64,000 nt of DNA from assembly GCF_900105415.1 (NCBI RefSeq), contig NZ_FNSM01000002.1, positions 186,001 through 250,000 of the forward strand. The letters run 5' to 3'. Shown here piece after piece: positions 1 to 64,000 of the stretch (position 1 is its first letter; each line of letters begins with the position of its first letter). Both the position numbers and the translations under genes were made by a program. The DNA comes from Streptomyces sp. TLI_105. GTDB taxonomy: Bacteria; Actinomycetota; Actinomycetes; Streptomycetales; Streptomycetaceae. Below the pieces are notes generated by a model that worked only from the letters and a program-made list of their open reading frames with translations, did no database searches and was not told the DNA's origin.

Positions 1-492
1 CGTGCGTCCTGCGCGGTCACGGTCTTGTTCTACGAGTATTCGCCGCCAGTCGAGCCCCGCCAGATGAACCGTGCGGACACCTTCGTCTCGCACCGCCTGC
101 CCGGGCAGGGTCGGCTCCTGCAGTTCACGGACGATGCGCCGACGCCATCCCAGCAGCACTCCCCCACCAGGTTCCTGCTTCGGCACACCGCCGAAGGGAC
201 CGATACGGACCAGATCCTCAAGGTCCACCTGTATCGCGCACAGCTCCGCTGCGGCCTGGCGTACCTCACTCTCCGAAACGCTCCACCGGCCGTCACCCGC
301 CTTCACCGTCATCACCACACGGCTGCCGAGCAGGACATAACCCGCCCGGACACTGACGGGAGGGCTGACAAACACTGTGGAAGCCGTCGGGACAGCGCTA
401 TCAGCTGTGAGGTCGGCCCACAGAGCATCCGCAGCCTGCACCCTGATCAGATCGCCCGCGCGACCTGGAATGACATGTCCCGACACACCCAC
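1..492 (-). CDS. hypothetical protein, 3' end outside window
   Basis: A minus-strand frame stays open from a GTG at 490-492 to the left edge, about 164 codons, with the third-position GC expected of Streptomyces coding DNA. An in-frame TAG lies two codons upstream of that GTG, so the start must be it or the GTG at 484-486. The protein reads as a soluble beta-rich product (segment VSVRAGYVLLGSRVVMTV followed by VSESEVRQAAAELC). I recognise no family and see no signal peptide or membrane segment. No ATG is available, so the gene is easy to miss. It is not an obvious cas gene although it lies near a CRISPR locus. Confidence 0.5.
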   Translation of the reverse strand, partial: MGVSGHVIPGRAGDLIRVQAADALWADLTADSAVPTASTVFVSPPVSVRAGYVLLGSRVVMTVKAGDGRWSVSESEVRQAAAELCAIQVDLEDLVRIGPFGGVPKQEPGGGVLLGWRRRIVRELQEPTLPGQAVRDEGVRTVHLAGLDWRRILVEQDRDRAGRT

Positions 493-587
493 AGGCTATC
501 GACACACTCCGCGAACCCACCGACGTCCGAGTTCCCCAGGCAGGTAGAAAGGACGAGAGCTCCGGTACATCCACCTCTGAGATCTAC

Positions 588-616
588 GGCTCACCCCCAC
601 GGCGTGGGGGTGCTCC
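588..616 (+). repeat. solitary CRISPR-repeat-like palindrome
   Basis: A 29-nt sequence whose core is ACCCCCAC-GGC-GTGGGGGT. It resembles a type I-E repeat in length, stem and GCTC/CTCC ends, but differs at several positions from the repeats of the arrays at 2577 and 5337, and no second copy lies at repeat spacing. It could be an orphan repeat or simply a terminator hairpin. The rest of 493-777 shows no gene I can support. Confidence 0.35.
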
Positions 617-793
617 AACTCTCTTCCAGGCAGCCCGTCCGCCGCGTACGGGGCGGTTCTCGGGGCTGAGGAGCGGTTACCGGTGTGCCGTTGTGGATCG
701 TGACGGCCCGGGCGGGTTCAGGGCCCGTTACCTGTCAGGACCACTGGTTGTACTGGGATCCGTCCGCCTGGAAACTAGGACTTGTCCGGGCGA

Positions 794-1354
794 TCACGAA
801 GTTGTCGGCGGCAGATTCTTCATAAGGACGATGCTGTCGTAATTAGTGACATCCCACCGCCAGGCGCCGATCGACTCGTAGCCTCGCCGGCGATACCAGT
901 CGACGAGGTCTGTTGCCTGCGAGGAGGTGTCGATGACGACCTGTGTCGATCCGAGGGCAATAATGCGTGACTCCGCCAGAGCCAGCAGCCTTTGCCCGAG
1001 ACCGGTGCCTCTTTGCGACGGCTCGACAGCCAGTTGCCAGAACGAGCCCCCGCCCGCCGGCGCCGGGTATCCGGCCGGGGTGGTGTGCGGAGCTGAGACG
1101 GTGACGGTGCCGACCAGTACGTCTCCGTTCATCGCGACCCAGCACTCGCCCTTGCTCAAACGGTGCTGGGTGTCCTGCGGAGATTGGTAGGAGGCGAAGA
1201 AGACCCGTCCGGCAGCAGCATGGTCCGCGTAGGCACGGTGGAGCAGAGACGTGAGCTGCTCCACCGAGTCACCGTTGCGGAAACGCCTGACCTTCGCGGT
1301 CGCGGACGGACTCGCTTCCGTCGAGTTGATGTTCACCCTGGCAGTCAAGCGCAT
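794..1354 (-). CDS. GNAT-family N-acetyltransferase
   Basis: 186-residue protein with the GNAT fold pattern: an N-terminal VRRFRNGDSVEQL strand-helix, a central beta strand FWQLAVEPSQRGTGLGQRLL that carries the acetyl-CoA pyrophosphate loop (R/Q-x-x-G-x-G/A, here QRGTGLG), and a C-terminal DWYRRRGYESIG segment. It should acetylate an amine substrate that cannot be guessed. It is transcribed away from the transposase and its TGA at 794-796 is embedded in the left inverted repeat of the surrounding element, so it is probably cargo. The start at 1352-1354 is the first ATG; its promoter must lie in the short gap to the transposase. Confidence 0.8.
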   Translation of the reverse strand: MRLTARVNINSTEASPSATAKVRRFRNGDSVEQLTSLLHRAYADHAAAGRVFFASYQSPQDTQHRLSKGECWVAMNGDVLVGTVTVSAPHTTPAGYPAPAGGGSFWQLAVEPSQRGTGLGQRLLALAESRIIALGSTQVVIDTSSQATDLVDWYRRRGYESIGAWRWDVTNYDSIVLMKNLPPTTS

Positions 1355-1414
1355 TTCTGGGATCTGTCGAGCTCAGTCACGTGACTCCTCTTTGCTCAGG
1401 ACGTTGTTTTGGGC

Positions 1415-2346
1415 ATGGGGCGGGGTGATCTGACGGATGCCGAGTGGGAACGACTGCGGCCGTTCTTGCCGGTCAGCAACGGCCGATGCGGCAGATGGCG
1501 GGACCATAGGCAGGTGATCGACGGGATTCTGCGCCGGGTGCGGACCGGGGTGCAGTGGCGTGACCTGCCCGAACGGTTCGGACCGTGGAAAACCGTCTAC
1601 GAACGCCACCGCCTATGGTCTGCCGACGGCACCTGGGAACGTCTGCTCCAACAGGTCCAGTCCGCGGCCGACGCCGCCGGCGAGATCGACTGGGACATCT
1701 CGGTCGACTCCACCATCGCCCGCGCGCATCAGCACGCGGCCGGCGCCCGCACCGACCTGCCGCCGGCCCCGGGATCAAAGGGGGGCGCAGAGGTGGAACA
1801 CCAGGGCGAGACACCATGGCAGAGCCTGGTCGCCCGCCTGGTGGAGGTGGTGCGGGAGGTGAGGGCCTGGGCCGCTCGCGCGGCGGGTTCACCAGCAAGC
1901 TCCACCTGAGCGCGGACGGCCGCTGCCGCCCACTGTCCCTGATCGTCACACCAGGTCAGCGGGCCGACTGCACCCAGTTCAAGCCGGTCCTGGAGAAGAT
2001 CCGAGTGCCCAGACCTGGCCTGGGCCGGCCACGCAAGAAGCCCGACAGCCTCGCGGCCGACAAGGCTTACAGCAACGGCCCCATCCGCGAGTACCTGCGA
2101 CGGCGGGGAATCCGACACACCATCCCGGAGAAATCCGACAGCCAGGCGGCCCGCATACGCAAGGGCTCACGTGGCGGTCGGCCGACCGGCTTCGATGAGA
2201 ATCGCTACAAGAAGCGCAACACCGTCGAGCGGGCGATCAACCAGCTCAAGCAACACCGAGCCGTGGCCACCCGCTACGACAAACGTCGCTACGTCTACCT
2301 CGGCACCGCCACCGTTGCAGCCCTCACCATCTGGCTCCGAACGTGA
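1415..2346 (+). CDS. IS5-family transposase, OrfA/OrfB with -1 frameshift
   Basis: OrfA (ATG 1415 to 1909) carries the IS5 N-terminal domain LTDAEWERLRPFLP and the first acidic residue in the segment DWDISVDSTIARAHQHA. OrfB, one frame back, supplies LGRSRGGFTSKLHL, LAADKAYSNGPIREYL (second D) and ERAINQLKQHRAVATRYDK (catalytic E), ending at 2346. The functional product needs a -1 shift somewhere in 1740-1876, as is usual in the IS427 group. The overlap has G- and C-rich runs but I could not pin a canonical slippery heptamer. The domain order is complete, so the enzyme may be active if frameshifting works. Confidence 0.8.
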
Positions 2347-2362
2347 TCGTCCGGACAAGTCC

Positions 2363-2576
2363 TAGCCGTGGCGCGAGACTTTCTTCCTGCAGGCCCAACA
2401 GTCCCCTCCAGCCATGTGACCATGGAAAGCATCTGACTTGGGGAGAAACGATGCATGAAGCGGGACGCAGGCACCGAGAAGCGTAGGGGTTTTGTCACGC
2501 TCTGACGGGTATGGGAAGTTCAGTGAAGATGGTTCAAATCGTTGCGTGTCCCGCAAGAACATGCAGGTCAGCGAGT
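2363..2576 (+). promoter_or_regulatory. probable CRISPR leader of array 1
   Basis: About 210 bp between the IS end and the first repeat, less GC-rich than its surroundings and without a convincing reading frame. Repeats read on the plus strand align with the E. coli I-E repeat orientation (G/C-stem then GGGGAT), so the leader and newest spacers should be on this left side. The IS ends exactly at the left boundary, so any promoter or cas genes farther left have been separated from the array by the element. Confidence 0.5.
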
Positions 2577-4476
2577 CTGCTCCCCGCGCACGCGGGGATG
2601 GTCCCGTTGCTCGCGCGGCCGAGTCGCCCCGCAGCAGCTGCTCCCCGCGCACGCGGGGATGGTCCCGTGGGCTGATCTGCAGGTCGGCGGACCACCGGCT
2701 GCTCCCCGCGCACGCGGGGATGGTCCCCAGCCTCCGGCATATGCGAGAAGAGTCTGGGCCTGCTCCCCGCGCACGCGGGGATGGTCCCCTCATCACCAGC
2801 CGAGGTGAACATGCCACGCACTGCTCCCCGCGCACGCGGGGATGGTCCCCGGTGCACGGCCGCCGCGATCCGCTCGCCCGCCTGCTCCCCGCGCACGCGG
2901 GGATGGTCCCGACCCGGGCGGCGACCAGTGCGACGCGTGGTGCTGCTCCCCGCGCACGCGGGGATGGTCCCGCGGGCAGGTTCATCGACCGCAGCACGCC
3001 GTTCTGCTCCCCGCGCACGCGGGGATGGTCCCAAGGGCGACGGGGTCGCCCGGTGGGTAAAGGACTGCTCCCCGCGCACGCGGGGATGGTCCCGCCACGG
3101 TGTTCCCTGCGTCCGTCGACACCCGCTGCTCCCCGCGCACGCGGGGATGGTCCCTCCTGGGGCGTTCTGAGGGGTCCTCTTATGCACTGCTCCCCGCGCA
3201 CGCGGGGATGGTCCCGCAACAGGCCCCGCCAAGGCGGGGCCCGAAGGCTGCTCCCCGCGCACGCGGGGATGGTCCCATGAGCGCTTCGCCGACGGACGTC
3301 CCGTCACCCTGCTCCCCGCGCACGCGGGGATGGTCCCGACTCCGTGGCTCGACGAAGGAAGAGCTCGAACTGCTCCCCGCGCACGCGGGGATGATCCCGC
3401 GATCAGGCGGAGGAGTCCGCCGAAGGTGGCCTGCTCCCCGCGCACGCGGGGATGGTCCCGTGCCGCTCAAGCGCGAAGCCAAGCAGCGGATCTGCTCCCC
3501 GCGCACGCGGGGATGGTCCCATGGCGTCGCTCTGCTCCCCGCGCACGCGGGGATGGTCCCGTTGGCCAGGGGATTCGTACTGACGCCGTACACTGATCCC
3601 CGCGCACGCGGGGATGGTCCCCGCTCCCGCGCCCTGCGCGCCCGTATCGCTGGTTGCTCCCCGCGCACGCGGGGATGGTCCCATCGAGCTCGGCGCGGAG
3701 GCCGCGAACCTGACCTGCTCCCCGCGCACGCAGGGATGGTCCCGCCCGAACGATGTCCTCCGATGCATGGATGGACTGCTCCCCGCGCACGCGGGGATGG
3801 TCCCTTCCGACGCCACTGGATTCCCGCGATTCAGGCCTGCTCCCCGCGCACGCGGGAATGGTCCCGAGATCCTTCAGGGTCTTCAAGGAGAAGAGGTCTG
3901 CTCCCCGCGCACACGGGGATGGTCCCAACGATCAGAAGTACTCCGACCAGCTTCCCGGCTGCTCCCCGCGCACGCGGGGATGGTCCCCAGTACGACCTGC
4001 GCCCGGCCTGTGCGTCGCTCTGCTCCCCCCGTACGCGGGGATGGTCCTGCCCTCGGGTGCCGGCACCCCGGCGGAAGGTCCTGCTCCCCGCGCACGCGGG
4101 GATGGTCCCTGGGTCTACGCGACGCTCCCGACCGGGCAGACCTGCTCCCCGCGCACGCGGGGATGGTCCCGCCTCCCGGACCAGCGGCTCGGCCTCGTCC
4201 CACCTGCTCCCCGCGCACGCGGGGATGGTCCCAAGTACGGGGGCTACACGTTCCAGGACGACCTCTGCTCCCCGCGCACGCGGGGATGGTCCCGGCCTTC
4301 CCGAGGTACTGCCGCCCCCGCATGTCTGCTCCCCGCGCACGCGGGGATGGCCCCAGGGCTACATCATGGCCATGGACCACGTCGGGCTGCTCCCCGCGCA
4401 TGCGGGGATGGTCCCTAGGTCTGCTCGATGGCCGGCTGGCTGTCCGACTGCTCCCCTGCTACCAAGAGCAGGTAGC
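2577..4476 (+). CRISPR. type I-E-like CRISPR array 1, 31 repeats plus a degenerate one
   Basis: 29-nt repeats starting CTGCTCCCCGCGCACGCGGG and ending GATGGTCCC recur every 61 bp from 2577 to 4387, with 32-nt spacers. Exceptions: the spacer at 3521-3531 is only 11 nt, and one at 4171-4203 is 33 nt. Variant repeats lie at 3370, 3593, 3654, 3715, 3837, 3898, 4020, 4326 and 4387. A truncated repeat begins at 4448 and runs into a small hairpin (4458-4476). Variants concentrate in the right half, which supports the right side as the old, trailer end. The spacer at 3988-4019 is also present in array 2. No cas genes are in the window, so function depends on genes elsewhere. Confidence 0.97.
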
Positions 4477-4516
4477 TCCCCTTAACGTTTAGCGGTAGGT
4501 ACTCACGTGAGTACCT
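4458..4516. promoter_or_regulatory. hairpin and 20-bp palindrome before Uma2 gene
   Basis: GCTACC-N7-GGTAGC at 4458-4476 closes the degenerate last repeat and could end array transcription. At 4497-4516 lies a perfect 20-bp palindrome (half site AGGTACTCAC). It sits about 75 bp before the Uma2 start and is a good candidate operator; no dedicated regulator lies next to it. Confidence 0.5.
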
Positions 4517-4591
4517 TGTACGTGGCTGCTCTAGCTTCTGTGGAGCGGGCGCCAGTACTCTCCCCGCAGGCCTTTGGACACGGGAAGCGTG

Positions 4592-5146
4592 ATGAGCACA
4601 GCGGCTGACTACAGCAACGTCGATCCGGAACAGGCTTTGAAGTACGCCGTCCAGCACATCAGGGGTGACCGCGCCCAGATCATCGAAGGAATCATCGAGC
4701 CGGTGTCTCCTACCTGGGATCACGAAGCGGCAGCGGAAACCATCCGCGATCAGATCCGGCCGCGCGCACGGCAACTGGGATGCGTTACTGGATCCGGCAA
4801 CCTGGACCTGCCCGGCTCCTCCAACTGGTTCGTTCCCGACATTGCGGTCGTCCCGGCAGCCCAGGCTAAGGGAGCCGCTGCTCTCCTGCCCGAGGACACC
4901 CTCCTTATCGTCGAGGTGACCTCGGAGTCCAACGGAGATACCGACCGCGTCGTCAAGCGCAAGCGCTACGCCGAGTACAACGCTCCGCTCTATCTCGTTA
5001 TTGACCGCCAGGAGCAGAGCGTCACCCTCTTCTCGGAACCGGGAAGGCTCGGCTACACCCGCGTTGACGGACCTCACCCTTTCGGGGCCAAAATCAGAAT
5101 CCCTGAACCCTTCGGTCTCGACATTGACACCAGCGAACTGGCTTGA
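4592..5146 (+). CDS. Uma2-family (DUF820) PD-(D/E)xK endonuclease-like protein
   Basis: 184 residues with the Uma2 layout: an N-terminal helix and strand (RAQIIEGIIEPVSP), then the nuclease core PDIAVV (D83), LIVEVTSES (E108) and RVVKRKRYAEYNAPLYLVID (K122/K124). All three acidic/lysine positions of the PD-(D/E)xK fold are present, so it could cut DNA; the biological role of this large family is not established. ATG 4592 is preferred over TTG 4574 and GTG 4589 because GGGAAG lies just upstream. It sits alone between two CRISPR arrays that share a spacer, so it or its insertion may have separated one ancestral array. No cas-like feature is present in it. Confidence 0.85.
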   Translation: MSTAADYSNVDPEQALKYAVQHIRGDRAQIIEGIIEPVSPTWDHEAAAETIRDQIRPRARQLGCVTGSGNLDLPGSSNWFVPDIAVVPAAQAKGAAALLPEDTLLIVEVTSESNGDTDRVVKRKRYAEYNAPLYLVIDRQEQSVTLFSEPGRLGYTRVDGPHPFGAKIRIPEPFGLDIDTSELA

Positions 5147-5336
5147 GCTTGAGGCACTGATCATCCAGGGTGCTGAGTAGCAGTCAGCTGCCAATCGGCA
5201 GACCCTTCACCATCTCGACTCACTCTCGATCGCACCTGTGGCCCTGCTCCCACGTCGTGTACTTCATCGACGCGAGATGCCATACCGAGACCACAATGAC
5301 GCGAGATGAGTAGTGATTCTCCTCAACGGTGCTTCC

Positions 5337-5792
5337 CTGCTCCCCGCGCATGCGGGGATGGTCCCCGCCGATCGGAGAGCCACCAGAAGTGACCGTCCTG
5401 CTCCCCGCGCACGCGGGGATGGTCCCCCGACCCTTCAGGTGGTCGGGATCGTGCCCAGCTGCTCCCCGCGCACGCAGGGATGGTCCCCTCACCCGGCCGC
5501 GGGTCACCGCCATCCGCGTCTGCTCCCCGCGCACACGGGGATAATCCCCCGATCTACGGGCAGGGCCTGACGCTGGCGTCTTGCTCCCCGCGCACGCGGG
5601 GATGGTCCCCAGTACGACCTGCGCCCGGCCTGTGCGTCGCTCTGCTCCCCCCGTACGCGGGGATGGTCCCGTGACGGCCCGCAGGATGCCGAGGGAGAAC
5701 TCCTGCTCCCCGCGCACGCGGGGATGGTCCCCGGCGGGCCGTCATCTCCGTGTGGACGCTGACCTGCTCCCCGCGCACGCGGGGATGGTCCC
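5337..5792 (+). CRISPR. type I-E-like CRISPR array 2, 8 repeats
   Basis: Eight 29-nt repeats of the same family and orientation as array 1 start at 5337, 5398, 5459, 5520, 5581, 5642, 5703 and 5764, with seven 32-nt spacers. Four repeats are variants. The spacer at 5610-5641 and the unusual following repeat (5642, with CCCCCCGTACGCGGGG) are identical or nearly so to 3988-4048 in array 1. Two preceding variants (GCAGGG at 5459, ACACGG at 5520) occur in the same order in array 1 (3715, 3898). The 190 bp to the left may act as a second leader but shows no clear similarity to the first. No repeat follows 5792. Confidence 0.97.
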
Positions 5793-6426
5793 AGCAAGTT
5801 CGGCCGTCAGGGTGGCCGAGGATCGCACCTCGCGGGCGAGCTCCGCGTTGCGCGAGGATGTAGATGGCGGTCGTCCCCCGGGGCGACCGAGGATCACAAC
5901 TGGATCGTGAGCGACTTGCCCCACGTGTCCGTCAGGAATGGCGGTCACTCTTACGCGTACGTGTTGACCTCGTGCCGCCACAGGCACGGTCGCTCCGCCC
6001 CGATCGCCCCTTCTGGCAACCGGCCGTCGATCCGAGAGTCGCCCTTGACCTCATTCAGCCGCTTTTGGATCTGCGGCTTCGACGGCACCGGGACCTTCAC
6101 CCGTTGCTGTACCTTCGCTTCCAGCACTTCGTGATCGACGAGTTCAGCCCGCCACCGCTAGGGCGCAGACACTTTGGCAGTGAGAGCGTAGTTGAAATCC
6201 CACCTTGCCTTGCCTGCGGGCAGAGAGTCGAGCAGTGTGCGTGTCGGCGGCCGGAACGAGTAGCAGTGGTGGCGCGTCGCGGCGACTACGTTTCCCGCAT
6301 TCTGGTGCGACTCTCCGTGACGCTCATTAGGCTAAACGGCTGAAGGTGATCTACCTCTCCCCTTCCGCCCGCAGGACACTCCCCCGCAGGTGGGAGAGGT
6401 GGGCTGTGCTGGCGAAGGGGCTGGCG
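5793..6426. other. gene-poor stretch with a degraded minus-strand frame
   Basis: No intact gene is supported. On the minus strand, codons from about 6160 down to 5953 read plausibly as protein (LVDHEVLEAKVQQRVKV ... GRLPEGAIGAERPCLWRHEV) with an in-frame TAG just upstream and TAA just after, and no good start. This looks like a fragment of a former gene between the array and the CoiA-like gene. I do not recognise the family. Confidence 0.35.
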
Positions 6427-8304
6427 ATGGGCGTTGACAACCGGCAGATCCAGACTGCCGTTCTGGCGGATCCCGAGTCCGATGATCCGGTGGTCTGCCC
6501 GACGGATGCTGACGAGCTCGACGAGTTCCGCGAGGAGTTTGCCGACACGACGTTCTGGTGCGGGATCCTGCTGGGCGGGTGCGGCGGCCAGCTCACTACG
6601 AGGCGGGGCAACGTCCGCGTCAGCCACTTCGCCCACTTCCCCGACCCCGACGGGCTGTTGCCCGAATGCGGCCGTCGTTCCCGGGGCGTCGCGAGCGCGG
6701 ACCACCTGTACGTGCGGGCGGCCACCCAGACGTGGCTGCGCCGCCAGGGCCACACCCCGCGCTACCGCTACATCGACCGCGACGACGCCCCAGTCGGCTC
6801 TCTTGTGGAGATCGAGCTGGACGGGCGCACGCTGCTGCTGCACATGAACCCCGCGACGCCGCCCGACTGGGACGCGGCGCAGGCCGGCGACATCATCCTC
6901 GGCCCCGGCGTCCAGGTCGACCACCACACCCTGGTGCGCCGGGGCTACGTCAACCGGATCAAGTTCGTCAGCGAGGGCAACCAGCGGGTCATGATGCTCG
7001 GCACCGAGCTCCCGCACGTAGGCACCGACTGGGACTTCAAGCTGGCGGACTGCACCGTCGACGGACGCGGCCGGCTCATCACCCCCGTCGTCACCCGCGT
7101 CGAAGCCGCGCGTGCCGCCGCGGAGCGGACGCCGGTGCCGCGGCCGCGCAGCGAGAAGACCGAAGGGCCGGTGCAGATCGGCGCTCTGACCCGGCTCATC
7201 AACACCGCCGTACAGAAGAAGGAGACTGCCGCCGTCCGCCAGCTGCGGGACATCGCCCAGCTCCAGGTGCCTCGCTGCGAAGGGCAGGCGCTCGATCACC
7301 TGCAACGCGCGATCGACCACGCCAACGACTTGCTCGACGAGCAGGACCGTGTCCGCTGGCGGCTCTTCACCGGACTCGATGAGGCGGTCCGGCACGGTCA
7401 CGTCTACAAGGTCACGACGCTGACCCCGCAGGTCAGAAGGTTCATCCAGGGCGACACGGTGACCACGCCGCAGGAGGCGGGCATCCTCCAGGCGGCCGAC
7501 ACACTCCTTCGAGGAGCACGTCAGCAGGCTGCCCAGAAACGGCGGGCTGCGGACGAACGCCGTGCGGCAGCGGTCCGGGAGCGGGAAGAACGCCGTACGG
7601 CAGAGACCGAAGAGCGCCGGAGCCGTCCCGCGGCACAGGCTCAGGAACAGCAAGCTCAGCCCGTGACGCAGGCCCAGGAGCGCAAAGCACGCAACAGGGC
7701 GCGGGGGCGGGTCCAGAGCATCAGCGGCCGTCTACGCCGTGAAAAGCTGTCCGCCCAGCAGCAGAAGCATCTCGTCGAGGAGCTGATTCTCGCAGCGAAG
7801 GAGGCCGGGGACCACCTGTCCGAGGCTGAGCAGCACAAGGTGAACGAGTGGGTGGAAAAGATCGCCGCCCCCGTAGAAGAACCGGGCACGGCCAATAAGA
7901 CCTCTCCGGCCCCGCAACCACAGCCGGACGCGATCACGGAGCCCGCCAAGCTGCCAGACCGTCTCGTTCCCGCTGCGGCGGCTGTCCGCGGAGCCTTGAA
8001 GAAGGCGGCACGGGAACGGACCGCGACCAGCTGGAACCGGCTGGAACACCAGCTCGGCTCCGCGCTCCCCTCTCTCACCAACAACGAACGCGTCCAGGTG
8101 CTCGTCCAGGTCGACCGGTCCACGGCCGGCGACGAGCCGCTCCTGTCGTCCCTGCTGGCCGCAGGCGACCCGCACTTCGCCTACCAGTACTACCGGCACG
8201 TCCTCGCCGCACTGGGCCTGGACGCCCCGGACGACGACGAAGACCTGCGGGACGTCGTCGAAGCCGACGCCGAACAGGTCTTCACCGACTGGCGCTTCCG
8301 CTGA
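6427..8304 (+). CDS. CoiA-like (competence CoiA family) protein
   Basis: 625 residues from ATG 6427, chosen because GAAGGGG precedes it; the frame opens earlier at 6346. Residues 45-110 follow the CoiA-like pattern: cysteine-containing strand FWCGILLGGCGGQL, an R-G-N-VRVSHFAHFP segment with HFAH at 67-70, then LPECGRRS and a helix ADHLYVRAATQTWL. In CoiA proteins this region forms a nuclease-like domain with a histidine-rich zinc site. The middle is followed by a basic, Arg/Glu/Gln-rich coiled coil (about 370-450) and a helical C-terminus. Related proteins are common on Streptomyces plasmids; the role in DNA uptake or processing is inferred. It converges on, and its 3' end overlaps, the DciA-like frame on the other strand. 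Confidence 0.65.
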   Translation: MGVDNRQIQTAVLADPESDDPVVCPTDADELDEFREEFADTTFWCGILLGGCGGQLTTRRGNVRVSHFAHFPDPDGLLPECGRRSRGVASADHLYVRAATQTWLRRQGHTPRYRYIDRDDAPVGSLVEIELDGRTLLLHMNPATPPDWDAAQAGDIILGPGVQVDHHTLVRRGYVNRIKFVSEGNQRVMMLGTELPHVGTDWDFKLADCTVDGRGRLITPVVTRVEAARAAAERTPVPRPRSEKTEGPVQIGALTRLINTAVQKKETAAVRQLRDIAQLQVPRCEGQALDHLQRAIDHANDLLDEQDRVRWRLFTGLDEAVRHGHVYKVTTLTPQVRRFIQGDTVTTPQEAGILQAADTLLRGARQQAAQKRRAADERRAAAVREREERRTAETEERRSRPAAQAQEQQAQPVTQAQERKARNRARGRVQSISGRLRREKLSAQQQKHLVEELILAAKEAGDHLSEAEQHKVNEWVEKIAAPVEEPGTANKTSPAPQPQPDAITEPAKLPDRLVPAAAAVRGALKKAARERTATSWNRLEHQLGSALPSLTNNERVQVLVQVDRSTAGDEPLLSSLLAAGDPHFAYQYYRHVLAALGLDAPDDDEDLRDVVEADAEQVFTDWRFR

Positions 8305-9165
8305 AACCGGCCGGGCGGAGCGCACGAGCTCACCCGGCTTGGCGCGGAGCGGGCGCGGCGGGCGGCACACCGGTCGTCCGGCGCGGGCTCGACGGATCGC
8401 TGCCGCACGAACGGCTGCGGCAGCCTGTCGTTGCTGGACCCGGACCTCTTCGAGTGACGCCACTACCTTGTCCTCCTGGTCCTGCTCGGCGTCGGGGAAA
8501 ACAGTGGCGGCGAGCTCGCGGCGGACTTGTTCCTGCCGTTCGACGGCGGCGGCCAGGGCCTGGTCGTCCTGGCGGGGCGGGGCGACCGCGCGGTGGGCGG
8601 CGAGAGCACGGCGGTAGCCGGCCGACGCGCTCTCCCGCGTCTTCACCGGTTCGGCCGGAACGACCGGCCGCGGGGCCGGATCGTCGGCGGCCGCCGGGAA
8701 CACCGTCGCGGCGGCGGTGCGGGCGGTGGGCGCCAGGACGTTGACCGTCCGGACGTTCGCCTCGCGCACCGTGCTGTTGGTGGCCGCGATCAGCCGCGGC
8801 GTGATCCAGCGGGCCTTGGTGCCGTACGCGGGGGCATCGGGGACGACCTCCAGGCGGCCGGTGTCCGCATCGAACTTCACCGCCTGGACGTGCCCGGTGA
8901 GCTCGGGCGCGGCCGCGATGAGGATGGTGTCCCACTGGGCCAGGACGCTGCCGCCAGCGGCCGGGGCAACCAGGCCGCGCTCGGTCATCATCAGGCTGAT
9001 CGCCATGCCCAGGCCAAGCGGGTCGCGGCCGTCGCGCGGCACGATCCGGGTCCGACGGCGGGGCTTGTCCTGGCGGGCGGTCCCGCGCTTCTTCGCCGCC
9101 TCACGAGCGGCGAGGAGCGCCTGGCGGGCGAGGTCAATCCCGGAGGGCTGCGGGGTGCTGGTCAT
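7732..9165 (-). CDS. DciA-like (DUF721) replication protein
   Basis: ATG 9163-9165 overlaps the stop of the upstream replication protein (ATGA), so the two are translationally coupled. The N-terminus GIDLARQALLAAREAAKKRG and the domain LAQWDTILIAAAPELTGHV ... DTGRLEVVPDAPAYGTKARW ... REANVRTVNVLAP match DUF721/DciA, the bacterial replicative-helicase loader family. After about residue 230 the sequence becomes Ala/Arg/Gln-rich. The frame has no stop until 7732, so the C-terminal 190 codons would be antisense to the CoiA-like gene; either the tail is real and convergently overlapping or a frameshift near 8300 has removed the true stop. Role proposed: loading helicase on the plasmid origin. Confidence 0.7.
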   Translation of the reverse strand: MTSTPQPSGIDLARQALLAAREAAKKRGTARQDKPRRRTRIVPRDGRDPLGLGMAISLMMTERGLVAPAAGGSVLAQWDTILIAAAPELTGHVQAVKFDADTGRLEVVPDAPAYGTKARWITPRLIAATNSTVREANVRTVNVLAPTARTAAATVFPAAADDPAPRPVVPAEPVKTRESASAGYRRALAAHRAVAPPRQDDQALAAAVERQEQVRRELAATVFPDAEQDQEDKVVASLEEVRVQQRQAAAAVRAAAIRRARAGRPVCRPPRPLRAKPGELVRSARPVSAEAPVGEDLFGVGFDDVPQVFVVVRGVQAQCGEDVPVVLVGEVRVACGQQGRQERLVAGRGPVDLDEHLDAFVVGERGERGAELVFQPVPAGRGPFPCRLLQGSADSRRSGNETVWQLGGLRDRVRLWLRGRRGLIGRARFFYGGGDLFHPLVHLVLLSLGQVVPGLLRCENQLLDEMLLLLGGQLFTA

Positions 9166-11036
9166 CAGGCCACCACCCCGGCGATCCCCTGGACCACGTG
9201 CCGTCGGCAGAACCGGCGCAACGCCAGGGCCTCGCGCGTGCACGGCGCATCTGCTTCCCGACCCTGGCAGGTCCTCGGGCCGGACTCCTCGACCGACCCG
9301 ACCGTCGCGGTCCGCACGGGCGCCTCAGTGTGGAGCTGAGTGGGCGCCGGAACGACCGTGACGGCCCGGGGCGCGGAGACGAGGCCGGGGTGGAGCTCCT
9401 CGCGGCAGGGTTTGCATAGGCCGTCGTCCAGGGGCCGGCCGGTCATGAAGATCCGGCAGCCGCACTCACCGCACGTCCCGCGCTCCGGGCCCTCCACAGC
9501 CCGCTGGGCCGGAACGTTGGTGGGCCGGGCGGCCGCGGTCTCGAGGTCGCAGTCGGCGCAGCGGCCGGACGGGTCCGGGCGGGTGCCGTGCTGGAGGCAC
9601 AGGCCGGCGGCGGCACGACGGGTGCGCTCACGGGCGGCGGCCTTGTCCTGGACGATCTCGGCGCACACCTCGCAGGCCGCGCCTGTGCGCCAGATGGTGC
9701 CGGACTCGCAGTCGGCGTAGCCGCAGCCCCAGCGGGGCAGGGCCACCCCGAGCAGCCACCGGCCCGGGTCACGGATCTCGTCCGACATCGTCCCCGCCAG
9801 CCGGGTAGTCAGCCGGTGCTGGAGACGCTCGGCACAGGTGCTGGCGTCGATCTGCCGGCCGACCTCACGGGCGATCTGCCGGGCGACGAACGCGCTGGTC
9901 ACCTGGGCCAAGAGGTGGTGCACCGGCTCCAGCACGGCGTAGATCTCCGCGCTCATCGCCAGCTGCGGACCGGTGTACGACGATCCCCGGCCGCCCCCGG
10001 CCCCGCTGCTGCGCTTTTCGACTACCGGCTTCTTCGACGAGGGCTCGTTCTTGCCATCCGCGCGAAGCGCGAGAGCAGCGTCGCCCCGGCCAGCGGCAGC
10101 TTTGTCACCGGCCCGGTTTTCCACAGGCGAAGCGCCCTTACCTACCTGTACCTCGCCTACGGCGGATGAGAAGAACGCTCGCCCGTCCTCAGGTGAGTCA
10201 GTCTTAGGTGATTCCTCATTCGCGAGGGATCCCTCACCAACCGGAGAACCCGATCCCTCACCAACCGGGGAACTCGCCGACGCCTCGAGACCGCTGTCCA
10301 CGACCACCCCGGCGGCCGCCTGGACGACCTCGGCCGGGCGGGCCTCGGGAGCCAGGTCGTGCGCGACGTACCGGTTGCGCCCTCGCGCTCCCGCCCGCCG
10401 CTGCACCGTCATCCAGCGCGCCGCCTCCACCTCGTCCACGACCGCCGACGCCGCCGTCACCGACAACGCCCGGCCAGCCTTCTTGCCCGAGTGGTGCAGC
10501 AGATAAGAGGCGATCTCCGCCTCCGTCAGCGCGATCCCCCGCGCCTGCGCGTACGCCACCAGCGCGAACACCCGTAGCTGCCGAGGCGTCAGGTCCTCCG
10601 CGGCCGCCACCGGCAGCCACACGTACGCCTCCGTCCGCAACATCGGCCGCACCGTGCGCACCGCCGACTGGCCCCGGCCACCCGGCAGCGTCCGCCTCTT
10701 GGAAAGCAGCTCCACCACGCCGTCCGGCCCCGGCCGGCGCAGTTGCCTCATCCCCCGCTCCACCGAAGCCTCCGACAGTCCGAGATACCTGGCGATCGTC
10801 TCCGTACGCGCCTCACACCCCTCCGGCCGCGCCGCGAGCGCCTTCACCTTCACGTACACCGACAGCGCCACGTCCTGATAGGACGACGTCCACACCAGAC
10901 GCATCGGCACCCGCACCCGCTGACGCCGCCCCCGGACCTCACCGGCCGGAACGGACGTGGCGCCGACCGGGTTGTCGGCGACGTCGTTGACGGACTCGTC
11001 CACCGAAGCGGCGCCGGCCGCCGCCACGACGCTCAT
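9165..11036 (-). CDS. winged-helix/zinc-finger replication-initiator-type protein
   Basis: 623 residues. The N-terminal third contains two helix-turn-helix-like units: RTETIARYLGLSEASVERGMRQL near residue 80-105 and LTEAEIASYLLHHSGKKAGRALSV near 170-200. The middle (230-340) is low complexity with repeats of SPVGEGS. The C-terminal part has three Cys clusters (CGYADCESG...CEVC, CLQHG...CADC, CGECGC...CKPC) that look like zinc ribbons, plus a last CTREALALRRFCRRH motif. It overlaps the DciA-like gene by ATGA. That pairing and the single-gene upstream intergenic region argue for a plasmid replication initiator, but a transcriptional regulator cannot be excluded. Confidence 0.6.
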   Translation of the reverse strand: MSVVAAAGAASVDESVNDVADNPVGATSVPAGEVRGRRQRVRVPMRLVWTSSYQDVALSVYVKVKALAARPEGCEARTETIARYLGLSEASVERGMRQLRRPGPDGVVELLSKRRTLPGGRGQSAVRTVRPMLRTEAYVWLPVAAAEDLTPRQLRVFALVAYAQARGIALTEAEIASYLLHHSGKKAGRALSVTAASAVVDEVEAARWMTVQRRAGARGRNRYVAHDLAPEARPAEVVQAAAGVVVDSGLEASASSPVGEGSGSPVGEGSLANEESPKTDSPEDGRAFFSSAVGEVQVGKGASPVENRAGDKAAAGRGDAALALRADGKNEPSSKKPVVEKRSSGAGGGRGSSYTGPQLAMSAEIYAVLEPVHHLLAQVTSAFVARQIAREVGRQIDASTCAERLQHRLTTRLAGTMSDEIRDPGRWLLGVALPRWGCGYADCESGTIWRTGAACEVCAEIVQDKAAARERTRRAAAGLCLQHGTRPDPSGRCADCDLETAAARPTNVPAQRAVEGPERGTCGECGCRIFMTGRPLDDGLCKPCREELHPGLVSAPRAVTVVPAPTQLHTEAPVRTATVGSVEESGPRTCQGREADAPCTREALALRRFCRRHVVQGIAGVVA

Positions 11037-11545
11037 CGAGCACTCCCAACGGCCGGAAGGCGGAACGTGGCGAGCGAACGGACGCTTGGGGCAGGCAGAG
11101 CGGTGCAGATATTCATGGCCGTGGTGTACCGGCCAAAGCGGACACCCCTGGCCAGGGTGAGACGGAGAACAGGCGCAACAGCGCGAGCGATGATCACCCG
11201 GGCACGATGACCCGACCGGCCTGTGGACAGAGACCGACGAACTCGCATCTGGTCCACCGCTCCCGCACGGCGGGCGAGAACTTTCGCGCCATCCCGCTGG
11301 GCGGGAAGCGAGCGCCTGTGGACGCTGCCGAGGAACGGCCGGGCAGACCCGGAGGAAACGATCAGCTCGTGGTTTCCTGCAGGAAGAGTCACTTCCTGTT
11401 CAAAAGTAGCGAACCGGAAGATAAGGAGCGCTTGTTCCGTCACATGAAAAGCGCCAAAGGTGCGAAACGTTCTAAAACAGGCAGGGCTCGACTTTTCAGG
11501 GGACACCAGATCGGGCACTATGAGGACGTCCGCCTCTCTGTATCT
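11037..11545. other. intergenic region upstream of rep, possible origin
   Basis: About 500 bp with no supported gene, lying just upstream of the replication-type gene. It holds TGTGGACAG at 11222-11230, one mismatch from the actinobacterial DnaA box TGTGGACAA, and a weaker TGTGGACGC at 11318-11326. The palindrome TTCCTGCAGGAA lies near 11377. From about 11390 the composition is notably less GC-rich. These fit an origin, but I see no clear iteron array. Confidence 0.35.
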
Positions 11546-11941
11546 CCCGGCGTATCGCCGGGTGGATGTTTCAGCAGGTAGGTGGATGCGCCCCCTCCGC
11601 AAGGAGCGGGCACCGGACGAGGAACCAGAGACGGGTCCCCCTTCTCTTGCGGTGAATCGGACGGGTGGCACGGATAGCCCTCGGGCTGGTCGTGCCGTGT
11701 TCCAAAGCCCTTGCCGGGGCTGTCGGAACGGCGGAGCCACTTCGGTGGTGTTGTGCAGAAGCCCTCTTGCCGGAGGGCCGCTGCGGCTACTGCTTGGTCC
11801 TTGCGGACCAGGTACTGCATTGGATTGCTCAACCCAGCTCGATGAGCTGGAGCCCAGAACCGGGGCCAACCGGGGACCGGGCGGCCGACCTGATGGTCGG
11901 CACGAAGGGCCGCGCGAGGTTGAAGTGGATTGCCGTCCACT
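11546..11941 (+). ncRNA. candidate large structured RNA with ten hairpins
   Basis: A dense run of near-perfect hairpins: 11546-11562 (7 bp), 11595-11606 (GCAA loop), 11667-11696 (two-tier), 11699-11729, 11737-11748 (CCAC-TTCG-GTGG), 11755-11784, 11795-11810, 11834-11850, 11884-11901 and 11924-11941. The loops TTCG closed by C-G and GCAA are stable RNA tetraloops on the plus strand. Three hairpins share the hexaloop TTGCCG (11711, 11767, 11930). A plus-strand frame is open across the region but reads as low-complexity, unprotein-like sequence. The density is far beyond any other intergenic region here. It may be a large ornate RNA of the GOLLD/ROOL kind or a new class; strand and ends are inferred. 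A telomere-like DNA fold is the alternative. Confidence 0.55.
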
Positions 11942-12029
11942 CATCTGGCGCGCGGCCGGTGGCGGCTACGTCACCCCGACCCCCTCGAAACCGAAGGCGG
12001 CGTCGGCGTACCCGAAACCGGGAGCCAGG

Positions 12030-12296
12030 TCAGTCCTCACGCGGGCCTCCCTGAGCGACGGTCGGATGCTCTTCGGCCAGGCCGCGGAGAAACTCCGCGT
12101 ACTTCAGGCGGTTACTGCGGTGGGGCTGCGTATGGCCGGCTTCCCATCGGACGATGGCGAGGCGCTTGACGCCGATGGCCTCGGCGACTTCCGCCTGGGT
12201 CAAATTCGCGGCGATGCGCAGCTGTTGGCGGATGCGCGGCGGAGGCAGCGTGTCAGCATCCACTAGGGCATCGTCTCGACGCAGCGGATCCGACAT
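12030..12296 (-). CDS. XRE-family helix-turn-helix protein
   Basis: 88 residues. The start ATG at 12294-12296 has GGAGG five bases upstream, better than the ATG four codons earlier. The Cro/C1-type HTH spans IRQQLRIAANLTQAEVAEAIGVKRLAIVRWEAGHTQPH, with the recognition helix GVKRLAIVRWEAG, followed by a short tail KYAEFLRGLAEEHP. It should bind DNA as a dimer. It is separated from the hairpin-rich region by under 100 bp and runs toward it, so it may control nearby genes; no toxin partner is adjacent. Confidence 0.8.
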   Translation of the reverse strand: MSDPLRRDDALVDADTLPPPRIRQQLRIAANLTQAEVAEAIGVKRLAIVRWEAGHTQPHRSNRLKYAEFLRGLAEEHPTVAQGGPRED

Positions 12297-12379
12297 CGCA
12301 GCCTCCATCCCATTCAGCGTTTCCCGAAAAGATACACTGTTTGATCTCTGTGGGGCAGCCTTGCGCGGGTGAGTGTGGA

Positions 12380-12853
12380 TTACCTGCTGCGGCCGTCACC
12401 CAGGTGGCGGTTCGGCATTTGAGCGGCATCTGCGAGCTCGGACAGTTCAACAACCGTCACGCCAGCAGCAACCAAGAGCTCGACTCCGACACAGTCGGCA
12501 ACGAACAAGGATGGTTCGCGCCAGGCGATGACGACGCGCGGGATCCCGGCCTCGAGGATCCGCTGCGCGCACGGAGTACGGTCCGCGCTCCGCTGAGAGC
12601 ACGGCTCCAGGGACGAGTAGATCGTCGCCGTGGCCAGCCGCGGGTCGCCCGCCGGGAGCTTCGCGAGGACGGCTTCCTCCGCGTGCTCACGCGGATCGCC
12701 CTCGCGGGAGTAGCCAGCCGCAAGTTCGGTGCCGTCCTCGGCGACGATGACCGCGCCCACCGAGTAGGCTCCGGCGGCCGGAGGGCACAGCGAGGCGAGG
12801 CCGATCGCGCGTCGCATCCAGTGGAGGTCCTGGTCCCGGTCGGGCGCGTGCAT
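12380..12853 (-). CDS. RibD N-terminal-type cytidine deaminase-like protein
   Basis: 157 residues with the zinc deaminase motifs HAEEAVL (H57, catalytic E59) and EPCSQRSADRTPC (C85, C95), matching the riboflavin deaminase half of RibD. The usual RibD deaminates a pyrimidine intermediate of riboflavin synthesis. It starts inside the stop of the reductase-like gene upstream (ATGA at 12850-12853), so the two halves of a RibD enzyme are encoded as separate coupled proteins. No other riboflavin gene is nearby, so a specialised substrate (for example in a modified pyrimidine or flavin-like pathway) is possible. Confidence 0.8.
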   Translation of the reverse strand: MHAPDRDQDLHWMRRAIGLASLCPPAAGAYSVGAVIVAEDGTELAAGYSREGDPREHAEEAVLAKLPAGDPRLATATIYSSLEPCSQRSADRTPCAQRILEAGIPRVVIAWREPSLFVADCVGVELLVAAGVTVVELSELADAAQMPNRHLGDGRSR

Positions 12854-13530
12854 CAGCTGCGCTCCTTCGGGGCGTAGCGGAGCAGCACGACGTCGCCGAT
12901 CACGCGGGCTTCCAGCAGCCGCATGCGGGCGGTCGACCTGCCCGGGTAGTTGGCGGTGCCCAGGAACTTCGGGGCGTCGGCCTGGCCAACCAGCAGTGGC
13001 GCGACGGCGAGGTGGACTTCGTCGGCCAGGTTCTGGGCCATGAGCTGGGTGTGGATCGTGCCGCCGCCCTCCACCATGAGCCGGCCGACTTTACGGCGGC
13101 CCAACTCGTCGAGGACCAGGCCCCAGTCGAGCTCGGGGCCGACGCTGACCACGTCCGCGAGATCCGCGAGCGTTGCCTTCATCTTGTCGACGGCGGAGTC
13201 GACCGTGAAGACGAGCTTCTGGCCTCCGTAGTGCCAGAACTTTAGGTCCGCATCGAGGTCGCCGGAGGCGGTCACCGTCACCTTCAGCGGGTACTCCGAC
13301 CGGCCCTCCGCGATCCGCTTCGTGCGGCGCTGCTCCGAGTTGACCAGCAGCCTCGGGTTGTCCTTCCGCATGGTCGTTGCGCCGATCAGGATCGCGTCGC
13401 AGGAGGCGCGCACCTCGTCCACGCGGTCGAAGTCGTCGGCGTTGGAGAGCAGCAACCGCTCGGGGCTGGTGTCGTCCAGGTAGCCGTCGACTGACATGGC
13501 GGCCGAGAGGATGACGTACGGGCGAGGCAC
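12853..13530 (-). CDS. RibD C-terminal-type reductase (dihydrofolate reductase-like)
   Basis: 225 residues beginning with GTG at 13530, preceded by TTTGGAG. It has the RibD_C/DHFR-like fold marks: PYVILSAAMSVDGYLDD at the N-terminus, CDAILIGATTMRKDNPRLLV, and RLMVEGGGTIHTQLM, the NADPH-binding glycine stretch. The end DEVHLAVAPLLVGQADAPKF is typical. It should reduce a ribosylamino-pyrimidine or related substrate with NADPH. It is the first gene of a two-gene unit with the deaminase and lies downstream of the XRE-TPR regulator in the same orientation. Confidence 0.8.
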   Translation of the reverse strand: MPRPYVILSAAMSVDGYLDDTSPERLLLSNADDFDRVDEVRASCDAILIGATTMRKDNPRLLVNSEQRRTKRIAEGRSEYPLKVTVTASGDLDADLKFWHYGGQKLVFTVDSAVDKMKATLADLADVVSVGPELDWGLVLDELGRRKVGRLMVEGGGTIHTQLMAQNLADEVHLAVAPLLVGQADAPKFLGTANYPGRSTARMRLLEARVIGDVVLLRYAPKERS

Positions 13531-13564
13531 GAGTGCTCCAAAGGATGAGTGGGGGACAGCTCAG

Positions 13565-14956
13565 TCAGGCAGGGTGAAGAACGATCTGGTTGAGCGCGGC
13601 GCGGAACTCGGCGACGCCATCCTCTCTGCAGGCGGGGGCGAGTGCCTGCTCGAGGCGGTCGAGCTGACCAATGATCCGGGCGGATCCGGTTTCGGCAGCG
13701 ATGCCGACTGCCTGCAGCCCAATCTGGGCGGCGAGCGTGACGTTGCCAGTGCCAGCGTGCGCTCGGGCGGAGCGAGCGAGGTAGACACCTCGGTCACGGC
13801 GGTAGGTGGGCGGGAGCGCGGCGATGGCGGTATCGAAGCCAGCGGCAGCCTTCCCGTATTCGCCGAGGGCTGCGAGGGACCGAGCCCTGGCCGTGTTGAT
13901 GTACGCCTCATCGAGCCACGAGCCCCAGATGCTGTCGGATTCCGCGCGGCTGAGAAGCTTCAAAGCTGTGTCGTATGCGTTGAGGGCATCGGTGGCATCC
14001 CCAAGAACGGCATGAGCGTGGGCCTGGTGTATGACGGCGATGACCTCGAGACGACTGCCCGCTTGTGCGGTGCGACGAGCAGCTACAGCAAGACCGAGGG
14101 CGTCAGCAGGATGCCCTGTGTCGCTAGCCAACTGGGCCTTCCGCCCGAGGATGTACGTGGTGAGGTCGACGTCGCCGGTGATGTGGGAGGCGTCCAAAGC
14201 TTTTGCGGTGTGCCCATGGGCAGTGCGCTCGTCGCCGATGTCCTGGGCGAGCCAGCCGGCCAACTCCTCGTAGCGGGTCTCGAGCGCGAGAAGCGCCGCC
14301 GCGTCAGCCCCACGAGAAGCGCGTCGACGAGCGGCGAGCTGAACGAGGTGCTGCTGGAGCGCAGGCAGAACGTGCCGGGGACCGATCAAGTTATCGGTCT
14401 GGATCATCACACGACGGAGCTGCGCGAAGTGCTCGACAGGGGATGCCATGTCAGCAGCCGCAGCATGGGCAGGTGGAGCCGGAAGCGCCGTTGCGGCGAG
14501 TCCAGCGAGGCCGGAGGCGAGGACGACGCGGCGGGGCACAGGCACGAAGCGGATCCTTCCGTGGACGCGGCAGGGAACGACGACCATGTCCGTGCCGTCA
14601 TCCCTTGAGCCTGCCTGTCCGGCCGAAGCCGTGACCAGGGCCGTTGACGTTTCGGACACATGGGCTGCCGGAACGGACACATGGGCCGCAGGGGGAGGCT
14701 CCGTGCTGATGCGATCCCACAGCTCGGGTAAGAGCCCACGGCCGTCGAGTTCGCGGTCCAGCAGCTCCACTTCCGAGCGATGTTTTGGCGCGCGCTGAGC
14801 GTTCTCCCATTTCCACAGCTTGGAGTACGAGATGTAGGTCGCCTCAGCCAAGCTGCGCAGGGTGTGGTTGCGCCGCTCGCGGAGTTCCCGCACGTGGTAG
14901 CCGAAACGTGCCAGAGGCGACGCCTCTGGAGTCAGGATGTTCGGCCTCTGTCCCAC
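13565..14956 (-). CDS. XRE regulator with hydrophobic segment and TPR repeats
   Basis: 463 residues. An N-terminal HTH (VRELRERRNHTLRSLAEATYISYSKLWKWENAQRAP, residues about 22-60) is followed by a linker with a short duplication (AAHVS twice, encoded near 14650-14690), a hydrophobic stretch RRVVLASGLAGLAATALPAPPAHA at about 140-165, and helical repeats to the end with TPR-like units such as AIVHQAHAHAVLGDATDALNAYDTALKLL. This is a common Streptomyces regulator type. The hydrophobic stretch could be a membrane segment or a cleavable-looking remnant. Probably regulates itself and the deaminase/reductase pair through the operator at 14985-15008. Confidence 0.75.
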   Translation of the reverse strand: MGQRPNILTPEASPLARFGYHVRELRERRNHTLRSLAEATYISYSKLWKWENAQRAPKHRSEVELLDRELDGRGLLPELWDRISTEPPPAAHVSVPAAHVSETSTALVTASAGQAGSRDDGTDMVVVPCRVHGRIRFVPVPRRVVLASGLAGLAATALPAPPAHAAAADMASPVEHFAQLRRVMIQTDNLIGPRHVLPALQQHLVQLAARRRASRGADAAALLALETRYEELAGWLAQDIGDERTAHGHTAKALDASHITGDVDLTTYILGRKAQLASDTGHPADALGLAVAARRTAQAGSRLEVIAVIHQAHAHAVLGDATDALNAYDTALKLLSRAESDSIWGSWLDEAYINTARARSLAALGEYGKAAAGFDTAIAALPPTYRRDRGVYLARSARAHAGTGNVTLAAQIGLQAVGIAAETGSARIIGQLDRLEQALAPACREDGVAEFRAALNQIVLHPA

Positions 14957-14984
14957 ACTGATCCCCCTTCATGTCTCCGATCGA

Positions 14985-15008
14985 TGTGTCCGCCCTGCCG
15001 GACACATG
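14985..15008. promoter_or_regulatory. 24-bp inverted-repeat operator
   Basis: ATGTGTCCG-CCCTGC-CGGACACAT, a perfect 9-bp inverted repeat with a 6-bp spacer, about 30 bp upstream of the XRE-TPR start. The position and symmetry fit an autoregulatory operator. A copy of the half-site-like word CGGACACATG occurs twice inside the same gene. Confidence 0.6.
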
Positions 15009-15046
15009 GCAGACCTGGCTCTCGGTCGCCAGGGCGCCTACAACTT

Positions 15047-15057
15047 TCGTAGCGAAG
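15047..15057. promoter_or_regulatory. TTCG-N3-CGAA palindrome, downstream of GntR gene
   Basis: TTCGTAGCGAA lies between the GntR and XRE-TPR genes. A near copy, TTCGGTAGCGAA, is upstream of the GntR gene at 15491-15502. The pair flanking one regulator gene suggests GntR binding sites. Confidence 0.4.
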
Positions 15058-15110
15058 CCGAGAGCAACCAAGGAGTGAGGAACATGCACAGCGAGAAGCG
15101 GGAGGAGAAC

Positions 15111-15452
15111 TCAGCCATCATGACCCTTCTCAAGCCTCTCCAGGCGCGCTTCAAGTTCTGTGACCCGAGATTCAAGCGCTCTGATGGCAAGGGTGCTCGA
15201 GTCCTCAACGGACTTCTCGGCGCTCTCGCTCACGAAGGACCCACGCCCCTGGTGGGAGTAGATCAACCCCGCGTTACGCAGTTCCGTAAGGGCTCGCTGA
15301 ACGGTGCCGGCGGCGACGCCATACTCCTCGGAGATCTCTCGGATACCGGGCAGCCTGGTACCAGCACTGAGCCTTCCCTGCCGGATTTTCTCGGCGTAGT
15401 CCTGGGTGATCCGCTGGTACGGCTGCACGGCCTCGCTACTCATGAGCGACAT
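15111..15452 (-). CDS. GntR-family regulator with C-terminal coiled coil
   Basis: 113 residues. The winged helix covers residues 10-75: YAEKIRQGRLSAGTRLPGIREISEEYGVAAGTVQRALTELRNAGLIYSHQGRGSFV, the standard GntR sequence pattern. The remainder, TLAIRALESRVTELEARLERLEKG, is a short coiled coil in place of an effector domain. This architecture is typical of plasmid KorSA-like repressors in Streptomyces, which control transfer genes. It is divergent from the large rightward transfer cluster starting at 15839, so a role in repressing transfer or its own promoter is likely. Confidence 0.8.
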   Translation of the reverse strand: MSLMSSEAVQPYQRITQDYAEKIRQGRLSAGTRLPGIREISEEYGVAAGTVQRALTELRNAGLIYSHQGRGSFVSESAEKSVEDSSTLAIRALESRVTELEARLERLEKGHDG

Positions 15453-15490
15453 CGTAGGACGAGCTCCTCTACTTAGACAGCTTCCCTAGC

Positions 15491-15838
15491 TTCGGTAGCG
15501 AACTGCTTGACACGGACCTGATTGTATCAGCTAAGTTACCTGTGTCAGCAGAGAAGGGCCTTCGGGGAACTCCCCTACTGGCGCCCGCTGAGCAGTACCT
15601 GCACCACCGCACAAATGCGAGTTCCGCCTCTCCGGAGGCGGTGGCCGTCTTTTCGGAGGCGACGGCAGTGGGGTCGAGCCCAGCTCCCCCGGCGACTCGT
15701 ACAAAACCGCATAGCTCCACCTGATCTACCCCGTACAGCGCTGCTGCGCTGTCTGTCCGTCAGGACCCGCCTGCCGAAAGGCCGGCTCCTGGCGCGGCAG
15801 AGAAGGCAGCACCGCGCCCATCACGTCAGGAGGACCCG
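15491..15838 (+). promoter_or_regulatory. divergent control region before the transfer cluster
   Basis: Contains the palindrome TTCGGTAGCGAA (15491-15502) and TTGACA at 15507-15512 with a possible -10 TAAGTT at 15532-15537 (19-bp spacing, suboptimal). The rest up to 15838 has GC-rich inverted words (CTCCGGAG, CAGCGCTGCTGCGCTG) but no supported gene. Placement between the GntR repressor and the cluster makes it the likely control point. Confidence 0.45.
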
Positions 15839-16588
15839 ATGCCCCGTATCCGTCCCGGCCGTGTCCGGACCAAGAACACCAACCGCCGTGAGCCGCTGCT
15901 GCTCAGCTCCATGTCCCCGCAGGACTTCAACGTCCGTCCGGGCGAGGTCCGCTCGATCGTCTGCCCCGACTGCCGCACCTGGCGCCGGATCATCGGCGAG
16001 ACCATCCTCAAGATCCGCCCCCACGGCCTAGACAAGGGGAAGGCCACGGAGGGCGAGAAGCGCCCCCTCTGCCCCGGCAGCGACCAGCTGGTGGACGTCG
16101 ACATCGACGTCCGGCGCTGGCAGGCCCGGCAGGACCGGCTGCTGCGCGACGCGATGCCGCAGGAGAACCGGCGCGCCGCCCGGCAGTTCTACAAGCCGAT
16201 CCCGGCCCCGGCTGCCCCGGTCTCCCGTATCCACGCGGGAGTCACGCAGGAGGCGGCCCGGCAGGCCTACCTCGACCACGTCGACGAGTGCGTGCAGTGC
16301 GGCACCGGCCAGCACTGCACGGACGGAGGCGACCTCGCCCACCGCTACGTCCTCGTGTGCAACGCGGAGCTCGCCCGCGAGAAGGCGAAGCCCATCGCCC
16401 GCAGGGCGCAGTGGGAGAAGACCGCGCCGGCGGTCCGCGACGCCGACACCCGCCGCGCCGACATCCTTGCCGGCAGTGCCCCGGCCGAGGGCCCCGACGT
16501 CCCGCTCGCGCCGGTCGACGAGAAGACCTTCGCCCGGCGGCAGGCCGAGCTCGGCCGCCAGTACGCGGCCCGTACCGCGACCGCCTGA
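15839..16588 (+). CDS. conserved plasmid protein with cysteine clusters, unknown function
   Basis: 249 residues from ATG 15839, preceded by CAGGAGGA. N-terminal VCPDCRTWRRIIG and LCPGSDQLVDVDI form a possible zinc ribbon, and a second set, CVQCGTGQHC with H-R, lies near residue 150-170. The ends are basic and Ala/Arg-rich. It resembles small DNA- or RNA-binding plasmid proteins but I recognise no named family. It is the first gene of the rightward cluster and is followed by a strong hairpin. Confidence 0.6.
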   Translation: MPRIRPGRVRTKNTNRREPLLLSSMSPQDFNVRPGEVRSIVCPDCRTWRRIIGETILKIRPHGLDKGKATEGEKRPLCPGSDQLVDVDIDVRRWQARQDRLLRDAMPQENRRAARQFYKPIPAPAAPVSRIHAGVTQEAARQAYLDHVDECVQCGTGQHCTDGGDLAHRYVLVCNAELAREKAKPIARRAQWEKTAPAVRDADTRRADILAGSAPAEGPDVPLAPVDEKTFARRQAELGRQYAARTATA

Positions 16589-16605
16589 CCCGCACAACCG
16601 ACAAC

Positions 16606-16652
16606 GGCCCCGGCTCTGGCTCCCGCTTCGCGCGGGGGACGGGGCCGGGGCC
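16606..16652 (+). terminator. hairpin after first cluster gene
   Basis: GGCCCCGGC (16606-16614) pairs with GCCGGGGCC (16644-16652), with a secondary CCCGC/GCGGG stem inside. No U-run follows, so it may attenuate rather than stop transcription. Confidence 0.55.
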
Positions 16653-16694
16653 TTCTGCTCCCGTCCTACCCGACTCACCGCACCTGGAGGCCCG

Positions 16695-17111
16695 ATGCCC
16701 GCCACCTCGACCCTGACGAACCGCCGGCCCGGCACCACCGGCGAGGTGTTCGACGCCGAGACGCTCGCGCTCCTGGACGAGCTCGACGTCCCGCTCGACG
16801 ACTTCGACGTCGACCTCGACGTCGCCTTCGGTACGCCGCTGGAGATGTACGAGCCCGCGGGCACCGACCGGGAGCTGCGCCGGTACGCGGCCGCGGTCCT
16901 GACCGTCCCGCCCGACCGCCGCCACGAGCTCGCCCTCGCGTACGGCGCCGAGATCGCCGCCCGCGTGGATGCCGGCCGCGACATCCTCGCCGCCGACCCG
17001 GCCATCACCGCCCGCGTCCGCGAGCGCCTGGTCGACGTCCTGCTCCCCTACGCCGGCCGCCTGCGCCGGACGATCCGCTCCGGATGCCGCCCGGAGTACG
17101 CCGCAGCCTGA
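16695..17111 (+). CDS. hypothetical acidic protein
   Basis: 138 residues from ATG 16695, which follows CTGGAGG. The N-terminal half is very acidic (LLDELDVPLDDFDVDLDVAF) and the C-terminal half is helical and basic (RVRERLVDVLLPYAGRLRRTI). No family recognised. It lies between two hairpin-bearing spacers in the transfer cluster, in the same orientation. Confidence 0.55.
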   Translation: MPATSTLTNRRPGTTGEVFDAETLALLDELDVPLDDFDVDLDVAFGTPLEMYEPAGTDRELRRYAAAVLTVPPDRRHELALAYGAEIAARVDAGRDILAADPAITARVRERLVDVLLPYAGRLRRTIRSGCRPEYAAA

Positions 17112-17265
17112 GCCGCCCCTCTCGAACGGACGCCCACGATCACCGGCCACCCCTACTGCACCGAGGGGTGGCCGCTGGTCGTGGCCGGTCGTACGACCCG
17201 CCAAAACAACGACAGCCCCGGGGATTGCGCCCCCGAGGCCGTCCAGGACCTGAGTGGAGGACCTG

Positions 17266-17349
17266 ATGCAGAACAGCATCGCACAGCACCCGACCGACTC
17301 CGACACGGACATGGACGAGGCCCTGCGCCGCGTCCGCTCGGGGAAGTGA
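17266..17349 (+). CDS. 27-residue leader-like peptide
   Basis: ATG 17266 follows GTGGAGGACCTG and encodes 27 residues (start MQNSIAQHP, end RRVRSGK) ending at TGA 17347-17349, a few bases before the WhiB-like gene. Good ribosome site and coupling favour translation, perhaps as a leader for the WhiB gene, but nothing else supports a function. Confidence 0.4.
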   Translation: MQNSIAQHPTDSDTDMDEALRRVRSGK

Positions 17350-17354
17350 CCGCC

Positions 17355-17618
17355 ATGGACTGGCGCCACAACGCGGTCTGCCGCGAAGAAGACCCTGACC
17401 TGTTCTTCCCCATCGGCAACACCGGCCCCGCCCTGCTGCAGATCAAGGAAGCCAAGGCTGTCTGCTGCCGCTGCCCCGTCATGGAGGCGTGCCTGCGGTG
17501 GGCGCTGGAGTCCGGGCAGGACGACGGTGTCTGGGGCGGGCTGTCGGAGGACGAGCGCCGCGCCATGAAGCGCCGCGCCCGCCAGCAGTCCCCGAGCGGA
17601 CAGGCGGTGTCGGCATGA
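17355..17618 (+). CDS. WhiB-like iron-sulfur transcription regulator
   Basis: 87 residues with the four cysteines of a WhiB [4Fe-4S] site: C9, then C37, C40 and C46 within KAVCCRCPVMEAC, followed by the GVWGG turn and the basic tail RRAMKRRARQ. WhiB-like proteins bind sigma factor region 4 and control development or stress genes. Plasmid-borne copies are frequent in Streptomyces. ATG 17355 gives the usual MDWRHNAVC start; GTG 17346 is possible. The stop overlaps the ATG of the next small gene. Confidence 0.9.
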   Translation: MDWRHNAVCREEDPDLFFPIGNTGPALLQIKEAKAVCCRCPVMEACLRWALESGQDDGVWGGLSEDERRAMKRRARQQSPSGQAVSA

Positions 17619-17716
17619 GTTCCTGCCTGGCCAGGCTGACCGCGGTTCTGCGTCACCTGTGGCAGTGCTCCAACTGCGGCTGCTGGTCGGAAAGCCAGAA
17701 CTGCCCGTTCTGCTGA
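17615..17716 (+). CDS. 33-residue CxxC protein
   Basis: ATGA overlap with the WhiB-like gene. It encodes a tiny protein with CSNCGC and CPFC, two CxxC pairs ten residues apart, ending at the second cysteine. This looks like a minimal zinc knuckle. Translational coupling to WhiB and the paired cysteines suggest it is real. Function unknown. Confidence 0.5.
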   Translation: MSSCLARLTAVLRHLWQCSNCGCWSESQNCPFC

Positions 17717-17740
17717 GCCCTGATCGAAATCACAGGTGAA

Positions 17741-17923
17741 GTGACTGCCCGCCAGAACCCGCTCTACATCCGTTACATGGCCGCCGTCGACGAGTGGACC
17801 ACCCACGTCACCGACTGCTCGTGCCGGGTCGAGGCTCCGTACGAGGTGGGAGCGCCGCTGTTCGAGCGGTTCTCCCGCCTCCAGGACGCCTGGACCAACC
17901 ACCTCACCCAGCAGCGCCGCTGA
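17741..17923 (+). CDS. 60-residue hypothetical protein
   Basis: GTG 17741 start with AGGTGA upstream. The protein (YIRYMAAVDEWTTHVTDCSC ... FERFSRLQDAWTNHLTQQ) is helical with two nearby cysteines. No family recognised. It continues the set of very small genes around WhiB and ends before a hairpin GCCCCCGCC/GGCGGGGGC. Confidence 0.5.
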   Translation: MTARQNPLYIRYMAAVDEWTTHVTDCSCRVEAPYEVGAPLFERFSRLQDAWTNHLTQQRR

Positions 17924-17991
17924 GGCTCGCCTGTCTCTCCCGCCCCCGCCGCCCGGCGGGGGCGGTCCTTGTCTCCGAAGGAGAGAACCGC

Positions 17992-18537
17992 ATGACCAGC
18001 ACCATCACCACCGTGTTCACCGACGAGGTCCTCGCCCGGGCCGCCGGGCTCGTGAAGGACTCCTACCGGCCGGTGTGGACCGGCGCCTCGGGTGAGGAGT
18101 CGACCGGTGAGTCGGTCGCCCGTCACTTGGAGGCGGCCGTCGCCCTGCTGGAGACCGACGGCTGGACTCGCATGTCCAACTACGGCCCGGCCGTGAGCGC
18201 GGAGCTGCCCGCGATCGAGTCGATGAGCACGCAGGCCATGGTCCGCGAGGTGCTCCTCGCGGTCCGCGAGGAGACCGCCCCTGCCCCACGCACCTTGTCC
18301 GCGGCGCTGGACCACGCGGCGCGCGGCGGGGATGGCGATGCTGACACCCGCGACGTCGCGTACGAGGTGCTGACCCTGGTGGTCCGTGCACTGACCGGTC
18401 ACGACCAGGCCCGCGCCACGGCGTGGGCGGAGCGCCTGCACCGCACCCGTGAGGACGTCACCGCTCTGCTGGCCGCCGGCGCCCGCTTCGCCCGCGCCTA
18501 CGGGCCCGGCGCCGCCGAGGCGGACCAGGCCGCCTGA
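17992..18537 (+). CDS. hypothetical helical protein
   Basis: 181 residues from ATG 17992, preceded by GAAGGAGAGAACC. Predominantly helical: VARHLEAAVALLETDGWTR, AMVREVLLAVREETAP, VAYEVLTLVVRALTG, RTREDVTALLAAGARFARAYG. The LLETDGW segment slightly resembles DUF6197 proteins, but I would not assign it. No signal peptide or membrane segment. Part of the transfer cluster. Confidence 0.6.
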   Translation: MTSTITTVFTDEVLARAAGLVKDSYRPVWTGASGEESTGESVARHLEAAVALLETDGWTRMSNYGPAVSAELPAIESMSTQAMVREVLLAVREETAPAPRTLSAALDHAARGGDGDADTRDVAYEVLTLVVRALTGHDQARATAWAERLHRTREDVTALLAAGARFARAYGPGAAEADQAA

Positions 18538-18572
18538 CCTGCCGCCTTTTGCGCTCTCCCCGAGTTGCCTGT

Positions 18573-18599
18573 CGTCCCTCGCCCGCCCGGCGAGGGACG
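18573..18599 (+). terminator. intergenic hairpin in 18538-18782
   Basis: CGTCCCTCGCC pairs with GGCGAGGGACG over a 5-nt loop. The same 245-bp gap has further inverted words (TCCCGTCCGGCGGGA, GCCCGCCAGGCGGGC, CCCGGGCAGGAGCCCGGG), so it is a chain of hairpins with no gene. Confidence 0.55.
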
Positions 18600-18782
18600 G
18601 CGGGGAGCACCGGGGCCCGCCCCGCACCTCGCTCCGCCGTCTCCCGTCCGGCGGGAGCCCGAACGAAGCTCCCACCCGCCCGACCGCACCCGCCCTCTCC
18701 GGTTGCCCGCCAGGCGGGCCGCCGGTTTCGCCGTACCGCCGTGCCCGGGCAGGAGCCCGGGCCGACTTCATGGAGGACCGCG

Positions 18783-19610
18783 ATGACCCGCACGATCCCG
18801 CTCCTGCACCCGCTCGACGACCACGGCCGCCTGCCGCGCCGGCCGCTCGACGAGACCAGCCGCCTCCCCCAGGACGTCCGGGAGGCCGCCGACGCGCTCG
18901 CGGCCGCGGCCGCGAAGCCGCAGCTGTCTCCGGCCGCCGACATCGCCCGCCACTGCCACCCCCACTACCTGCGGGCCGAGCCCACCGCGTTCGGCACCGT
19001 CACCTTCTACTTCCGGGCCTTCACCGGCCGCGAGAGCCGGCCGGAGATGCCGCGCGAGGCGTGGGACGACCCGGCGCTGACCTGGAAGCAGAAGTGCGAG
19101 CTGGACAGCCAGTACACCGTGGCCCAGTCACTGTGGTCGCAGGGCCGGCTGCGGATCCAGGCCGCCCCAGTCCTGCGCCGGGCCGCCCCGCTCTGGCAGG
19201 CGTGGACCACCGCCCAGAGCGAGCTGCGCGAGGCGTTCGAGGTGTTCCGCCACACCTCCGACGGCATGTGGCGCGCGCAGCTGCTCCGGCTCACCGACGC
19301 CGAGCGGGCCGCGCTCGACGCGGCCCGGGCGTGGGACGCGGTCGCCGAGGAGCTGTCCCTGCTCGCCGCCGAACAGCGCCGCGACGCGGGCGAGGAGCAC
19401 GAGCTCGAGCTCGAGACGGTCGCCCGGGAGCTCGGCCTGGACGCCTCGGACTGGGTCATCCGCTGGCCCGACGACTACACGCCCCGCGCCTACTCCTGGC
19501 CGCACCAGACCCCACTGGTCCGCGCGCTCACCGCCGAGATCGAGCAGCAGCGCGAGCGCCTGATGGAGGTCGCCCGCCTGGTCGGCGACCACGAGCCCAC
19601 ACCGGCCTGA
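18783..19610 (+). CDS. hypothetical protein, helical
   Basis: 275 residues from ATG 18783, preceded by GGAGGACCGCG. It contains HCHPHYL near residue 57-63 and long charged helices (LTDAERAALDAARAWDAVAEEL, EEHELELETVARELG). No known family, signal or membrane segment is seen. It sits directly before the SpdB-like gene, and a hairpin lies in the gap. Likely a plasmid transfer accessory by position only. Confidence 0.6.
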   Translation: MTRTIPLLHPLDDHGRLPRRPLDETSRLPQDVREAADALAAAAAKPQLSPAADIARHCHPHYLRAEPTAFGTVTFYFRAFTGRESRPEMPREAWDDPALTWKQKCELDSQYTVAQSLWSQGRLRIQAAPVLRRAAPLWQAWTTAQSELREAFEVFRHTSDGMWRAQLLRLTDAERAALDAARAWDAVAEELSLLAAEQRRDAGEEHELELETVARELGLDASDWVIRWPDDYTPRAYSWPHQTPLVRALTAEIEQQRERLMEVARLVGDHEPTPA

Positions 19611-19664
19611 CCCCTTCCCCCTCTTCTGCCGGCCCACCCGGCACGACCGCTCAAGGAGCGCCTG

Positions 19665-21395
19665 ATGACCACCCATACGGACCTGGCCCGCCCCGCCGAC
19701 GGGGCGCCGGAGCACCACTCCGTCCCCGGCCCTGTGCCCGCTCCGGCTGCTGATGCTTCTGACGGGCACCCCTTCCCGTCCCTCGACGGGGCGCCCCCGT
19801 CCGGGTCCTCCCTGTCGTGGTCCCGGGGCGAGAAGTGGCTGCTGCGTTCCGGTATCGCTTCCGGCGTCGGCGTCGGCACTCTCGGCCTGGCCTCCTCCTA
19901 CAAGGCCCTGGAGGAGAAGGCCGCCAGGACGGCCGCCGAGGGTGGTTGGGGCTGGGGCGAGTACGCCTGGATGCTTCCCGTCGGTGTCGACCTGGGCATC
20001 TTGACCTTCTCCATCGTCAACCTGCTGCTGGTCAAGGCAGAAAAGCCGCTTGCCTGGGTCAAGTGGGTGCCGCGCGTGCTGACCGTCGTCACCATCGTCT
20101 TGAACTGGAACACCGGCGCGACGAGGGAGGGCAAGCTCGGGCATGCCGCGCTCGCCGCACTGTGGGTGGTGCTGTCCGAGATCGCCGCCCACCTGTACGC
20201 CGCGCACATCGGCCGATTGCGCAACCGGCGCCAGATGGAGCGGATCCGCTTCTCCCGCTGGTTCTACCAGCCGGTCAGCTCCGCCCGGGTCAACCGGCTG
20301 ATGAAGTCCTGGGAGATCACCTCCTACGAGGCGGCCCTGGAGCGCGACCGGCAGCTGATGGTCTACCGCTCCGGACTGCGCAAGGAGTACGGCCGGCTGT
20401 GGCGCTTCAAGGCCAGTGAAGAAAAGCTTCAGCCGCTGCGGCTCGCCGCCTACGGCATGACGGTCGAACAGGCCCTGGAAGAGCCCGACCGTCAGCAGGA
20501 CGCGCAGGACCTTCGAGAGCAGAAGCGCGACCTTCAACGGGCCCGGGCGGAGCTTCAGAAGATTGAAGCGGAGGCCCGGATCAAGGCGGCCGAGCTTCAG
20601 GCGGAGGCCGCCAAGGTTCGCGCCCAGGGCGACCTGGCCAAGGCCAGGGCGGAGGCGGATGCGTCGGCTTCAGTGGCGGTTCAGCAGTCTGAAGCCGACC
20701 TTCAGGTCCGTCGTGCGCAAGCCGAGGCCGAGGCGAGGCGCGTCAAGGCGGAGGCCGAGGCGAAGGTCCGCGAGCTGGAGGCCCAGGAGCAGACCCGGCA
20801 GGACGAGCTGATCCGCCAGCGGGAAAAGGACCAGCTCAACTGGGAGTCCGAGCGTGCCGAGCTGCTGGCCCGGCAGAAGGAGGACGAGCACCGCCGACAG
20901 CTTGAAGCCCGCCGTCTGGAGGCTGAAGTCGAGTTGAAGGAGAGCGCGGAGGCCGCGACGGCCCGCCGAGTGAAGCAGGAGGAGGACGCGCGGGCCGCCG
21001 AGCTGGAGAAGCGGGCCGCCGAAGCCCGCAAGGCGGCTGCTGAAGCCGACCGGAAGGCCAAGGAGAACCAGCAGAAGGAGCTCGAAGCGGAATCGGCGAT
21101 CAAGGCCGTCGAGCGCAAAGCCGCCGAGGACGCCGCTGCCACACAGGCGGCCCGGCTGAAGGCGGCGGCGGACGAGCTGAAGGCCGCCGAGCTGGAGGCT
21201 GAAGCCCGCCTGACCCCGGCTGAACGCGAAGCCCGGCAGATCGCCGACATGATCCGCGCCGAAGGCGTCAAGGCGATCACGCTGAGCCGGATCGAGGAGA
21301 TCTTCAACTTCTCCCAGGCCACCGCCTCCGGCCGCCGCAAGCGCGCCATCCAGCTCCTCCAGGAGGCCGGTGAGCTTCCCTCGGAGGTCGCCTGA
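19665..21395 (+). CDS. SpdB-like DUF2637 membrane protein with coiled coil and HTH end
   Basis: 576 residues from ATG 19665 with RBS AAGGAG. After a Pro-rich N-terminus, four membrane segments span about residues 60-180 (IASGVGVGTLGLASSY, WMLPVGVDLGILTFSIVNLLLV, VLTVVTIVLNW, LAALWVVLSEIAAHLYAAHI), matching DUF2637/SpdB plasmid-spread proteins. A very long Ala/Glu/Lys/Arg coiled coil fills about 270-500. The last 60 residues, VKAITLSRIEEIFNFSQATASGRRKRAIQLL, form a helix-turn-helix. The arrangement suggests a membrane-anchored rod presenting a DNA-binding end, fitting spread of plasmid DNA between hyphal compartments. Members usually stop soon after the membrane domain, so the length is unusual. 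Confidence 0.75.
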   Translation: MTTHTDLARPADGAPEHHSVPGPVPAPAADASDGHPFPSLDGAPPSGSSLSWSRGEKWLLRSGIASGVGVGTLGLASSYKALEEKAARTAAEGGWGWGEYAWMLPVGVDLGILTFSIVNLLLVKAEKPLAWVKWVPRVLTVVTIVLNWNTGATREGKLGHAALAALWVVLSEIAAHLYAAHIGRLRNRRQMERIRFSRWFYQPVSSARVNRLMKSWEITSYEAALERDRQLMVYRSGLRKEYGRLWRFKASEEKLQPLRLAAYGMTVEQALEEPDRQQDAQDLREQKRDLQRARAELQKIEAEARIKAAELQAEAAKVRAQGDLAKARAEADASASVAVQQSEADLQVRRAQAEAEARRVKAEAEAKVRELEAQEQTRQDELIRQREKDQLNWESERAELLARQKEDEHRRQLEARRLEAEVELKESAEAATARRVKQEEDARAAELEKRAAEARKAAAEADRKAKENQQKELEAESAIKAVERKAAEDAAATQAARLKAAADELKAAELEAEARLTPAEREARQIADMIRAEGVKAITLSRIEEIFNFSQATASGRRKRAIQLLQEAGELPSEVA

Positions 21396-21572
21396 CCTGC
21401 ATAAACGAGCCAGTTTCGACGGTTCCACCGGCCCCCGAGACGAAGCAAGCGCCTCGGGAGCACGGTGAAGGCGTCGAAACGCCGCCACCACCCTGCCACG
21501 GCCGCGCCCCGGAAAGAGGCGAAACCGCAGGCGAACACCCCCGGCTCACCCACCCTTTTGGAGGACGACCCC

Positions 21573-22091
21573 GTGAATCCCGAGCACCGTCCCGACGCGG
21601 CCCCGCAGGGCCGGCCGCCCGGGTACAACGCCCCCAACCCGCTGCAGGATGTGGCGGCCAGCGCGCCCGCGACCGCCCGCTACCTCGCGGACATCCAGCG
21701 GGTGGTGCGCGACACCGAGCGCCACCTGGCCACGCTGGCGGACGAGACCAGCGTCCACCTGCGCGGCACCCACCTTCAGGGCGACCGTTTCTGGCACGCC
21801 AAAAACCGTGCCCGGCCGGTGGAAAAGGCTCTGCGGAAGGTATTGAGGGACGCCAAGAACCTCGCCGCCGACCTCGAGGCCGCTGCCTACAGTCGTCACG
21901 CTTTCGACGAGAATTGCGCGAACACGGTGAAAGAGCGTAAGGAAAAGGAGTTGGAAAAGCAGCGGAAGAAGAATCCGCAGCAGATCCCGCCCATGCCCGC
22001 CGCCCCGCCCGGACTTCACAGCAAGCCGGAAAGCGGCTACGCTTCTCCCGTGTCGAACATTCACGACCTGCGAGGGCGTGAGTCGGCGTGA
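21573..22091 (+). CDS. hypothetical protein, coiled coil
   Basis: 172 residues from GTG 21573, chosen because TTGGAGG precedes it; the frame opens at 21465. A helical core (ARYLADIQRVVRDTERHLATLADE, ENCANTVKERKEKELEKQRKKN) is followed by a Pro-rich tail. Its stop overlaps the GTG of the next gene, indicating coupled translation. No family recognised. Confidence 0.6.
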   Translation: MNPEHRPDAAPQGRPPGYNAPNPLQDVAASAPATARYLADIQRVVRDTERHLATLADETSVHLRGTHLQGDRFWHAKNRARPVEKALRKVLRDAKNLAADLEAAAYSRHAFDENCANTVKERKEKELEKQRKKNPQQIPPMPAAPPGLHSKPESGYASPVSNIHDLRGRESA

Positions 22092-22330
22092 GCAATGCAA
22101 GCCGCCCGCTGACCCGGCACGAAATCAAAGCGCAGAATTCCCGCAACTACCTGCTCAAGCAGCGGACGGATTTCGTGGAAAAACACGGGGAAGACCTCGG
22201 CGCTTTCTACTTCCTCATCATGCTGCTGCAGACACACGGCAGGAAGATGCTGAAGCGAGGCGACGTGCAGGGACTGCGGCGACTGGCCCACGACCTGCAC
22301 GGCCTCTACGTGAAGCACACCCAGCAGTAG
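22088..22330 (+). CDS. 80-residue hypothetical protein
   Basis: GTG start overlaps the previous stop (GTGA). The sequence RHEIKAQNSRNYLLKQRTDFVEKHGEDLGAFYFLIMLL ... GDVQGLRRLAHDLHGLYVKH is helical and well formed with lower GC codons than its neighbours. Ends just before a strong hairpin. Function unknown. Confidence 0.6.
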   Translation: MSNASRPLTRHEIKAQNSRNYLLKQRTDFVEKHGEDLGAFYFLIMLLQTHGRKMLKRGDVQGLRRLAHDLHGLYVKHTQQ

Positions 22331-22349
22331 CACCCACCCGCACGACCTC

Positions 22350-22382
22350 GGAGGGGGCCGGCCACCACGGCCGGCCCCCTCC
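22350..22382 (+). terminator. 14-bp GC-rich hairpin
   Basis: GGAGGGGGCCGGCC and GGCCGGCCCCCTCC flank a 5-nt loop, a perfect stem after the coupled gene pair. No U-tract, as is common in Streptomyces terminators. Confidence 0.7.
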
Positions 22383-22484
22383 GGTGTGCTCCCAACGCCC
22401 AGGCGCCCACACGCCCGCACGCCCAGGCGCGCACACGCGTATACGCGAGGCGCCACGACCCTGTCAAGGAAGGAGCCCCACCCG

Positions 22485-25229
22485 GTGTCCAGCACCTCCG
22501 ACGGTCCCGGCGACGGCCCCGGCCGGCTCATCCCCTTTCCCCCCGGAGGCGATGTCACCGACCGGCCCGTACCGCTCGCCGATATCGACCGCCTCATTCC
22601 CCCGCCCAGCGAAATCCCTACGGAAAACCCCATGGAGCGGACGATCGAACTGCCGCCCGTCCGGGAACCGATCGGCCCAGAAAGTGTGCTGCGCGCCGAA
22701 TCCACCCCCGCCTATTCCCCGACTGTAGAAGAAACCGGCGGCGGAGAAGAGGGCGGCGGGGAATATGAATACGAGCCGCGCCGCACCTTTATGGAAAGGA
22801 TCGGTGACTGGCTCGAATACAGGATCGCCCAGGGGTATGCCGGTCTCGAGGCCGAAGGCCCCTACCGGGAAGCGGTCATCGAGGCGAAAGTCGCCCGCCT
22901 GAAAGCGGAAAGCGAACGCGAAATCGCCCTGCTGGAAGTGCACAACAAACTGCGCCAGGCGGGTATCCAGGCGGCAGCCGACAAAAAGGCCGCCCGGGGC
23001 AAGGGCGACGCGGCCGCGATGAAAACCGGCTCCAACACCTCCGGCGGAAGCCGGGGCGGTTTTGGCGGCGGCCGCGGCGGTTCCGGCACTGGTCCGGCCG
23101 GAGGCGGCAGGAACACCTCCGGAGCCGGCGGCGGCCGGGGCGGCGCCGGCTCCGGCGCGGACAAGGGCGGCCGCAAGGACGCCAGGTCCTCCGCCACCCA
23201 CTCGCCGGCCCCGGCCGCGAAGGCGAACGAGGACAAGCGCCGCCAGGAACGGCAGCGCGCCAAGGAGCAGGCCCCGGCCGGAGGCGGCCGGGACGGAACC
23301 GGCGGTGGCCGGGGCGGAGCCGGCGGCAGCCGGGACGGCGCCAAGGGCTCCGGCGGCGCGTCGCCGAGTCAGGACCGGGCGACCGCCCGGCAGTCGGCCC
23401 GGGCCGAACGGCACGCCGAGCGGGGTAAGGCCAAGGACCAGCGGCGGGCGGCCGAGCAGGCCGCCGGTCTGAAGGACCGCACCAAGGACCGCGAGCAGGC
23501 GCGCGCCGAGCGGCAGCGGGCCCGGGACAAGGACTGGGCGGACCGCGAGGCGCGCCAGGAGCGGGAGCAGAAGGACCGGGCCGAGCGCGGCGCCGCCCGC
23601 GCGGCCCGACGCCAGGAGCGCAAGGCCCGGCGGGAGAAGGCGAAGGCGGCCGGGGCCGGGCGTACGACGCTGGGCAAGGCGGTCGGGGACGAGGCACAGC
23701 GACGATTCGACAAGCGCCGCCAGGCCGCCGAGGACGCCCGGCTCGCCAAGGACAAGGCAGGCGAAGGCAAGGCCGAGTCCGAGAAGACCGAGGCCAAGGA
23801 GGAGTCCGAGAAGACCAAGGGCACGGCTGGTGACGGCAAGACCGAGGGGACGGGCAAGCCGGCGCCGGACTTTGAGGACGGCAAGAAGGCCGGCGGAAAG
23901 GACGAGGCCGGCGGAAAGGAGGACAAGGGCTCCGGCGACAAGACGACAGAGCCCGGCGGCCCGGACAAGGCCGAGGCGGAGAAGGAACCGGGCGAGCCCG
24001 GTACGGCCGAGACCGCCGAGGAGGAGTCCGGCAGCGGTGACAGCAAGGCCGGGAAGCCCACCGGGCCCGAGGCGCCCACGACCGCCGCCAAGAGCCCTGA
24101 AAGCCCCTCAGAGACCCCAACAACCGCGTCCGCGGGCACGGAGCCGGAAGAGGCTGAGATCGTCGAGGAGAAGCCGTCTGGCGGCTCCGCCGAGACGGCT
24201 GGAGGCGAAGAACCGCGTTTGGGGAAGCGGTCGTTCGGTGAGCGCGTCAAGGACCGGCTCACCAGGAACAAGCCCCCTGCCGAGGAGGGCCCGCGGCCGC
24301 CGCTGTGGATGGAGGCGGAGGGCGAGCGCGCCCGCTCTCCGCTTCGCCCGGAGTCCGACGATGACATCGTCGACGCCGACGTCATCGACGACCGCCCCGG
24401 ACAAGAGCCCGGGCAGAGCGCCGAGCCTCAGGATCTCCACGCCCCTCACCCGCCCAAGAACGGGCTCGAGAAGGACGCTGCCGAGGCAGACCCGGCGGCG
24501 GCAGGACAAACCCCCGGGTCCGACACACCGGCCGGCAACGACGGCAAGCCCGCGAAGGAGAGCGAGCCGACGGAGGAGAGCAAGCCCTCCGGTCCCGACG
24601 AAGTACCCGGCGGCAAGGCCGACCCCCTGGCAGACCTCACCAAAGCCCAGCTCCTGGGGTTCCTCGTGCCGGGCCACTCCCGCCCGCCCGAGCCCTCGAG
24701 GCCCGTCTGGAACGACACGAGCACCGCCCCAGCAGGGGGCGGGCCCGGGATGGAGATCCCGGCGCAGTCCGCACCACCCGACACCACCCCCAAGGAGACC
24801 CTGTCGATGGGCAACACTCCGGCACAGGCCGGTTCGCGGTCGCTGCCCGCCAAGCACCAGACCGACATCAAGTTCAACGAGTACCTGGTGTTGATGACCA
24901 ACATCGCCCTGGGCGCCCTCGGTGACAAGGAGACGGCCGACGAGATGATCGGCCGCCTACTGGCCACGGCCAAAGCCCTTGAGGAGATCGCCGCTGACCT
25001 GGCCGACGACCACAACATCGACGCAGAGATCACTTCGCAGATCAGCGAGTTGTCCGAGGCGCTGGCGGAGATGACGGCCCAGGCCGCTCGGTGCTCCCAG
25101 GAGTGCGCGGACGCAGCCGAGGCCGCCGTGCACGCCGCCGCCGGCGTCGCCCGCGTCTACGGCCAGGACATGGACGCCAAACAGGACGCGGGCCTGGCCC
25201 ACGCCTCGGCCGCCGCCCACCACAACTGA
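22485..25229 (+). CDS. large disordered protein with helical C-terminal domain
   Basis: 914 residues from GTG 22485, preceded by AAGGAAGGAG. Residues 1-130 are acidic and mixed; about 145-230 is a membrane-proximal-like helix (FMERIGDWLEYRIAQGYAGLEAEGPYREAVIEAKVARLKAE); from 185 to about 780 the chain is low complexity, first Gly/Arg-rich (GGGRGGSGTGPAGGG), then Arg/Ala/Glu-rich, then Glu/Lys/Gly/Pro-rich. The last 120 residues fold as helices (DIKFNEYLVLMTNIALGALG ... EITSQISELSEALAEMTAQAARC). No transmembrane segment. I know no family; a scaffold of the transfer apparatus is only a guess from position. Confidence 0.65.
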   Translation: MSSTSDGPGDGPGRLIPFPPGGDVTDRPVPLADIDRLIPPPSEIPTENPMERTIELPPVREPIGPESVLRAESTPAYSPTVEETGGGEEGGGEYEYEPRRTFMERIGDWLEYRIAQGYAGLEAEGPYREAVIEAKVARLKAESEREIALLEVHNKLRQAGIQAAADKKAARGKGDAAAMKTGSNTSGGSRGGFGGGRGGSGTGPAGGGRNTSGAGGGRGGAGSGADKGGRKDARSSATHSPAPAAKANEDKRRQERQRAKEQAPAGGGRDGTGGGRGGAGGSRDGAKGSGGASPSQDRATARQSARAERHAERGKAKDQRRAAEQAAGLKDRTKDREQARAERQRARDKDWADREARQEREQKDRAERGAARAARRQERKARREKAKAAGAGRTTLGKAVGDEAQRRFDKRRQAAEDARLAKDKAGEGKAESEKTEAKEESEKTKGTAGDGKTEGTGKPAPDFEDGKKAGGKDEAGGKEDKGSGDKTTEPGGPDKAEAEKEPGEPGTAETAEEESGSGDSKAGKPTGPEAPTTAAKSPESPSETPTTASAGTEPEEAEIVEEKPSGGSAETAGGEEPRLGKRSFGERVKDRLTRNKPPAEEGPRPPLWMEAEGERARSPLRPESDDDIVDADVIDDRPGQEPGQSAEPQDLHAPHPPKNGLEKDAAEADPAAAGQTPGSDTPAGNDGKPAKESEPTEESKPSGPDEVPGGKADPLADLTKAQLLGFLVPGHSRPPEPSRPVWNDTSTAPAGGGPGMEIPAQSAPPDTTPKETLSMGNTPAQAGSRSLPAKHQTDIKFNEYLVLMTNIALGALGDKETADEMIGRLLATAKALEEIAADLADDHNIDAEITSQISELSEALAEMTAQAARCSQECADAAEAAVHAAAGVARVYGQDMDAKQDAGLAHASAAAHHN

Positions 25230-25264
25230 CCCGAACCGAACCATTGAAAGGAGACACCATCCCG

Positions 25265-25666
25265 ATGAGCAGCGGAAACACCGGCGAAACCGTCACCAGT
25301 GACGACAACAGCTACAAGGCCATCCAGGCCAAGCTGACCAGACTGTCGAACGCGCTGGATGACAAGGCCGCCGAGCTGGAGGTCCTGCAGAACCGGATGA
25401 AGGCCAACGCCAAGAAGGCCCAGGACACCGCCCAGGCCATCGAGCACGCTGACCTGGACCCGCGGTTCGTGGAGCTGACCTCCGCGGTCTCCACCGCGCT
25501 GGGCGGTGCGGCCGTCCACATCCAGCGCCTGACCGAGGACACGGTTGCGAGCGCGTCCCACTCCCGTGTGCTCCAGCGCTCGCACGCCCGGTTCTACGGC
25601 GAGCTCGACGAGGTCCGCTCGAACCGCCGGGAGAAGACCCCCAAGCCCGGGTTCTTCGATGACTAG
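25265..25666 (+). CDS. coiled-coil hypothetical protein
   Basis: 133 residues from ATG 25265, with AAAGGAG about 11 bases upstream. It has a coiled coil (YKAIQAKLTRLSNALDDKAAELEVLQNRMKANAKK) and a second helix pair, and ends KPGFFDD. Its helices resemble the C-terminal domain of the preceding disordered protein, so the two could interact. Function unknown. Confidence 0.6.
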   Translation: MSSGNTGETVTSDDNSYKAIQAKLTRLSNALDDKAAELEVLQNRMKANAKKAQDTAQAIEHADLDPRFVELTSAVSTALGGAAVHIQRLTEDTVASASHSRVLQRSHARFYGELDEVRSNRREKTPKPGFFDD

Positions 25667-25732
25667 GGCACTTCTTCCGGATCTTGGTTGGGGCGGACTC
25701 CGCACGCTGTTGCCCGCACATATATTGGCGAG

Positions 25733-25981
25733 ATGGACGAAGCCGAGGCGAGCGGACAGGTGTGGAGGGACGAGGTCCGAGCGCGTCCGACAGCTGAACA
25801 GGATCGAGATGCCCTGGCCCGGCTTGTCGAGGTCGACGCGGACTCCTTCGAGGTTGAGCTGTACGAGCGCGCGGCAGATCCTCAGGTGCTTGAAATCGAT
25901 CGCGCCCAGAGGTCGAAGGTTGGGCAGTACGCCAGGCATGTGCGGCGACTTCGGGAGCATCGGCATTGCCAAGGAAGTTGA
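25733..25981 (+). CDS. hypothetical acidic-basic helical protein
   Basis: 82 residues from ATG 25733 (earlier start 25688 is possible). EEAEASGQVWRDEV-like helix then RDALARLVEVDADSFEVELYERAADPQVLEI. No family recognised. The stop codon lies six bases before the left end of the IS at 25987, so the insertion happened just after the gene and left it intact. Confidence 0.5.
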   Translation: MDEAEASGQVWRDEVRARPTAEQDRDALARLVEVDADSFEVELYERAADPQVLEIDRAQRSKVGQYARHVRRLREHRHCQGS

Positions 25982-25986
25982 TCAGT

Positions 25987-26885
25987 GAGCCGTTTTCATC
26001 CTGCCTCTGAAGGGCTATAAGGCCTGGTCAGCTGGGGCGGTAACGTGGCAGAGCCCCCGGTCGTTGGCGGTGTTGATTCCACTCGACACTGCCGACAGCC
26101 CGGGGGCTCTGTTGGTTCCGTATCCTGCCACGCTCGACGTCCCGTACGAGCTGGTCGAGCATGTCTCCTGGCTGATCTACGCCCGAAGGCGTGAACTGAA
26201 CTCGCCGTGGAGACGACTCGGCTGCTTCAAGCAGGCCCTGCTCGTCCTGGCCCACCTCCGGAAGAACGAGACGTTCGCCCAACTCGCGGCCGGGTTCGGC
26301 GTCTCCACCGCGACGGCCTGGCGCTACGTAGACGAAACCCTGGACGTCCTCGCCGCGTGGGCGCCCGGCCTGCACGAGGCCCTGACCGGACTGGGCGAGG
26401 GCGACTTCGTGATCGTGGACGGCACTCTGATCCCCACCGACCGCATCGCCGCCGACGAACCGTACTACTCGATGAAGCACCGCAAGCACGGCATGAACGT
26501 GCAGGTCATCGCTCGCCCCGACGGCACACCGCTGTGGTTCTCCCGCGCGACACCCGGCCGGACCCACGACCTGACCGCCGCGCGTGCCCACGGCATTGTC
26601 CAGGCCTGCCTCACCCGCCAGATCCTCGTCCTCGCGGACCGCGCCTACCAGGGCGCTGGCGCCACCGTCCGCACCCCCTACTACCGCCACCGCGAACAGC
26701 CCGAGCACTACCAGCGGTTCAACCAAGACCACACCAGACTGAGGGCCCCGGGCGAACGTGCCTTCGCGCAGTTGAAGTCCTGGCGAATCCTCCGGCGAGC
26801 CAGATGCTCCACTCGCCGCATCGGCACCGTCGTCCAAGCCGTTCACACACTGCTGAACTGCAGTTATTCAGGATGAAAACGGCTC
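25987..26885 (+). mobile_element. IS5-family (ISL2-like) insertion sequence, 899 bp
   Basis: Perfect 17-bp terminal inverted repeats, GAGCCGTTTTCATCCTG at 25987-26003 and its complement at 26869-26885, flanked by the 3-bp direct repeat AGT on each side (25984-25986, 26886-26888). ANT target duplications of this kind are typical of the ISL2 group. A single transposase gene fills it. The element looks complete and recent. Confidence 0.9.
26064..26876 (+). CDS. IS5-family transposase
   Basis: 270 residues in one frame. An N-terminal HTH (KNETFAQLAAGFGVSTATAWRYVDETL) is followed by a DDE_Tnp_4 core: first Asp in FVIVDGTLIPTDRI, second in ILVLADRAYQGAGATV, Glu in GERAFAQLKSWRIL. All three catalytic acids are present. 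The stop lies inside the right inverted repeat region. Expected to catalyse cut-and-paste movement of the 899-bp element. Confidence 0.9.
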   Translation: MAVLIPLDTADSPGALLVPYPATLDVPYELVEHVSWLIYARRRELNSPWRRLGCFKQALLVLAHLRKNETFAQLAAGFGVSTATAWRYVDETLDVLAAWAPGLHEALTGLGEGDFVIVDGTLIPTDRIAADEPYYSMKHRKHGMNVQVIARPDGTPLWFSRATPGRTHDLTAARAHGIVQACLTRQILVLADRAYQGAGATVRTPYYRHREQPEHYQRFNQDHTRLRAPGERAFAQLKSWRILRRARCSTRRIGTVVQAVHTLLNCSYSG

Positions 26886-27050
26886 AGTGAGCCTCTTCAG
26901 CGGCCACCCCAGAGGGTGAGTGGCTCTGTGGGGTTGACCGTCCTCTGAGCTGCAGTGGTGATCAGCCCTCGCGGATCCGGCCGTCACCCGATCGGTGGCC
27001 GTTCTGAAGAAGCTCAGTGATCTTTAGATCATCTGAGTCGTTGGTCGGGT

Positions 27051-27375
27051 GTGTCGTTGACTGACGCCCGGTGGGCGAGGACCGAGCCGGTGCTGCCGGA
27101 CCGGAAGCCGAAGCGGGGTGGGCGGTGGCGTCGATCACCTGCCGGTGATCGACGCGATCGCGTTCACGTACCGCACCGGCACACCGTGAATGGACCTGCC
27201 CGAGCACTTCGGTTCGTGGAAGGGGGCTCACAACCGACTGCGGAAGTGGGCCGCTGGCGGGACCTGGGAGAAGGTCTTCACCGCTCTGCTCGCCCAGGCC
27301 GATGCCGAAGGCCATCTCGACTGAGTCGTCGCAGTCGACTCCACCTTCGTCCGAGCCCATCAGCACGCCGCCATC
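27051..27375 (+). pseudogene. IS5-family transposase remnant
   Basis: Starts LTDARWARTEPVLPDRKPKRGGRW, shifts frame, and continues PVIDAIAFTYRTGTP, an in-frame stop, MDLPEHFGSWKGAHNRLRKWAAGGTWEKVF, another stop, and VAVDSTFVRAHQHAA, after which similarity ends. It thus holds only the N-terminal half, with a frameshift and two stops. It borders the membrane-anchored protein gene on the opposite strand. Confidence 0.8.
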
Positions 27376-27411
27376 TCCATCTGGTCGGCGAGGTGATCCG
27401 AAAGAAACGGC

Positions 27412-28194
27412 TCAGCCGACATCCTCGGACTTCAGCAGTCGGCGTGCAGCCGACACCAGCTCGCCAAGAGCGGCATTGAGGCTCTCCTCCTGGTCCCGCC
27501 GCCGTTCGCGAAGGTGGAACCGGTACGTGTCGTCGAGCAAGAGGAGCCTTTCGTCGTCACCCACGTGAGGCAGCTGCTCCAATGCCGTACGGGCCGCCGA
27601 CCTGAACGCCGCATACTCATTCCCGTCACGGGCGAGGTTGGCAACGCGTGCGTCATCCAGCGCGCGGAGCGCTCGCTGTGCCCAGACATGGTGCGGTGAC
27701 ATCACGGGGGTGGCTTCCAACCTGCGGCGAACTCGCTCCGCCGGCGCGCGGTCGTCTGCGAGATCCATGCAGCTCTCCACCACCACGACGACCTGACGAG
27801 CCAATTCCACCAGGCTCGCCGGGGCGATCAACTCAAGCTCTGCCTGCTTCTGTGACAGCTCCAGGTACGCAGTCCGGATGGCTGCCTGATCACCCCCCTG
27901 ATGATCCCGCTGATACAACGCCTTCGCATAGGACACCGTCTCTCGCGCCTTCTGTACGAACTGGGCTATCTCACGCCTGCGGTCGTCCCGCAGGGCTGCC
28001 AATCGCTGTGCCTCTGCCGTGATGCGAGCGGCATCCCGAGCGGCGTCCGCTTGAGCACGGCCACCCCGCAGCTGGATCCGTGCGCCGATGAAGTTGCCGA
28101 GGATGCCCCCGCCGATCCCGATGAATGCCACCACCGCGGCGAAAACCTCGGGATTCCCCTTGATCGCTTCGATGACTCTGCCCATGGCGGCCAT
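27412..28194 (-). CDS. membrane-anchored helical protein of unknown function
   Basis: 260 residues from ATG 28192-28194 (second Met at 28185). One membrane segment, EVFAAVVAFIGIGGGILGNFIGARI, lies near residues 15-38, followed by a long cytoplasmic helical region (RGGRAQADAARDAARITAEAQRLAALRDDRRREIAQFV) and a compact C-terminus. Related single-pass proteins are common in Streptomyces. It is the only leftward gene in this part of the transfer cluster and abuts an IS remnant, so it may have been brought in. Confidence 0.65.
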   Translation of the reverse strand: MAAMGRVIEAIKGNPEVFAAVVAFIGIGGGILGNFIGARIQLRGGRAQADAARDAARITAEAQRLAALRDDRRREIAQFVQKARETVSYAKALYQRDHQGGDQAAIRTAYLELSQKQAELELIAPASLVELARQVVVVVESCMDLADDRAPAERVRRRLEATPVMSPHHVWAQRALRALDDARVANLARDGNEYAAFRSAARTALEQLPHVGDDERLLLLDDTYRFHLRERRRDQEESLNAALGELVSAARRLLKSEDVG

Positions 28195-28370
28195 CGTGCC
28201 GCGAACTGCTCTACAGCGCCGACTGCTTGCCAGTCTGCATCCTCCGGCGCCATGTCTCGGATGACGGAAAACAAAGACGGCGCGGCGAGGTGCTCTGCCA
28301 GACGGCACGGTCAGAGGAGATCCAGAAGAACGACCTAGCCCCAACCCAAAAGCCTCCACCCCCGCCCTTG

Positions 28371-28408
28371 TCAGGGGCCGGCCCGCCACCGCGCGGACCG
28401 GCCCCTGA
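28371..28408 (+). terminator. hairpin before tra gene
   Basis: TCAGGGGCCGG pairs with CCGGCCCCTGA around a 16-nt loop, ending 25 bp before the tra start. Position suggests an attenuator or leader structure of the tra mRNA. Confidence 0.5.
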
Positions 28409-28433
28409 CCCTGTTTTTCCAGGAGAACTCTCG

Positions 28434-30581
28434 ATGGTCCTGCCGCGCAGCGTGGCGCTCGAACGCCTCGCCTACACCCTGACCGCCCCCGCCCTGGCCA
28501 TCGCCCCCAACCTGACCCCCGACGGCCCGGCGAACATCGCCGTCCTGCTGGCGGGCGCTGCCGGGGCCGCGAACCTGATCCACGCTGCCACCAGCCGCCT
28601 GCCCGGCTCCGGACAGCGCATCGTGCGCTCCTTCCCCCTGGCCCTGGCCGCCGGGGTCGACCTGGCGGCGGTATGGACGCCCGGCTACGGACCGGTGCAG
28701 ACCGACGTCCTGCTCGCGGCCGGCTGGGCCCTGCTGTGCGGCGCGCTCGCCCCGCTGTCCCGCGCTGGACGGCGCGGCCACCGTCCCGCCCCGGTCACCG
28801 AGCTGCCCGCCGTCCCGGCCGCGCCCGTTCCGGCGGCTCTGCTCGCCTGGGCCGAAGCGGCGAAGGAGCCGCTGCATCCCGAGGACGCTGCCTCCCTCTA
28901 CACCCGCAGCGCACGCGAGCTGTGGGAGCGGGCCGGTCTTCCCGGCGGCACGCTGCTGGTGAAGGCGATCCCGCACCCGGACACGGCGAAGGATCTGACG
29001 ATCCTGCTGCGCTCCAAGGACCCTGGGCGCCCGATCCGGTCCCTGTCCGAGGCCGACGTGGCCGCCGCGTTCGCGGTGTACGAGCAGGAGGTCGCTCTGG
29101 CGCCGGTGGAGCAGCAGCCGGAGGGCCGGCAGGGCGGGCCGGGCTGGCTGCAGGCCCACATCACTCCCGACGCCACCGCCCGTCGCGCCAAGGCCCCCAC
29201 CCTGAAGGAGCGGTGGGCCGACAAGGTCGCCGGGTCCAAGGGCGGCGCCCCCGGCTCCGAGCTCGTCGCCCGTACCCGCGACGAGGAGCGCGGGGTGACG
29301 TTCTACCGGGGGCGGATGGTTGATGAGACCGAGGTGCCGCGGATCGACCTGGCCAAGGTCTGTCGCGGCCTGGGCATCCCTGCCGACGACTCGTGCGTGT
29401 TCGTCCTCATCGACGGTTCGGAGTTCCTGATCAGCGTCTTCGACACCCCGCCGCTGTCGCAGATCTTCCCGGCTACACGCGAGCTGCTCACGCCCGACGC
29501 CAAGGGCATGTACGTGTGCGGGTACACCACCACCGGCCAGCCGGTGAAGAACATGATCTACCAGCACGACAAGAACGCGCCCTGTCACGGACTCATCCTC
29601 GGTGTGAGCCGCTCGGGCAAGACCCAGTACTTCGCCCTGGCGATGGCCGCCCACTCACTGGGCGGCGGGGTGGTGTGGCTGTCCACCGTCCGCAAGGACG
29701 AAAAGACATCCGTGCTGGGCCAGTACATCGACCGGCAGGGCTCCAACGCCCTGTGGATGGCCCGCTCCCTGCGCGCGGCCAAGGCCCTGTGTGAGATCCG
29801 GGCGGAGATGCCCTGGTCGCACGACGGCCAGCCGCATGACTTCAAGCCCGGCGACCCGCGCTGCCCCTACCGGCCGCTGGCGGTGTTCGCGGACGAGTTC
29901 ATGACCGCCTCCAAGGACGAGGAGTACGGAGAGTTCATCCAGACCGACGCCGACGACCTGACCGTCACCGGCCTGAAGTACGGCATCGGTTTCGTCCCCG
30001 CCGGCCAGAGTCCCTTCGCGCACGACGGGTTCTCCTCCGGCATGAAGGCCAACCTGCGGCAGAACTCCCGCGCGGTGGTGTTCAACATGGGCAACCCCTC
30101 CTCCACCCGCAAGGCCGTCGAGGGCGCCATGGAAAACCCCCACGACGTGCCGACGATCCCGACCCGCTACTCCCAGCAGGAGGGCTCGGTGATCGAACGG
30201 GCCATGCGCGGCGAGGCCGACCCGGAAAACGGCGTCTCCACCGGCGGTGTCGCGATCATCGTCCTGGACAACGGCCGCGCCGTCCTCATGCGCTCGCTGT
30301 TCGCCGACTTCGACACCGACCTCGCGAGCATCTTCCCCGACGAGGTCGTCCATCTCACCGACTACGAGATCAGCGAGCTGACCAAGCGGGGCCTGTGGTT
30401 CGACTGGAACGAGCCCGAGCGCCCCGGCGAGTTCCGGCCCGCACCCGACGACGACGGCGACGAGCCCCGTCGGCACGGCGGTGGCGGGAAGCCCGGCGGC
30501 GGCAAGCCCGCGGGCAAGCGCCGTGCCGAGGTCACCTCCGCCCGCCAGGCCCTCGAGGCCATCAAGACCCTCGTCCCCTGA
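28434..30581 (+). CDS. FtsK/TraB-like conjugative DNA-transfer ATPase
   Basis: 715 residues from ATG 28434, preceded by CAGGAGAACT. The N-terminus has membrane segments (PANIAVLLAGAAGAANLI, FPLALAAGVDLAAVW, TDVLLAAGWALLCGALAPL). The motor domain has Walker A GVSRSGKT at about residue 390-397, Walker B LAVFADEF near 482-489, and downstream conserved FVPAGQSPF and NLRQNSRAVVFNMGNPSSTR. The tail is Gly/Pro/Lys-rich. Streptomyces plasmids move double-stranded DNA with a single hexameric TraB ATPase of this family, so this is probably the main transfer protein. It is followed by two small membrane proteins in the same direction. Confidence 0.85.
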   Translation: MVLPRSVALERLAYTLTAPALAIAPNLTPDGPANIAVLLAGAAGAANLIHAATSRLPGSGQRIVRSFPLALAAGVDLAAVWTPGYGPVQTDVLLAAGWALLCGALAPLSRAGRRGHRPAPVTELPAVPAAPVPAALLAWAEAAKEPLHPEDAASLYTRSARELWERAGLPGGTLLVKAIPHPDTAKDLTILLRSKDPGRPIRSLSEADVAAAFAVYEQEVALAPVEQQPEGRQGGPGWLQAHITPDATARRAKAPTLKERWADKVAGSKGGAPGSELVARTRDEERGVTFYRGRMVDETEVPRIDLAKVCRGLGIPADDSCVFVLIDGSEFLISVFDTPPLSQIFPATRELLTPDAKGMYVCGYTTTGQPVKNMIYQHDKNAPCHGLILGVSRSGKTQYFALAMAAHSLGGGVVWLSTVRKDEKTSVLGQYIDRQGSNALWMARSLRAAKALCEIRAEMPWSHDGQPHDFKPGDPRCPYRPLAVFADEFMTASKDEEYGEFIQTDADDLTVTGLKYGIGFVPAGQSPFAHDGFSSGMKANLRQNSRAVVFNMGNPSSTRKAVEGAMENPHDVPTIPTRYSQQEGSVIERAMRGEADPENGVSTGGVAIIVLDNGRAVLMRSLFADFDTDLASIFPDEVVHLTDYEISELTKRGLWFDWNEPERPGEFRPAPDDDGDEPRRHGGGGKPGGGKPAGKRRAEVTSARQALEAIKTLVP

Positions 30582-30604
30582 CCCAACCCCACTCCCCCAT
30601 CCCC

Positions 30605-30639
30605 GTGGGCCCGGCCGCGTGCTGCGCGGCCGGGCCCAC
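30605..30639 (+). terminator. 15-bp hairpin after tra gene
   Basis: GTGGGCCCGGCCGCG and CGCGGCCGGGCCCAC flank a 5-nt loop, a perfect stem 24 bp after the tra stop and 25 bp before the next start. Confidence 0.7.
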
Positions 30640-30663
30640 AGCCATCCCCGATCGGAGACTTCC

Positions 30664-31161
30664 ATGGACTTCCGCCCCGCCCCCAGCCGCCCGATGACCG
30701 GCCCCGAAGCCGCCGCCGAGGCCGAACGGATCCTGCGCACCGCCTTCCACGACCAGCCGCAGCCGCCGGCCCCGATCCCGACCTCGTTCCAGGACGAGAC
30801 CCCGCTCCCGAAGATCGGGCCCACCCCGCCGGTGCTCCAGCCCGAGACCCGCACCGTCCCGGCCTGGGCGGCCGGCACGGCTGTCGCCGCCATCGGGATC
30901 GGCGCCGGGATCACCGGCGTGGGCTGCAGCGCCTGGCTGATCCTGCAGGGCCTGGCCGCCGTCACCCTCACCAGCGTCCTGATGGTCACCCTCCCCCTCG
31001 CCGCGCTCGCCGCCCTGGCCACCGCGATCGGCAGCGCCCTCCAGCACGCCCGCGCGACCGTCACCCACAACGAGAACCACTACAACGCCCCGGTCACCCA
31101 GCACGTGCAGCACACCGAGCAGACCGCCCGCGGCTTCTTCGGCCGCATCACCAACCGCTGA
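30664..31161 (+). CDS. small Spd-type membrane protein
   Basis: 165 residues from ATG 30664. Two hydrophobic segments, VPAWAAGTAVAAIGIGAGITGVGC and LAAVTLTSVLMVTLPLAALAALATAIG, follow a Pro-rich N-terminus, and the C-terminus has HNENHYNAPVTQHVQH. Position right after the transfer ATPase and the topology fit a plasmid-spread (Spd) protein, though I do not recognise the exact family. Confidence 0.65.
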   Translation: MDFRPAPSRPMTGPEAAAEAERILRTAFHDQPQPPAPIPTSFQDETPLPKIGPTPPVLQPETRTVPAWAAGTAVAAIGIGAGITGVGCSAWLILQGLAAVTLTSVLMVTLPLAALAALATAIGSALQHARATVTHNENHYNAPVTQHVQHTEQTARGFFGRITNR

Positions 31162-31179
31162 ATCCGGCCGCTCCGCCCG

Positions 31180-31220
31180 GCTCTCGTCCCCCGCCCCCAT
31201 GCGGCCGGCAGGACGAGAGC
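31180..31220 (+). terminator. intergenic hairpin
   Basis: GCTCTCGTCC (31180-31189) pairs with GGACGAGAGC (31211-31220), with outer CCG/CGG extension. The same type of structure recurs near 32099-32140 after the next gene. Confidence 0.55.
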
Positions 31221-31280
31221 GGGACCGGCCACCCGGCCCCAGCACCATCCCCGTCCTCTTTCGTGAAGGAGTTCCCGGCG

Positions 31281-32078
31281 ATGCAGACCGGACCGACCAA
31301 CAACTCCCCGCTCCCCCGCCCCGGCCAGACACCGAAGCCGCCCTCCAAGGACAGCATGCGGGCACGGCTGGACGCCGTCGGCGCCTGGTGGAACCGCGCC
31401 TGGGAACAGGGCGGTGTCCTGCACGGCGTGTGGGAGGACATCCGCCGCACACCGAAGGCCGACTGGCACGGCCTGGCCCACTGGATCAAGGCGCTCGTCC
31501 TGGTGGTCGCGGCCGCGGTGCTGGTGATGCTCCTCGGCGCGGCCGCCGGCGTCCTGGGCGCCCTCACCGACACGGTCACTACCGCCGTGCCCCGCCCGCA
31601 CATGGATCTGGAGCACGACACCAGCGGCATCTGGCCCACCCTCACCACCCCCATCCGCGCCTTCCTCGACGCCCAGGCCGCGCACCTGCCCGCCTTGTCC
31701 GGCGCCACCGTCTACACCCTGTGGCAGACCACCGGACTGATCGGCCTGCTTGGCGGGTTCCTGCGCATCAGCGGGGCCCGCATCCTGTGGACCCTGTGGG
31801 GTCTTTCCAGCATCTGGGTCGTGTGGTCCGCCTCCCCCGTTGGCGGCCGCCTCCTGGCCGCCGCGCTCGCCGCCGTCGTCTGGGGGCTCGCCAGCATCCT
31901 CGCCCTGCGCGGCCTGTCGTTCCGCCCCGTCATCCACAACCACCAGGCGGCCCCGGTCGCGCCGGCCTTCAGCCCCGAGTTCCGCCCCGAACTCCACCTC
32001 CACGCCACGCTGCCCGCGCCCACCCCGCCCGGTGACGAAACCCCGCCCCCGACCGTCATCCGCTTCCCCAACCGCTGA
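31281..32078 (+). CDS. Spd-type membrane protein
   Basis: 265 residues from ATG 31281, preceded by GAAGGAGTTCC. It has membrane segments near residues 76-100 ([24 protein letters not shown]), 145-168 ([20 protein letters not shown]) and two more before 215, then a His/Pro-rich tail. It is the last intact gene of the transfer cluster, cut off from whatever followed by the Tn3 remnant. Proposed role in intramycelial plasmid spread is by context. Confidence 0.65.
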
Positions 32079-32337
32079 ACCACCCCGGCCGCTCCGCCTG
32101 GCTCTCGCCCACCCTTCCCGAGGTGAGCGAGGGCCGGACAGGCCGACCGGCCACCGCCCGCGCCCCGACGGCCCCTTCCGGCCGGCGGGGCGCAGCACTG
32201 CCCGCCCTCACACCCGCTGGAGGACAATCCGTGCTCGTACCCCGTCCGCGCCGCCGGATCGGGCGCCCGCGTCCGCAGCACCCTGGTCCCCGCTACCCGC
32301 ACCGCCCCGCCCGGCTCCCCAGCTCCTGGAGCGGGTG

Positions 32338-35253
32338 ATGGCCGAGCTGAAGTTCTTCGAGGTGGAGGCGCGCTTCCCGGAGGATGTCGCGGAGGTCCCG
32401 GCTGCCGCGGTGTCGTACGTGGCCCAGCAGGTGAAGGTGCCGGCCGAGGAGTGGGGCGTCTACGACTGGTCCGGGCGGGCGATCAAGCGGCATCGGATGG
32501 AGGTCCGCGCGGCGTTCGGGTTCCGCGAGTGCACGCAGGAGGACCAGGTCCAACTCGCGCAGTGGTTGGCAGCGGAACTGTGCCCGGTGGAGCTGAGCCG
32601 GGACCGACTGGCCGAGGCGGTGGTCGCTCGGTGCCGAAACGATCGTCTGGAGCCGCCAGCGCTGGCGAGGGTGACGCGTCTGGTCGCGTCGGCGGTGAAC
32701 ACCTTCGAGGAGAGGTTCTGCGCGACGACGGTGGAGCGGTTGTCCGCGGCCTCCCGGTCCCGGCTGGACGACCTGGTGGCCGAGGACGATGGGGATGAGG
32801 GCAGCGTGGGCGGGGGCCGGACGTTCTTCACCGAGCTGAAGGCGGACCCCGGCGCGCTGGGCCTGGACAGTCTGCTGACGGAGGTGAACAAGCTGCAGCG
32901 GGTGCGGCAGTTGGAGCTGCCGCCGGAGTTGTTCGGGGAGTTCTCGGAAAAGCTGGTGTCGGCGTGGCGGGCGCGGGCGGCGAAGGAGTATCCGTCCGAC
33001 CTGGTGGCCGCGCCGGCTCCGGTGCGGTACACGCTGCTGGCGGCGCTGTGCCACGTGCACGAGAGCGAGATCACCGACTCCCTGGTGGACCTGTTCATCC
33101 AACTGGTGCAGAAGATCAATACGCGGGCGGAGAAGAAAGTCGAGGGCGAGTTCGTCAAGGAGCTCAAGAAGGTCCGCGGCAAGGAGGCGATGATGCTGCG
33201 GGTCGCCGAGGCCGCTCTGGCCGAGCCGTCCGGCACGGTCCGCAAGGTGATCTACCCGGTGGTCGGCGGGGAGAAGACACTCAAGGCGTTGGCGGCGGAG
33301 GCGGCGGCGAACGAGGCCAAGTACAAGGCGCGGATCCGCACCGTGCTGCGGTCCTCCTACTCGGCCCACTGGCGCCGGATGCTCTCGCCGCTGCTGTCGG
33401 CCTGGGAGCTGAAGAGCAACAACACCGCCTACCGACCGGTTATGGACGCGATCGACCTGCTCAAGCGCTACCTGGACCAGCCGATCAAGGACGGGGCCTT
33501 CTTCGACGCGGCGGAGAAGGTGCCGCTGGAGGGAGTGGTGCCCGAGCAGTGGCGGGCCGCGGTGGTGGACGACAAGGGCCGGGTCGAGCGGATCCCCTAT
33601 GAGCTGTGTGTGCTGGTCAGCCTGCGGGACGCGCTGCGGCGACGGGAGATCTGGGTGGCCGGGGCCAGCCGCTGGCGCAATCCGGAGGATGACCTGCCTG
33701 CGGACTTCGAGGACAACCGCGATGTGCACTACTCGGCGATCCGCCAGCCGCAGGACCCGCAGGAGTTCATCGTCTCCCTGCAGAAGCGGCTGCGAGACGC
33801 ACTCACGGGCTTCGATCAGGCGCTGGAGCTGGGCATCACGGGCGGGGTGGAGATCATCAAGCGCCACGGCGAGCCGTGGATCAAGGTGTCCCCGCTGGCC
33901 AAGCAGGAGGAGCCGGAGAACCTGGTCGCCCTGAAGGCCGAGATCCAGCGCCGCTGGGGAACGATCGACCTGATCGACATCCTCAAGGAGGCGGAGTTCG
34001 CCACCGGCTTCACTTCCGAGTTCGCCTCGATGGCCTTCCGGGAGGCGGTCCCACGCGACGTCCTGCGGCGCCGGCTGCTGCTGGTGCTGTTCGCGCTGGG
34101 CACCAACATGGGCATCAAGCGGGTGGTGGCCACCGGCAAGCACGGCGAGTCCGAGGCGGTCCTGCGCCGGATCCGGCACCTGTTCGTGAACCGGACCAAC
34201 ATGAGGTCCGCACTGGTCAAACTCGTCAACCACACCTTCGCCGCCAGGGACGAGGGCTGGTGGGGCGCCGGCACCGCGTGCGCCTCGGACAGCCGCAAGT
34301 TCGGCGCCTGGTCCAGCAACTTCATGACCGAGTGGCACCAGCGCTACCGCGGCCCCGGCGTGATGATCTACTGGCACGTGGAGCGCAAGTCGGTGTGCAT
34401 CTACTCCCAGCTCAAGCACTGCTCGGCCTCCGAAGTCGCCTCGATGATCGAGGGCGTACTGCGCCACTGCACCGACATGGAGGTCGACCGGCAGTACACC
34501 GACACCCACGGCGCCTCCATCGTCGGGTTCGCGTTCGCGCACATGCTCGGCTTCAACCTGCTCCCCAGGTTGAAGAACGTCGGGTCGGCCCGGCTGTACC
34601 GCCCCGCCGCCGGCGAGGACGAGCAGTGGCCTTAGCTGGGCCCGGTGCTGTCCACCAAGACCATCGACTGGGAGCTGATCCGCCAGCAGTACGACCAGAT
34701 CGTCAAGTACACCACCGCCCTGCGCCTGGGCACGGCGGAGGCCGAGCAGGTCCTACGACGGTTCACCCGCGGCGGCCCCAAGCACCCCCCCCCCTACCGG
34801 GCCATCGAAGAGCTGGGGCGAGCCGTGCGCACGGCCTTCATCTGCGACTACCTCGCCGACGCCGACCTGCGCCGGGAGATCGGCGAAGGCCTGCAGGTCG
34901 TCGAGAACTGGAACAGCGCGAACCACGACCTGTTCTACGGCAAGGACGGCGAACTGACCGGCAAGGACAAGGAGAGCCAGGAGATCTCCATGCTCGCCCT
35001 GCACCTCCTCCAATCGGCCCTGGTCCACGTCAATACGCTGCTGGTCCAAGAGGTCCTCGCCGAGCCGAAGTGGGCGAACAAGCTCACCGAGGCAGACCGG
35101 CGCGGCCTCTCACCGCTGTTCTGGACCCACGTCAATCCCTACGGCAGGTTTGAGCTGGACATGAACCGCCACCTGCACCTCGGCCCACTCCTCCCGCAGC
35201 AGCGCACCCCGCAGGACCACTCCGAGCGCACCGAGGATGCGACGGCACCTTGA
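32338..35253 (+). pseudogene. Tn3-family transposase, 5'-truncated and interrupted by an amber codon
   Basis: From ATG 32338 the frame reads typical Tn3 transposase ([42 protein letters not shown] ... [12 protein letters not shown] ... RNMR-like [21 protein letters not shown] ... [22 protein letters not shown]). A TAG at 34633-34635 stops it after DEQWP, and the same frame continues directly with [25 protein letters not shown] to 35253. Without the amber codon the chain would be normal. The N-terminal 50 or so residues are missing, and the upstream sequence is transfer-cluster intergenic DNA, so the 5' end was lost. No 38-bp Tn3 ends were found. Confidence 0.9.
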
Positions 35254-35314
35254 TCCTTTCGTTCCCCTGCCTGTTCAATCAGCGCAAGTCTCAGCTGTCT
35301 CCAGAGGGGCGACG

Positions 35315-35887
35315 ATGCCGTTCAACACCGAAGCCGATCCCGAAGTTGCCGAACGGGACGAGTGGCCCTATGCGCCGGCCATCAGGGTCGGACCGCTCCG
35401 GTTCGGCATGACCGTCGACGAAGTGGTCGAGGCGGGTGAGATGCTCGGCCAGTCGAGCGTCAGCGAGTTGCCGCGAGACCACGCGATCTTCTCGCCGACA
35501 TGGAAGATCGAGGTCCACCGTCGCGGCGTGGCTCCTTCTCCGCCTGCCGTCACCGCGTATGCGAGCCAAGCCGTGGGGCTGTTCTGCGTGGCTGCCGACG
35601 CCGTGCACGGCCCGCAGGTCGCACACGACGGACTCACGCTGGTCGGACGAGACCTGTCGGAGCTGGAGCGCGACGCCATCGCGTATGCCGAGGCAGTCGA
35701 CGGACGCTTCCGCTACACGCCCGAAGGCTACGCAGGACCGGACGATCCCGGGGTCGTCGTGCGCGCGCAACTCGTCGGGCAGGTCCTTCGATCGCGTCCC
35801 CTGTTCATGGTGACGCGCGACGGCGCCAATACCGAATGGGACTCGCTGCCACGCGAGGAGTACCGCAACGGCCAGTTCCACGCCTGA
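35315..35887 (+). CDS. hypothetical protein
   Basis: 190 residues from ATG 35315, with AGGGGCGACG just upstream. Segments VGPLRFGMTVDEVVEAGEMLG and QAVGLFCVAADAVHGPQVAHDGLTLVGRDLSELERDA look like a soluble alpha/beta protein. The phrase 'hGMs/T-hDEV' is often seen in small immunity-type or house-cleaning proteins, but I assign no family. It begins the accessory stretch after the Tn3 remnant. Confidence 0.6.
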   Translation: MPFNTEADPEVAERDEWPYAPAIRVGPLRFGMTVDEVVEAGEMLGQSSVSELPRDHAIFSPTWKIEVHRRGVAPSPPAVTAYASQAVGLFCVAADAVHGPQVAHDGLTLVGRDLSELERDAIAYAEAVDGRFRYTPEGYAGPDDPGVVVRAQLVGQVLRSRPLFMVTRDGANTEWDSLPREEYRNGQFHA

Positions 35888-35985
35888 CGCGATGTGACTC
35901 ATGGGGCGGAGTAGCCGACCGCGCTCCGGGCTGATGCTGGTCGACGGTGGCGCTCGCGGGGCTGAGGCCCGCTCGCATTTAACCA

Positions 35986-37278
35986 ATGGCGTCGCGGGAA
36001 CCGTGGTGCTTGAATGCCGCGGTGGTCTTGGACGTGGGGGAATTGCTGGCAGCGCACGATCGCAGCGTGCGCGGACCCGGTTCGGCGCCTCCGCGGTTCG
36101 GCACCGTGGTCGAGCGCATCGGACCGCTGACCCTCACGCACTACGGCACCCACTGCATCGTCGACCACCCCGCCCTGGACGCCTCGGCCTCGGCCGCGCA
36201 GCTTGCTGCGCAAGTGCAGCAGCGCGCGGCCGCGCGTGTGGAACCTGTGGAGTGGCGCGTATTCGCCCACGACGCAGAAGCGTCGCAGCTGACGGCCTCG
36301 CTCGAAGGGGCAGGTTTCACCCGGGGATGGGAGCGCAGTGTCCTGGTCGGTGAAGTCGCCGAGCTCGACCTCCCCCAGCCGCAGCCGGAGTGGAAAATCG
36401 AATCGGTCCGGTGGGACGAGCTGCAGGTGCAGCCGGCGCTCGACCTCTCCGCCAGCTCCGGGCCCCACCGCGTTCCCCTGGCGACCTGGCACGCGATGGG
36501 CTCGATTCCCTACTGGGACATCGACATCCGTGTGCTGACCCACCGCGGAAGGGTTACTGCGGCCTGCTGGCTGGAGACCATCCGGGGCACCGCGTTCGCT
36601 GCTGTCGGGGGCCTGACCGCGTCACGTCCCGAACTGCTTGCCCAGCTGCCATTGTGGCGGTTCCAGCCGCCGGCGAAGGAGTTCCTGGTCGCCGAGGCCG
36701 ACGGGCAGCTGCGCAGCTCCCTTACGGCCGTTGGGTTTCGGGACGTCACGACGGTCCGGTCCCACCACTGGACCCCGCCGGGCGAGCCCGCTGCGACCCC
36801 GCCCGCGAGGCATTCTCTCCACGACGCCGAGTCCGGACGGATAGCACGTCGCTGCGAGGCCCGCATCGGCTTCGACTACGCCAGCGGAAGCGGACGGTAT
36901 ACCGCGCCGCTCGACTCGCGCCGCTGGTTCTACGGCATGCTCGACCGCGGCACGTCGGCGATCGCAACCGCCGAAGGCATCATCGAGCGCGGCATGCGCG
37001 CCTGCGTCCGGCCCGGCGAATGGGTCTACGAGTCCCGCCCCTATCTCAACGGCTGGGAGTTCGACCCGCACCGCGTTGGCGGCCCAGGACAGCCGCCCTG
37101 GCCGGGTAGCGCCATCGCCGACGACGAGTTCCAGTTCCTCGCTACCGCAGACGCCCGCCTCGGCACGTTTGCTCACTACGCCGAACAAGCCCTCGTCGTC
37201 TTTGGAGATGACCTCATCGAGCAGGTCGCGGATGACTTGGACCACCTGCTCGGTGACGGCGCCTGGACCTTCGGTTGA
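35986..37278 (+). CDS. GNAT-like/DUF2716 fusion protein
   Basis: 430 residues. The first 250 residues look like acetyltransferase-type folds (ARVEPVEWRVFAHDAEASQLTASLEGAGFTRGWERSVLV, then WHAMGSIPYWDIDIRVLTHRGRVTAACWLETIRGTAFAAVGGLTASRP). The last 150 match DUF2716 (DSRRWFYGMLDRGTSAIATAEGIIERGM ... PYLNGWEFDPHRVGGPGQPPW ... DARLGTFAHYAEQALVVFG). DUF2716 is found in immunity-type loci. The acetyltransferase assignment lacks a clear acetyl-CoA loop. No partner toxin lies next to it. Confidence 0.65.
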   Translation: MASREPWCLNAAVVLDVGELLAAHDRSVRGPGSAPPRFGTVVERIGPLTLTHYGTHCIVDHPALDASASAAQLAAQVQQRAAARVEPVEWRVFAHDAEASQLTASLEGAGFTRGWERSVLVGEVAELDLPQPQPEWKIESVRWDELQVQPALDLSASSGPHRVPLATWHAMGSIPYWDIDIRVLTHRGRVTAACWLETIRGTAFAAVGGLTASRPELLAQLPLWRFQPPAKEFLVAEADGQLRSSLTAVGFRDVTTVRSHHWTPPGEPAATPPARHSLHDAESGRIARRCEARIGFDYASGSGRYTAPLDSRRWFYGMLDRGTSAIATAEGIIERGMRACVRPGEWVYESRPYLNGWEFDPHRVGGPGQPPWPGSAIADDEFQFLATADARLGTFAHYAEQALVVFGDDLIEQVADDLDHLLGDGAWTFG

Positions 37279-37432
37279 GCACTCGGGTGACGCTCCGTCT
37301 GTCCGTTAGGGGAACCCGCAACGAACCATGATGATCTTGCCTGGCGGGAGAGAGCTACCTGCGCTGACGGTGTCTCATTTAGGGTGTCCGGTGATCTGTA
37401 CGCTGAGCGGGGGCTTACCGTACGCTCCGGGC

Positions 37433-38035
37433 ATGAGTGAACGCGTCGGCTACGCGAGATGCAGTCTGGACAAGCAGGACCTCACGGCCCAGCATGAAAT
37501 CCTGATCAGCCTGGACGTCCCGGAGGACCGGATCTACCTGGACCACGGGCTGACCGGAACCAACCGCGACCGGCCCGGCCTGGCCCAGGCCCTCGCGGCG
37601 GTCCGCGCCGGCGACACCCTCGTCGTCCCCAAGCTCGAGCGCCTTGCGCGCTCGGTACCCGACGCCCGCGACATCGGCGACTCGCTCACCGCCCGCGGCG
37701 TCAAGCTCTCGCTCGGCGGCACGCTCTACGACCCCGCCGACCCGATGGGCAAGATGTTCTTCAACATCCTGGCCACATTCGCCGAGTTCGAGGTCGACCT
37801 CCTGCGCATGCGCACCCGCGAGGGCATGGCGGTGGCGCGGGCCAAGGGCAAGCTCAAGGGGAAGCAGCCCAAGCTCAGCGCCCGCCAGCAGAGCCACCTG
37901 GTCCAGCAGCACCGGTCCGGCGAGCACACCATCGCCGACCTCGCCGAGCTCTTCTCCGTCAGCCGCGCCACGGTCTACCGCGTCCTTGAACGCCACCAGA
38001 ACGCAGCCACGCCCTCGACTCCCGGTGGGCAGTGA
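37433..38035 (+). CDS. serine recombinase (Tn3-type resolvase)
   Basis: 200 residues from ATG 37433. The N-terminal catalytic domain has VGYARCSLDKQDL (nucleophile S11), LDHGLTGTNRDRPGL, and LVVPKLERLARSVPDARDI; the C-terminal HTH is HTIADLAELFSVSRATVYRVLER. Size and order match Tn3-family resolvases. Repeated GTACGCT words at about 37400-37425 upstream may be part of a res site. It lies 2 kb beyond the Tn3 transposase remnant, from which it may derive, and is coupled to an S1-domain gene. Confidence 0.9.
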   Translation: MSERVGYARCSLDKQDLTAQHEILISLDVPEDRIYLDHGLTGTNRDRPGLAQALAAVRAGDTLVVPKLERLARSVPDARDIGDSLTARGVKLSLGGTLYDPADPMGKMFFNILATFAEFEVDLLRMRTREGMAVARAKGKLKGKQPKLSARQQSHLVQQHRSGEHTIADLAELFSVSRATVYRVLERHQNAATPSTPGGQ

Positions 38036-38036
38036 C

Positions 38037-39551
38037 GTGCTGCCCTACGTCTATCAGGTCACCAAGTACGACCCCGCCGATCGCGACCAGCACGGCCACT
38101 ACGCCGGCACTGAGGACACGACCAGCGACCACGGGCCGGTCGAAGCCGCCTACCTGCGGGCCGTCGCCGCCTTCGCCGAGGACACCGGCGTCGACCAGCT
38201 GGCCATCCGCGAGCCGCAGATCGGCGGCTTCGCCCACTTCGGCCTGGAACCACCGATCGACGGCTACGGCCTGGCCGGCCTCTTCCCCGCCGGCCCCGCC
38301 GGGTTCCACGACGGTGCGCTGGTGCCGATCGGTGTCGGCTTGGAACTTATCCGAGCGATGCTCCGCGACAACGGCGCCTGGTGCCGCCTGGAAGCGGAGG
38401 GAGAGTTCACGGTGCACGTCGGCTGGGACCAGTACCTCTACATCGGCAGCAACCTGCCCTGCGAAACCGCCCTGACCCGCACCCGCGCGCTCGGCCTGTT
38501 CCCGGAACGCCTGGACGCCTCGCCGTACGACTTCGCCCCCGACGACCCCGCGTACGTGCAGCGGCCGGCCGACGCCGACTTCTGGGCCCGCCTTGGCTGG
38601 ACCGTCAGCGCCCACCGCGCCACCTTCCTGGAGGAGACCTTCGCCCTCAACGCCTCCAGGTGGCACCGCCTGACCCGCGACAACATCGAGACTGTGCGCT
38701 CCCAGCTGACCCCACGCGCACAGTTGGCCGTCTGGCCGGACCTGCTCACCGACGTCGACACGGCCGTGGCCGCTCTGCCCGACGAAGGGCTAGTGGAGAT
38801 CGTCTGGGAGGACGAGGACGGGCAGATCACGAGCACAGTCGTGGACGAGACCCAGTTCGAGGACGTGACCTCCCAGCTTGCCAGCGCGAGTGCTGCCGGC
38901 GTCGTATCCATGTATGCCGGTGAAGATCTCCCGCTGTTCACCGCTGTTCTGCCCGACAGCGACGGGATACTCCGCGCGCGCTGGCAGACCGAGCCGACAC
39001 CCAGCGACCGGGACTGGGCGTTCCTGAAGACCCTGCGGCGCGGCCAGGTTGTCACCGGCACGGTGACGACCATCGCCAGCTTCGGCGTCACCTTTGTGGA
39101 CATCGGCGGCTTCACCGCGATGATCAACATTCCGGAGCTGTCCTGGCGCCCGTTCGAGCACCCGTCCGACGTCGTCAGCGTCGGCCAGGAGGTCACAGCC
39201 GAGGTCCTCGACGTCGACATGGTCCGGGAACGGGTGCCGCTGTCGCTTCGAGCAGTGCAGGAAGACCCATGGCCGCAGGTAGCGCAGAGGATCGGCCAAG
39301 TGGTCACAGGGCCGGTCACCAAGATCGTGCCGTTCGGCGTCTTCGTCCGCATCGAAGACCGAGAGGACGGCTTCCAGGGGCTCGTGCACACCAGCGAGCT
39401 GGATGAATCCTCCAAAGACGTCGTCGAGGTCGGCGACGCCCTCACCGTGAAGATCATTGAGGTCGACATCGCGCGCCGCCGCATTTCCTTGTCGCATACC
39501 CAGGCCCGCAGAACCCGCTCTGAGGGCGGCATTGAGGGTGGATCGGCATGA
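38037..39551 (+). CDS. protein with two C-terminal S1 RNA-binding domains
   Basis: 504 residues from GTG 38037 (GTG 38025 also possible), starting at the resolvase stop. The N-terminal 300 residues are an uncharacterised domain (GFAHFGLEPPIDGYGLAGLFP ... WCRLEAEGEFTVHVGWDQYLYIG). The end has two S1 repeats: LRRGQVVTGTVTTIASFGVTFVDIGGFTAMINIPELS and IGQVVTGPVTKIVPFGVFVRIE ... GLVHTSELDESSKDVVEVGD. S1 domains bind RNA or single-stranded nucleic acid. The next gene overlaps its stop (ATGA). The combination is known in Streptomyces as large hypothetical proteins; function is unknown. Confidence 0.75.
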   Translation: MLPYVYQVTKYDPADRDQHGHYAGTEDTTSDHGPVEAAYLRAVAAFAEDTGVDQLAIREPQIGGFAHFGLEPPIDGYGLAGLFPAGPAGFHDGALVPIGVGLELIRAMLRDNGAWCRLEAEGEFTVHVGWDQYLYIGSNLPCETALTRTRALGLFPERLDASPYDFAPDDPAYVQRPADADFWARLGWTVSAHRATFLEETFALNASRWHRLTRDNIETVRSQLTPRAQLAVWPDLLTDVDTAVAALPDEGLVEIVWEDEDGQITSTVVDETQFEDVTSQLASASAAGVVSMYAGEDLPLFTAVLPDSDGILRARWQTEPTPSDRDWAFLKTLRRGQVVTGTVTTIASFGVTFVDIGGFTAMINIPELSWRPFEHPSDVVSVGQEVTAEVLDVDMVRERVPLSLRAVQEDPWPQVAQRIGQVVTGPVTKIVPFGVFVRIEDREDGFQGLVHTSELDESSKDVVEVGDALTVKIIEVDIARRRISLSHTQARRTRSEGGIEGGSA

Positions 39552-40465
39552 GGAGCCAGGAGGCCGAGCTCGACCGGGACATAGCCGCGCTCTTGGCGGC
39601 AATGGCGTTTACCGAGATACGGCATCTGGCTGGGAGGCCACAGCGCGGGAAGCAGGACACCTCCCATGACGAGGTTCTGGACCGCATCAGGTTCCTGGCC
39701 AACTTGAGCCACAACCTTCCGGGTGTCGCACGTCCAGGTGCCAGGAGGCCCTCCCGCCAGGGCAAGCCCCTCAGCAGCTTCGATCAGGCGATGACCGAAC
39801 GGCCGATGAGCTGGGTGTGGAACACCGCCGGCCCGGACGCCCGTGCATGGATGCTGCGTCACATCGAACAGGCAGGGCGAAGCTGGACGCCACCCCCGCC
39901 GCTGCCGCAATCGCGCAGGGCCCCGTCGTCGATGACGCCGCGGCAACGGGTGGGCCTTCTGCTCAGACGCTGGCCGGTCAAGGCCCCCTCCGGACGGCAG
40001 CCGCTGCCCGCAGAAGCGAACGTTCTCAAGGCCCTCGACACCGAAGCGGTCTGCGCCTTGAACGACGAGGCCCGACGACTTCGGCTCGGCCTGGGTGGTG
40101 GCGGATCGTGGTTCCGGGCCCACCTCGCCCCCGACGGCATCCACTATCTGCTCCCGGATCCGGCGAACTACTACTGGCCCGGTACTCCGAACGCTCGCGG
40201 CGGCAAGATCGATTGGTGGCAGTGCACCATGCTGCTGCAGATGTACAACGGAGAGCAGGTCAGCAGCATGGTCGCCGTACTCCCGGAGACCTTCACGGCG
40301 GTACCCTCGACATTGCTCCGGAAGGACCAGCTGCGACTCGTCCACCACGTCCGCTCCATCGAGCGAGACACCTCCCAATGGGGCCGAGACCACAAGGCCG
40401 AATGCGCGCCGCAGCTTTGCGGCTACATCCCCGAAACAACCGACAACGCCCCGACGACTACATGA
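39548..40465 (+). CDS. hypothetical protein coupled to the S1-domain gene
   Basis: 305 residues, ATG overlapping the previous stop. The N-terminus is helical (EAELDRDIAALLAAMAFTEIR) and the C-terminal half is aromatic-rich (DPANYYWPGTPNARGGKIDWWQCTMLLQMYNGEQVSSMVAVLPETF). No family recognised. Coupled expression suggests it works with the S1-domain protein. Confidence 0.55.
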   Translation: MRSQEAELDRDIAALLAAMAFTEIRHLAGRPQRGKQDTSHDEVLDRIRFLANLSHNLPGVARPGARRPSRQGKPLSSFDQAMTERPMSWVWNTAGPDARAWMLRHIEQAGRSWTPPPPLPQSRRAPSSMTPRQRVGLLLRRWPVKAPSGRQPLPAEANVLKALDTEAVCALNDEARRLRLGLGGGGSWFRAHLAPDGIHYLLPDPANYYWPGTPNARGGKIDWWQCTMLLQMYNGEQVSSMVAVLPETFTAVPSTLLRKDQLRLVHHVRSIERDTSQWGRDHKAECAPQLCGYIPETTDNAPTTT

Positions 40466-40550
40466 CCGCAGCATGGTGGCATCGCTACTGAGAGCTACTT
40501 GTCACTTGGCGGCAGCTTCGGGAGTGCAGGGCCTGCTCGACGGCACCGAC

Positions 40551-41153
40551 ATGGTCACCATGCTGGCCGGTGCCGTCAGCGGCGCCGTGGCCGGCTACAC
40601 CTACTACCCGGCCACCTACGACGCCGACCTGCGTCTGGCCGCCACCGGCGCCGTCGCGCTCGGCGGCGTCTTCCTCTTCACCACGGTCGCCGACGCGGTG
40701 CTCGCCCCGCTGCGCCGCCGCTTCACTCAGGCCGACGTCGCCGAGATGCGCGCCGCCGCCGAGGCCCGCGTGGCCGAGGTCCGCGGCGTCGCCGTCCCGA
40801 GCGGCCTGAGCGAGGCGCTCGACCAGGTCGCCGCGGCCTCCGAGGACGACGCCGCGCACCGCGCCGCCCAGGCCGCCTACTGCATCGACCTCAGCAACCA
40901 GCTGCTGAGCAACCCCGGCCGGTGGCGCGGCTACACCACCGGCGAGGCCACCTACTACCTCGCCCCCGGCACGGTCCTGCACTACAGCCGCGAGGAGACC
41001 GAGCGCGGCACCCCCGAGCACCGCTACACCCTCCTGACCGCCGACGACCCGACGCCGGTCCCCGTCACCAACGTCCGGGACATCTTCGACGACCTCACCC
41101 TCCGCGTCCGCAAGACCGAGGTCCTCGACGAGACGGTGCCGAGCATGGTCTGA
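40551..41153 (+). CDS. membrane protein, unknown function
   Basis: 200 residues from ATG 40551; the frame also opens at ATG 40474, and neither has a strong ribosome site. Two membrane segments (MLAGAVSGAVAGYTYYPATY, LRLAATGAVALGGVFLFTTVADAVLAPL) precede a cytoplasmic domain (AEARVAEVRGVAVPSGLSEALDQVAAAS ... NPGRWRGYTTGEATYYLAPGTVLHY). The style and the following hairpin match the transfer cluster at 15.8-32 kb, so this pair may be a displaced part of it. Confidence 0.55.
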   Translation: MVTMLAGAVSGAVAGYTYYPATYDADLRLAATGAVALGGVFLFTTVADAVLAPLRRRFTQADVAEMRAAAEARVAEVRGVAVPSGLSEALDQVAAASEDDAAHRAAQAAYCIDLSNQLLSNPGRWRGYTTGEATYYLAPGTVLHYSREETERGTPEHRYTLLTADDPTPVPVTNVRDIFDDLTLRVRKTEVLDETVPSMV

Positions 41154-41164
41154 CGGCCCTCTGT

Positions 41165-41205
41165 GCCGCCCCCGCGCCGCGCCCCGCGCGGAGTTCGGGG
41201 GCGGC
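41165..41205 (+). terminator. intergenic hairpin
   Basis: GCCGCCCCCG (41165-41174) pairs with CGGGGGCGGC (41196-41205) around a GC-rich loop that can pair internally (CGCGCC/GGCGCG-like). Confidence 0.55.
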
Positions 41206-41272
41206 GCGGAGGACCGGACAGCCCGGCCCCGGCCGCCACATCGGCCTCCCCCACCGTGCAGGAGAACAACGG

Positions 41273-41584
41273 ATGACCGCCACCGTGATCACCGCCGAGA
41301 CCCTTATCAGCCGCTACGCCGACGACATCGCCTACGTCGCGCAGCAGCCCCCGGCCACCGACCTCGTCGTCCTCATCAGCCAGCTCGACACCGCCACCCC
41401 GCGCTATGAGACGGCCGGCATCAACGGCAGCGAGGACCTGGAGACCGCCTCGTCCCACCTCGACGAGGCCCTCAACAGCACCGACGAGACCTCCCGCAAC
41501 GTCTTCCTGCGCCGCGCCCACGACCTCCTGCGCCCGCTCGTCTGGGACATGACGCAGGAGTACCGCACTGCCGCCGGCGACTGA
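41273..41584 (+). CDS. hypothetical protein
   Basis: 103 residues from ATG 41273, preceded by CAGGAGAACAACGG. The segments IAYVAQQPPATDLVVLISQLD and ASSHLDEALNSTDETSRNVFLRRAHDLLRPLVWDM are helical. No family recognised. Forms a pair with the preceding membrane protein. Confidence 0.55.
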   Translation: MTATVITAETLISRYADDIAYVAQQPPATDLVVLISQLDTATPRYETAGINGSEDLETASSHLDEALNSTDETSRNVFLRRAHDLLRPLVWDMTQEYRTAAGD

Positions 41585-41803
41585 CCCGAGCCCCCGGCCC
41601 GCTCCGCGTGCGCCCCGTCTCCCCCACGCCTGATGAGAGGCGGGGCGCACGGGCCGGCAGCCTCTTTTTTCACCACTGCCCTCGCTCTCTGCCCTCCGGC
41701 GCTTGCGCCCCCGCGACAGACACCTCAGGCGCTTAGGAAGTCAAGTTCGCCGAGCTGGGTCCGTGTGTAGCCTGTCGATCTGTTCGAGAGCGAGCGGGGG
41801 TGG

Positions 41804-42088
41804 ATGGTGTCTGGCGGGCCGTGGACGGGTGGTGACCGTGGTCACAACGACGAGGTTCACGAGCGGTGGCTGCGGCTGCGGAACAGGTCGACCGGAGCGC
41901 CTGATTATCGGGACGAGTGGTATGACGCGCAGTGCGGTGGGTGCCGGTTCTGGGTCGCGTTGAGCGGCAAGTTGGGTCAGGACTGGGGTGCCTGCTCGAA
42001 TGCCGATTCAATGTTCGATGGGCAGGTGCGCTTCGAGCACGATGGTTGTGGTTCTTTCATGGTCCGCGCAGACGGCTCGTTCGGCTGA
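41804..42088 (+). CDS. DUF3027-like protein
   Basis: 94 residues from ATG 41804. The sequence EWYDAQCGGCRFWVALSGKLGQDWGACSNADSMFDGQVRFEHDGCGSF matches the conserved core of DUF3027, with three or four cysteines that could bind metal. Chromosomal DUF3027 proteins are usually longer, so this is the short form. Stand-alone gene, no operon partner visible. Confidence 0.75.
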   Translation: MVSGGPWTGGDRGHNDEVHERWLRLRNRSTGAPDYRDEWYDAQCGGCRFWVALSGKLGQDWGACSNADSMFDGQVRFEHDGCGSFMVRADGSFG

Positions 42089-42135
42089 CGGCTGTTGGAG
42101 GGAAGTGGCCAGGATCTGTCCCGCCGATCATGTGG

Positions 42136-42516
42136 CTATAGATGGTCGGCAGGTCTACCTGTAGCGGGCTTCGAGACTCCGCCATCCTGGGTGGTGAACC
42201 GGTCCAGCAGCCGGATCGCCATGTCGTGGTCGTAGAACCGGGCCATCTCGTAAGCACTTCTTCCACCGTCGGGGGTGGCGGTGGGGTCGGCACCATAGGC
42301 AAGGACGATTGCGGTGAGAGCGCTGTCGATCGGCTGCCCTGACTGAAGAGCCGAGTCCCCTTCCAGTTCGATGGCGTGCGTCAGCAAAGTCATGCCGAAG
42401 CAGACCTCGTTCACGTCAGCTCCCTCGTCCAGGAGGCGCGTGAGCGTGGCGTGATCGCTCGACTCGACCGCCTGATGGGCGGGCGTCCAAGGTTCGATTT
42501 CGACGATATTCACCAC
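42136..42516 (-). CDS. ankyrin-repeat protein
   Basis: 126 residues with ankyrin-type repeats: PWTPAHQAVESSDHATLTRLLDEGADVNEV, MTLLTHAIELEGDSALQSGQPIDSALTAIVLAYGADPTA, and GGRSAYEMARFYDHDMAIRLLDRF. Small ankyrin proteins are frequent as immunity proteins in polymorphic-toxin loci. No toxin is adjacent. Convergent with the DUF3027-like gene. Confidence 0.75.
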   Translation of the reverse strand: MVNIVEIEPWTPAHQAVESSDHATLTRLLDEGADVNEVCFGMTLLTHAIELEGDSALQSGQPIDSALTAIVLAYGADPTATPDGGRSAYEMARFYDHDMAIRLLDRFTTQDGGVSKPATGRPADHL

Positions 42517-42561
42517 GGCATCATGTCTGATCGCTCACCATCATGATCGGCCGAGCAGCTC

Positions 42562-43262
42562 CTAAGCAGCCTCTACCAAGGCAGACGCGGCTGGGAAGGC
42601 AACGGCCTCATTGAAGTGATGGCCGTGCTGGAGGCAGTGGTAGAGCTGTCCGATCAGGCGGTTGAACAGGTTGCGCTGGGCTGAGGCGTGCCAGTCTCCC
42701 TGGTCGCGGCGGCGCCGGTAGTGGGCCTTGGCACCGGGTGATGCGGTGATAGAAGAGAAGGCCCAGAGGTAGCCGACGGCGTTCAGGCGGTCGTTCTTCA
42801 CCCACCGTCTGGTGATGGACGACTTCTTGCCGGAGGCCCGGGTGATGGGCGAGGAGCCGGCGTATGCCTTCAGCCCGCGGGCGTCGGCGAACCGGGCGCG
42901 GTCGTCTCCGATCTCAGCGAGCACCCGGGCGCCGAGCTGGGTGCCCAGGCCGGGGAAACTGAGGATGATCTCAGCGTCCGGATGCTGAGGGAACGCATCC
43001 TCGACCGCCTCGGCGAGCTGGGCGGCGGCGGTGCAGGCAGCCTCCAATTGGATGAGGAGGGCGAGCATCTGCTTGCCGAGCGCGTCCTCGACGAGTGCGG
43101 GCTGGTGAGCCCAGTCGGCCCGGAAGACCTCGCGGAGCCGTTCGGCCTCGGCCTCGATCCCGCGCTGACGGCCGGCCCGCTTGAGCGCGGCCTGGAGCTG
43201 GACGCGGGTCAATCGGGCCGCACGGGCCGGTGTGGGTGCGGCCTTGAGGAGCTCGTTGTCGG
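42562..43262 (-). pseudogene. IS110-family transposase, C-terminal remnant
   Basis: The frame from about 43262 to 42562 encodes the Transposase_20 half of an IS110 enzyme (LLKAAPTPARAARLTRVQLQAALKRAGRQRG ... SFPGLGTQLGARVLAEIGDD ... KAYAGSSPITRASGKKSSITRR ... HASAQRNLFNRLIGQLYHCLQHG). The N-terminal DEDD catalytic domain is missing; upstream, the frame stays open only because of unrelated antisense sequence. At the break lies a 24-bp imperfect direct repeat (CGTACGGAC ... CCCCAG twice, 43260-43310). Confidence 0.85.
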
Positions 43263-43378
43263 CGTACGGACTTTTCTCCCCAGTTGCGTACGGACGAACG
43301 TCCCCAGCTCTGACCGCAGGCAGCGGCAGCAGGGGGATCTCGGTTGAGATCGATGCCCCGACCAGGGACACTCGCGCG

Positions 43379-44191
43379 ATGAGCCACAGCACATCGTCTG
43401 AACCGATCGAGCGAGGGTGGGACGAGCCCTGGTATCGGGTTCGCATGGCGGACTTCCAGGCGTCGTTCCTGCCCAGCGACGGCGAGGACTTGGACGAGGT
43501 CTGCAACGTCGATGTCTTCGTGACTCTGAAGGATGGATCTCGTTGGACCGCGACCGTGTTCACCGTCGTGGAAGTCGAACGCCTGATGAAACTCTGGGCA
43601 GGGACCGACGAGGCCCTCGGGGGCCGGTACTTCTGGGTCTCGGACGGCCTGATCGTCAGGGATCCCGGCATCGACAACATGACCGACGTAATCGCCGGAC
43701 TGATCGAGAATGGCGAGTTCTCCGAGCCCGTCGAACACCAGCGAGTCCCAGAACGGTGCATCGGTCTGCATGACCAGCACCATCACCGTTCGCAGCTGAC
43801 CGCAGCATCGACCGACAGGAACCTGAGGGAGCGTCACCTCCAGCTGTCGAAGGACACGGCGTACGCGGTCTCACGCGAGCATTCCCACGCAATCGAACAG
43901 CGAGGTAACTCTCCGCGATGGCTCCCCAAGATCTGTGCCAGAACCCCGTTCTCGGGCTCTGGCACAACTTCTGTGGATCTGGCGCGAGACGGCAGGTCCG
44001 TGCGCCGTGCTACGTCCTGGTCGGCTGCGGTGCCGACGGGATTTGAACCCGCGAGACAGATGGGAGCAGGTCCGCTCCGTCTCCGTCAGTCGCCGTGGGA
44101 GGGACCTCGCCCACGGCGATCGCAATGGACCGCTCTGCCACGGCACCGCAGCCTGCGGAAATGCGCGCATTCCCGCTCTGGCCAAGCGTAG
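43379..44191 (+). CDS. immunity-like hypothetical protein with altered 3' end
   Basis: ATG 43379. Residues 1-120 are convincing (DEPWYRVRMADFQASFLPSDGEDLDEV, VFVTLKDGSRWTATVFTVVEVERLMKLWAGTDEALGGRYFWVSDGLIVRD), resembling small acidic immunity-type proteins that normally end shortly after LIENGEFSEPVEH. From about 43750 the frame becomes Arg/His/Ser-rich and runs through the miniature element and across the tRNA-like gene on the other strand to 44191. The original stop was probably lost by a rearrangement, so the native protein is about 125 residues. Confidence 0.5.
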   Translation: MSHSTSSEPIERGWDEPWYRVRMADFQASFLPSDGEDLDEVCNVDVFVTLKDGSRWTATVFTVVEVERLMKLWAGTDEALGGRYFWVSDGLIVRDPGIDNMTDVIAGLIENGEFSEPVEHQRVPERCIGLHDQHHHRSQLTAASTDRNLRERHLQLSKDTAYAVSREHSHAIEQRGNSPRWLPKICARTPFSGSGTTSVDLARDGRSVRRATSWSAAVPTGFEPARQMGAGPLRLRQSPWEGPRPRRSQWTALPRHRSLRKCAHSRSGQA

Positions 44192-44271
44192 AGACATCGT
44201 TCTCCGCGGACGAATCTTTATCCGGTCGCCTGCAACGACTGCCATAGGCCCACAGAAGTTGTGCCAGAGCC
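43955..44271. mobile_element. 317-bp miniature element with IS6-like ends
   Basis: Perfect 22-bp inverted repeats (GGCTCTGGCACAACTTCTGT..., 43955-43976 and 44250-44271) flanked by a perfect 8-bp direct repeat CGTTCTCG (43947-43954 and 44272-44279). IR sequence beginning GGCTCTG and 8-bp duplication are typical of the IS6 family. No transposase fits inside; instead it carries a tRNA-Ser-like gene in its centre. A relic TGTGCCAGAACC at 43934-43945, matching the end of the related element at 63601, lies just outside. Recent transposition is indicated by the intact duplication. Confidence 0.85.
44029..44147 (-). tRNA. atypical tRNA-Ser-like gene with enlarged anticodon arm
   Basis: Minus strand, 119 nt. 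The acceptor halves GGTGCCG and CGGCACC pair over 7 bp and extend to 12 bp in the flanks. The T arm GCGGG-TTCAAAT-CCCGT and the D region TGGCAGAGCGGTCCATTGC are canonical and match bacterial tRNA-Ser, as does a long variable arm (GAGAC/GTCTC and GGAGC/GCTCC). The anticodon arm is abnormal: stem TCGCC/GGCGA is followed by five more pairs GTGGG/CCCAC and a 10-nt loop CGAGGTCCCT instead of a 7-nt loop. CGA, a serine anticodon, occurs in that loop but not in normal context. No encoded CCA. It could be a decayed, a specialised or a mimic tRNA. Confidence 0.6.
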
Positions 44272-44437
44272 CGTTCTCGTGGACAAAGCCAGTCCGGGCC
44301 TGACGGAACCCGCTCAGGGCAAAACAGGATGAAAACCCTCATATGGGTGAAGCTCCTCGCCTCGGGATCGACCAGCACGCTGCCGTAACGGAGAGCGCGT
44401 TTGGCATGTCGCTTCACTGGCCTGGTTGGATTCCCGT

Positions 44438-45187
44438 ATGACGGATTGGCCGCAACTCAGCCATGCTTACGGCTCCGCAGAGGACATACCCGCGCTGCTG
44501 GACCAGATCGCATCGGAGCCGAACGCCGAGCGTTGGAACGATCTGTGGTCGGTGCTGTGCCATCAAGGCAGTGTCTATTCGGCCAGCTTCGCGACCCTGC
44601 CATGGCTAGTCGACGTAGCTGGCAGCGATGACCGAGAGCAGGCGGTCAGTGCCCTGAACCTGGCGGGCGCGATCATGGCTGGCTCCGATCAGCCGCACGG
44701 GGCCGGCGATGTCCGCGCGCAGCACTCGGCGGAGGTCGAGACCCTGCTGGCGGTGGTGAACCAGCACCTCCGGACGGCGTCCGATCGCACCGAGTACGCC
44801 TACCTCCTGGAAGCCATGCTGAGCTTCGAAGGCGTCATGGGTTGGAGCGAAGAGCTGGCCTGGGGCCTTGTGAACGAGGAGTACGAGATCTCCTGCCCCA
44901 GCTGCCAAGCCAACCTGTTCGTTGTCATCGGGGAGCGCGGATTCTTCTCCACGAGCGGCGACTACGCGCTGTCGGGGGACGACGTCGAGACGACGCCCCT
45001 GCGTCCCGCGAATGTCGCAGACATGGACGGCATCGGCCGACGGCTTCACGACATCGCGCTCAGCGACGGTCACCCGGAAGTCGCCAGCGCGATGCTCTAC
45101 ATCTTCGGCGATGCCACGTGCCCGGACTGTGAAACAGGCTTCTCCGTGGCGGACCAGATCAGCGCCGACTGGTCCGCCACACACTGA
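44438..45187 (+). CDS. hypothetical protein with paired cysteines
   Basis: 249 residues from ATG 44438. WNDLWSVLCHQGSVYSASFATLPWLVDVAGS and YLLEAMLSFEGVMGWSEELAWGLVNEEYEISCPSCQANLFVVIGERG are typical of a Streptomyces protein group seen beside immunity genes. The CPSC and CPDC pairs likely hold a metal. No signal peptide. I do not know the family name. Confidence 0.65.
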   Translation: MTDWPQLSHAYGSAEDIPALLDQIASEPNAERWNDLWSVLCHQGSVYSASFATLPWLVDVAGSDDREQAVSALNLAGAIMAGSDQPHGAGDVRAQHSAEVETLLAVVNQHLRTASDRTEYAYLLEAMLSFEGVMGWSEELAWGLVNEEYEISCPSCQANLFVVIGERGFFSTSGDYALSGDDVETTPLRPANVADMDGIGRRLHDIALSDGHPEVASAMLYIFGDATCPDCETGFSVADQISADWSATH

Positions 45188-45234
45188 GGGCAGGTCCAAC
45201 GAAACGTACCCGCCTTCCCCGGAGCAGGACTGGT

Positions 45235-46044
45235 ACCTCAGGCCGCTCAAACTTCGGTGAGACGAAACTGCCGGTCATCAACCTTCGGTGACCTCGATCA
45301 GTCTTCGATGAGACAGCACACCCGTCTCTCAAATCGGGTATTTCGGAAATAAACCCTGAAAAGCGACGCACAGAATGGCCCCTTCAGTCGACGAACTCGG
45401 CCCGCCCGGTATGGATCGATCCGCGATCAGCTGGGAGGCTCACACATGGCCTCTCGTGGCTTTTTGAGCCCTCGGGTAGCTCGCCGGTTACGAAAAATGG
45501 GGGCGCCGGTCACTGGTGAGACTGAGCGCTTCACTTGGCAAGTGAGCCGTTGACTTGGCGGGGCTGTGCGCTTGAGTTGGCGGGCAGGGGTAGCGGACTG
45601 GTTTCTTACCTACGGGGTCTTCGCGAAAACCGCACGGGAGGCTGCTGCCGCGGGCTGTGCTGAGGGCATGGAGGTATCGGTTCCTATCCCTGAGGCCGGA
45701 TCCCGGCCGGTGTGGTCGCACAGCTGCACTCTGGACGATCTCGCCGCGCCGTACACCATTGCCCCGGGGTCTTCGGGCGGCTGGAGACGGGGCCGGGATG
45801 GGCCCGGCGGTAGACGGCGGCGTGGAAGACATACGGGGCGGGGATCATCTGTCGGTCCAGGACCTGGCCAACTTTCCGGCGCTCGCCTCGCTACCGGCAC
45901 GCGGGTTTACCTGGCGGGCCCGGCAGCGGCACCGCCCTGGGCTGCAGTACATGCAAGCGCTTTAGTCGGCACCTGCACACTTGGTGAGGTGCGACAGAGG
46001 AAATGCGGGTGCCGACTGATGGGCCGTACGGGCAGCATGCCCGT
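45235..46044. other. gene-poor region with transposon-end-like direct repeats
   Basis: No intact gene. 45250-45310 has three spaced copies of CTTCGGTGA/CTTCGATGA. 45523-45585 has three tandem units (GCGCTTCACTTGGC, GCCGTTGACTTGGC, GCGCTTGAGTTGGC) at 21-22 bp spacing, like transposase-binding sites at Tn7- or IS21-type ends. 45830-45965 reads on the plus strand as a possible fragment of an unknown protein (LANFPALASLPARGFTWRARQRHRPGLQYM) without start or continuation. Probably the wreck of a transposon. Confidence 0.4.
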
Positions 46045-46497
46045 ATGTCTACCGAAGTCAGCGGAATGATCGAGTGCCGGCCAGGCGCCCGCCTCTGGGG
46101 CCCCGACGACGAGGACTCCGTGTGGCACGCCGCCATCGACCTCTTCCTGCTCAACAACGGCAACGCCTACGACGCCCTCGCCTGCCTCTTCGGCATCCGG
46201 AACTACTTCGGCTTCCGCCCTCTGGCCGAAAGCCGCGGCTTTCCGAGCGACGCATCCGAGGGGCTCCAGACCGAGTACGCCGCGTACGGCGGATCTCCTG
46301 ACACCCACGGCACGACATGGATCACGTGGGCCGAGCTCGCCTCGACCGACTGGCAGGAAACAGACAGTTTCGGCACGCGAAGCCGAGAATCGGTCGCCGG
46401 AAACGAAAGCGACTGGGGGCCGGTCTGGAGCGTGATGCGGACACTCAGCGAACTCCATGGAGCAGACCATGTGCGACTCGCTGTCTGGTTCCACTGA
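46045..46497 (+). CDS. hypothetical protein
   Basis: 150 residues from ATG 46045 (an earlier start at 46003 is less likely). ECRPGARLWGPDDEDSVWHAAIDLFLLNNGNAYDALACLFGIRNYFGFRPLAESRGFPSD is well conserved-looking, soluble alpha/beta. Followed closely by the DUF5958 gene in the same direction. No family recognised. Confidence 0.6.
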   Translation: MSTEVSGMIECRPGARLWGPDDEDSVWHAAIDLFLLNNGNAYDALACLFGIRNYFGFRPLAESRGFPSDASEGLQTEYAAYGGSPDTHGTTWITWAELASTDWQETDSFGTRSRESVAGNESDWGPVWSVMRTLSELHGADHVRLAVWFH

Positions 46498-46542
46498 CCT
46501 CGACTCCGCGGCGAAGCGCCGCTTGCCCGATGGGAGACCGGC

Positions 46543-46941
46543 GTGACTGAACGCGACATCCTACTCAACGAGCTTGCCCAGGGGCTCCGCCCGATGCCAC
46601 AGGGCATCGCATGGTTCGACGCACTCGCCCCAGACGAGCAGTCCGAGGTCCTACTGTTTCTGCGCCACCACTGTGTCCAGGCACGTGTCGTCGCCGAGGA
46701 CGGACCGGAGGGCATCCGCCGTGCCGGTCTGCGCCCGACGCACACGCCGGCGGTGCTGATCACCCGTGGTCGGATAGACCATCAACTGGGGAAGGTCGCC
46801 TCTCTGACTCCCCTCGACGAACGCCGGAAGGCCTTCCGGCTGCTAATCGCGGTGCTCGCGATCGCCGACGGACGACGCCGCGAGCGCTACTGCTCGAACG
46901 GGTGCGGTCACTGGTGGCACAGGCTGTCCGCCGCCGACTGA
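46543..46941 (+). CDS. DUF5958-like protein
   Basis: 132 residues from GTG 46543. ILLNELAQGLRPMPQGIAWFDALAPDEQSEVLLFLRHHCVQARVVAEDGPEGIRRAGLRPTHTPAVLI and the end RRRERYCSNGCGHWWHRL match the Streptomyces DUF5958 group, in which a C-x3-C-x-H cluster ends the protein. The family often sits in immunity-type loci. Function unknown. Confidence 0.7.
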   Translation: MTERDILLNELAQGLRPMPQGIAWFDALAPDEQSEVLLFLRHHCVQARVVAEDGPEGIRRAGLRPTHTPAVLITRGRIDHQLGKVASLTPLDERRKAFRLLIAVLAIADGRRRERYCSNGCGHWWHRLSAAD

Positions 46942-47046
46942 TCCCTCCGTCGGCATCAGCGCCCAGCTGGGCTCCCGTATCAGGCACGTACATAGCCCGA
47001 CGGACCGGCAGCAGCGTGGAGTCACTACCGCAGCGGCTCGGTGAGT

Positions 47047-48144
47047 TCACGCAAGGGTCACGTGTATCCCGCCCTCGGCCAGAACTTCGATCACCAGGGC
47101 GACCAGGTCATATTGCTCACCCTCTGGCGCCAGGACGCGGGACAGGTGCTCGCGTGCAGTCGCAGCGTCCCACCAGACCAAGGTCGCAGGAGCGGTATAG
47201 CCGAAGTTGCCACGCAGACAGTCCACGAGGGCATCCAAGCAGCCGCCGAAGTAGCCGCCCGGCCCGTTGACGGCCTCGCCGAGTGCCAGGTAGAGGCCCG
47301 ATTCGTCCGTGATGTGCCGGCCGTCCAGCTCGTACGCGTGTCCGGCCTGCCGGTCCTGGTGCTTGAGCCGACAGCCCCGCTCCCGGACGAGATCGAGCCA
47401 GGCCCCACGCTGGCGGCTCTCGAGCCCGGCCCAAGCACCAGGGGCGTCTGGCGGGCCGGCAAGCCAGCGCTCCCATACTGACCGGGCGTATCCCGGTACG
47501 GGTGCAAGGTATCCGTCAAGTTCCAGATCAATCAGCTCCGCCCCGCGGGAGGTCGGCTGCCACGTACGGACTTTGGGTCGCAGCAGCCGATCGGTGAGCG
47601 GTTCGCCTCGGTCGTCCTGTATCTCAAGCCAGGCCTCCTCCAGGTCCAGCGTGCGCCGGGTGCCCGTAGCCAGTGCCCGCCGTAGCCGATCACTCGGGAC
47701 AAGCCCCCGCAGGACGAGAGGAGGTTCCACTTGCTCGGGCGGCAGGATCCGGGCGAATTCCCGGCAGGAACCCAGCCACCGGTACCCGTCGTGCAGTCGG
47801 ACAGGCGCCCGGTGCCCCTCGGGCGGGCCCACGTAGTCGTCCAGACCGGTGAGCACAAGACCGTCCGTCCCCGGGTGCTGCCCGAGACTCTCCGCGTCCT
47901 CCAGCAGCCAGGCGTCGAGCGTCCTGTCCTCCGGCACCAGCCACACCCTGCTACCGACCCAGCCGCGCGGGACCTCAGCTCCATCCGGAACCCAGCCGAA
48001 CAGCTCGTACGTCCCGCGCAGGGGTTCCCGGAAGAATCCCTCCACCTCGGCGCAGACGCCCCAGACGTGGCCGCTTCCCGTGTCCGTCAGCGCGTACCGT
48101 CCCTGCGCGCGATGGCCCCTGTCCACATGCACGGCGGGAATCAT
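47047..48144 (-). CDS. barstar-domain protein
   Basis: 365 residues. The C-terminal 90 match barstar, the barnase inhibitor: YELDGRHITDESGLYLALGEAVNGPGGYFGGCLDALVDCLRGNFGY, with the usual YFG-x-x-LDAL-x-D-x-L core. The N-terminal 270 residues are an extra domain (HVWGVCAEVEGFFREP ... LVLTGLDDYVGP ... CREFARILPPEQVEPPLVLRGL) also seen in long Streptomyces barstar proteins. It should neutralise a barnase-type ribonuclease, but no such toxin is in the window, so it is an orphan immunity gene. Confidence 0.8.
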   Translation of the reverse strand: MIPAVHVDRGHRAQGRYALTDTGSGHVWGVCAEVEGFFREPLRGTYELFGWVPDGAEVPRGWVGSRVWLVPEDRTLDAWLLEDAESLGQHPGTDGLVLTGLDDYVGPPEGHRAPVRLHDGYRWLGSCREFARILPPEQVEPPLVLRGLVPSDRLRRALATGTRRTLDLEEAWLEIQDDRGEPLTDRLLRPKVRTWQPTSRGAELIDLELDGYLAPVPGYARSVWERWLAGPPDAPGAWAGLESRQRGAWLDLVRERGCRLKHQDRQAGHAYELDGRHITDESGLYLALGEAVNGPGGYFGGCLDALVDCLRGNFGYTAPATLVWWDAATAREHLSRVLAPEGEQYDLVALVIEVLAEGGIHVTLA

Positions 48145-48311
48145 GCCCAGACCAAGGGTAGTCCGTGAAACTCTTTTCGAGATCGGTCACGGTGAACCGT
48201 TCCGGGTCGGATGAAGGCTGAGTGCTCGATCTGGCGGATGGCGCCATCTGAAGCGCTCAGTCACAACTGGCGAGACCGAGCACAGCACTATGCTCCAGCC
48301 TCACGACCAGT

Positions 48312-48824
48312 GACCTCGGGTTCACCTGCACGTGCTGCGGGGACCACCACCCTGAGCTGCCGATGAACTATACGGCCGAGGCCCCTGCCGTGTGGGATCC
48401 GGCTTTCACCGACGCCGAGGACTGCCTGCTCTCCACAGACCAGTGCGTGATCCGCGGGCAGCACTACTTCGTCAAGGGCCTGATCGAAATACCGGTCATC
48501 GGCACCAGCGACGTGTTCTCCTGGGGCGTCTGGGTCTCGCTCAGCCGAGCAAGCTTCTCCCGTGCCGCGGACCTGTGGGACACCCCCGGCCGGGAGTCCG
48601 AAAAACCATAATTCGGTTGGCTCACCACAGACCTGCCGATCTACCCGACCACGACCCTCAACCTGAAGACGCACGTGCATACCCGCCCGATTGGGGAACG
48701 CCCCTTCATCGAGCTGGAACCCACCGACCACCCCCTCGCCGTCGAGCAACGCACAGGAATCAGCCTGGACCGCGTGCGGGAAATCGCGGCGGCCGTGCTC
48801 TACACCGGTGACGACCAGCCGTAG
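48312..48824 (+). pseudogene. DUF2199 protein gene with in-frame ochre stop
   Basis: The frame encodes a DUF2199 protein: GFTCTCCGDHHPELPMNY, then CLLSTDQCVIRGQHYFVKGLIEIPVIGTSDVFSWGVWVSLS, then TAA at 48609-48611, then FGWLTTDLPIYPTTTLNLKTHVHTRP and IELEPTDHPLAVEQRTGISLDRVREIAAAVL in the same frame to TAG 48824. Family members usually read YFGWL, so the stop most likely replaced a TAC/TAT tyrosine codon. No start codon precedes the CTCCG motif. ATG 48363 would give only an 82-residue fragment. Confidence 0.85.
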
Positions 48825-49625
48825 TGATGTCCGGCAAGCCGGCATCGCCGGTCCTGGTCAGGGCCAGCGACCTGAGCCACAGGGGCCGACGGTCCGACGG
48901 TCCGACGAGAAGGCATCCTCATCCACGGGCAGGACATCCGGCGGCGCTGCGACGTGCCGGGAGCCACACAGATGACTTGTGGATGCCGGACCTGAGCACC
49001 ACCAGCCGCTCCCCCACTGCTTTACGGCTGACCCCAAGAAGCCGTCGGCCGAGCCGCTGGTACTGCGCGTACGGTCAGCTCCACGCTCGCGCCCCATGCG
49101 ATCAATGAGGCCGCGCACCAAAAGGGTTTTCCACGAGGTCGGATGCCGACGTGATCACCTCATGACGACCAGAAAGGGTCATGCCGTCCAGGCGCCCCAC
49201 TCCGCTCTCCCCCACCCGTGCGGCGCCGATCACCGCTCAACCCAGCGCCCGATCGCCGTGACCGCCCACCCAGGAGAGCCTGCCCGTACAGAAGACCGCC
49301 CTCATTCCCTACGCGATCCCCCGCATCCCCCGAGCCTTGCACGCCCACGCCACGGTCCACTGCCACCCAGACGGCGCCTGGCACATCGCCTGGGTCCGGC
49401 CCGACGCGCCCGGCACTGTCCCGGTCACTGCCCTGCGACACCCCGCCGCGCCAGCTACCTCAACCACCGTCCCCGATCCCGACCGCAGTGTGCCCGCAGT
49501 CAGGGACCCCTGATCTCTCCTCCTTCGCCACCACGTCCAAGGCTGGCATCCGCGCGGACGCCAGCCTTTCTGCGTTTCGGGTTCAAGGAATCATGAGGCG
49601 AGACAAGGAGAGGGGCGACTGCAGG
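48825..49625. other. 800-bp stretch without a firm gene
   Basis: Open frames here have poor codon use. The one plausible product is the short frame at 49280-49513, listed separately. The remainder holds no recognised motif, repeat or RNA. Confidence 0.4.
49280..49513 (+). CDS. possible small protein with non-standard start
   Basis: The frame from 49280 to TGA 49511 reads KTALIPYAIPRIPRALHAHATVHCHPDGAWHIAWVRPDAPGTVPVTALRH, protein-like with Streptomyces codon bias, but only a CTG start is available after CAGGAGAG. Either a rare start is used or the start codon was lost. No family. Confidence 0.3.
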   Translation: MPVQKTALIPYAIPRIPRALHAHATVHCHPDGAWHIAWVRPDAPGTVPVTALRHPAAPATSTTVPDPDRSVPAVRDP

Positions 49626-50251
49626 TCATTGCAGTGGGTGGGTTTCCACGTACAGGAGAGGCACGCCTTCCCGATCAGAGAACTCAATCCGGCCCGACTG
49701 CGTGTTGGGTACGAGCAGAAGGGTGGTCCCCCGGACGAACTGACCGGGGCCGGGGTTCGGCAGGTTGGTGAAGAGGTCGCCCTGCTGTCCGAGGTCTTCG
49801 CACTCGATCGTGAGAGGGCTGCCGGCGCTCTGTACTTCCCCGTCCGCCCCAATCCAGTCGGCCTGCGAGAACGGATAGGTGTCGAGTTTGGTGCTGCCGG
49901 TGTTCTTGATCTTGAACTCCAGGCAGACGAACTGCTTGCCCGGCTCGGCGGTGGCGGTGGAGTCCGTATCAGGGTCTGAGACTGTCCTGGCCGTCTTCAC
50001 GCTGACCAAGGTGACGTCGGCGGAGCCGCCCGGGATGTCGAGCAGGTCACTGGTACTGGTCACCACGGGCACGGTCTTCCCCGGGGTGAGAGTGGGGGCG
50101 GTGGGAGATGCCGTCGTGGACTTTGCCGACGGGTGCGCGGTCTGTTGTTCTTGCCGCCACCGGTCACCGTTCTGCTCGCCGCCACAGCCGTCGATACAAC
50201 GAAAGCCGCCATACACCCGAGCGCTGTGCGCCTCACGAAGGCTTCCACCAT
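49626..50251 (-). pseudogene. DUF4352-like lipoprotein, signal and mature parts out of frame
   Basis: The mature domain (SADVTLVSVKTARTVSDPD ... GKQFVCLEFKIKNTGSTKLDTYPFSQADWIGADGEVQ ... GDLFTNLPNPGPGQFVRGTTLLLVPN) is a DUF4352-type beta domain. Its natural lipoprotein signal, MVEAFVRRTALGCMAAFVVSTA, starts at 50251 in another frame. The frames meet near 50185-50190, where insertion of one base would give VSTA-CGGEQNGD, a good lipobox. So a single-base deletion (or a sequencing error) separates them. The native protein would be an extracytoplasmic lipoprotein of about 208 residues. Confidence 0.65.
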
Positions 50252-50517
50252 CGCCCCTCACCGCCCTCTGTCTGGATACTCCAGATTCGCCCTCCTCGAC
50301 TCCAACCGCACTCCCCCGCCGGGCGAACGATGAAGGCCCGTGCCCTCAGGTACAACGGGGCACGGACCTTCTGCGGAACTGTTAGGGACTGGCCTTTGCG
50401 GCTTCGGTGCCCGACCCGCCAAACCGCTCTGGGTTCCCCGGACGACACCGCTGGTGTCATCGGCAGAGCAGCAGGAAGCTTTTCGTGCGGTGGGGAACTC
50501 GTGGCACGGACTATGGG

Positions 50518-50928
50518 TCAGAGGCGGAGCCACTCGTCGCGCGCCCAGTCCCATACTGACTCCCAGCGGTCCTCCGTGAGGCCGCCCTCTCCGATGCACC
50601 TCCAGAGGACGACGGCGCCGTCGGGTCCGACGAGGTAGAAGTCGCCTTCGTCCTCGCACAGGACGATCAGGTCGCGCGGGACGCCCTGGTCCCAGGCGAT
50701 CTCCATGAGCTCCGGCAGGTACGTGTGCCTGTCCTCGTCCGTGACGGTGACGGGTTCCAGGCGGCCGCGCTCGACGTCGCCGACACAGAGCAGGAATTCT
50801 CGGAGTCCGGCGGGCAGCTGGATGCCGTGTTCTTTTTCGATCCGCGCGAGGAGCTGCTCGTCGGGGAGCTCCGGCGGAGTCTCGTCCGGACCGTTGGTCT
50901 CCAGGATGTACTGGATGACGTCTTCCAC
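50518..50928 (-). CDS. SMI1/KNR4 (SUKH) immunity-type protein
   Basis: 136 residues from GTG 50928, chosen because GTGAGGAGAATC directly precedes it. LPDEQLLARIEKEHGIQLPAGLREFLLCVGDVERGRLEPV and LIVLCEDEGDFYLVGPDGAVVLWRCIGEGGL ... SVWDWARDEW are standard SUKH features. SUKH proteins neutralise nuclease and other toxins of polymorphic systems. No cognate toxin is adjacent. The 51-kb partition locus follows. Confidence 0.75.
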   Translation of the reverse strand: MEDVIQYILETNGPDETPPELPDEQLLARIEKEHGIQLPAGLREFLLCVGDVERGRLEPVTVTDEDRHTYLPELMEIAWDQGVPRDLIVLCEDEGDFYLVGPDGAVVLWRCIGEGGLTEDRWESVWDWARDEWLRL

Positions 50929-51164
50929 GATTCTCCTCACGGCCGCTGCCTCGAACCCGCGACCGCGAGCCCTGGTGATCATTTTGGGACCAGGATCCGC
51001 ACGTAACCGCATCGGGGGCGCGGGTTGGGCTGCCGCATTGCCTTCCGCTACTGACCTTCATCGTCACCTTCAGGGCCGGTGTCCGCGTCAACGTGCGCGG
51101 GCGCCGGCCTTTGGTGTTCTAGGTCCGGCGAGCTACGACGTGACGGTTGGCCTTGTCAGCGAGT

Positions 51165-51273
51165 TATCACGGCGTGATAGGTCGATGGATCGTGCGGGGC
51201 GGCTGTGGGGGTATCACGCCGTGATAGGTCGGCAGGTCGGTCAGGAAGGCTGAGGACCTATCACGGCGTGATA
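51165..51273. promoter_or_regulatory. parS: parS centromere cluster upstream of parA
   Basis: Three copies of the 15-bp palindrome TATCACG-S-CGTGATA at 51165-51179, 51212-51226 and 51259-51273, spaced 47 bp apart start-to-start (47 and 47). They lie 75-185 bp before parA. Two more copies sit inside parB. They are the expected binding sites of the ParB protein for both partition and autoregulation. Confidence 0.85.
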
Positions 51274-51348
51274 ACCCGGCAAGGATTCGTAACCTTGCTA
51301 ACGTGTTGATGGCTGAAGTTGATCTAAGTCGTTAGTAGAGTGACGCTC

Positions 51349-52596
51349 ATGACGTCACCTGACACGGGCGGCGACCGGGAGAAGGTCGTCACCAAGCTCA
51401 CAACCACCCTTCGGCAGGACCTGAAGGTCCGTGCCGCTCTCCATGGCCTCGACATGCAGAACGCAGTCGAAGCCGGCATCACCGCCTGGCGCGGCCTGGG
51501 TTCGAACCTTGCCCCGGTCGACACCGCCGGAGCGGAGACCTACGCCACCTTCCTCCCCGCCGGACTGTGGGACGGCTTCCGCGACGACTGCAAGGACCGC
51601 GGCGTCTCCCTCACCCAGGGCATCGCCCAGGCCGTCACCCTCTGGCTCGACAACAACCCTGTGCCTGAGGTCAAGCGCCCAGCGACGGTCCGACGCATCG
51701 TCGTCTGCAACCAGAAGGGCGGAGTCGGCAAGACAGCCGTAACCGCCGGCCTCGGCGAAGCACTCGCGGAAAACCCTGCCCAGCTCGTCCCGGTCCGGGT
51801 CTCCAAGCACTTCGCCGCACTCCTCGACGACGACGACCGCCCCGACGACCCACTCGCCCTGGAAGACCTTCCCGGCCTCGGGCAGCGAGTCCTCCTCGTC
51901 GACTTCGACCCCCAGGGCCACCTCACCAAACAGCTCGGCCACGAACCGCTCCCCATCAACGGGGACTCCCTCACCAACCACATGGCCGGCGAAGGCAAGG
52001 GCGACCTGGCCGACCTCATCGTCGCCGTGGACGAAGACCGCTTCGGCGACAGACTGCACCTCCTGCCGGCCTGCACCGATGCCTTCCTCCTCGACGTCCG
52101 CCTCGCCTCCGTCCGCGCACGCGAAGCCGCCCTCGAACGGGCCCTGCGTGCCGTCGAAGCCAGCTACGACGTCGTCCTCATCGACTGCCCCCCGAGCCTC
52201 GGCCTCAGCATGGACGCCGCCTCCTACTACGGACGCCGCCGCGACAACGAGGAAACCGGCAACTCCGGCGTCCTCATCATCGTCCAGGCCGAAGACAGCA
52301 GTGCCGACGCCTACGGCCTGCTCACCTCCCAAATCGAGGACATGCGCGGCGACCTCTCCCTCGACATCGACTACCTCGGCCTCGTCGTCAACCACTACGA
52401 CGCCCGCCGCGGATACATCGCCACCTCCTCCCTCCAGTCCTGGATGGACATAAAGGATCCCCGCGTCGTCGGCGTCATCGGGGACCTCAAGGAGCAGAAG
52501 GAAGCCGTCCGCGCCAAGCGCCCCCTCCTCGCCTACGCACCCCAGTGCGAGCAGTCCGTCGCCCTCCGAGCCCTCGCCCGGGAGATCAGCAAGTGA
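51349..52596 (+). CDS. parA: ParA-type partition ATPase
   Basis: 415 residues from ATG 51349 (GTG 51340 possible). An N-terminal 110-residue domain (LTTTLRQDLKVRAALHGLDMQNAVEAGITAW, LTQGIAQAVTLWL) likely binds DNA. The ATPase has the deviant Walker A NQKGGVGKTAVT near residue 120-131, VLLVDFDPQGHLTKQLG, and DVVLIDCPPSLGLSMDAA. The GTGA overlap with parB makes a classical operon, and the palindromes upstream imply autoregulation. ParA positions ParB-bound plasmid copies along the nucleoid. Confidence 0.95.
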   Translation: MTSPDTGGDREKVVTKLTTTLRQDLKVRAALHGLDMQNAVEAGITAWRGLGSNLAPVDTAGAETYATFLPAGLWDGFRDDCKDRGVSLTQGIAQAVTLWLDNNPVPEVKRPATVRRIVVCNQKGGVGKTAVTAGLGEALAENPAQLVPVRVSKHFAALLDDDDRPDDPLALEDLPGLGQRVLLVDFDPQGHLTKQLGHEPLPINGDSLTNHMAGEGKGDLADLIVAVDEDRFGDRLHLLPACTDAFLLDVRLASVRAREAALERALRAVEASYDVVLIDCPPSLGLSMDAASYYGRRRDNEETGNSGVLIIVQAEDSSADAYGLLTSQIEDMRGDLSLDIDYLGLVVNHYDARRGYIATSSLQSWMDIKDPRVVGVIGDLKEQKEAVRAKRPLLAYAPQCEQSVALRALAREISK

Positions 52597-53852
52597 GCAA
52601 GGCCAAGAACCTCGGCGCCGGCGCGTCCTTCGCACAGGCCCGCCCCATCAGCGCCCGACGCGCAGCGATCGGCGCCGCCACCGCCGCTCCCACCGAAGGA
52701 GTGCCAGACCCGACCGAACTCTCGCTCAGCCTCATCAGCCAAAACCCCGACAACCCGCGCGAGGAACTCCGCGACCTTGAGGGCCTGGCCGACAGCATCC
52801 GCGAGATCGGCCTCGTCAACTCCATTACCGTCGCCACCGTTGACTCCTACCTGGCCGAACGGCCCGACCGAGCCGACGACGTGGATGAAGGCGCCCGATA
52901 CATCGTCGTCGACGGCCACCGCCGACTCGAAGCCGCCCGGCTCGCCGGCGCCGACACCATCCGGGTCAGCGTCAACAACAAGCTCGTCGCCACCGACGAA
53001 GCCCTCCTCGAAGCGGCGTTCGTCGCCAACGTCCATCGCGACGACATGAATCCCATCGAGCAGGCCCACGCACTCAAGAAGCTCGTCGAGTTCTACGGCT
53101 CTCAGAACAAAGCCGCCAAGCGCCTCGGCATCGGCCAGTCCACCATCTCCTCCAAGCTCTCCATCCTCGACCTGGACCCCGCCCTCCAGGCAGACCTCAT
53201 CGAAGGCCGCAGGACGATCGAGCACGTCCGTAACCTGTCCAAGCTGCCCCCCGAGGAACAGCGCGCGAAGGCCGACGCCCGAGCAGAAGCCGCAGAGCAG
53301 AAGGCCGCCGCCAAGCGCGACCTATCACGCCGTGATAACCCCTCCGCCTCCCAAGCGCCGAACCCCTCAGAGAACGGCACCTCGGACGGAGCCGACGCCG
53401 GGCTATCACGCCGTGATAACCCGGGCCCCAGCGAGCGCAGGCCCCTCACGGACGAAGTACCCGCGCCCAGGAGTGCGACGGAATCGCCGGCCACTTCACC
53501 GGCACAGAGCTCTGTCTCGGACCCTGTAACCGAACTGCCCTCGCCCAACGGGGGAGCAGCAGTCACAGAGATCACGGCACTGGAGAGGCCAGCGGCGTCG
53601 CAGAACATGTCCGTTTCGCGCGCCCAGCCCGTTCCGACGGTTCCACTGCACGACGGTGCTGCCCTGATGGATCTGGCTTTCGACGGCTTGACCCCAGGAC
53701 AACGCAGCGCCTTCATCCAGCGCTACTTCAAGCGAAGCACGGGAGTAGGTGCTGTCGTGGCAGACCTGCGGGCCGACCTCGAGCGACCCGCACGCGCCTC
53801 GCTAGCGGAGATCCTTCAGCAGGTCGCTGCAGGACTGCTTGAAGAGAAGTAG
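52593..53852 (+). CDS. parB: ParB-type centromere-binding protein
   Basis: 419 residues, GTG overlapping the parA stop. ParB N-domain: LSLISQNPDNPREELRDLEGLADSIREIGLVNSITV, then YIVVDGHRRLEAARLAGADTI and VANVHRDDMNPIEQAHALKKLVEFYGSQNKAAKRLGIGQSTISSKLSIL, the HTH. The linker holds two parS sites that translate as DLSRRDNP and GLSRRDNP (about residues 243-250 and 270-277), and the C-terminus is the dimerisation end. The central CTPase-like GDGHRR-type motif reads VDGHRR. Confidence 0.95.
   Translation: MSKAKNLGAGASFAQARPISARRAAIGAATAAPTEGVPDPTELSLSLISQNPDNPREELRDLEGLADSIREIGLVNSITVATVDSYLAERPDRADDVDEGARYIVVDGHRRLEAARLAGADTIRVSVNNKLVATDEALLEAAFVANVHRDDMNPIEQAHALKKLVEFYGSQNKAAKRLGIGQSTISSKLSILDLDPALQADLIEGRRTIEHVRNLSKLPPEEQRAKADARAEAAEQKAAAKRDLSRRDNPSASQAPNPSENGTSDGADAGLSRRDNPGPSERRPLTDEVPAPRSATESPATSPAQSSVSDPVTELPSPNGGAAVTEITALERPAASQNMSVSRAQPVPTVPLHDGAALMDLAFDGLTPGQRSAFIQRYFKRSTGVGAVVADLRADLERPARASLAEILQQVAAGLLEEK
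53323..53418. promoter_or_regulatory. parS: two parS sites inside the parB coding sequence
   Basis: TATCACGCCGTGATA at 53323-53337 and 53404-53418, identical to each other and to the site at 51212, embedded in the linker-coding part of parB. Both are read in the same frame as LSRRDN. Confidence 0.85.
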
Positions 53853-53859
53853 GCAGGAA

Positions 53860-53903
53860 ATGTCGGAGCCTCCGTCCTCAAGGTAGGACGGAGGCTCCGA
53901 CAT
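53860..53903 (+). terminator. 19-bp hairpin after parB
   Basis: ATGTCGGAGCCTCCGTCCT pairs perfectly with its complement around the 6-nt loop CAAGGT, 8 bp after the parB stop. A strong terminator. Confidence 0.85.
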
Positions 53904-53952
53904 GTCGGGGAGGAGAACGGCGCCGCAGCGCCATGACCGGGATCAGCCAGCT

Positions 53953-54078
53953 TCACCCCGGAGTCTCCACCGAACCCGGCAGGAAGTTGGACTCACGGCA
54001 TCGGCGGATCGTAGAGCGGCTGACTCCGCACGCGGCGGCGGCCTCACGCTGGTTCAGCATCGGACGAGTCGTGCTCAT
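53953..54078 (-). CDS. 41-residue HTH protein, probably truncated
   Basis: ATG 54076-54078 to TGA 53953-53955. The product STTRPMLNQREAAAACGVSR followed by STIRRCRESNFLPGS is a bare helix-turn-helix that in related plasmid proteins continues for another 50 or more residues. The gene is likely cut short. A degenerate relative of the SRSTIRR segment occurs near 56703-56740 on the same strand. Confidence 0.45.
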   Translation of the reverse strand: MSTTRPMLNQREAAAACGVSRSTIRRCRESNFLPGSVETPG

Positions 54079-54249
54079 CCCCCTGTCATCGCCGCAACCC
54101 TGCAGGCCGTGGACAACACCCTCACGTGAGACGGAAAGCTCCTGATGGCTGGTGAGTGTCCTGAACGGATCGGGGTTCTGGGTCGTTCCGGTGCGTGTCT
54201 ATAGTGCCGAAACCGGGCCTTGCAGGCCCTTCGAGGAGGAGAGGGCGTC

Positions 54250-54708
54250 GTGCCTGAGTTACTACAGAAGCAGCTCCTGGACGTCGAGGTCGCGTTCAGG
54301 GGTTTCGGGTTCCAGGAGTCGGACGACGCTGCGGTGCCCGTGCCGTTCGGGGACGGCTACGAGTGGGGGGTGTTCCTGGCTCAGCACGAGCGTCGCTTCG
54401 ACCTGTTCAGCGCCGGTCACACCCACACCGCGGCGGTCACTGTCAGGATCTGGGACGCCGAGCCGGCATCCGAGCCTGTCGAGTGGGATGAGATCGGCGA
54501 GGTCGACTTCGAGACGACCACCGGGGATGTCGCGGTGTGGACCATGACCCTGGGGCGGTCGGAGCACCTGATCCAGCTCGGTGTTCCGGGCTGGTGGCGG
54601 GTCCGCGTCGGCTGTACCGGCCGTGCCGAGGTCGCGCGCGTCACGCAGAGCGAAGGCGTCGCCTACGGGGTAGAGAAGTACGTGATCGACTTCTGGCCCA
54701 AGGCCTGA
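54250..54708 (+). CDS. hypothetical protein, immunity-like
   Basis: 152 residues from GTG 54250, with GAGGAGAGGG upstream. Beta-rich: LLDVEVAFRGFGFQE, YEWGVFLAQHERRFDLFSAGHTHTAAVTVRIWDAEP, GWWRVRVGCTGRAEVARVTQSEGVAYGVEKYVIDFWP. No signal peptide. Family unknown; converges on the NucA/NucB-type gene, with a terminator between. Confidence 0.6.
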   Translation: MPELLQKQLLDVEVAFRGFGFQESDDAAVPVPFGDGYEWGVFLAQHERRFDLFSAGHTHTAAVTVRIWDAEPASEPVEWDEIGEVDFETTTGDVAVWTMTLGRSEHLIQLGVPGWWRVRVGCTGRAEVARVTQSEGVAYGVEKYVIDFWPKA

Positions 54709-54711
54709 CCA

Positions 54712-54748
54712 GCTTGTGGCCAGCGCAGCGTCGGCGCCGGCCACAAGC
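54712..54748. terminator. bidirectional hairpin between convergent genes
   Basis: GCTTGTGGCC (54712-54721) pairs with GGCCACAAGC (54739-54748), in the 47-bp gap between convergent genes. Confidence 0.65.
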
Positions 54749-54755
54749 CCTCATG

Positions 54756-56183
54756 TCAGTTGATCTTGACGATGAAGCCGTCTTCCAGGCCGTCGATGAT
54801 CCGGTTGGCGGTGTAGAAGCCGCTCAGCAGGTTGCCGGCCGCGCCGTTCTGGGTTCCGGGAACGGGTAGGACGGAGAAGTTGTTCTTCTCGACGTGTACG
54901 TCGAACTCGGAGGCCGCGGAACCCTCATAGGTGGTGGCGAAGGGGAACTCGTCGCACTCCTTGTCGCCGGCGGCGTAGTTCGCGCCCCAGTAGCGGGTGC
55001 ACTCGCGCACTGCGACCGCCCGGTTTCGGTCCCGCCGCCGCTTGTCCAGGAACAGGCGGTGCAAGGGTTCGTTCAGGTTGTCGCCGGGGACGTTCTTCAG
55101 CGCGTTCAGCGGCTTGGTGGCGGTCGCGTTGGTGAACGCCTGCTTGATGTGTTTGGCCACAGCCTCTTCTGGAGCGCCGGCCTTGGAGCTGTACTCGAGG
55201 GTGGCCATCATGCTGAATGCCGCGCCGCCCTTGTTGGCGGGGTTGCCGCCGCCGGTGGAGTTACGCAGGTAGGAGGCGGCGTCCCAGCGCGGGGCGAACA
55301 TGAACGGCTTGCCTGTCACCGGGCTCGGTCCCACCCACCCGGGAGGCATGGTGTTGACGATCTCGGGCTGGTAGACGGCGGCGATGAGGTCTGCGGCACC
55401 GGCGCCGCTGCCCTGTCCGGGGGCGTAGCGCAGGGTGTGGGTGTAGTGGGGGCTGGCCTGCATCTGCGGCAGCGTCTTGGTAACCGGCAGTGTGTTGCTG
55501 AGGACCGGTCGCGCGGCTGCGGGCCAGTTCTGGGGGACGACGCCCTTCAGGCCGATGCGCATCCCGGCGGCGCCGGTGGTGCCGACGGAGATGAAGTCGG
55601 TGAGGTCGTAGTCGAAGTACATCGTGCGGTCGGACTCCTTCGGGACCGTGCCGCGGATGTACACGGTGTAGGAGCTGGTGCCGACTTGCCCTGACGACCT
55701 GGCCCAAACTGTGGTGACCTGCAGGGCGGTGCACACGGCGAACCGGGACTTGAGGTAGAGCCTCGCGGTGCCACCCATGTTCGCCTTGCACTCGGCCAGC
55801 GACATCGTCCGGGCCGGCTCCGGGTACGACACAGCCGCCGGGGCAGCCAGAGACTGGGAGGCCAGGGCGGGAGACGTGCGGGGAGTCACGGCGGGGATGG
55901 TGGTCTTCGTGCCGTAAGCGGCGGCGGGGCCGACCACCTCGAGCGGCGTCGTCGCTTCCGCTGTCGTCTCAGCTGCTGCCAGCTGTCGTTCGGCGCCCGT
56001 GCGAAGGTCGGGCAGGGAGGGGAGCGGGGAGCCTGCCGGCACCACGTAGGTGCGGGCTTGGCCAGGAGCGGATTCGGCGGCTGTCGCGGCAGTGGCGGTT
56101 GAGGCGAGCGGCAGCAGGGCGATCGTCGCCAGCGCGGATATCAGGGTCGTGCGTAAACGGCGAGGTCGTACAGCGGTGTTGAT
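54756..56183 (-). CDS. secreted NucA/NucB-type deoxyribonuclease-domain protein
   Basis: The C-terminus has the NucA/NucB core ECTRYWGANYAAGDKECDEFPFATTYEGSAASEF, typical of extracellular sugar-nonspecific DNases. A signal peptide (RRLRTTLISALATIALLPLASTATA) is in frame upstream, but no ATG/GTG/TTG precedes it: the codon in the right place, after GGGGGAACC, is ATC at 56181-56183. Translation would otherwise begin at GTG 56045 without a signal. So either ATC is used or an ATG was mutated. The middle part is a beta-rich domain (SSYTVYIRGTVPKESDRTMYFDYDLTDFI). Divergent from a second NucA/NucB gene. Confidence 0.75.
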   Translation of the reverse strand: MNTAVRPRRLRTTLISALATIALLPLASTATAATAAESAPGQARTYVVPAGSPLPSLPDLRTGAERQLAAAETTAEATTPLEVVGPAAAYGTKTTIPAVTPRTSPALASQSLAAPAAVSYPEPARTMSLAECKANMGGTARLYLKSRFAVCTALQVTTVWARSSGQVGTSSYTVYIRGTVPKESDRTMYFDYDLTDFISVGTTGAAGMRIGLKGVVPQNWPAAARPVLSNTLPVTKTLPQMQASPHYTHTLRYAPGQGSGAGAADLIAAVYQPEIVNTMPPGWVGPSPVTGKPFMFAPRWDAASYLRNSTGGGNPANKGGAAFSMMATLEYSSKAGAPEEAVAKHIKQAFTNATATKPLNALKNVPGDNLNEPLHRLFLDKRRRDRNRAVAVRECTRYWGANYAAGDKECDEFPFATTYEGSAASEFDVHVEKNNFSVLPVPGTQNGAAGNLLSGFYTANRIIDGLEDGFIVKIN

Positions 56184-56446
56184 GGTTCCCCCAAGGGCGT
56201 GCGGTCAGATGTGGTCATGCGCCGGCCTTCGGGGCCGGGCGCGACACCAAGATCTACCGAATGCATGATCGAATCCTTTGTGGAGAAAGCGCTCTTGTCT
56301 GGATCCATCACAAAATTGGCTGGTCTATCGGCCGTAGAGGTCGGCACCCCAGGCAGCCAGGGGACGGGGGTTATGCATGTTGAAGAGCCGGTGACGCCTG
56401 CCGAGGGCAAGCGGATAGCCGCGACGGCCGTTCACCGAGATCGTCG

Positions 56447-56704
56447 GTGCTCACCAGAGGTGGCCCCGACGCCGGCCACCAGCCCCCGGCTGGCCTCATC
56501 ACCCCGGGCACCCCAGCCCTGCCGGCAGAGCCGGGGGAGTGGGACATCCCGCGTATCCCGCTGCGCTACGACCGCGCGGTCATCGCCTCCACCGTCCTCA
56601 TGAACCAGTTGCGTACCGTGCACCGCGCAGGGCGTGCCCGGTACTACGACGGCGTCGTCGTCGTCGTGCACCAGCAGGCCGCGATGCCCGAGCAGCTCCC
56701 CTAA
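56447..56704 (+). CDS. small hypothetical protein, possibly a gene fragment
   Basis: GTG 56447 to TAA 56702. The C-terminal IPLRYDRAVIASTVLMNQLRTVHRAGRARYYDGVVVVVHQQAAMPEQLP looks like real protein, while the first 25 residues are low complexity. Family unknown. Lies between the two divergent nuclease genes; the flanks 56184-56446 and 56705-56880 show no further gene. Confidence 0.4.
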   Translation: MLTRGGPDAGHQPPAGLITPGTPALPAEPGEWDIPRIPLRYDRAVIASTVLMNQLRTVHRAGRARYYDGVVVVVHQQAAMPEQLP

Positions 56705-56900
56705 GTCGGCCTCACGGTGTCGGCGGATCGTGGAGCGGGTTTCGGGTAGCGACAGTTGCGCCATTCGCCAACCTGTTCGAGCGTGCTGGCCTGATTTTTC
56801 CGCTGCCACGTAAACCGTGATCTCCCTCCTGTCGCAGGGACCTGGAGCGTGATGGGGTGCCCGGCGGGCGCGTACCACCCATCAAAAGGGGATCGCAGAA

Positions 56901-58895
56901 GTGAAGATCAACCGCTTACCGATATGGCGGCACCTAGCCGCCGGAGCCGCACTGGTCTTATGGGCCGGGACAGCGATGGGCACCGCAACGGCGGCTCCCG
57001 CACCTCCCACACCCGGCCTGGGAGTTTCTCCGGCCGCAGTCGCAGCAGCCGGACCTCAGGACCTGTCGGCCATCGCCGCCGGTGGCGTACGGCCGGTGTC
57101 AGGCCAGACCCCGTCAGCCGGCCCCAAGTTTTCCAAGTCGGGCACGGTGTGGAGGGTCATCACCCCTCAGGTGGTGCTGCGGAACACCGTGACCGACGCC
57201 GATGGCGACACCGCGAACCTGACGTTCCAGGTGTACACGACGAACGCGGACGGCACCCCGAAGGCACAGGTCGACCTCGACGGAACAGGCCAGTACGGCG
57301 TCCTGGTCTCTCCCTATGTCGCCTCGGGCGCCACCGCATCGGTGAAGGTGCCGTACGGCAAGCTGAAGCCTGGCGTGCTGTACAAGTTCCGCACCTCTGC
57401 CTATGACGGCAGCCTGTATGAGACGGACTGGTCGCCCTGGGCGGACTTCCGTATCGACCCCTACGTCAAGTTCCCAGCGCCCCAGGCCTCGTCGACGATC
57501 AACCCGCTGGCCCAGACGGAAACCGAGGTCACACGCACCGACCCGGGCGCTGTCGCTCTCACCGGTCTCAAGGCCACCGGCGAGCGGTCCTGCTCCACAG
57601 TCGATCCTCAGGGCCGCAAGCTGTGCATCGAGATCACCCCGCCGTCCAAGCAGAGCACACAGCCCACAGCACTCCCGCGGGTATCGGCGGCCGAACCTGT
57701 CGACCTGGTGTCGTGGTGCGGAAGCAAGCCGCTCGGCAAGGACTACATGAACCGCACCGAAGCGTGTCTGAAGAACCTCGGCACCGCCACGCTGATCTTC
57801 CTGGACACCGACCCTGAGCTGCCTGCCCTCGGCCTGGCCACATTCGACCTGCAGCAGCGGATCAAGACCTACCCGAACAAGGGCGCATCCGGTTCCGACT
57901 TCGCCGAGTTCGACCAGCAGCTCGTCGCCATGCCGAACAACATCGACGCCGCCCTTCAGGGCGTCAACCTCACCTGGCTGCCCAGCAACAACTGCTCGTC
58001 CTGCACCACCTCACAGACACGGTGGACAGACATCTACGGGGCCCCCGCTACCGGCCACTGGGGATTCTCCGAGGCCGGCCCCCTCAACGCCCGCTACGGC
58101 ACCGTCCAGACCACCTGGTCCGGGACGGGCAAACAAACCATCGACCTTGGATGGGCTATCCGCGCCACCGTCGACGTCAGCCTGGACTCCTCTGCGACCG
58201 CGGACTTCGGGACCTCCGGCATCACTCAGGTCCGAGAGCTCGCGCCGCGCTGCGACGACATCGTCAAGGGCTCGGCACCGGGCTGCGTGCTGCCGTTCTT
58301 CAAAACGACCTGGACGGTGGACACCAACCTGTACCCGGCCGCGGGCGCGTACTACTGGTACATGCAGCAGGTGATGCCCGACCACGCCGGCTCCAAGCGG
58401 TGGGACTCCCTGATGCACTACCTGGGCCCGGACACACCGGTGAAGAACAGCACCGGCGGGACATGGACGTCGGACAACAGCCGCACCCGCGTGTGCGACA
58501 GCACCTGGAGCGTGCACCCCTCCGACCCGGCGGTCGGATCGGTCGACTGCGACGAGTTCGCGATGGCCTCGACCCACGAGTCCGGGGGCTACCCCAAGAG
58601 CGTCAACCTGGTGACCTCAGGAAGCAAGTGCGCCCAGTTGTTCACCGACAAGCTGGGCGACGGATCGGCGAACTTCGGCATCCTCGCCGACACCCGAACC
58701 GCGACGAACGGCCCCAGCGGCACCGAGCGGTGCGGACGTGCGGCGATCCCGAGCACGCAGAACCAGCAGGCGTTCAACGGGTTCCCGGCTCCGGCATGGC
58801 GGATGCTGGACGGCGACGGGTTCTTCGTGACCCTCCCGGGCTTCGAGCACTGCACGTCAGCCGCGACCACCTGCACGTGGCGCAAGATCGGCTGA
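56901..58895 (+). CDS. secreted NucA/NucB-type deoxyribonuclease-domain protein
   Basis: 664 residues from GTG 56901, with AAAGGGGA upstream. Signal peptide: KINRLPIWRHLAAGAALVLWAGTAMGTATAAPA. The middle is a large domain with FnIII-like strands (VLRNTVTDADGDTANLTFQVYTTNADG, VLYKFRTSAYDGSLYETDWSPWADFRID). The C-terminus has the NucA/NucB core VCDSTWSVHPSDPAVGSVDCDEFAMASTHESGG, and many cysteines consistent with secretion. Expected to cut DNA outside the cell; may act as an antibacterial or scavenging nuclease. Convergent with the SUKH gene, with a strong terminator between. Confidence 0.85.
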   Translation: MKINRLPIWRHLAAGAALVLWAGTAMGTATAAPAPPTPGLGVSPAAVAAAGPQDLSAIAAGGVRPVSGQTPSAGPKFSKSGTVWRVITPQVVLRNTVTDADGDTANLTFQVYTTNADGTPKAQVDLDGTGQYGVLVSPYVASGATASVKVPYGKLKPGVLYKFRTSAYDGSLYETDWSPWADFRIDPYVKFPAPQASSTINPLAQTETEVTRTDPGAVALTGLKATGERSCSTVDPQGRKLCIEITPPSKQSTQPTALPRVSAAEPVDLVSWCGSKPLGKDYMNRTEACLKNLGTATLIFLDTDPELPALGLATFDLQQRIKTYPNKGASGSDFAEFDQQLVAMPNNIDAALQGVNLTWLPSNNCSSCTTSQTRWTDIYGAPATGHWGFSEAGPLNARYGTVQTTWSGTGKQTIDLGWAIRATVDVSLDSSATADFGTSGITQVRELAPRCDDIVKGSAPGCVLPFFKTTWTVDTNLYPAAGAYYWYMQQVMPDHAGSKRWDSLMHYLGPDTPVKNSTGGTWTSDNSRTRVCDSTWSVHPSDPAVGSVDCDEFAMASTHESGGYPKSVNLVTSGSKCAQLFTDKLGDGSANFGILADTRTATNGPSGTERCGRAAIPSTQNQQAFNGFPAPAWRMLDGDGFFVTLPGFEHCTSAATTCTWRKIG

Positions 58896-58926
58896 CGCAG
58901 ACCGAACACCCATAGGTAGAAACGAG

Positions 58927-58960
58927 TGAGGGGGACCGGCCCGCAGGCCGGTCCCCCTCA
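58927..58960. terminator. 15-bp bidirectional terminator
   Basis: TGAGGGGGACCGGCC and GGCCGGTCCCCCTCA flank the tetraloop CGCA between convergent genes. Confidence 0.85.
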
Positions 58961-58970
58961 TGCTTCGTGA

Positions 58971-59909
58971 TCAGCCGGCCAGGGGCCGCCATCGGTCTTC
59001 CTGCGCGGGATCGATGCTGCTCAGCCACACCAGTGCCCCGTCGGCTAGACCGGGCTTGTCGTTCGCGGCCAAGGCCGGAGCTTCGAGCATGTCGGCAGCA
59101 TCCTCCAGGTAACTGACCAGGGTTTCACGCTCCTCGCCGGGACCTTCGTTGTAGCGGGACCATCGGCCCAGGTAACCGGTGGCAGTATCCAGGTAGAGGC
59201 CTGAAGTGCTGTCGGCCGGCCCCAGAGCGACCACCGGAATCCACGACGCCTTCCACACGGTGACCTGCTCTTCCTCAGGGCGGCTGGCGTTGAGCCTGTC
59301 CTGCTGGACCTGGGCATCCGTCTTCAGCCGGTAGACGGCAGCCACGGCCTCCAGAGACATCAAAGCCCTGTTCCCAGGAAGACACCCCCGGCTATTGACT
59401 CCGTCGTCACCCGCGATCAGCGTCCAAAGGACGCTCAGCTCGGAAGGCACCCGGATACCGAGTTCCTCCTCCAGAGCGGCAATGTCGGCAGGGCCGGCGC
59501 CGGCCCGGAGCGCGGCATGAGAGGCAGGGGCATGGTGCTCAAGCCATCCGGCAACACGGCGCCAGGCATCGGTGACCTCCCGGGCGGTGACCACATCGGC
59601 AGCGGGGGCAACAGTCCCGACGGACGACTCTTGGTCTCGTTCCTGGATTTTCACCGTGGGGGAGGGGGCCGGGTTCAGGTACCGGATCTCGATCCGGTCG
59701 GCCTCACGGATGTAGCCGATGATCAAGGCGGGACATTCCTCGAACAGCTCGCCATCGACCGTCACGGTGAGGATGCCGGGCAGACCCGAAGGCCGGCCCA
59801 TGTCCGGGTCATCAGCCAGCTGGCCGGCTAACACCTTCAACGCGTAAGAGACGCCGCCCCCGAGCTGGGCAGCGGTATCGCGTATGTCCTGGGGAATCTC
59901 GACATTCAC
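58971..59909 (-). CDS. SMI1/KNR4 (SUKH) domain protein
   Basis: 312 residues. The C-terminal 200 form a SUKH domain (DIAALEEELGIRVPSELSVLWTLIAGDDGVNSRGCLPGNRALMSLEAVAAVYRL ... WKASWIPVVALGPADSTSGLYLDTATGYLGRW). The N-terminal 100 residues (TAAQLGGGVSYALKVLAGQLADDP ... GILTVTVDGELFEECPALIIGYIREADRIEIRYLN) are an extra domain. It is immediately 3' of the secreted nuclease and could protect against it or a similar toxin, though convergent order is not the usual toxin-immunity arrangement. Confidence 0.8.
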   Translation of the reverse strand: MNVEIPQDIRDTAAQLGGGVSYALKVLAGQLADDPDMGRPSGLPGILTVTVDGELFEECPALIIGYIREADRIEIRYLNPAPSPTVKIQERDQESSVGTVAPAADVVTAREVTDAWRRVAGWLEHHAPASHAALRAGAGPADIAALEEELGIRVPSELSVLWTLIAGDDGVNSRGCLPGNRALMSLEAVAAVYRLKTDAQVQQDRLNASRPEEEQVTVWKASWIPVVALGPADSTSGLYLDTATGYLGRWSRYNEGPGEERETLVSYLEDAADMLEAPALAANDKPGLADGALVWLSSIDPAQEDRWRPLAG

Positions 59910-59964
59910 GGCCTGAAGCTCCTTGCTAGTCGGACGTAGGACGATGCCTCACACAGTAGGACGC

Positions 59965-60671
59965 CTACCAGCGCGGCAGAGTAGACAGCGGAGACTCCCG
60001 TAAGGCCCGCTGACGAATACGACCAGCGGTCGGGCAGACCTTGACGCTGGTACCGAGGTCCCTGCTGTACAAGGACGCAATACCCATCAAGGACGGGTCA
60101 GGGACAAGAGGATGGCGTGCGTACGCGCCGGTGCCGTGGGCGTGGAGAGCGTCGGCGAGCGCGGCGGCCGCGGTCTCCGCAGGCCCGGCACCCCAGCCGT
60201 CATCGTCCCCCTGCTGCGCCTGTCGGGGGAGGGCCTCGGGTCGGCTGAGGAGTACGGCCAGGGCCTGCGCCTCGGGTGCGTCCAGCGTCACGGTGACCAG
60301 CGCGGCACCGAGCTGGTGGACACGGTGCCGGGTCAGACCGTGAGCGGCGAGTGCCTGGCGCAGCGCCGCACTCGTCCCGGCCCTCGCCCTGCCGCCGACG
60401 GACTCGCTCGCCCCGGCTGCGGCCTGTTCGGCGCGCTCGACGACGGCGGCCGCGGCGGCCGGCACGACGGAGAGGATCTCCGCGCACTCCGGGTCGAGCT
60501 GGGCGAGCGAACCGGCGAGGACCTCGAGGGCGGCGGCCGTCCCCTCCACCGCGCCCGCGCTCCAGCGCGACGGGGCCGGCGGCGTCGGCCAGCGTGCACG
60601 CCGCGACGACGGCTTCCTCCGCCAGCGCCTCGACCCTGCCCGGCCCGGCCCGGCCCGGTAGTCAGCTTCAT
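59965..60671 (-). pseudogene. hypothetical gene with frameshifted N-terminus
   Basis: The C-terminal 160 residues are convincing (ALRQALAAHGLTRHRVHQLGAALVTVTLDAPEAQALAVLLSRPEALP ... YARHPLVPDPSLMGIASLYSRDLGTSV). The N-terminus is split between frames: RVEALAEEAVVAACTLADAAGPVALERG in one and VEGTAAALEVLAGSLAQLDPECAEILSVV in another, meeting near 60550. A GGGCC-repeat tract at 60640-60660 may be a second slip. ATG 60669-60671 is the presumptive start. No family recognised. Confidence 0.5.
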
Positions 60672-60896
60672 GTCCTGCCCAACGAGATGTGACCGCGCGA
60701 GGTGGTGCGCGCTGATCACATGATGACGCCCGCGACACCGCTGGCCGCCTCCGATCGCGGGGGCGCCGGTCAGCCCGTAGACCGGATGTATGGTGCTTCG
60801 GCCGCCGGTGGAACCGATGCTGGCCCAGGTCTGCGACACGGTACCCGCGCCGGGCGCGCTGCCCGGTGAGTTGCGATTTCAGCCCAAGCTCGACGG

Positions 60897-62537
60897 TTCT
60901 TCAGACACCTCGTGATGTCTCAGTCGACAGGTCGCCGGAGCCGTCTACAGCCCCTCAGCAGTATGAGAACTCAGGCTTGCGCGCGAAAGGAGTAAGGCGT
61001 GAGAGCCAGGCACTGGCTGCGCGGGGCTGTCCAGGACGGCGTCCTGGACAGCTAACGCTTCGTGCGGCTGGACGAAGCCTGCTGAGTGTCCGCTCCAGAG
61101 CTGACGTGCCGCAGGGTTTCCTGGGGGCCGTGCCAGTCCAGGCACATCACGGTGGCATCGTCTGCGAGTCGGCCCCCGGCGGCGTCCCGGACTGCGGACG
61201 TCAGTGTCAGCGCCGCCTCCCGCGGGTGCAGCTCCCGGGTGTGCTTCAGCAGGGCGAGCAGGTCGACCGACTCTCCATGACGTTCGAGCATGCCATCGGT
61301 CACGATGAGCAAACGGTCACCCGGGCGCAGATCGAGATCCTGGACACGGTAGGGGTGAGGCACGGACACGGGAAGCCCGAAGGGATGGTCCACCTCGCAG
61401 GTGATCGCTTCGGCAGTCCCGTCGCGCATGCGCAGTGGCCAGGGGTGGCCGGCATTGACGAGCTGGGCGCGGCCGGTGTGGAGGTTGATGCGCAGCAGTT
61501 GCCCGGTGGCGTGGCCGCGGTCGTGATCGGCCAGGGCCTGATCGGCCCGGTGGGCCTGCTCGGCGAGGCTGGCTCCTGCGCGGCGTGCGCCGCGCAGGGC
61601 GCCCACGAGTACGGTGGCGGCCAGGGCGGAATCGATGTCGTGGCCCATGGGGTCGGTCACCGACACGTGCAGGGTGTCGCGGTCCAGCGCGTAGTCGAAG
61701 GTGTCGCCGCTGAGGTCTTCCGAGGGCTCCAAGCTCCCGCACAAGGTGAACTGCGCGGCCTCGCACGACAGTGACGGGGGAAGGAGCTGGTACTGGATTT
61801 CGGCTGCCAGCGTGGGGGGCCTGGAGCGTTTGCCCCAGGTGTAGAGGTCGGTGAAACGTCCGTTGGCGATCACGACGTAGGCCAGGATGTGCGCGGCTTC
61901 ACCGACCTCATTCAGGATGTCCTCGCTCGGGTCGACGGGCAGAAGCAGTTCCAGCAGTCCGATGGCATCGCCCCGGTTGGTGACCGGCACGATCACCCTC
62001 TGTCCCTGGCCGGTAGCCTCCTGATACAGCCGCTGGGTACGGATCACCTGCTCGTAGACACTGCCGAACATGGGGATCCGCTCCGCTTCCCGACCACCCC
62101 CCACACCGACGGCAGTGGTCAGGCGCGCCACCGCCTTCCCTGTGAGGTCCACGATGAGGAAGGACACCCGCGTGGCTCCGAACCGCTGCCGCAGGTCCTC
62201 AGCGACCACCGCGACGGCATCCACCGGCGCCGCTCTCTCCGCGGCAGTCAGCAGCCGGGGAAGTCCACTCTGCTCACCGCTCACGATCACGGTCCCTTCC
62301 ACCGGCCCCGTCTCCAGCTTGGGGACCGTCACAGCAGGCGTCAATGCGTGAGGTCACGCGCGTTGATCAAGTTGTTCGTACATGAAGATGAATCGGCTCC
62401 GACGTCCACCTCAGGGCGCCGCCGTCTGGTCGCGCGACTCAGCGGGGCCCTGCCGTATCCACCCCCACCGCCGTACTCGCAGCCCCAGTCGTTTGAAGGG
62501 GCCCACGTCTCATGAGACACAGCAAAGTCTGGAGAAT
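60897..62537. mobile_element. 1,641-bp insertion carrying a phosphatase, no transposase
   Basis: The insertion is flanked by the 5-bp direct repeat GACGG (60892-60896 and 62538-62542) and interrupts a ligase gene whose frame is restored by its removal. Its ends are imperfect inverted repeats: left TTCTTCAGAC..., right (complement) TTCTCCAGAC..., each followed about 8 bp later by TGTCTCA. Only one gene, a GAF-SpoIIE phosphatase, lies inside. It therefore behaves as a non-autonomous transposon or a remnant that lost its transposase. The ends do not match any IS family I know with confidence. Confidence 0.65.
61052..62344 (-). CDS. GAF-domain PP2C/SpoIIE-type protein phosphatase
   Basis: 430 residues. 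A GAF-like sensor covers about 40-170 ([30 protein letters not shown] ... [22 protein letters not shown]). The SpoIIE/PP2C domain follows with metal-site motifs [68 protein letters not shown] and [12 protein letters not shown]. These phosphatases usually act on anti-anti-sigma proteins or signalling proteins. No regulator partner is adjacent. It is the only gene of the insertion in the ligase gene. Start ATG at 62342-62344. Confidence 0.9.
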
Positions 62538-63544
62538 GACGGCTACCGGGCGATCGTCTTCACACCGTGGCCGGCGCCCGGTCCGCTGCTTGTGCAGTCC
62601 CGCCGCGGCAGCCTCCTGCAGAGCCGCTTCCCGGATCTCGTGGCCGCGGCCGCGGACCTGCCCGACGGCCTGGTCCTCGACGGCGAGCTGGTCGTGTGGG
62701 CCGAGGGCCGGATGTCGTTCGAGGCGCTCCAGCGGCGCGCAGTCTCCGGCGGCCGCACCGCCGCCCGCCTCGCCGCAGAGGCGCCGGCGCACTTCATCAC
62801 CTTCGACGTCCTCCAGACCGACGGCCAGGAGCTGCTGCACGTCCCGTACGGCGAGCGGCGCGCAGCCGGAGCGGCTGTTCGCCGACCACCGGCTGAGCGC
62901 CCCGTGTACGTTCTGTCCGGAGACGACTGACCTGGCGACGGCGCAGGACTGGCTGACGTCCTGGACACAGGTGCCCGGCGTCGAAGGACTGGTGATCCGG
63001 GGGAGCGGCCAGCGGCATCTCCCGGGGGCCGTGCGCTCTACAAGGTGCGCCGCCGGAACTCCACCGAGACGATGGTCGGCGCCATCACTGGGACCGTACG
63101 CCGGCCGCAGACGCTCGTGCTGGGCCGCCTCGATGAGGCCGGGGCGCTTCGGCCTGTCGGCCGCAGTACGCCGCTACGGCCGGACGCTGCACGCAACCTG
63201 GCCGAGCGGCTGACACCGGCAGGGCCCCGGCACCCCTGGAAGGGAGTGCGGTTCACGACATCCTGGGGGTCGCGGACGCCGCTCGACGTTGTGCTGATCG
63301 AACCGGAGCTGGTCGCCGAGATCACGGTGGACACGGCGCTGGAGCGCGGAGCGTGGAGGCACCCGGTGCGCTTCGCACGTCTTCGACTGGACGTCGCGGT
63401 CGCGGACGTCCCGCCCTTCGGCGCGGGCGCCGAGCCCGCCAGCGGGTGACGGGCCCTGCTCACCGCCCCCGATGCTGTCAGGGGCCGCTGAGGATGTCGT
63501 AGGTGCCGATGCGGCGCCAGATGACGTGCGGTGTGCCGGGGCGG

Positions 63545-63604
63545 CACGCGTGGCTCTGTCGATGAGAACGGGTTCACGCGTGGCTCTGTCGATGAGAACG
63601 GGTT
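63545..63604. repeat. 30-bp tandem duplication
   Basis: Two exact copies of a 30-bp unit (begins CACGCGTGGCTCTGTCGATG, ends AACGGGTT) lie head-to-tail at 63545-63574 and 63575-63604. The last 4 bases overlap the inverted repeat of the following miniature element. Confidence 0.9.
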
Positions 63605-63742
63605 CTGGCACAACTTCCGTGAAACCGCGCCGGCCGGGCTCGTGTCCGCCTCTGGACGAGCCGCTGATCTGCCGATTTACCAGGGGCGTCGGCCTCGGAT
63701 ACCGGCGGATCGGTTCGGCTTCACGGAAGTTGTGCCAGAACC
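63601..63742. mobile_element. 142-bp miniature element with IS6-like ends
   Basis: Perfect 22-bp inverted repeats (GGTTCTGGCACAACTTCCGT... at 63601-63622 and complement at 63721-63742), closely related to those of the 317-bp element at 43955. No open frame fits. The flanking 8 bp differ (TGAGAACG left, CCACTTCG right), so no target duplication is preserved. Confidence 0.75.
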
Positions 63743-63856
63743 CCACTTCGGGAGGCACCTGCTTCCGGCTCTGTTCGATGTTCATGACCTGGGCAGCACA
63801 GTCCCGGGCTGAGGCAACCTCGATGGGGTGTCAGCCCCTTCTGCCAGCATGCCGCC

Positions 63857-64000
63857 GTGACAGATATACGTGATCAGCGTCCCGCCGAAGCCACTCTCGA
63901 ATTCCTGCGCTCCGCGTTCCCGCCGGAATGGCGCGAGCCGCCGCTCGGACATGAAGCCGTCGCGGGCTGGGAGCAGGAGAACGGGGTGATCCTTCCGGAG
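63857..64000 (+). CDS. SMI1/KNR4 (SUKH) protein, N-terminus only
   Basis: GTG 63857 opens a frame to the right edge. TLEFLRSAFPPEWREPPLGHEAVAGWEQENGVILPE matches the beginning of a SUKH domain, where AVAGWEQENGVILPE is the characteristic helix-turn. A third SUKH gene in 14 kb, and the gene continues beyond the window. Confidence 0.65.
   Translation, partial: MTDIRDQRPAEATLEFLRSAFPPEWREPPLGHEAVAGWEQENGVILPE

What the first reader, a model, noticed from the sequence alone, without database searches (positions are those of the whole stretch)
11546..11941. Ten hairpins in 400 bp: candidate large structured RNA
Stems of 4-10 bp with stable tetraloops (GCAA, C-TTCG-G) follow one another with little gap, and three hexaloops are the same TTGCCG. 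No convincing protein frame covers it. Known large ornate bacterial RNAs (OLE, GOLLD, ROOL) sit on mobile elements in just such gene-free blocks. It lies between the plasmid replication genes and an XRE regulator.
Basis: partly seen in the sequence, partly recalled or inferred. Interest (0 to 1): 0.8.

Follow-up and report, generated by a model that had tools for sequence, protein, structure and literature searches.

The report
Plasmid RNA with matching hairpin loops
Beside the probable copying start point of many Streptomyces plasmids lies a strongly folded stretch that looks like an undescribed non-coding RNA; several of its hairpins carry the same loop letters, and these letters differ from plasmid to plasmid like an identity tag, probably used to control how the plasmid is copied.

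Summary
The finding holds and grows. The window is part of a 289-kb plasmid-sized contig of a Streptomyces genome. Comparison shows a structured RNA of about 450 nt on the + strand (about 11528-11976). A covariance model found it in 31 of 392 sampled Streptomyces genomes and in no sampled genome of 9 other genera of the order or 136 others of the class. No Rfam family matches. Support: 13 of 41 helix pairs show changes on both sides with pairing kept; in helix P4 all 18 non-Watson-Crick cells are G.U on the + strand, none A.C; a GNRA-capped hairpin; a promoter-like site (CTGACA-N18 or TTTTCA-N17, then CACTAT) in 81 of 93 copies and nowhere in 345 kb of flanks; no frame is open in more than 10 of 86 copies. 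It sits between Rep-like/DciA-like genes and an XRE gene, beside a DnaA-box-like motif. The surprise: several hairpins of one element share a loop word, the word differs between plasmids, and it follows neither Rep nor XRE (2 of 18 Rep pairs at least 90% identical share it). Best reading: a trans-acting RNA that gives the plasmid its identity in replication control. Transcription and function are inferred, not shown.

The parts
11222..11229 (.). DnaA-box-like motif TGTGGACA between rep and the RNA promoter (likely origin region, inferred)
   Evidence: TGTCCACA/TGTGGACA at 1.27 per kb in the 570-nt stretch on the rep side of the RNA, in 56 of 84 loci, against 0.012 per kb in flanks; position
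11493..11521 (+). promoter-like site of the RNA: TTTTCA (11493-11498), 17 nt, CACTAT (11516-11521)
   Evidence: 81 of 93 copies, none in 345,060 nt of flanks on either strand, none on the reverse strand of the same stretches; coordinates; not seen by the standard sigma-70 scan
11528..11976 (+). structured non-coding RNA; 5' end placed about 7 nt after the -10 box, 3' end after helix P6 (both inferred)
   Evidence: fold z -8.7; covariation; G.U asymmetry; no conserved frame
11595..11606 (+). hairpin CTCC-GCAA-GGAG with GNRA loop
   Evidence: 58 of 62 hits of a loose search have a GNRA loop; stems CTCC/GGAG 36 and CTTC/GAAG 22; 33 of 95 copies gave no hit
11706..11721 (+). hairpin with loop TTGCCG, copy 1
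11737..11748 (+). hairpin CCAC-TTCG-GTGG
11761..11778 (+). hairpin with loop TTGCCG, copy 2
11834..11850 (+). helix P1 CCAGCTC-GAT-GAGCTGG
   Evidence: G-C 54 / A-U 35 at one pair and C-G 70 / U-A 15 at another, of 93 copies
11852..11882 (+). helix P2 (outer GCCCAG/CTGGGC type, inner CCGG/CCGG type)
   Evidence: 96.8% and 94.4% of cells paired in 37 copies, 6 of 10 pairs with changes on both sides
11884..11901 (+). helix P3
   Evidence: 89.0% of cells paired in 37 copies; absent or changed in some copies
11908..11957 (+). helix P4 (GGCCGCGCG with CGCGCGGCC), enclosing P5
   Evidence: 99.4% of cells paired in 37 copies, none of its pairs changed on both sides; G.U 18 against A.C 0 in 93 copies
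11925..11940 (+). helix P5 with loop TTGCCG, copy 3
   Evidence: U-A 19, C-G 10 at one pair of 37 copies; loop class
11958..11975 (+). helix P6 GGTGGC..GTCACC
   Evidence: A-U 23 / G-C 14 and C-G 23 / G-C 10 exchanges in 37 copies; in 93 copies G.U 76, A.C 1
9165..11036 (-). Rep-like protein, 623 aa, divergent from the RNA; role as initiator inferred
   Evidence: no Pfam or NCBIfam match of its own; family present in 55 of 57 loci with at least 2 kb upstream, by a model built from 15 of these proteins; weak HTH matches below cut-off in 4 of 6 full-length relatives scanned
7732..9243 (-). frame holding a DUF721/DciA-like protein (helicase loader); true start not fixed
   Evidence: NF002871 E 2.6e-9, 37 bits, below that model's cut-off of 246; DciA family present in 45 of 47 loci with at least 4 kb upstream, by a model built from 13 annotated copies
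12030..12308 (-). XRE HTH protein, 92 aa, convergent with the RNA
   Evidence: HTH_3 39.4 bits; resembles the N-terminus of Tap, 58.3 bits, cut-off 600; found beside 71 of 93 copies

Best explanation
The + strand of about 11528-11976 is a free-standing non-coding RNA, started from its own promoter beside the origin of a Streptomyces plasmid of the Rep-DciA type. It folds into a chain of hairpins plus a conserved 3' domain. Several hairpins present the same loop word, and this word is the plasmid's identity tag: the RNA acts in trans on its own plasmid's replication (copy number, incompatibility), and the loops make first contact with the target. Because the tag changes freely while Rep and XRE stay the same, the likeliest reader is nucleic acid from the same DNA, that is, a countertranscript relation to the leader of the XRE-rep-dciA direction, on the opposite strand. 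Shown: structure, strand, promoter-like site, position, repeated plasmid-specific loops. Inferred: transcription, trans action, replication control and the countertranscript step.
For: Structure and strand. Promoter-like site. Place beside rep-like and dciA-like genes and a DnaA-box-like motif. Repeated loops: the P5 loop word recurs upstream in the same element 151 times against mean 40, maximum 69 in 2000 label shuffles over 86 elements. It survives thinning of relatives: at under 0.80 identity (18.2 representatives on average) 30.3 against 9.0, above all 300 shuffles in 20 of 20 runs; at under 0.75, in 16 of 20. Outside P5, 103 of 142 such words lie in loops with stems of 5 or more, against 806 of 3232 for random 5-mers and 20.7 of 37.9 for shuffled labels. 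Letters flanking the copies match at 18-46%, so mainly the loop is shared. Loop word does not follow Rep: similarity 0.174 within and 0.173 between classes; 2 of 18 Rep pairs at 90% or more share it. Nor XRE once relatedness of the RNA is held: at 85-90% backbone identity 2 of 13 pairs with XRE at 90% or more share the class, against 22 of 40 with XRE under 75%. Loop words are not enriched outside the element (z at most 1.9). Of six same-host plasmid pairs in the set, five could be scored and four carry different loops.
Against: No transcript seen. The standard sigma-70 scan found no promoter and no terminator here. The reverse complement of the loop word is not enriched nearby (z at most 2.1), so no separate anti-loop site was found. 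The tree-based covariation test was weak: 4 pairs at E <= 0.05, only 2 of them pairable. The loop rule is not perfect: in the TGCAG class (9 elements) the word itself is hardly enriched (0.67 against 0.47) and upstream loops read mostly TGCCA; TACCA behaves alike. The countertranscript idea does not by itself require all loops to be alike; the - strand folds less well on average (mean z -4.1 against -5.6, but better in 4 of 18 elements) and carries A.C where + has G.U. No sigma-A-like promoter was found on the - strand between RNA and rep, and read-through from XRE is untested. In pFRL2 the published 2.2-kb HindIII origin clone could not be placed on this locus. Without holding relatedness, near-identical XRE pairs do share the class more often (6 of 11 at 97% or more). 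The same-host count is too small to mean much.
Confidence: 0.5

Rival explanations
1. A decoy or scaffold RNA: the equal loops bind several copies of one protein encoded elsewhere on the plasmid (as CsrB titrates CsrA), and that protein differs between plasmids.
For: Equal loops on unlike stems are what a loop-binding protein would select. A reader outside the flanking genes would explain independence from Rep and XRE.
Against: No such gene was looked for beyond Rep and XRE, and those two do not follow the loop class; XRE's HTH stretch is nearly constant across classes.
Confidence: 0.22
2. A primer or origin RNA: the transcript forms an RNA-DNA hybrid or recruits Rep/DciA at the origin, and the loops serve its own folding or control, as in RNA-based origins.
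For: Neighbouring origin-like motif and replication-type genes; a region expressing a non-coding RNA is required for replication of some mycobacterial prophages (PMC7157519, abstract and passages).
Against: The RNA is directed away from the DnaA-box-like stretch; the RNA-based prophages lack repA, these plasmids have a Rep-like gene.
Confidence: 0.12
3. A large structural RNA with a task unrelated to replication (OLE/ROOL/GOLLD-like), merely carried in the backbone.
For: Size, tetraloops, plasmid setting, restricted distribution.
Against: Tied to the rep-dciA locus in 55 of 57 and 45 of 47 loci; no Rfam match.
Confidence: 0.1
4. Folded single-stranded DNA (hairpins read during replication or transfer, as at Streptomyces telomeres) rather than RNA.
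For: XRE resembles the Tap N-terminus; Tap binds telomere palindromes (as told in PMC6863802, passages); strand asymmetry fits any single strand.
Against: Promoter-like site pointing into the element, G.U-only variation in P4 and GNRA/TTCG loops favour RNA; element lies inside the contig, not at an end.
Confidence: 0.05
5. Chance hairpins in GC-rich non-coding or coding DNA.
For: Hairpin count alone is within range.
Against: Energy, covariation in 37 copies and conservation across 93 copies.
Confidence: 0.01

Closest known systems
Antisense-RNA plasmid control (CopA/CopT of R1, RNA I/RNA II of ColE1; recalled; the review by Brantl 2014 was seen only in a reference list)
   Same: Structured RNA beside a plasmid origin, hairpin loops that differ between plasmids, strand opposite to the rep direction
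   Different: About 450 nt with several equal loops in one molecule; antisense pairing with a rep leader not shown; accompanied by a DciA-like gene
RNA-based replication of cluster A mycobacterial prophages (PMC7157519; abstract and passages)
   Same: Non-coding RNA at an extrachromosomal origin in Actinobacteria
   Different: The RNA-based prophages lack repA; here Rep-like and DciA-like genes are present; the sequences were not compared one by one (no match of this element in the phage collection)
OLE, GOLLD, ROOL large RNAs (Rfam)
   Same: Large folded RNA on mobile elements
   Different: No Rfam match even at E up to 5 in 11000-12400; loop words concerted and plasmid-specific
CsrB/CsrC-type sponge RNAs (recalled)
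   Same: Many hairpins with the same loop motif
   Different: Loop word not fixed, changes between plasmids; the loop classes seen are not the GGA type recalled for CsrA
Streptomyces telomere palindromes bound by Tap (PMC6863802, passages)
   Same: Runs of hairpins; neighbour XRE resembles the Tap N-terminus
   Different: Internal, with a promoter-like site, G.U asymmetry
Non-coding replication sequences (ncs) of Streptomyces plasmids, e.g. pWTY27 (PMC3583192, passages) and Zhang et al. 2009 (seen only in reference lists)
   Same: Non-coding stretch beside rep genes required for replication
   Different: The pWTY27 ncs is an iteron of short direct repeats bound by RepA, not described as a folded RNA; the 2009 paper's text was not available

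Membership tests
OLE / GOLLD / ROOL and any other Rfam family | match to the family's covariance model | tested here: not met
   no match at gathering scores in the window nor at E <= 5 in 11000-12400
Structured non-coding RNA (general) | compensatory base changes in homologues | tested here: met
   13 of 41 pairs, 69 cells against 22.0 shuffled; tree-based test weak, 2 pairable pairs at E <= 0.05
Structured non-coding RNA (general) | transcript exists | not testable with these tools
   only a conserved promoter-like site
Antisense plasmid copy-number control | RNA lies on the strand opposite to rep, upstream of rep | tested here: met
   + strand RNA; rep-like gene on the - strand, XRE on the - strand
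Antisense plasmid copy-number control | rep transcript carries the complementary leader | tested here: inconclusive
   no sigma-A-like - strand promoter in the 600 nt between RNA and rep in 76 loci; transcripts not available
RNA-based origin (ColE1, cluster A prophages) | no initiator protein needed | tested here: inconclusive
   Rep-like gene in 55 of 57 loci, dciA-like in 45 of 47; need not tested
Streptomyces telomere | at the end of the replicon | tested here: not met
   C2:197,400-197,960 of a 289,318-nt contig
Iteron (ncs of pWTY27 type) | direct repeats in DNA | tested here: inconclusive
   no direct repeat family of 12 nt or more in 11000-12500, but the pWTY27 repeats are 7-8 bp and would escape that search; flanks of the loop words match at 18-46%
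CsrB-type sponge | repeated loops that bind one protein | tested here: inconclusive
   repeated loops met; binding not testable

The most novel reading that the evidence does not exclude
A new RNA class in which one molecule displays several copies of a plasmid-specific loop word kept alike by selection, so that the RNA itself is an exchangeable identity code for replication or incompatibility, rewritten as a set and independently of the initiator protein.
Probability: 0.4. Interest if true: 0.9.

Novelty: new variant of a known kind. Interest (0 to 1): 0.78.

Why it matters
It would add a sizeable RNA family to the replication loci of Streptomyces plasmids, where I know of little about control of copy number and compatibility (recall). 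The concerted, plasmid-specific loops are an unusual pattern of RNA evolution and make a direct test possible: change the loop word as a set and see whether the compatibility group changes. It could also give a marker for typing these plasmids.

Tried and rejected
Rejected: protein coding; chance hairpins; Rfam families; tRNA/tmRNA; phage origin (no match to 11400-11985 in 50,697 phage records at E 1e-3; no exact match of the core pattern in viral contigs); XRE or Rep as reader of the loop word, judged by whole-protein similarity and near-identical pairs (a few residues that decide could escape this); a complementary loop site within about 3 kb.

Tried without result: the first search for the GNRA hairpin was badly written and was redone. 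HindIII mapping of pFRL2 to place the published 2.2-kb origin clone found no such fragment, so it neither supports nor refutes. Several rows of alignment A1 were misplaced and it was not used. Rep-like protein against solved structures: no match. A paper on SCP1 partition held none of six terms searched.

Rows dropped: of 115 extracted copies, 16 near-duplicates; L061, L097, L103 (Proteobacteria, Archangium, Kiritimatiellota titles: core pattern only, taken as chance by eye) and L077 (cut off); L030 left out beforehand as a probable coding coincidence; L021 and L029 had no match to the 3' anchor; L011 and L032 failed the core search. That leaves 93. For the covariance model 37 of 48 chosen copies were used, misplaced ones and those lacking P3 left out. 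The promoter pattern and loop words were chosen after reading 14 folds, so the promoter count is not a blind test. In one search the protein models were built from loci that were then counted.

Literature: ten searches of the held library listed no paper that, by title or abstract start, describes this RNA; Zhang et al. 2009 (FEMS Microbiol Lett 290:209) was seen only in reference lists and may describe parts of such loci.

The membership row on iterons was changed to inconclusive.

Full report
What is there. The window is bases 186,001-250,000 of a 289-kb contig of a Streptomyces genome (genus from the relatives), and the element occurs once in that genome. Between a Rep-like gene (9165-11036, - strand) and an XRE gene (12030-12308, - strand) lies about 1 kb without a convincing gene. 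Counting hairpins alone would not have convinced me: 7 against 4.2 in shuffles, and 16 of 161 tiles reach 7. The energy does: z = -8.7 for the + strand of 11528-11977 against a mean of -0.9 (sd 1.7) in 94 tile-strands; the one that folds better lies in a CRISPR array. Over 18 homologous elements z averages -5.6 on the + and -4.1 on the - strand; in 4 of the 18 the - strand is the lower.

Homologues. A 993-nt query finds similar DNA in 79 plasmid records, all Streptomyces; a 586-nt query finds none in phage records. A pattern from the conserved 3' core finds 71 stretches in 84,980 species genomes: 67 titled Streptomyces, one 'Actinobacteria bacterium OK074' with a full 3' domain, and three from distant phyla that match the core only, which I took as chance. 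A covariance model of helices P2-P6 (37 copies) finds 31 of 392 sampled Streptomyces genomes, 34 of 391 sampled genomes of the order, all in the one genus out of 10, and 3 of 394 of the class, 1 genus of 137; two of the hits are weak (E 3e-6 and 0.004). Among the copies, two lie within 100 kb of the end of a chromosome-sized contig (8.1 of 8.2 Mb and 7.35 of 7.39 Mb); the other contigs are 3.9 to 313 kb. Known plasmids with a copy: pSV2, pFRL1, pFRL2, pSCL2 and the 158-kb plasmid of S. venezuelae NRRL B-65442, named pSVJI1 in PMC8788739.

It is a folded single strand, and the + strand. On alignment A2 (37 copies) 96.5% of 1476 cells pair; 13 of 41 pairs have changes on both sides, 69 such cells against 22.0 (sd 4.5) in 500 shuffles; sliding the partners gives at most 5 such cells. 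RNAalifold on its own predicts 32 pairs, 9 with changes on both sides. P4 itself has no pair changed on both sides; its case rests on G.U. In 93 copies, departures in P4 are 18 G.U and 0 A.C, in P6 76 and 1, over all helices 169 and 51, of which 22 A.C are at one terminal pair of P5. A double-stranded DNA feature would show no such difference. A stricter test of mine with a tree-based null gave only 4 pairs at E <= 0.05, 2 of them pairable; among the 70 top-ranked pairs 13 are paired in over 85% of copies, against 279 of 3228 variable background pairs. A loose search found a hairpin with a GNRA loop in 58 of 62 hits, with CTCC/GGAG (36) and CTTC/GAAG (22) stems (33 of 95 copies gave no hit).

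It is probably transcribed. Upstream of 81 of 93 copies stands CTGACA (63) or TTTTCA (18), then 18 (63) or 17 (18) bases, then CACTAT (79) or CATTAT (2), on the + strand; the same pattern occurs nowhere in 345,060 nt of flanks on either strand. The pattern was written down after reading 14 folds, so this is not a blind test, but the fixed spacing and the absence elsewhere are telling. The standard scan did not see a promoter or a terminator here. From this site to the end of P6 the RNA would be 338-660 nt, median 422, 450 in the window (77 copies). No frame is kept open: 6-10 of 86 per frame.

Setting. A Rep-like protein is encoded upstream on the other strand in 55 of 57 loci with at least 2 kb of upstream sequence, a DciA-like protein in 45 of 47 with at least 4 kb (the models were built from some of these loci). 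The Rep-like proteins carry at best weak HTH matches, so their role is inferred from place and company. An XRE protein lies downstream of 71 of 93 copies; in 42 of the 71 its frame ends in the P4-P6 region. The motif TGTCCACA/TGTGGACA, the core of the Streptomyces DnaA box TTGTCCACA given in PMC3583192 (passages), is about a hundredfold enriched in the 570 nt on the rep side of the RNA: 56 of 84 loci. I therefore place the origin there; this is inference. The published 2.2-kb HindIII origin clone of pFRL2 (PMC3212956, passages) could not be located on this locus.

The loops. This is general. In each element I took the loop of P5 and sorted it by a word, nearly always of five letters (TGTCA, TGCCG, TGCGA, GGTTA and others). 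The word recurs in the upstream part of the same element 151 times in 86 elements, against 40 (maximum 69) when words are dealt out anew 2000 times. Not every class behaves: for TGCAG (9 elements) the word is hardly enriched and the upstream loops read mostly TGCCA, one letter away. With relatives thinned to below 80% identity (18 left on average) it is 30.3 against 9.0, above every shuffle in 20 of 20 runs; below 75% in 16 of 20. Outside P5, 103 of 142 recurrences sit in loops of stems of at least 5 pairs, against a quarter of random 5-mers and 20.7 of 37.9 with shuffled labels. The letters around the word match at 18-46% between copies of one element (357 pairs), so whole hairpins were not simply copied. 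The enrichment is confined to the element (z 13.3; elsewhere at most 1.9), and the reverse complement is not clearly enriched anywhere within 3 kb (z at most 2.1). Pairs of elements alike at 95% or more always share the word (12 of 12), at 85-90% half do (155 pairs), below 75% about 4%.

Who reads the loops. Not Rep as a whole: its similarity is the same within and between loop classes, and of 18 pairs with Rep at least 90% identical only 2 share the class. Nor, it seems, XRE: its HTH stretch hardly varies, the overall class signal is slight (0.671 against 0.653), and although near-identical XRE pairs share the class more often (6 of 11 at 97% or more), this goes with relatedness of the RNA: at 85-90% backbone identity 2 of 13 pairs with XRE at 90% or more share it, against 22 of 40 with XRE under 75%. 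That leaves a reader elsewhere or a reader made of the same DNA. The RNA lies opposite the XRE-to-rep direction, so a transcript running from XRE into rep would carry its exact complement, and loop changes would stay matched without any second mutation, as in antisense control of plasmids (established knowledge, recalled). I commit to replication control through the loops as the likeliest role, with the countertranscript as the likeliest means, and give half my belief to the first. That the loops are alike within one RNA is not explained by this alone; a loop-binding protein would explain it better, and is my main rival.

Novelty. No Rfam family matches and ten searches of the held library listed no description; papers outside that library, above all Zhang et al. 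2009, could not be read. As an RNA at a plasmid origin it is a variant of a known kind; the concerted, plasmid-specific loops I have not met before (recall, not a search).

Noticed in passing
window 5331-5795 and 2700-3687: CRISPR-like repeats (CTGCTCCCCGCGCACGCGGGGATGGTCCC type) in two stretches, 8 and 17 copies in the parts looked at, mostly 61-nt spacing; their outer limits and cas genes were not looked for.
   Followed up: partly
window 12030-12308 (-): The small XRE protein scores 58 bits against the N-terminus of the telomere protein Tap (model cut-off 600), more than against any other NCBIfam model; it may descend from a Tap-type HTH.
   Followed up: partly
window 11222-11229 and homologous loci: DnaA-box core TGTCCACA/TGTGGACA is about 100-fold enriched on the rep side of the RNA.
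   Followed up: yes
just upstream of the RNA promoter-like site: Conserved words on the - strand (CCGTTTC in 46, CCGGTTC in 41 of 76 loci) directly beside the -35 box; possible operator of the RNA.
   Followed up: no
NC_023282.1 (pFRL2) 92036-92740, in L036: pFRL2 has a second gene annotated as replication initiation protein near its right end, which may be the origin cloned earlier.
   Followed up: no
Rep-like genes of 84 loci: Of 14 listed pairs with Rep at least 90% identical and different loop class, 13 have RNA 3' domains only 61-81% identical, which suggests cassette exchange or very fast change of the RNA.
   Followed up: partly
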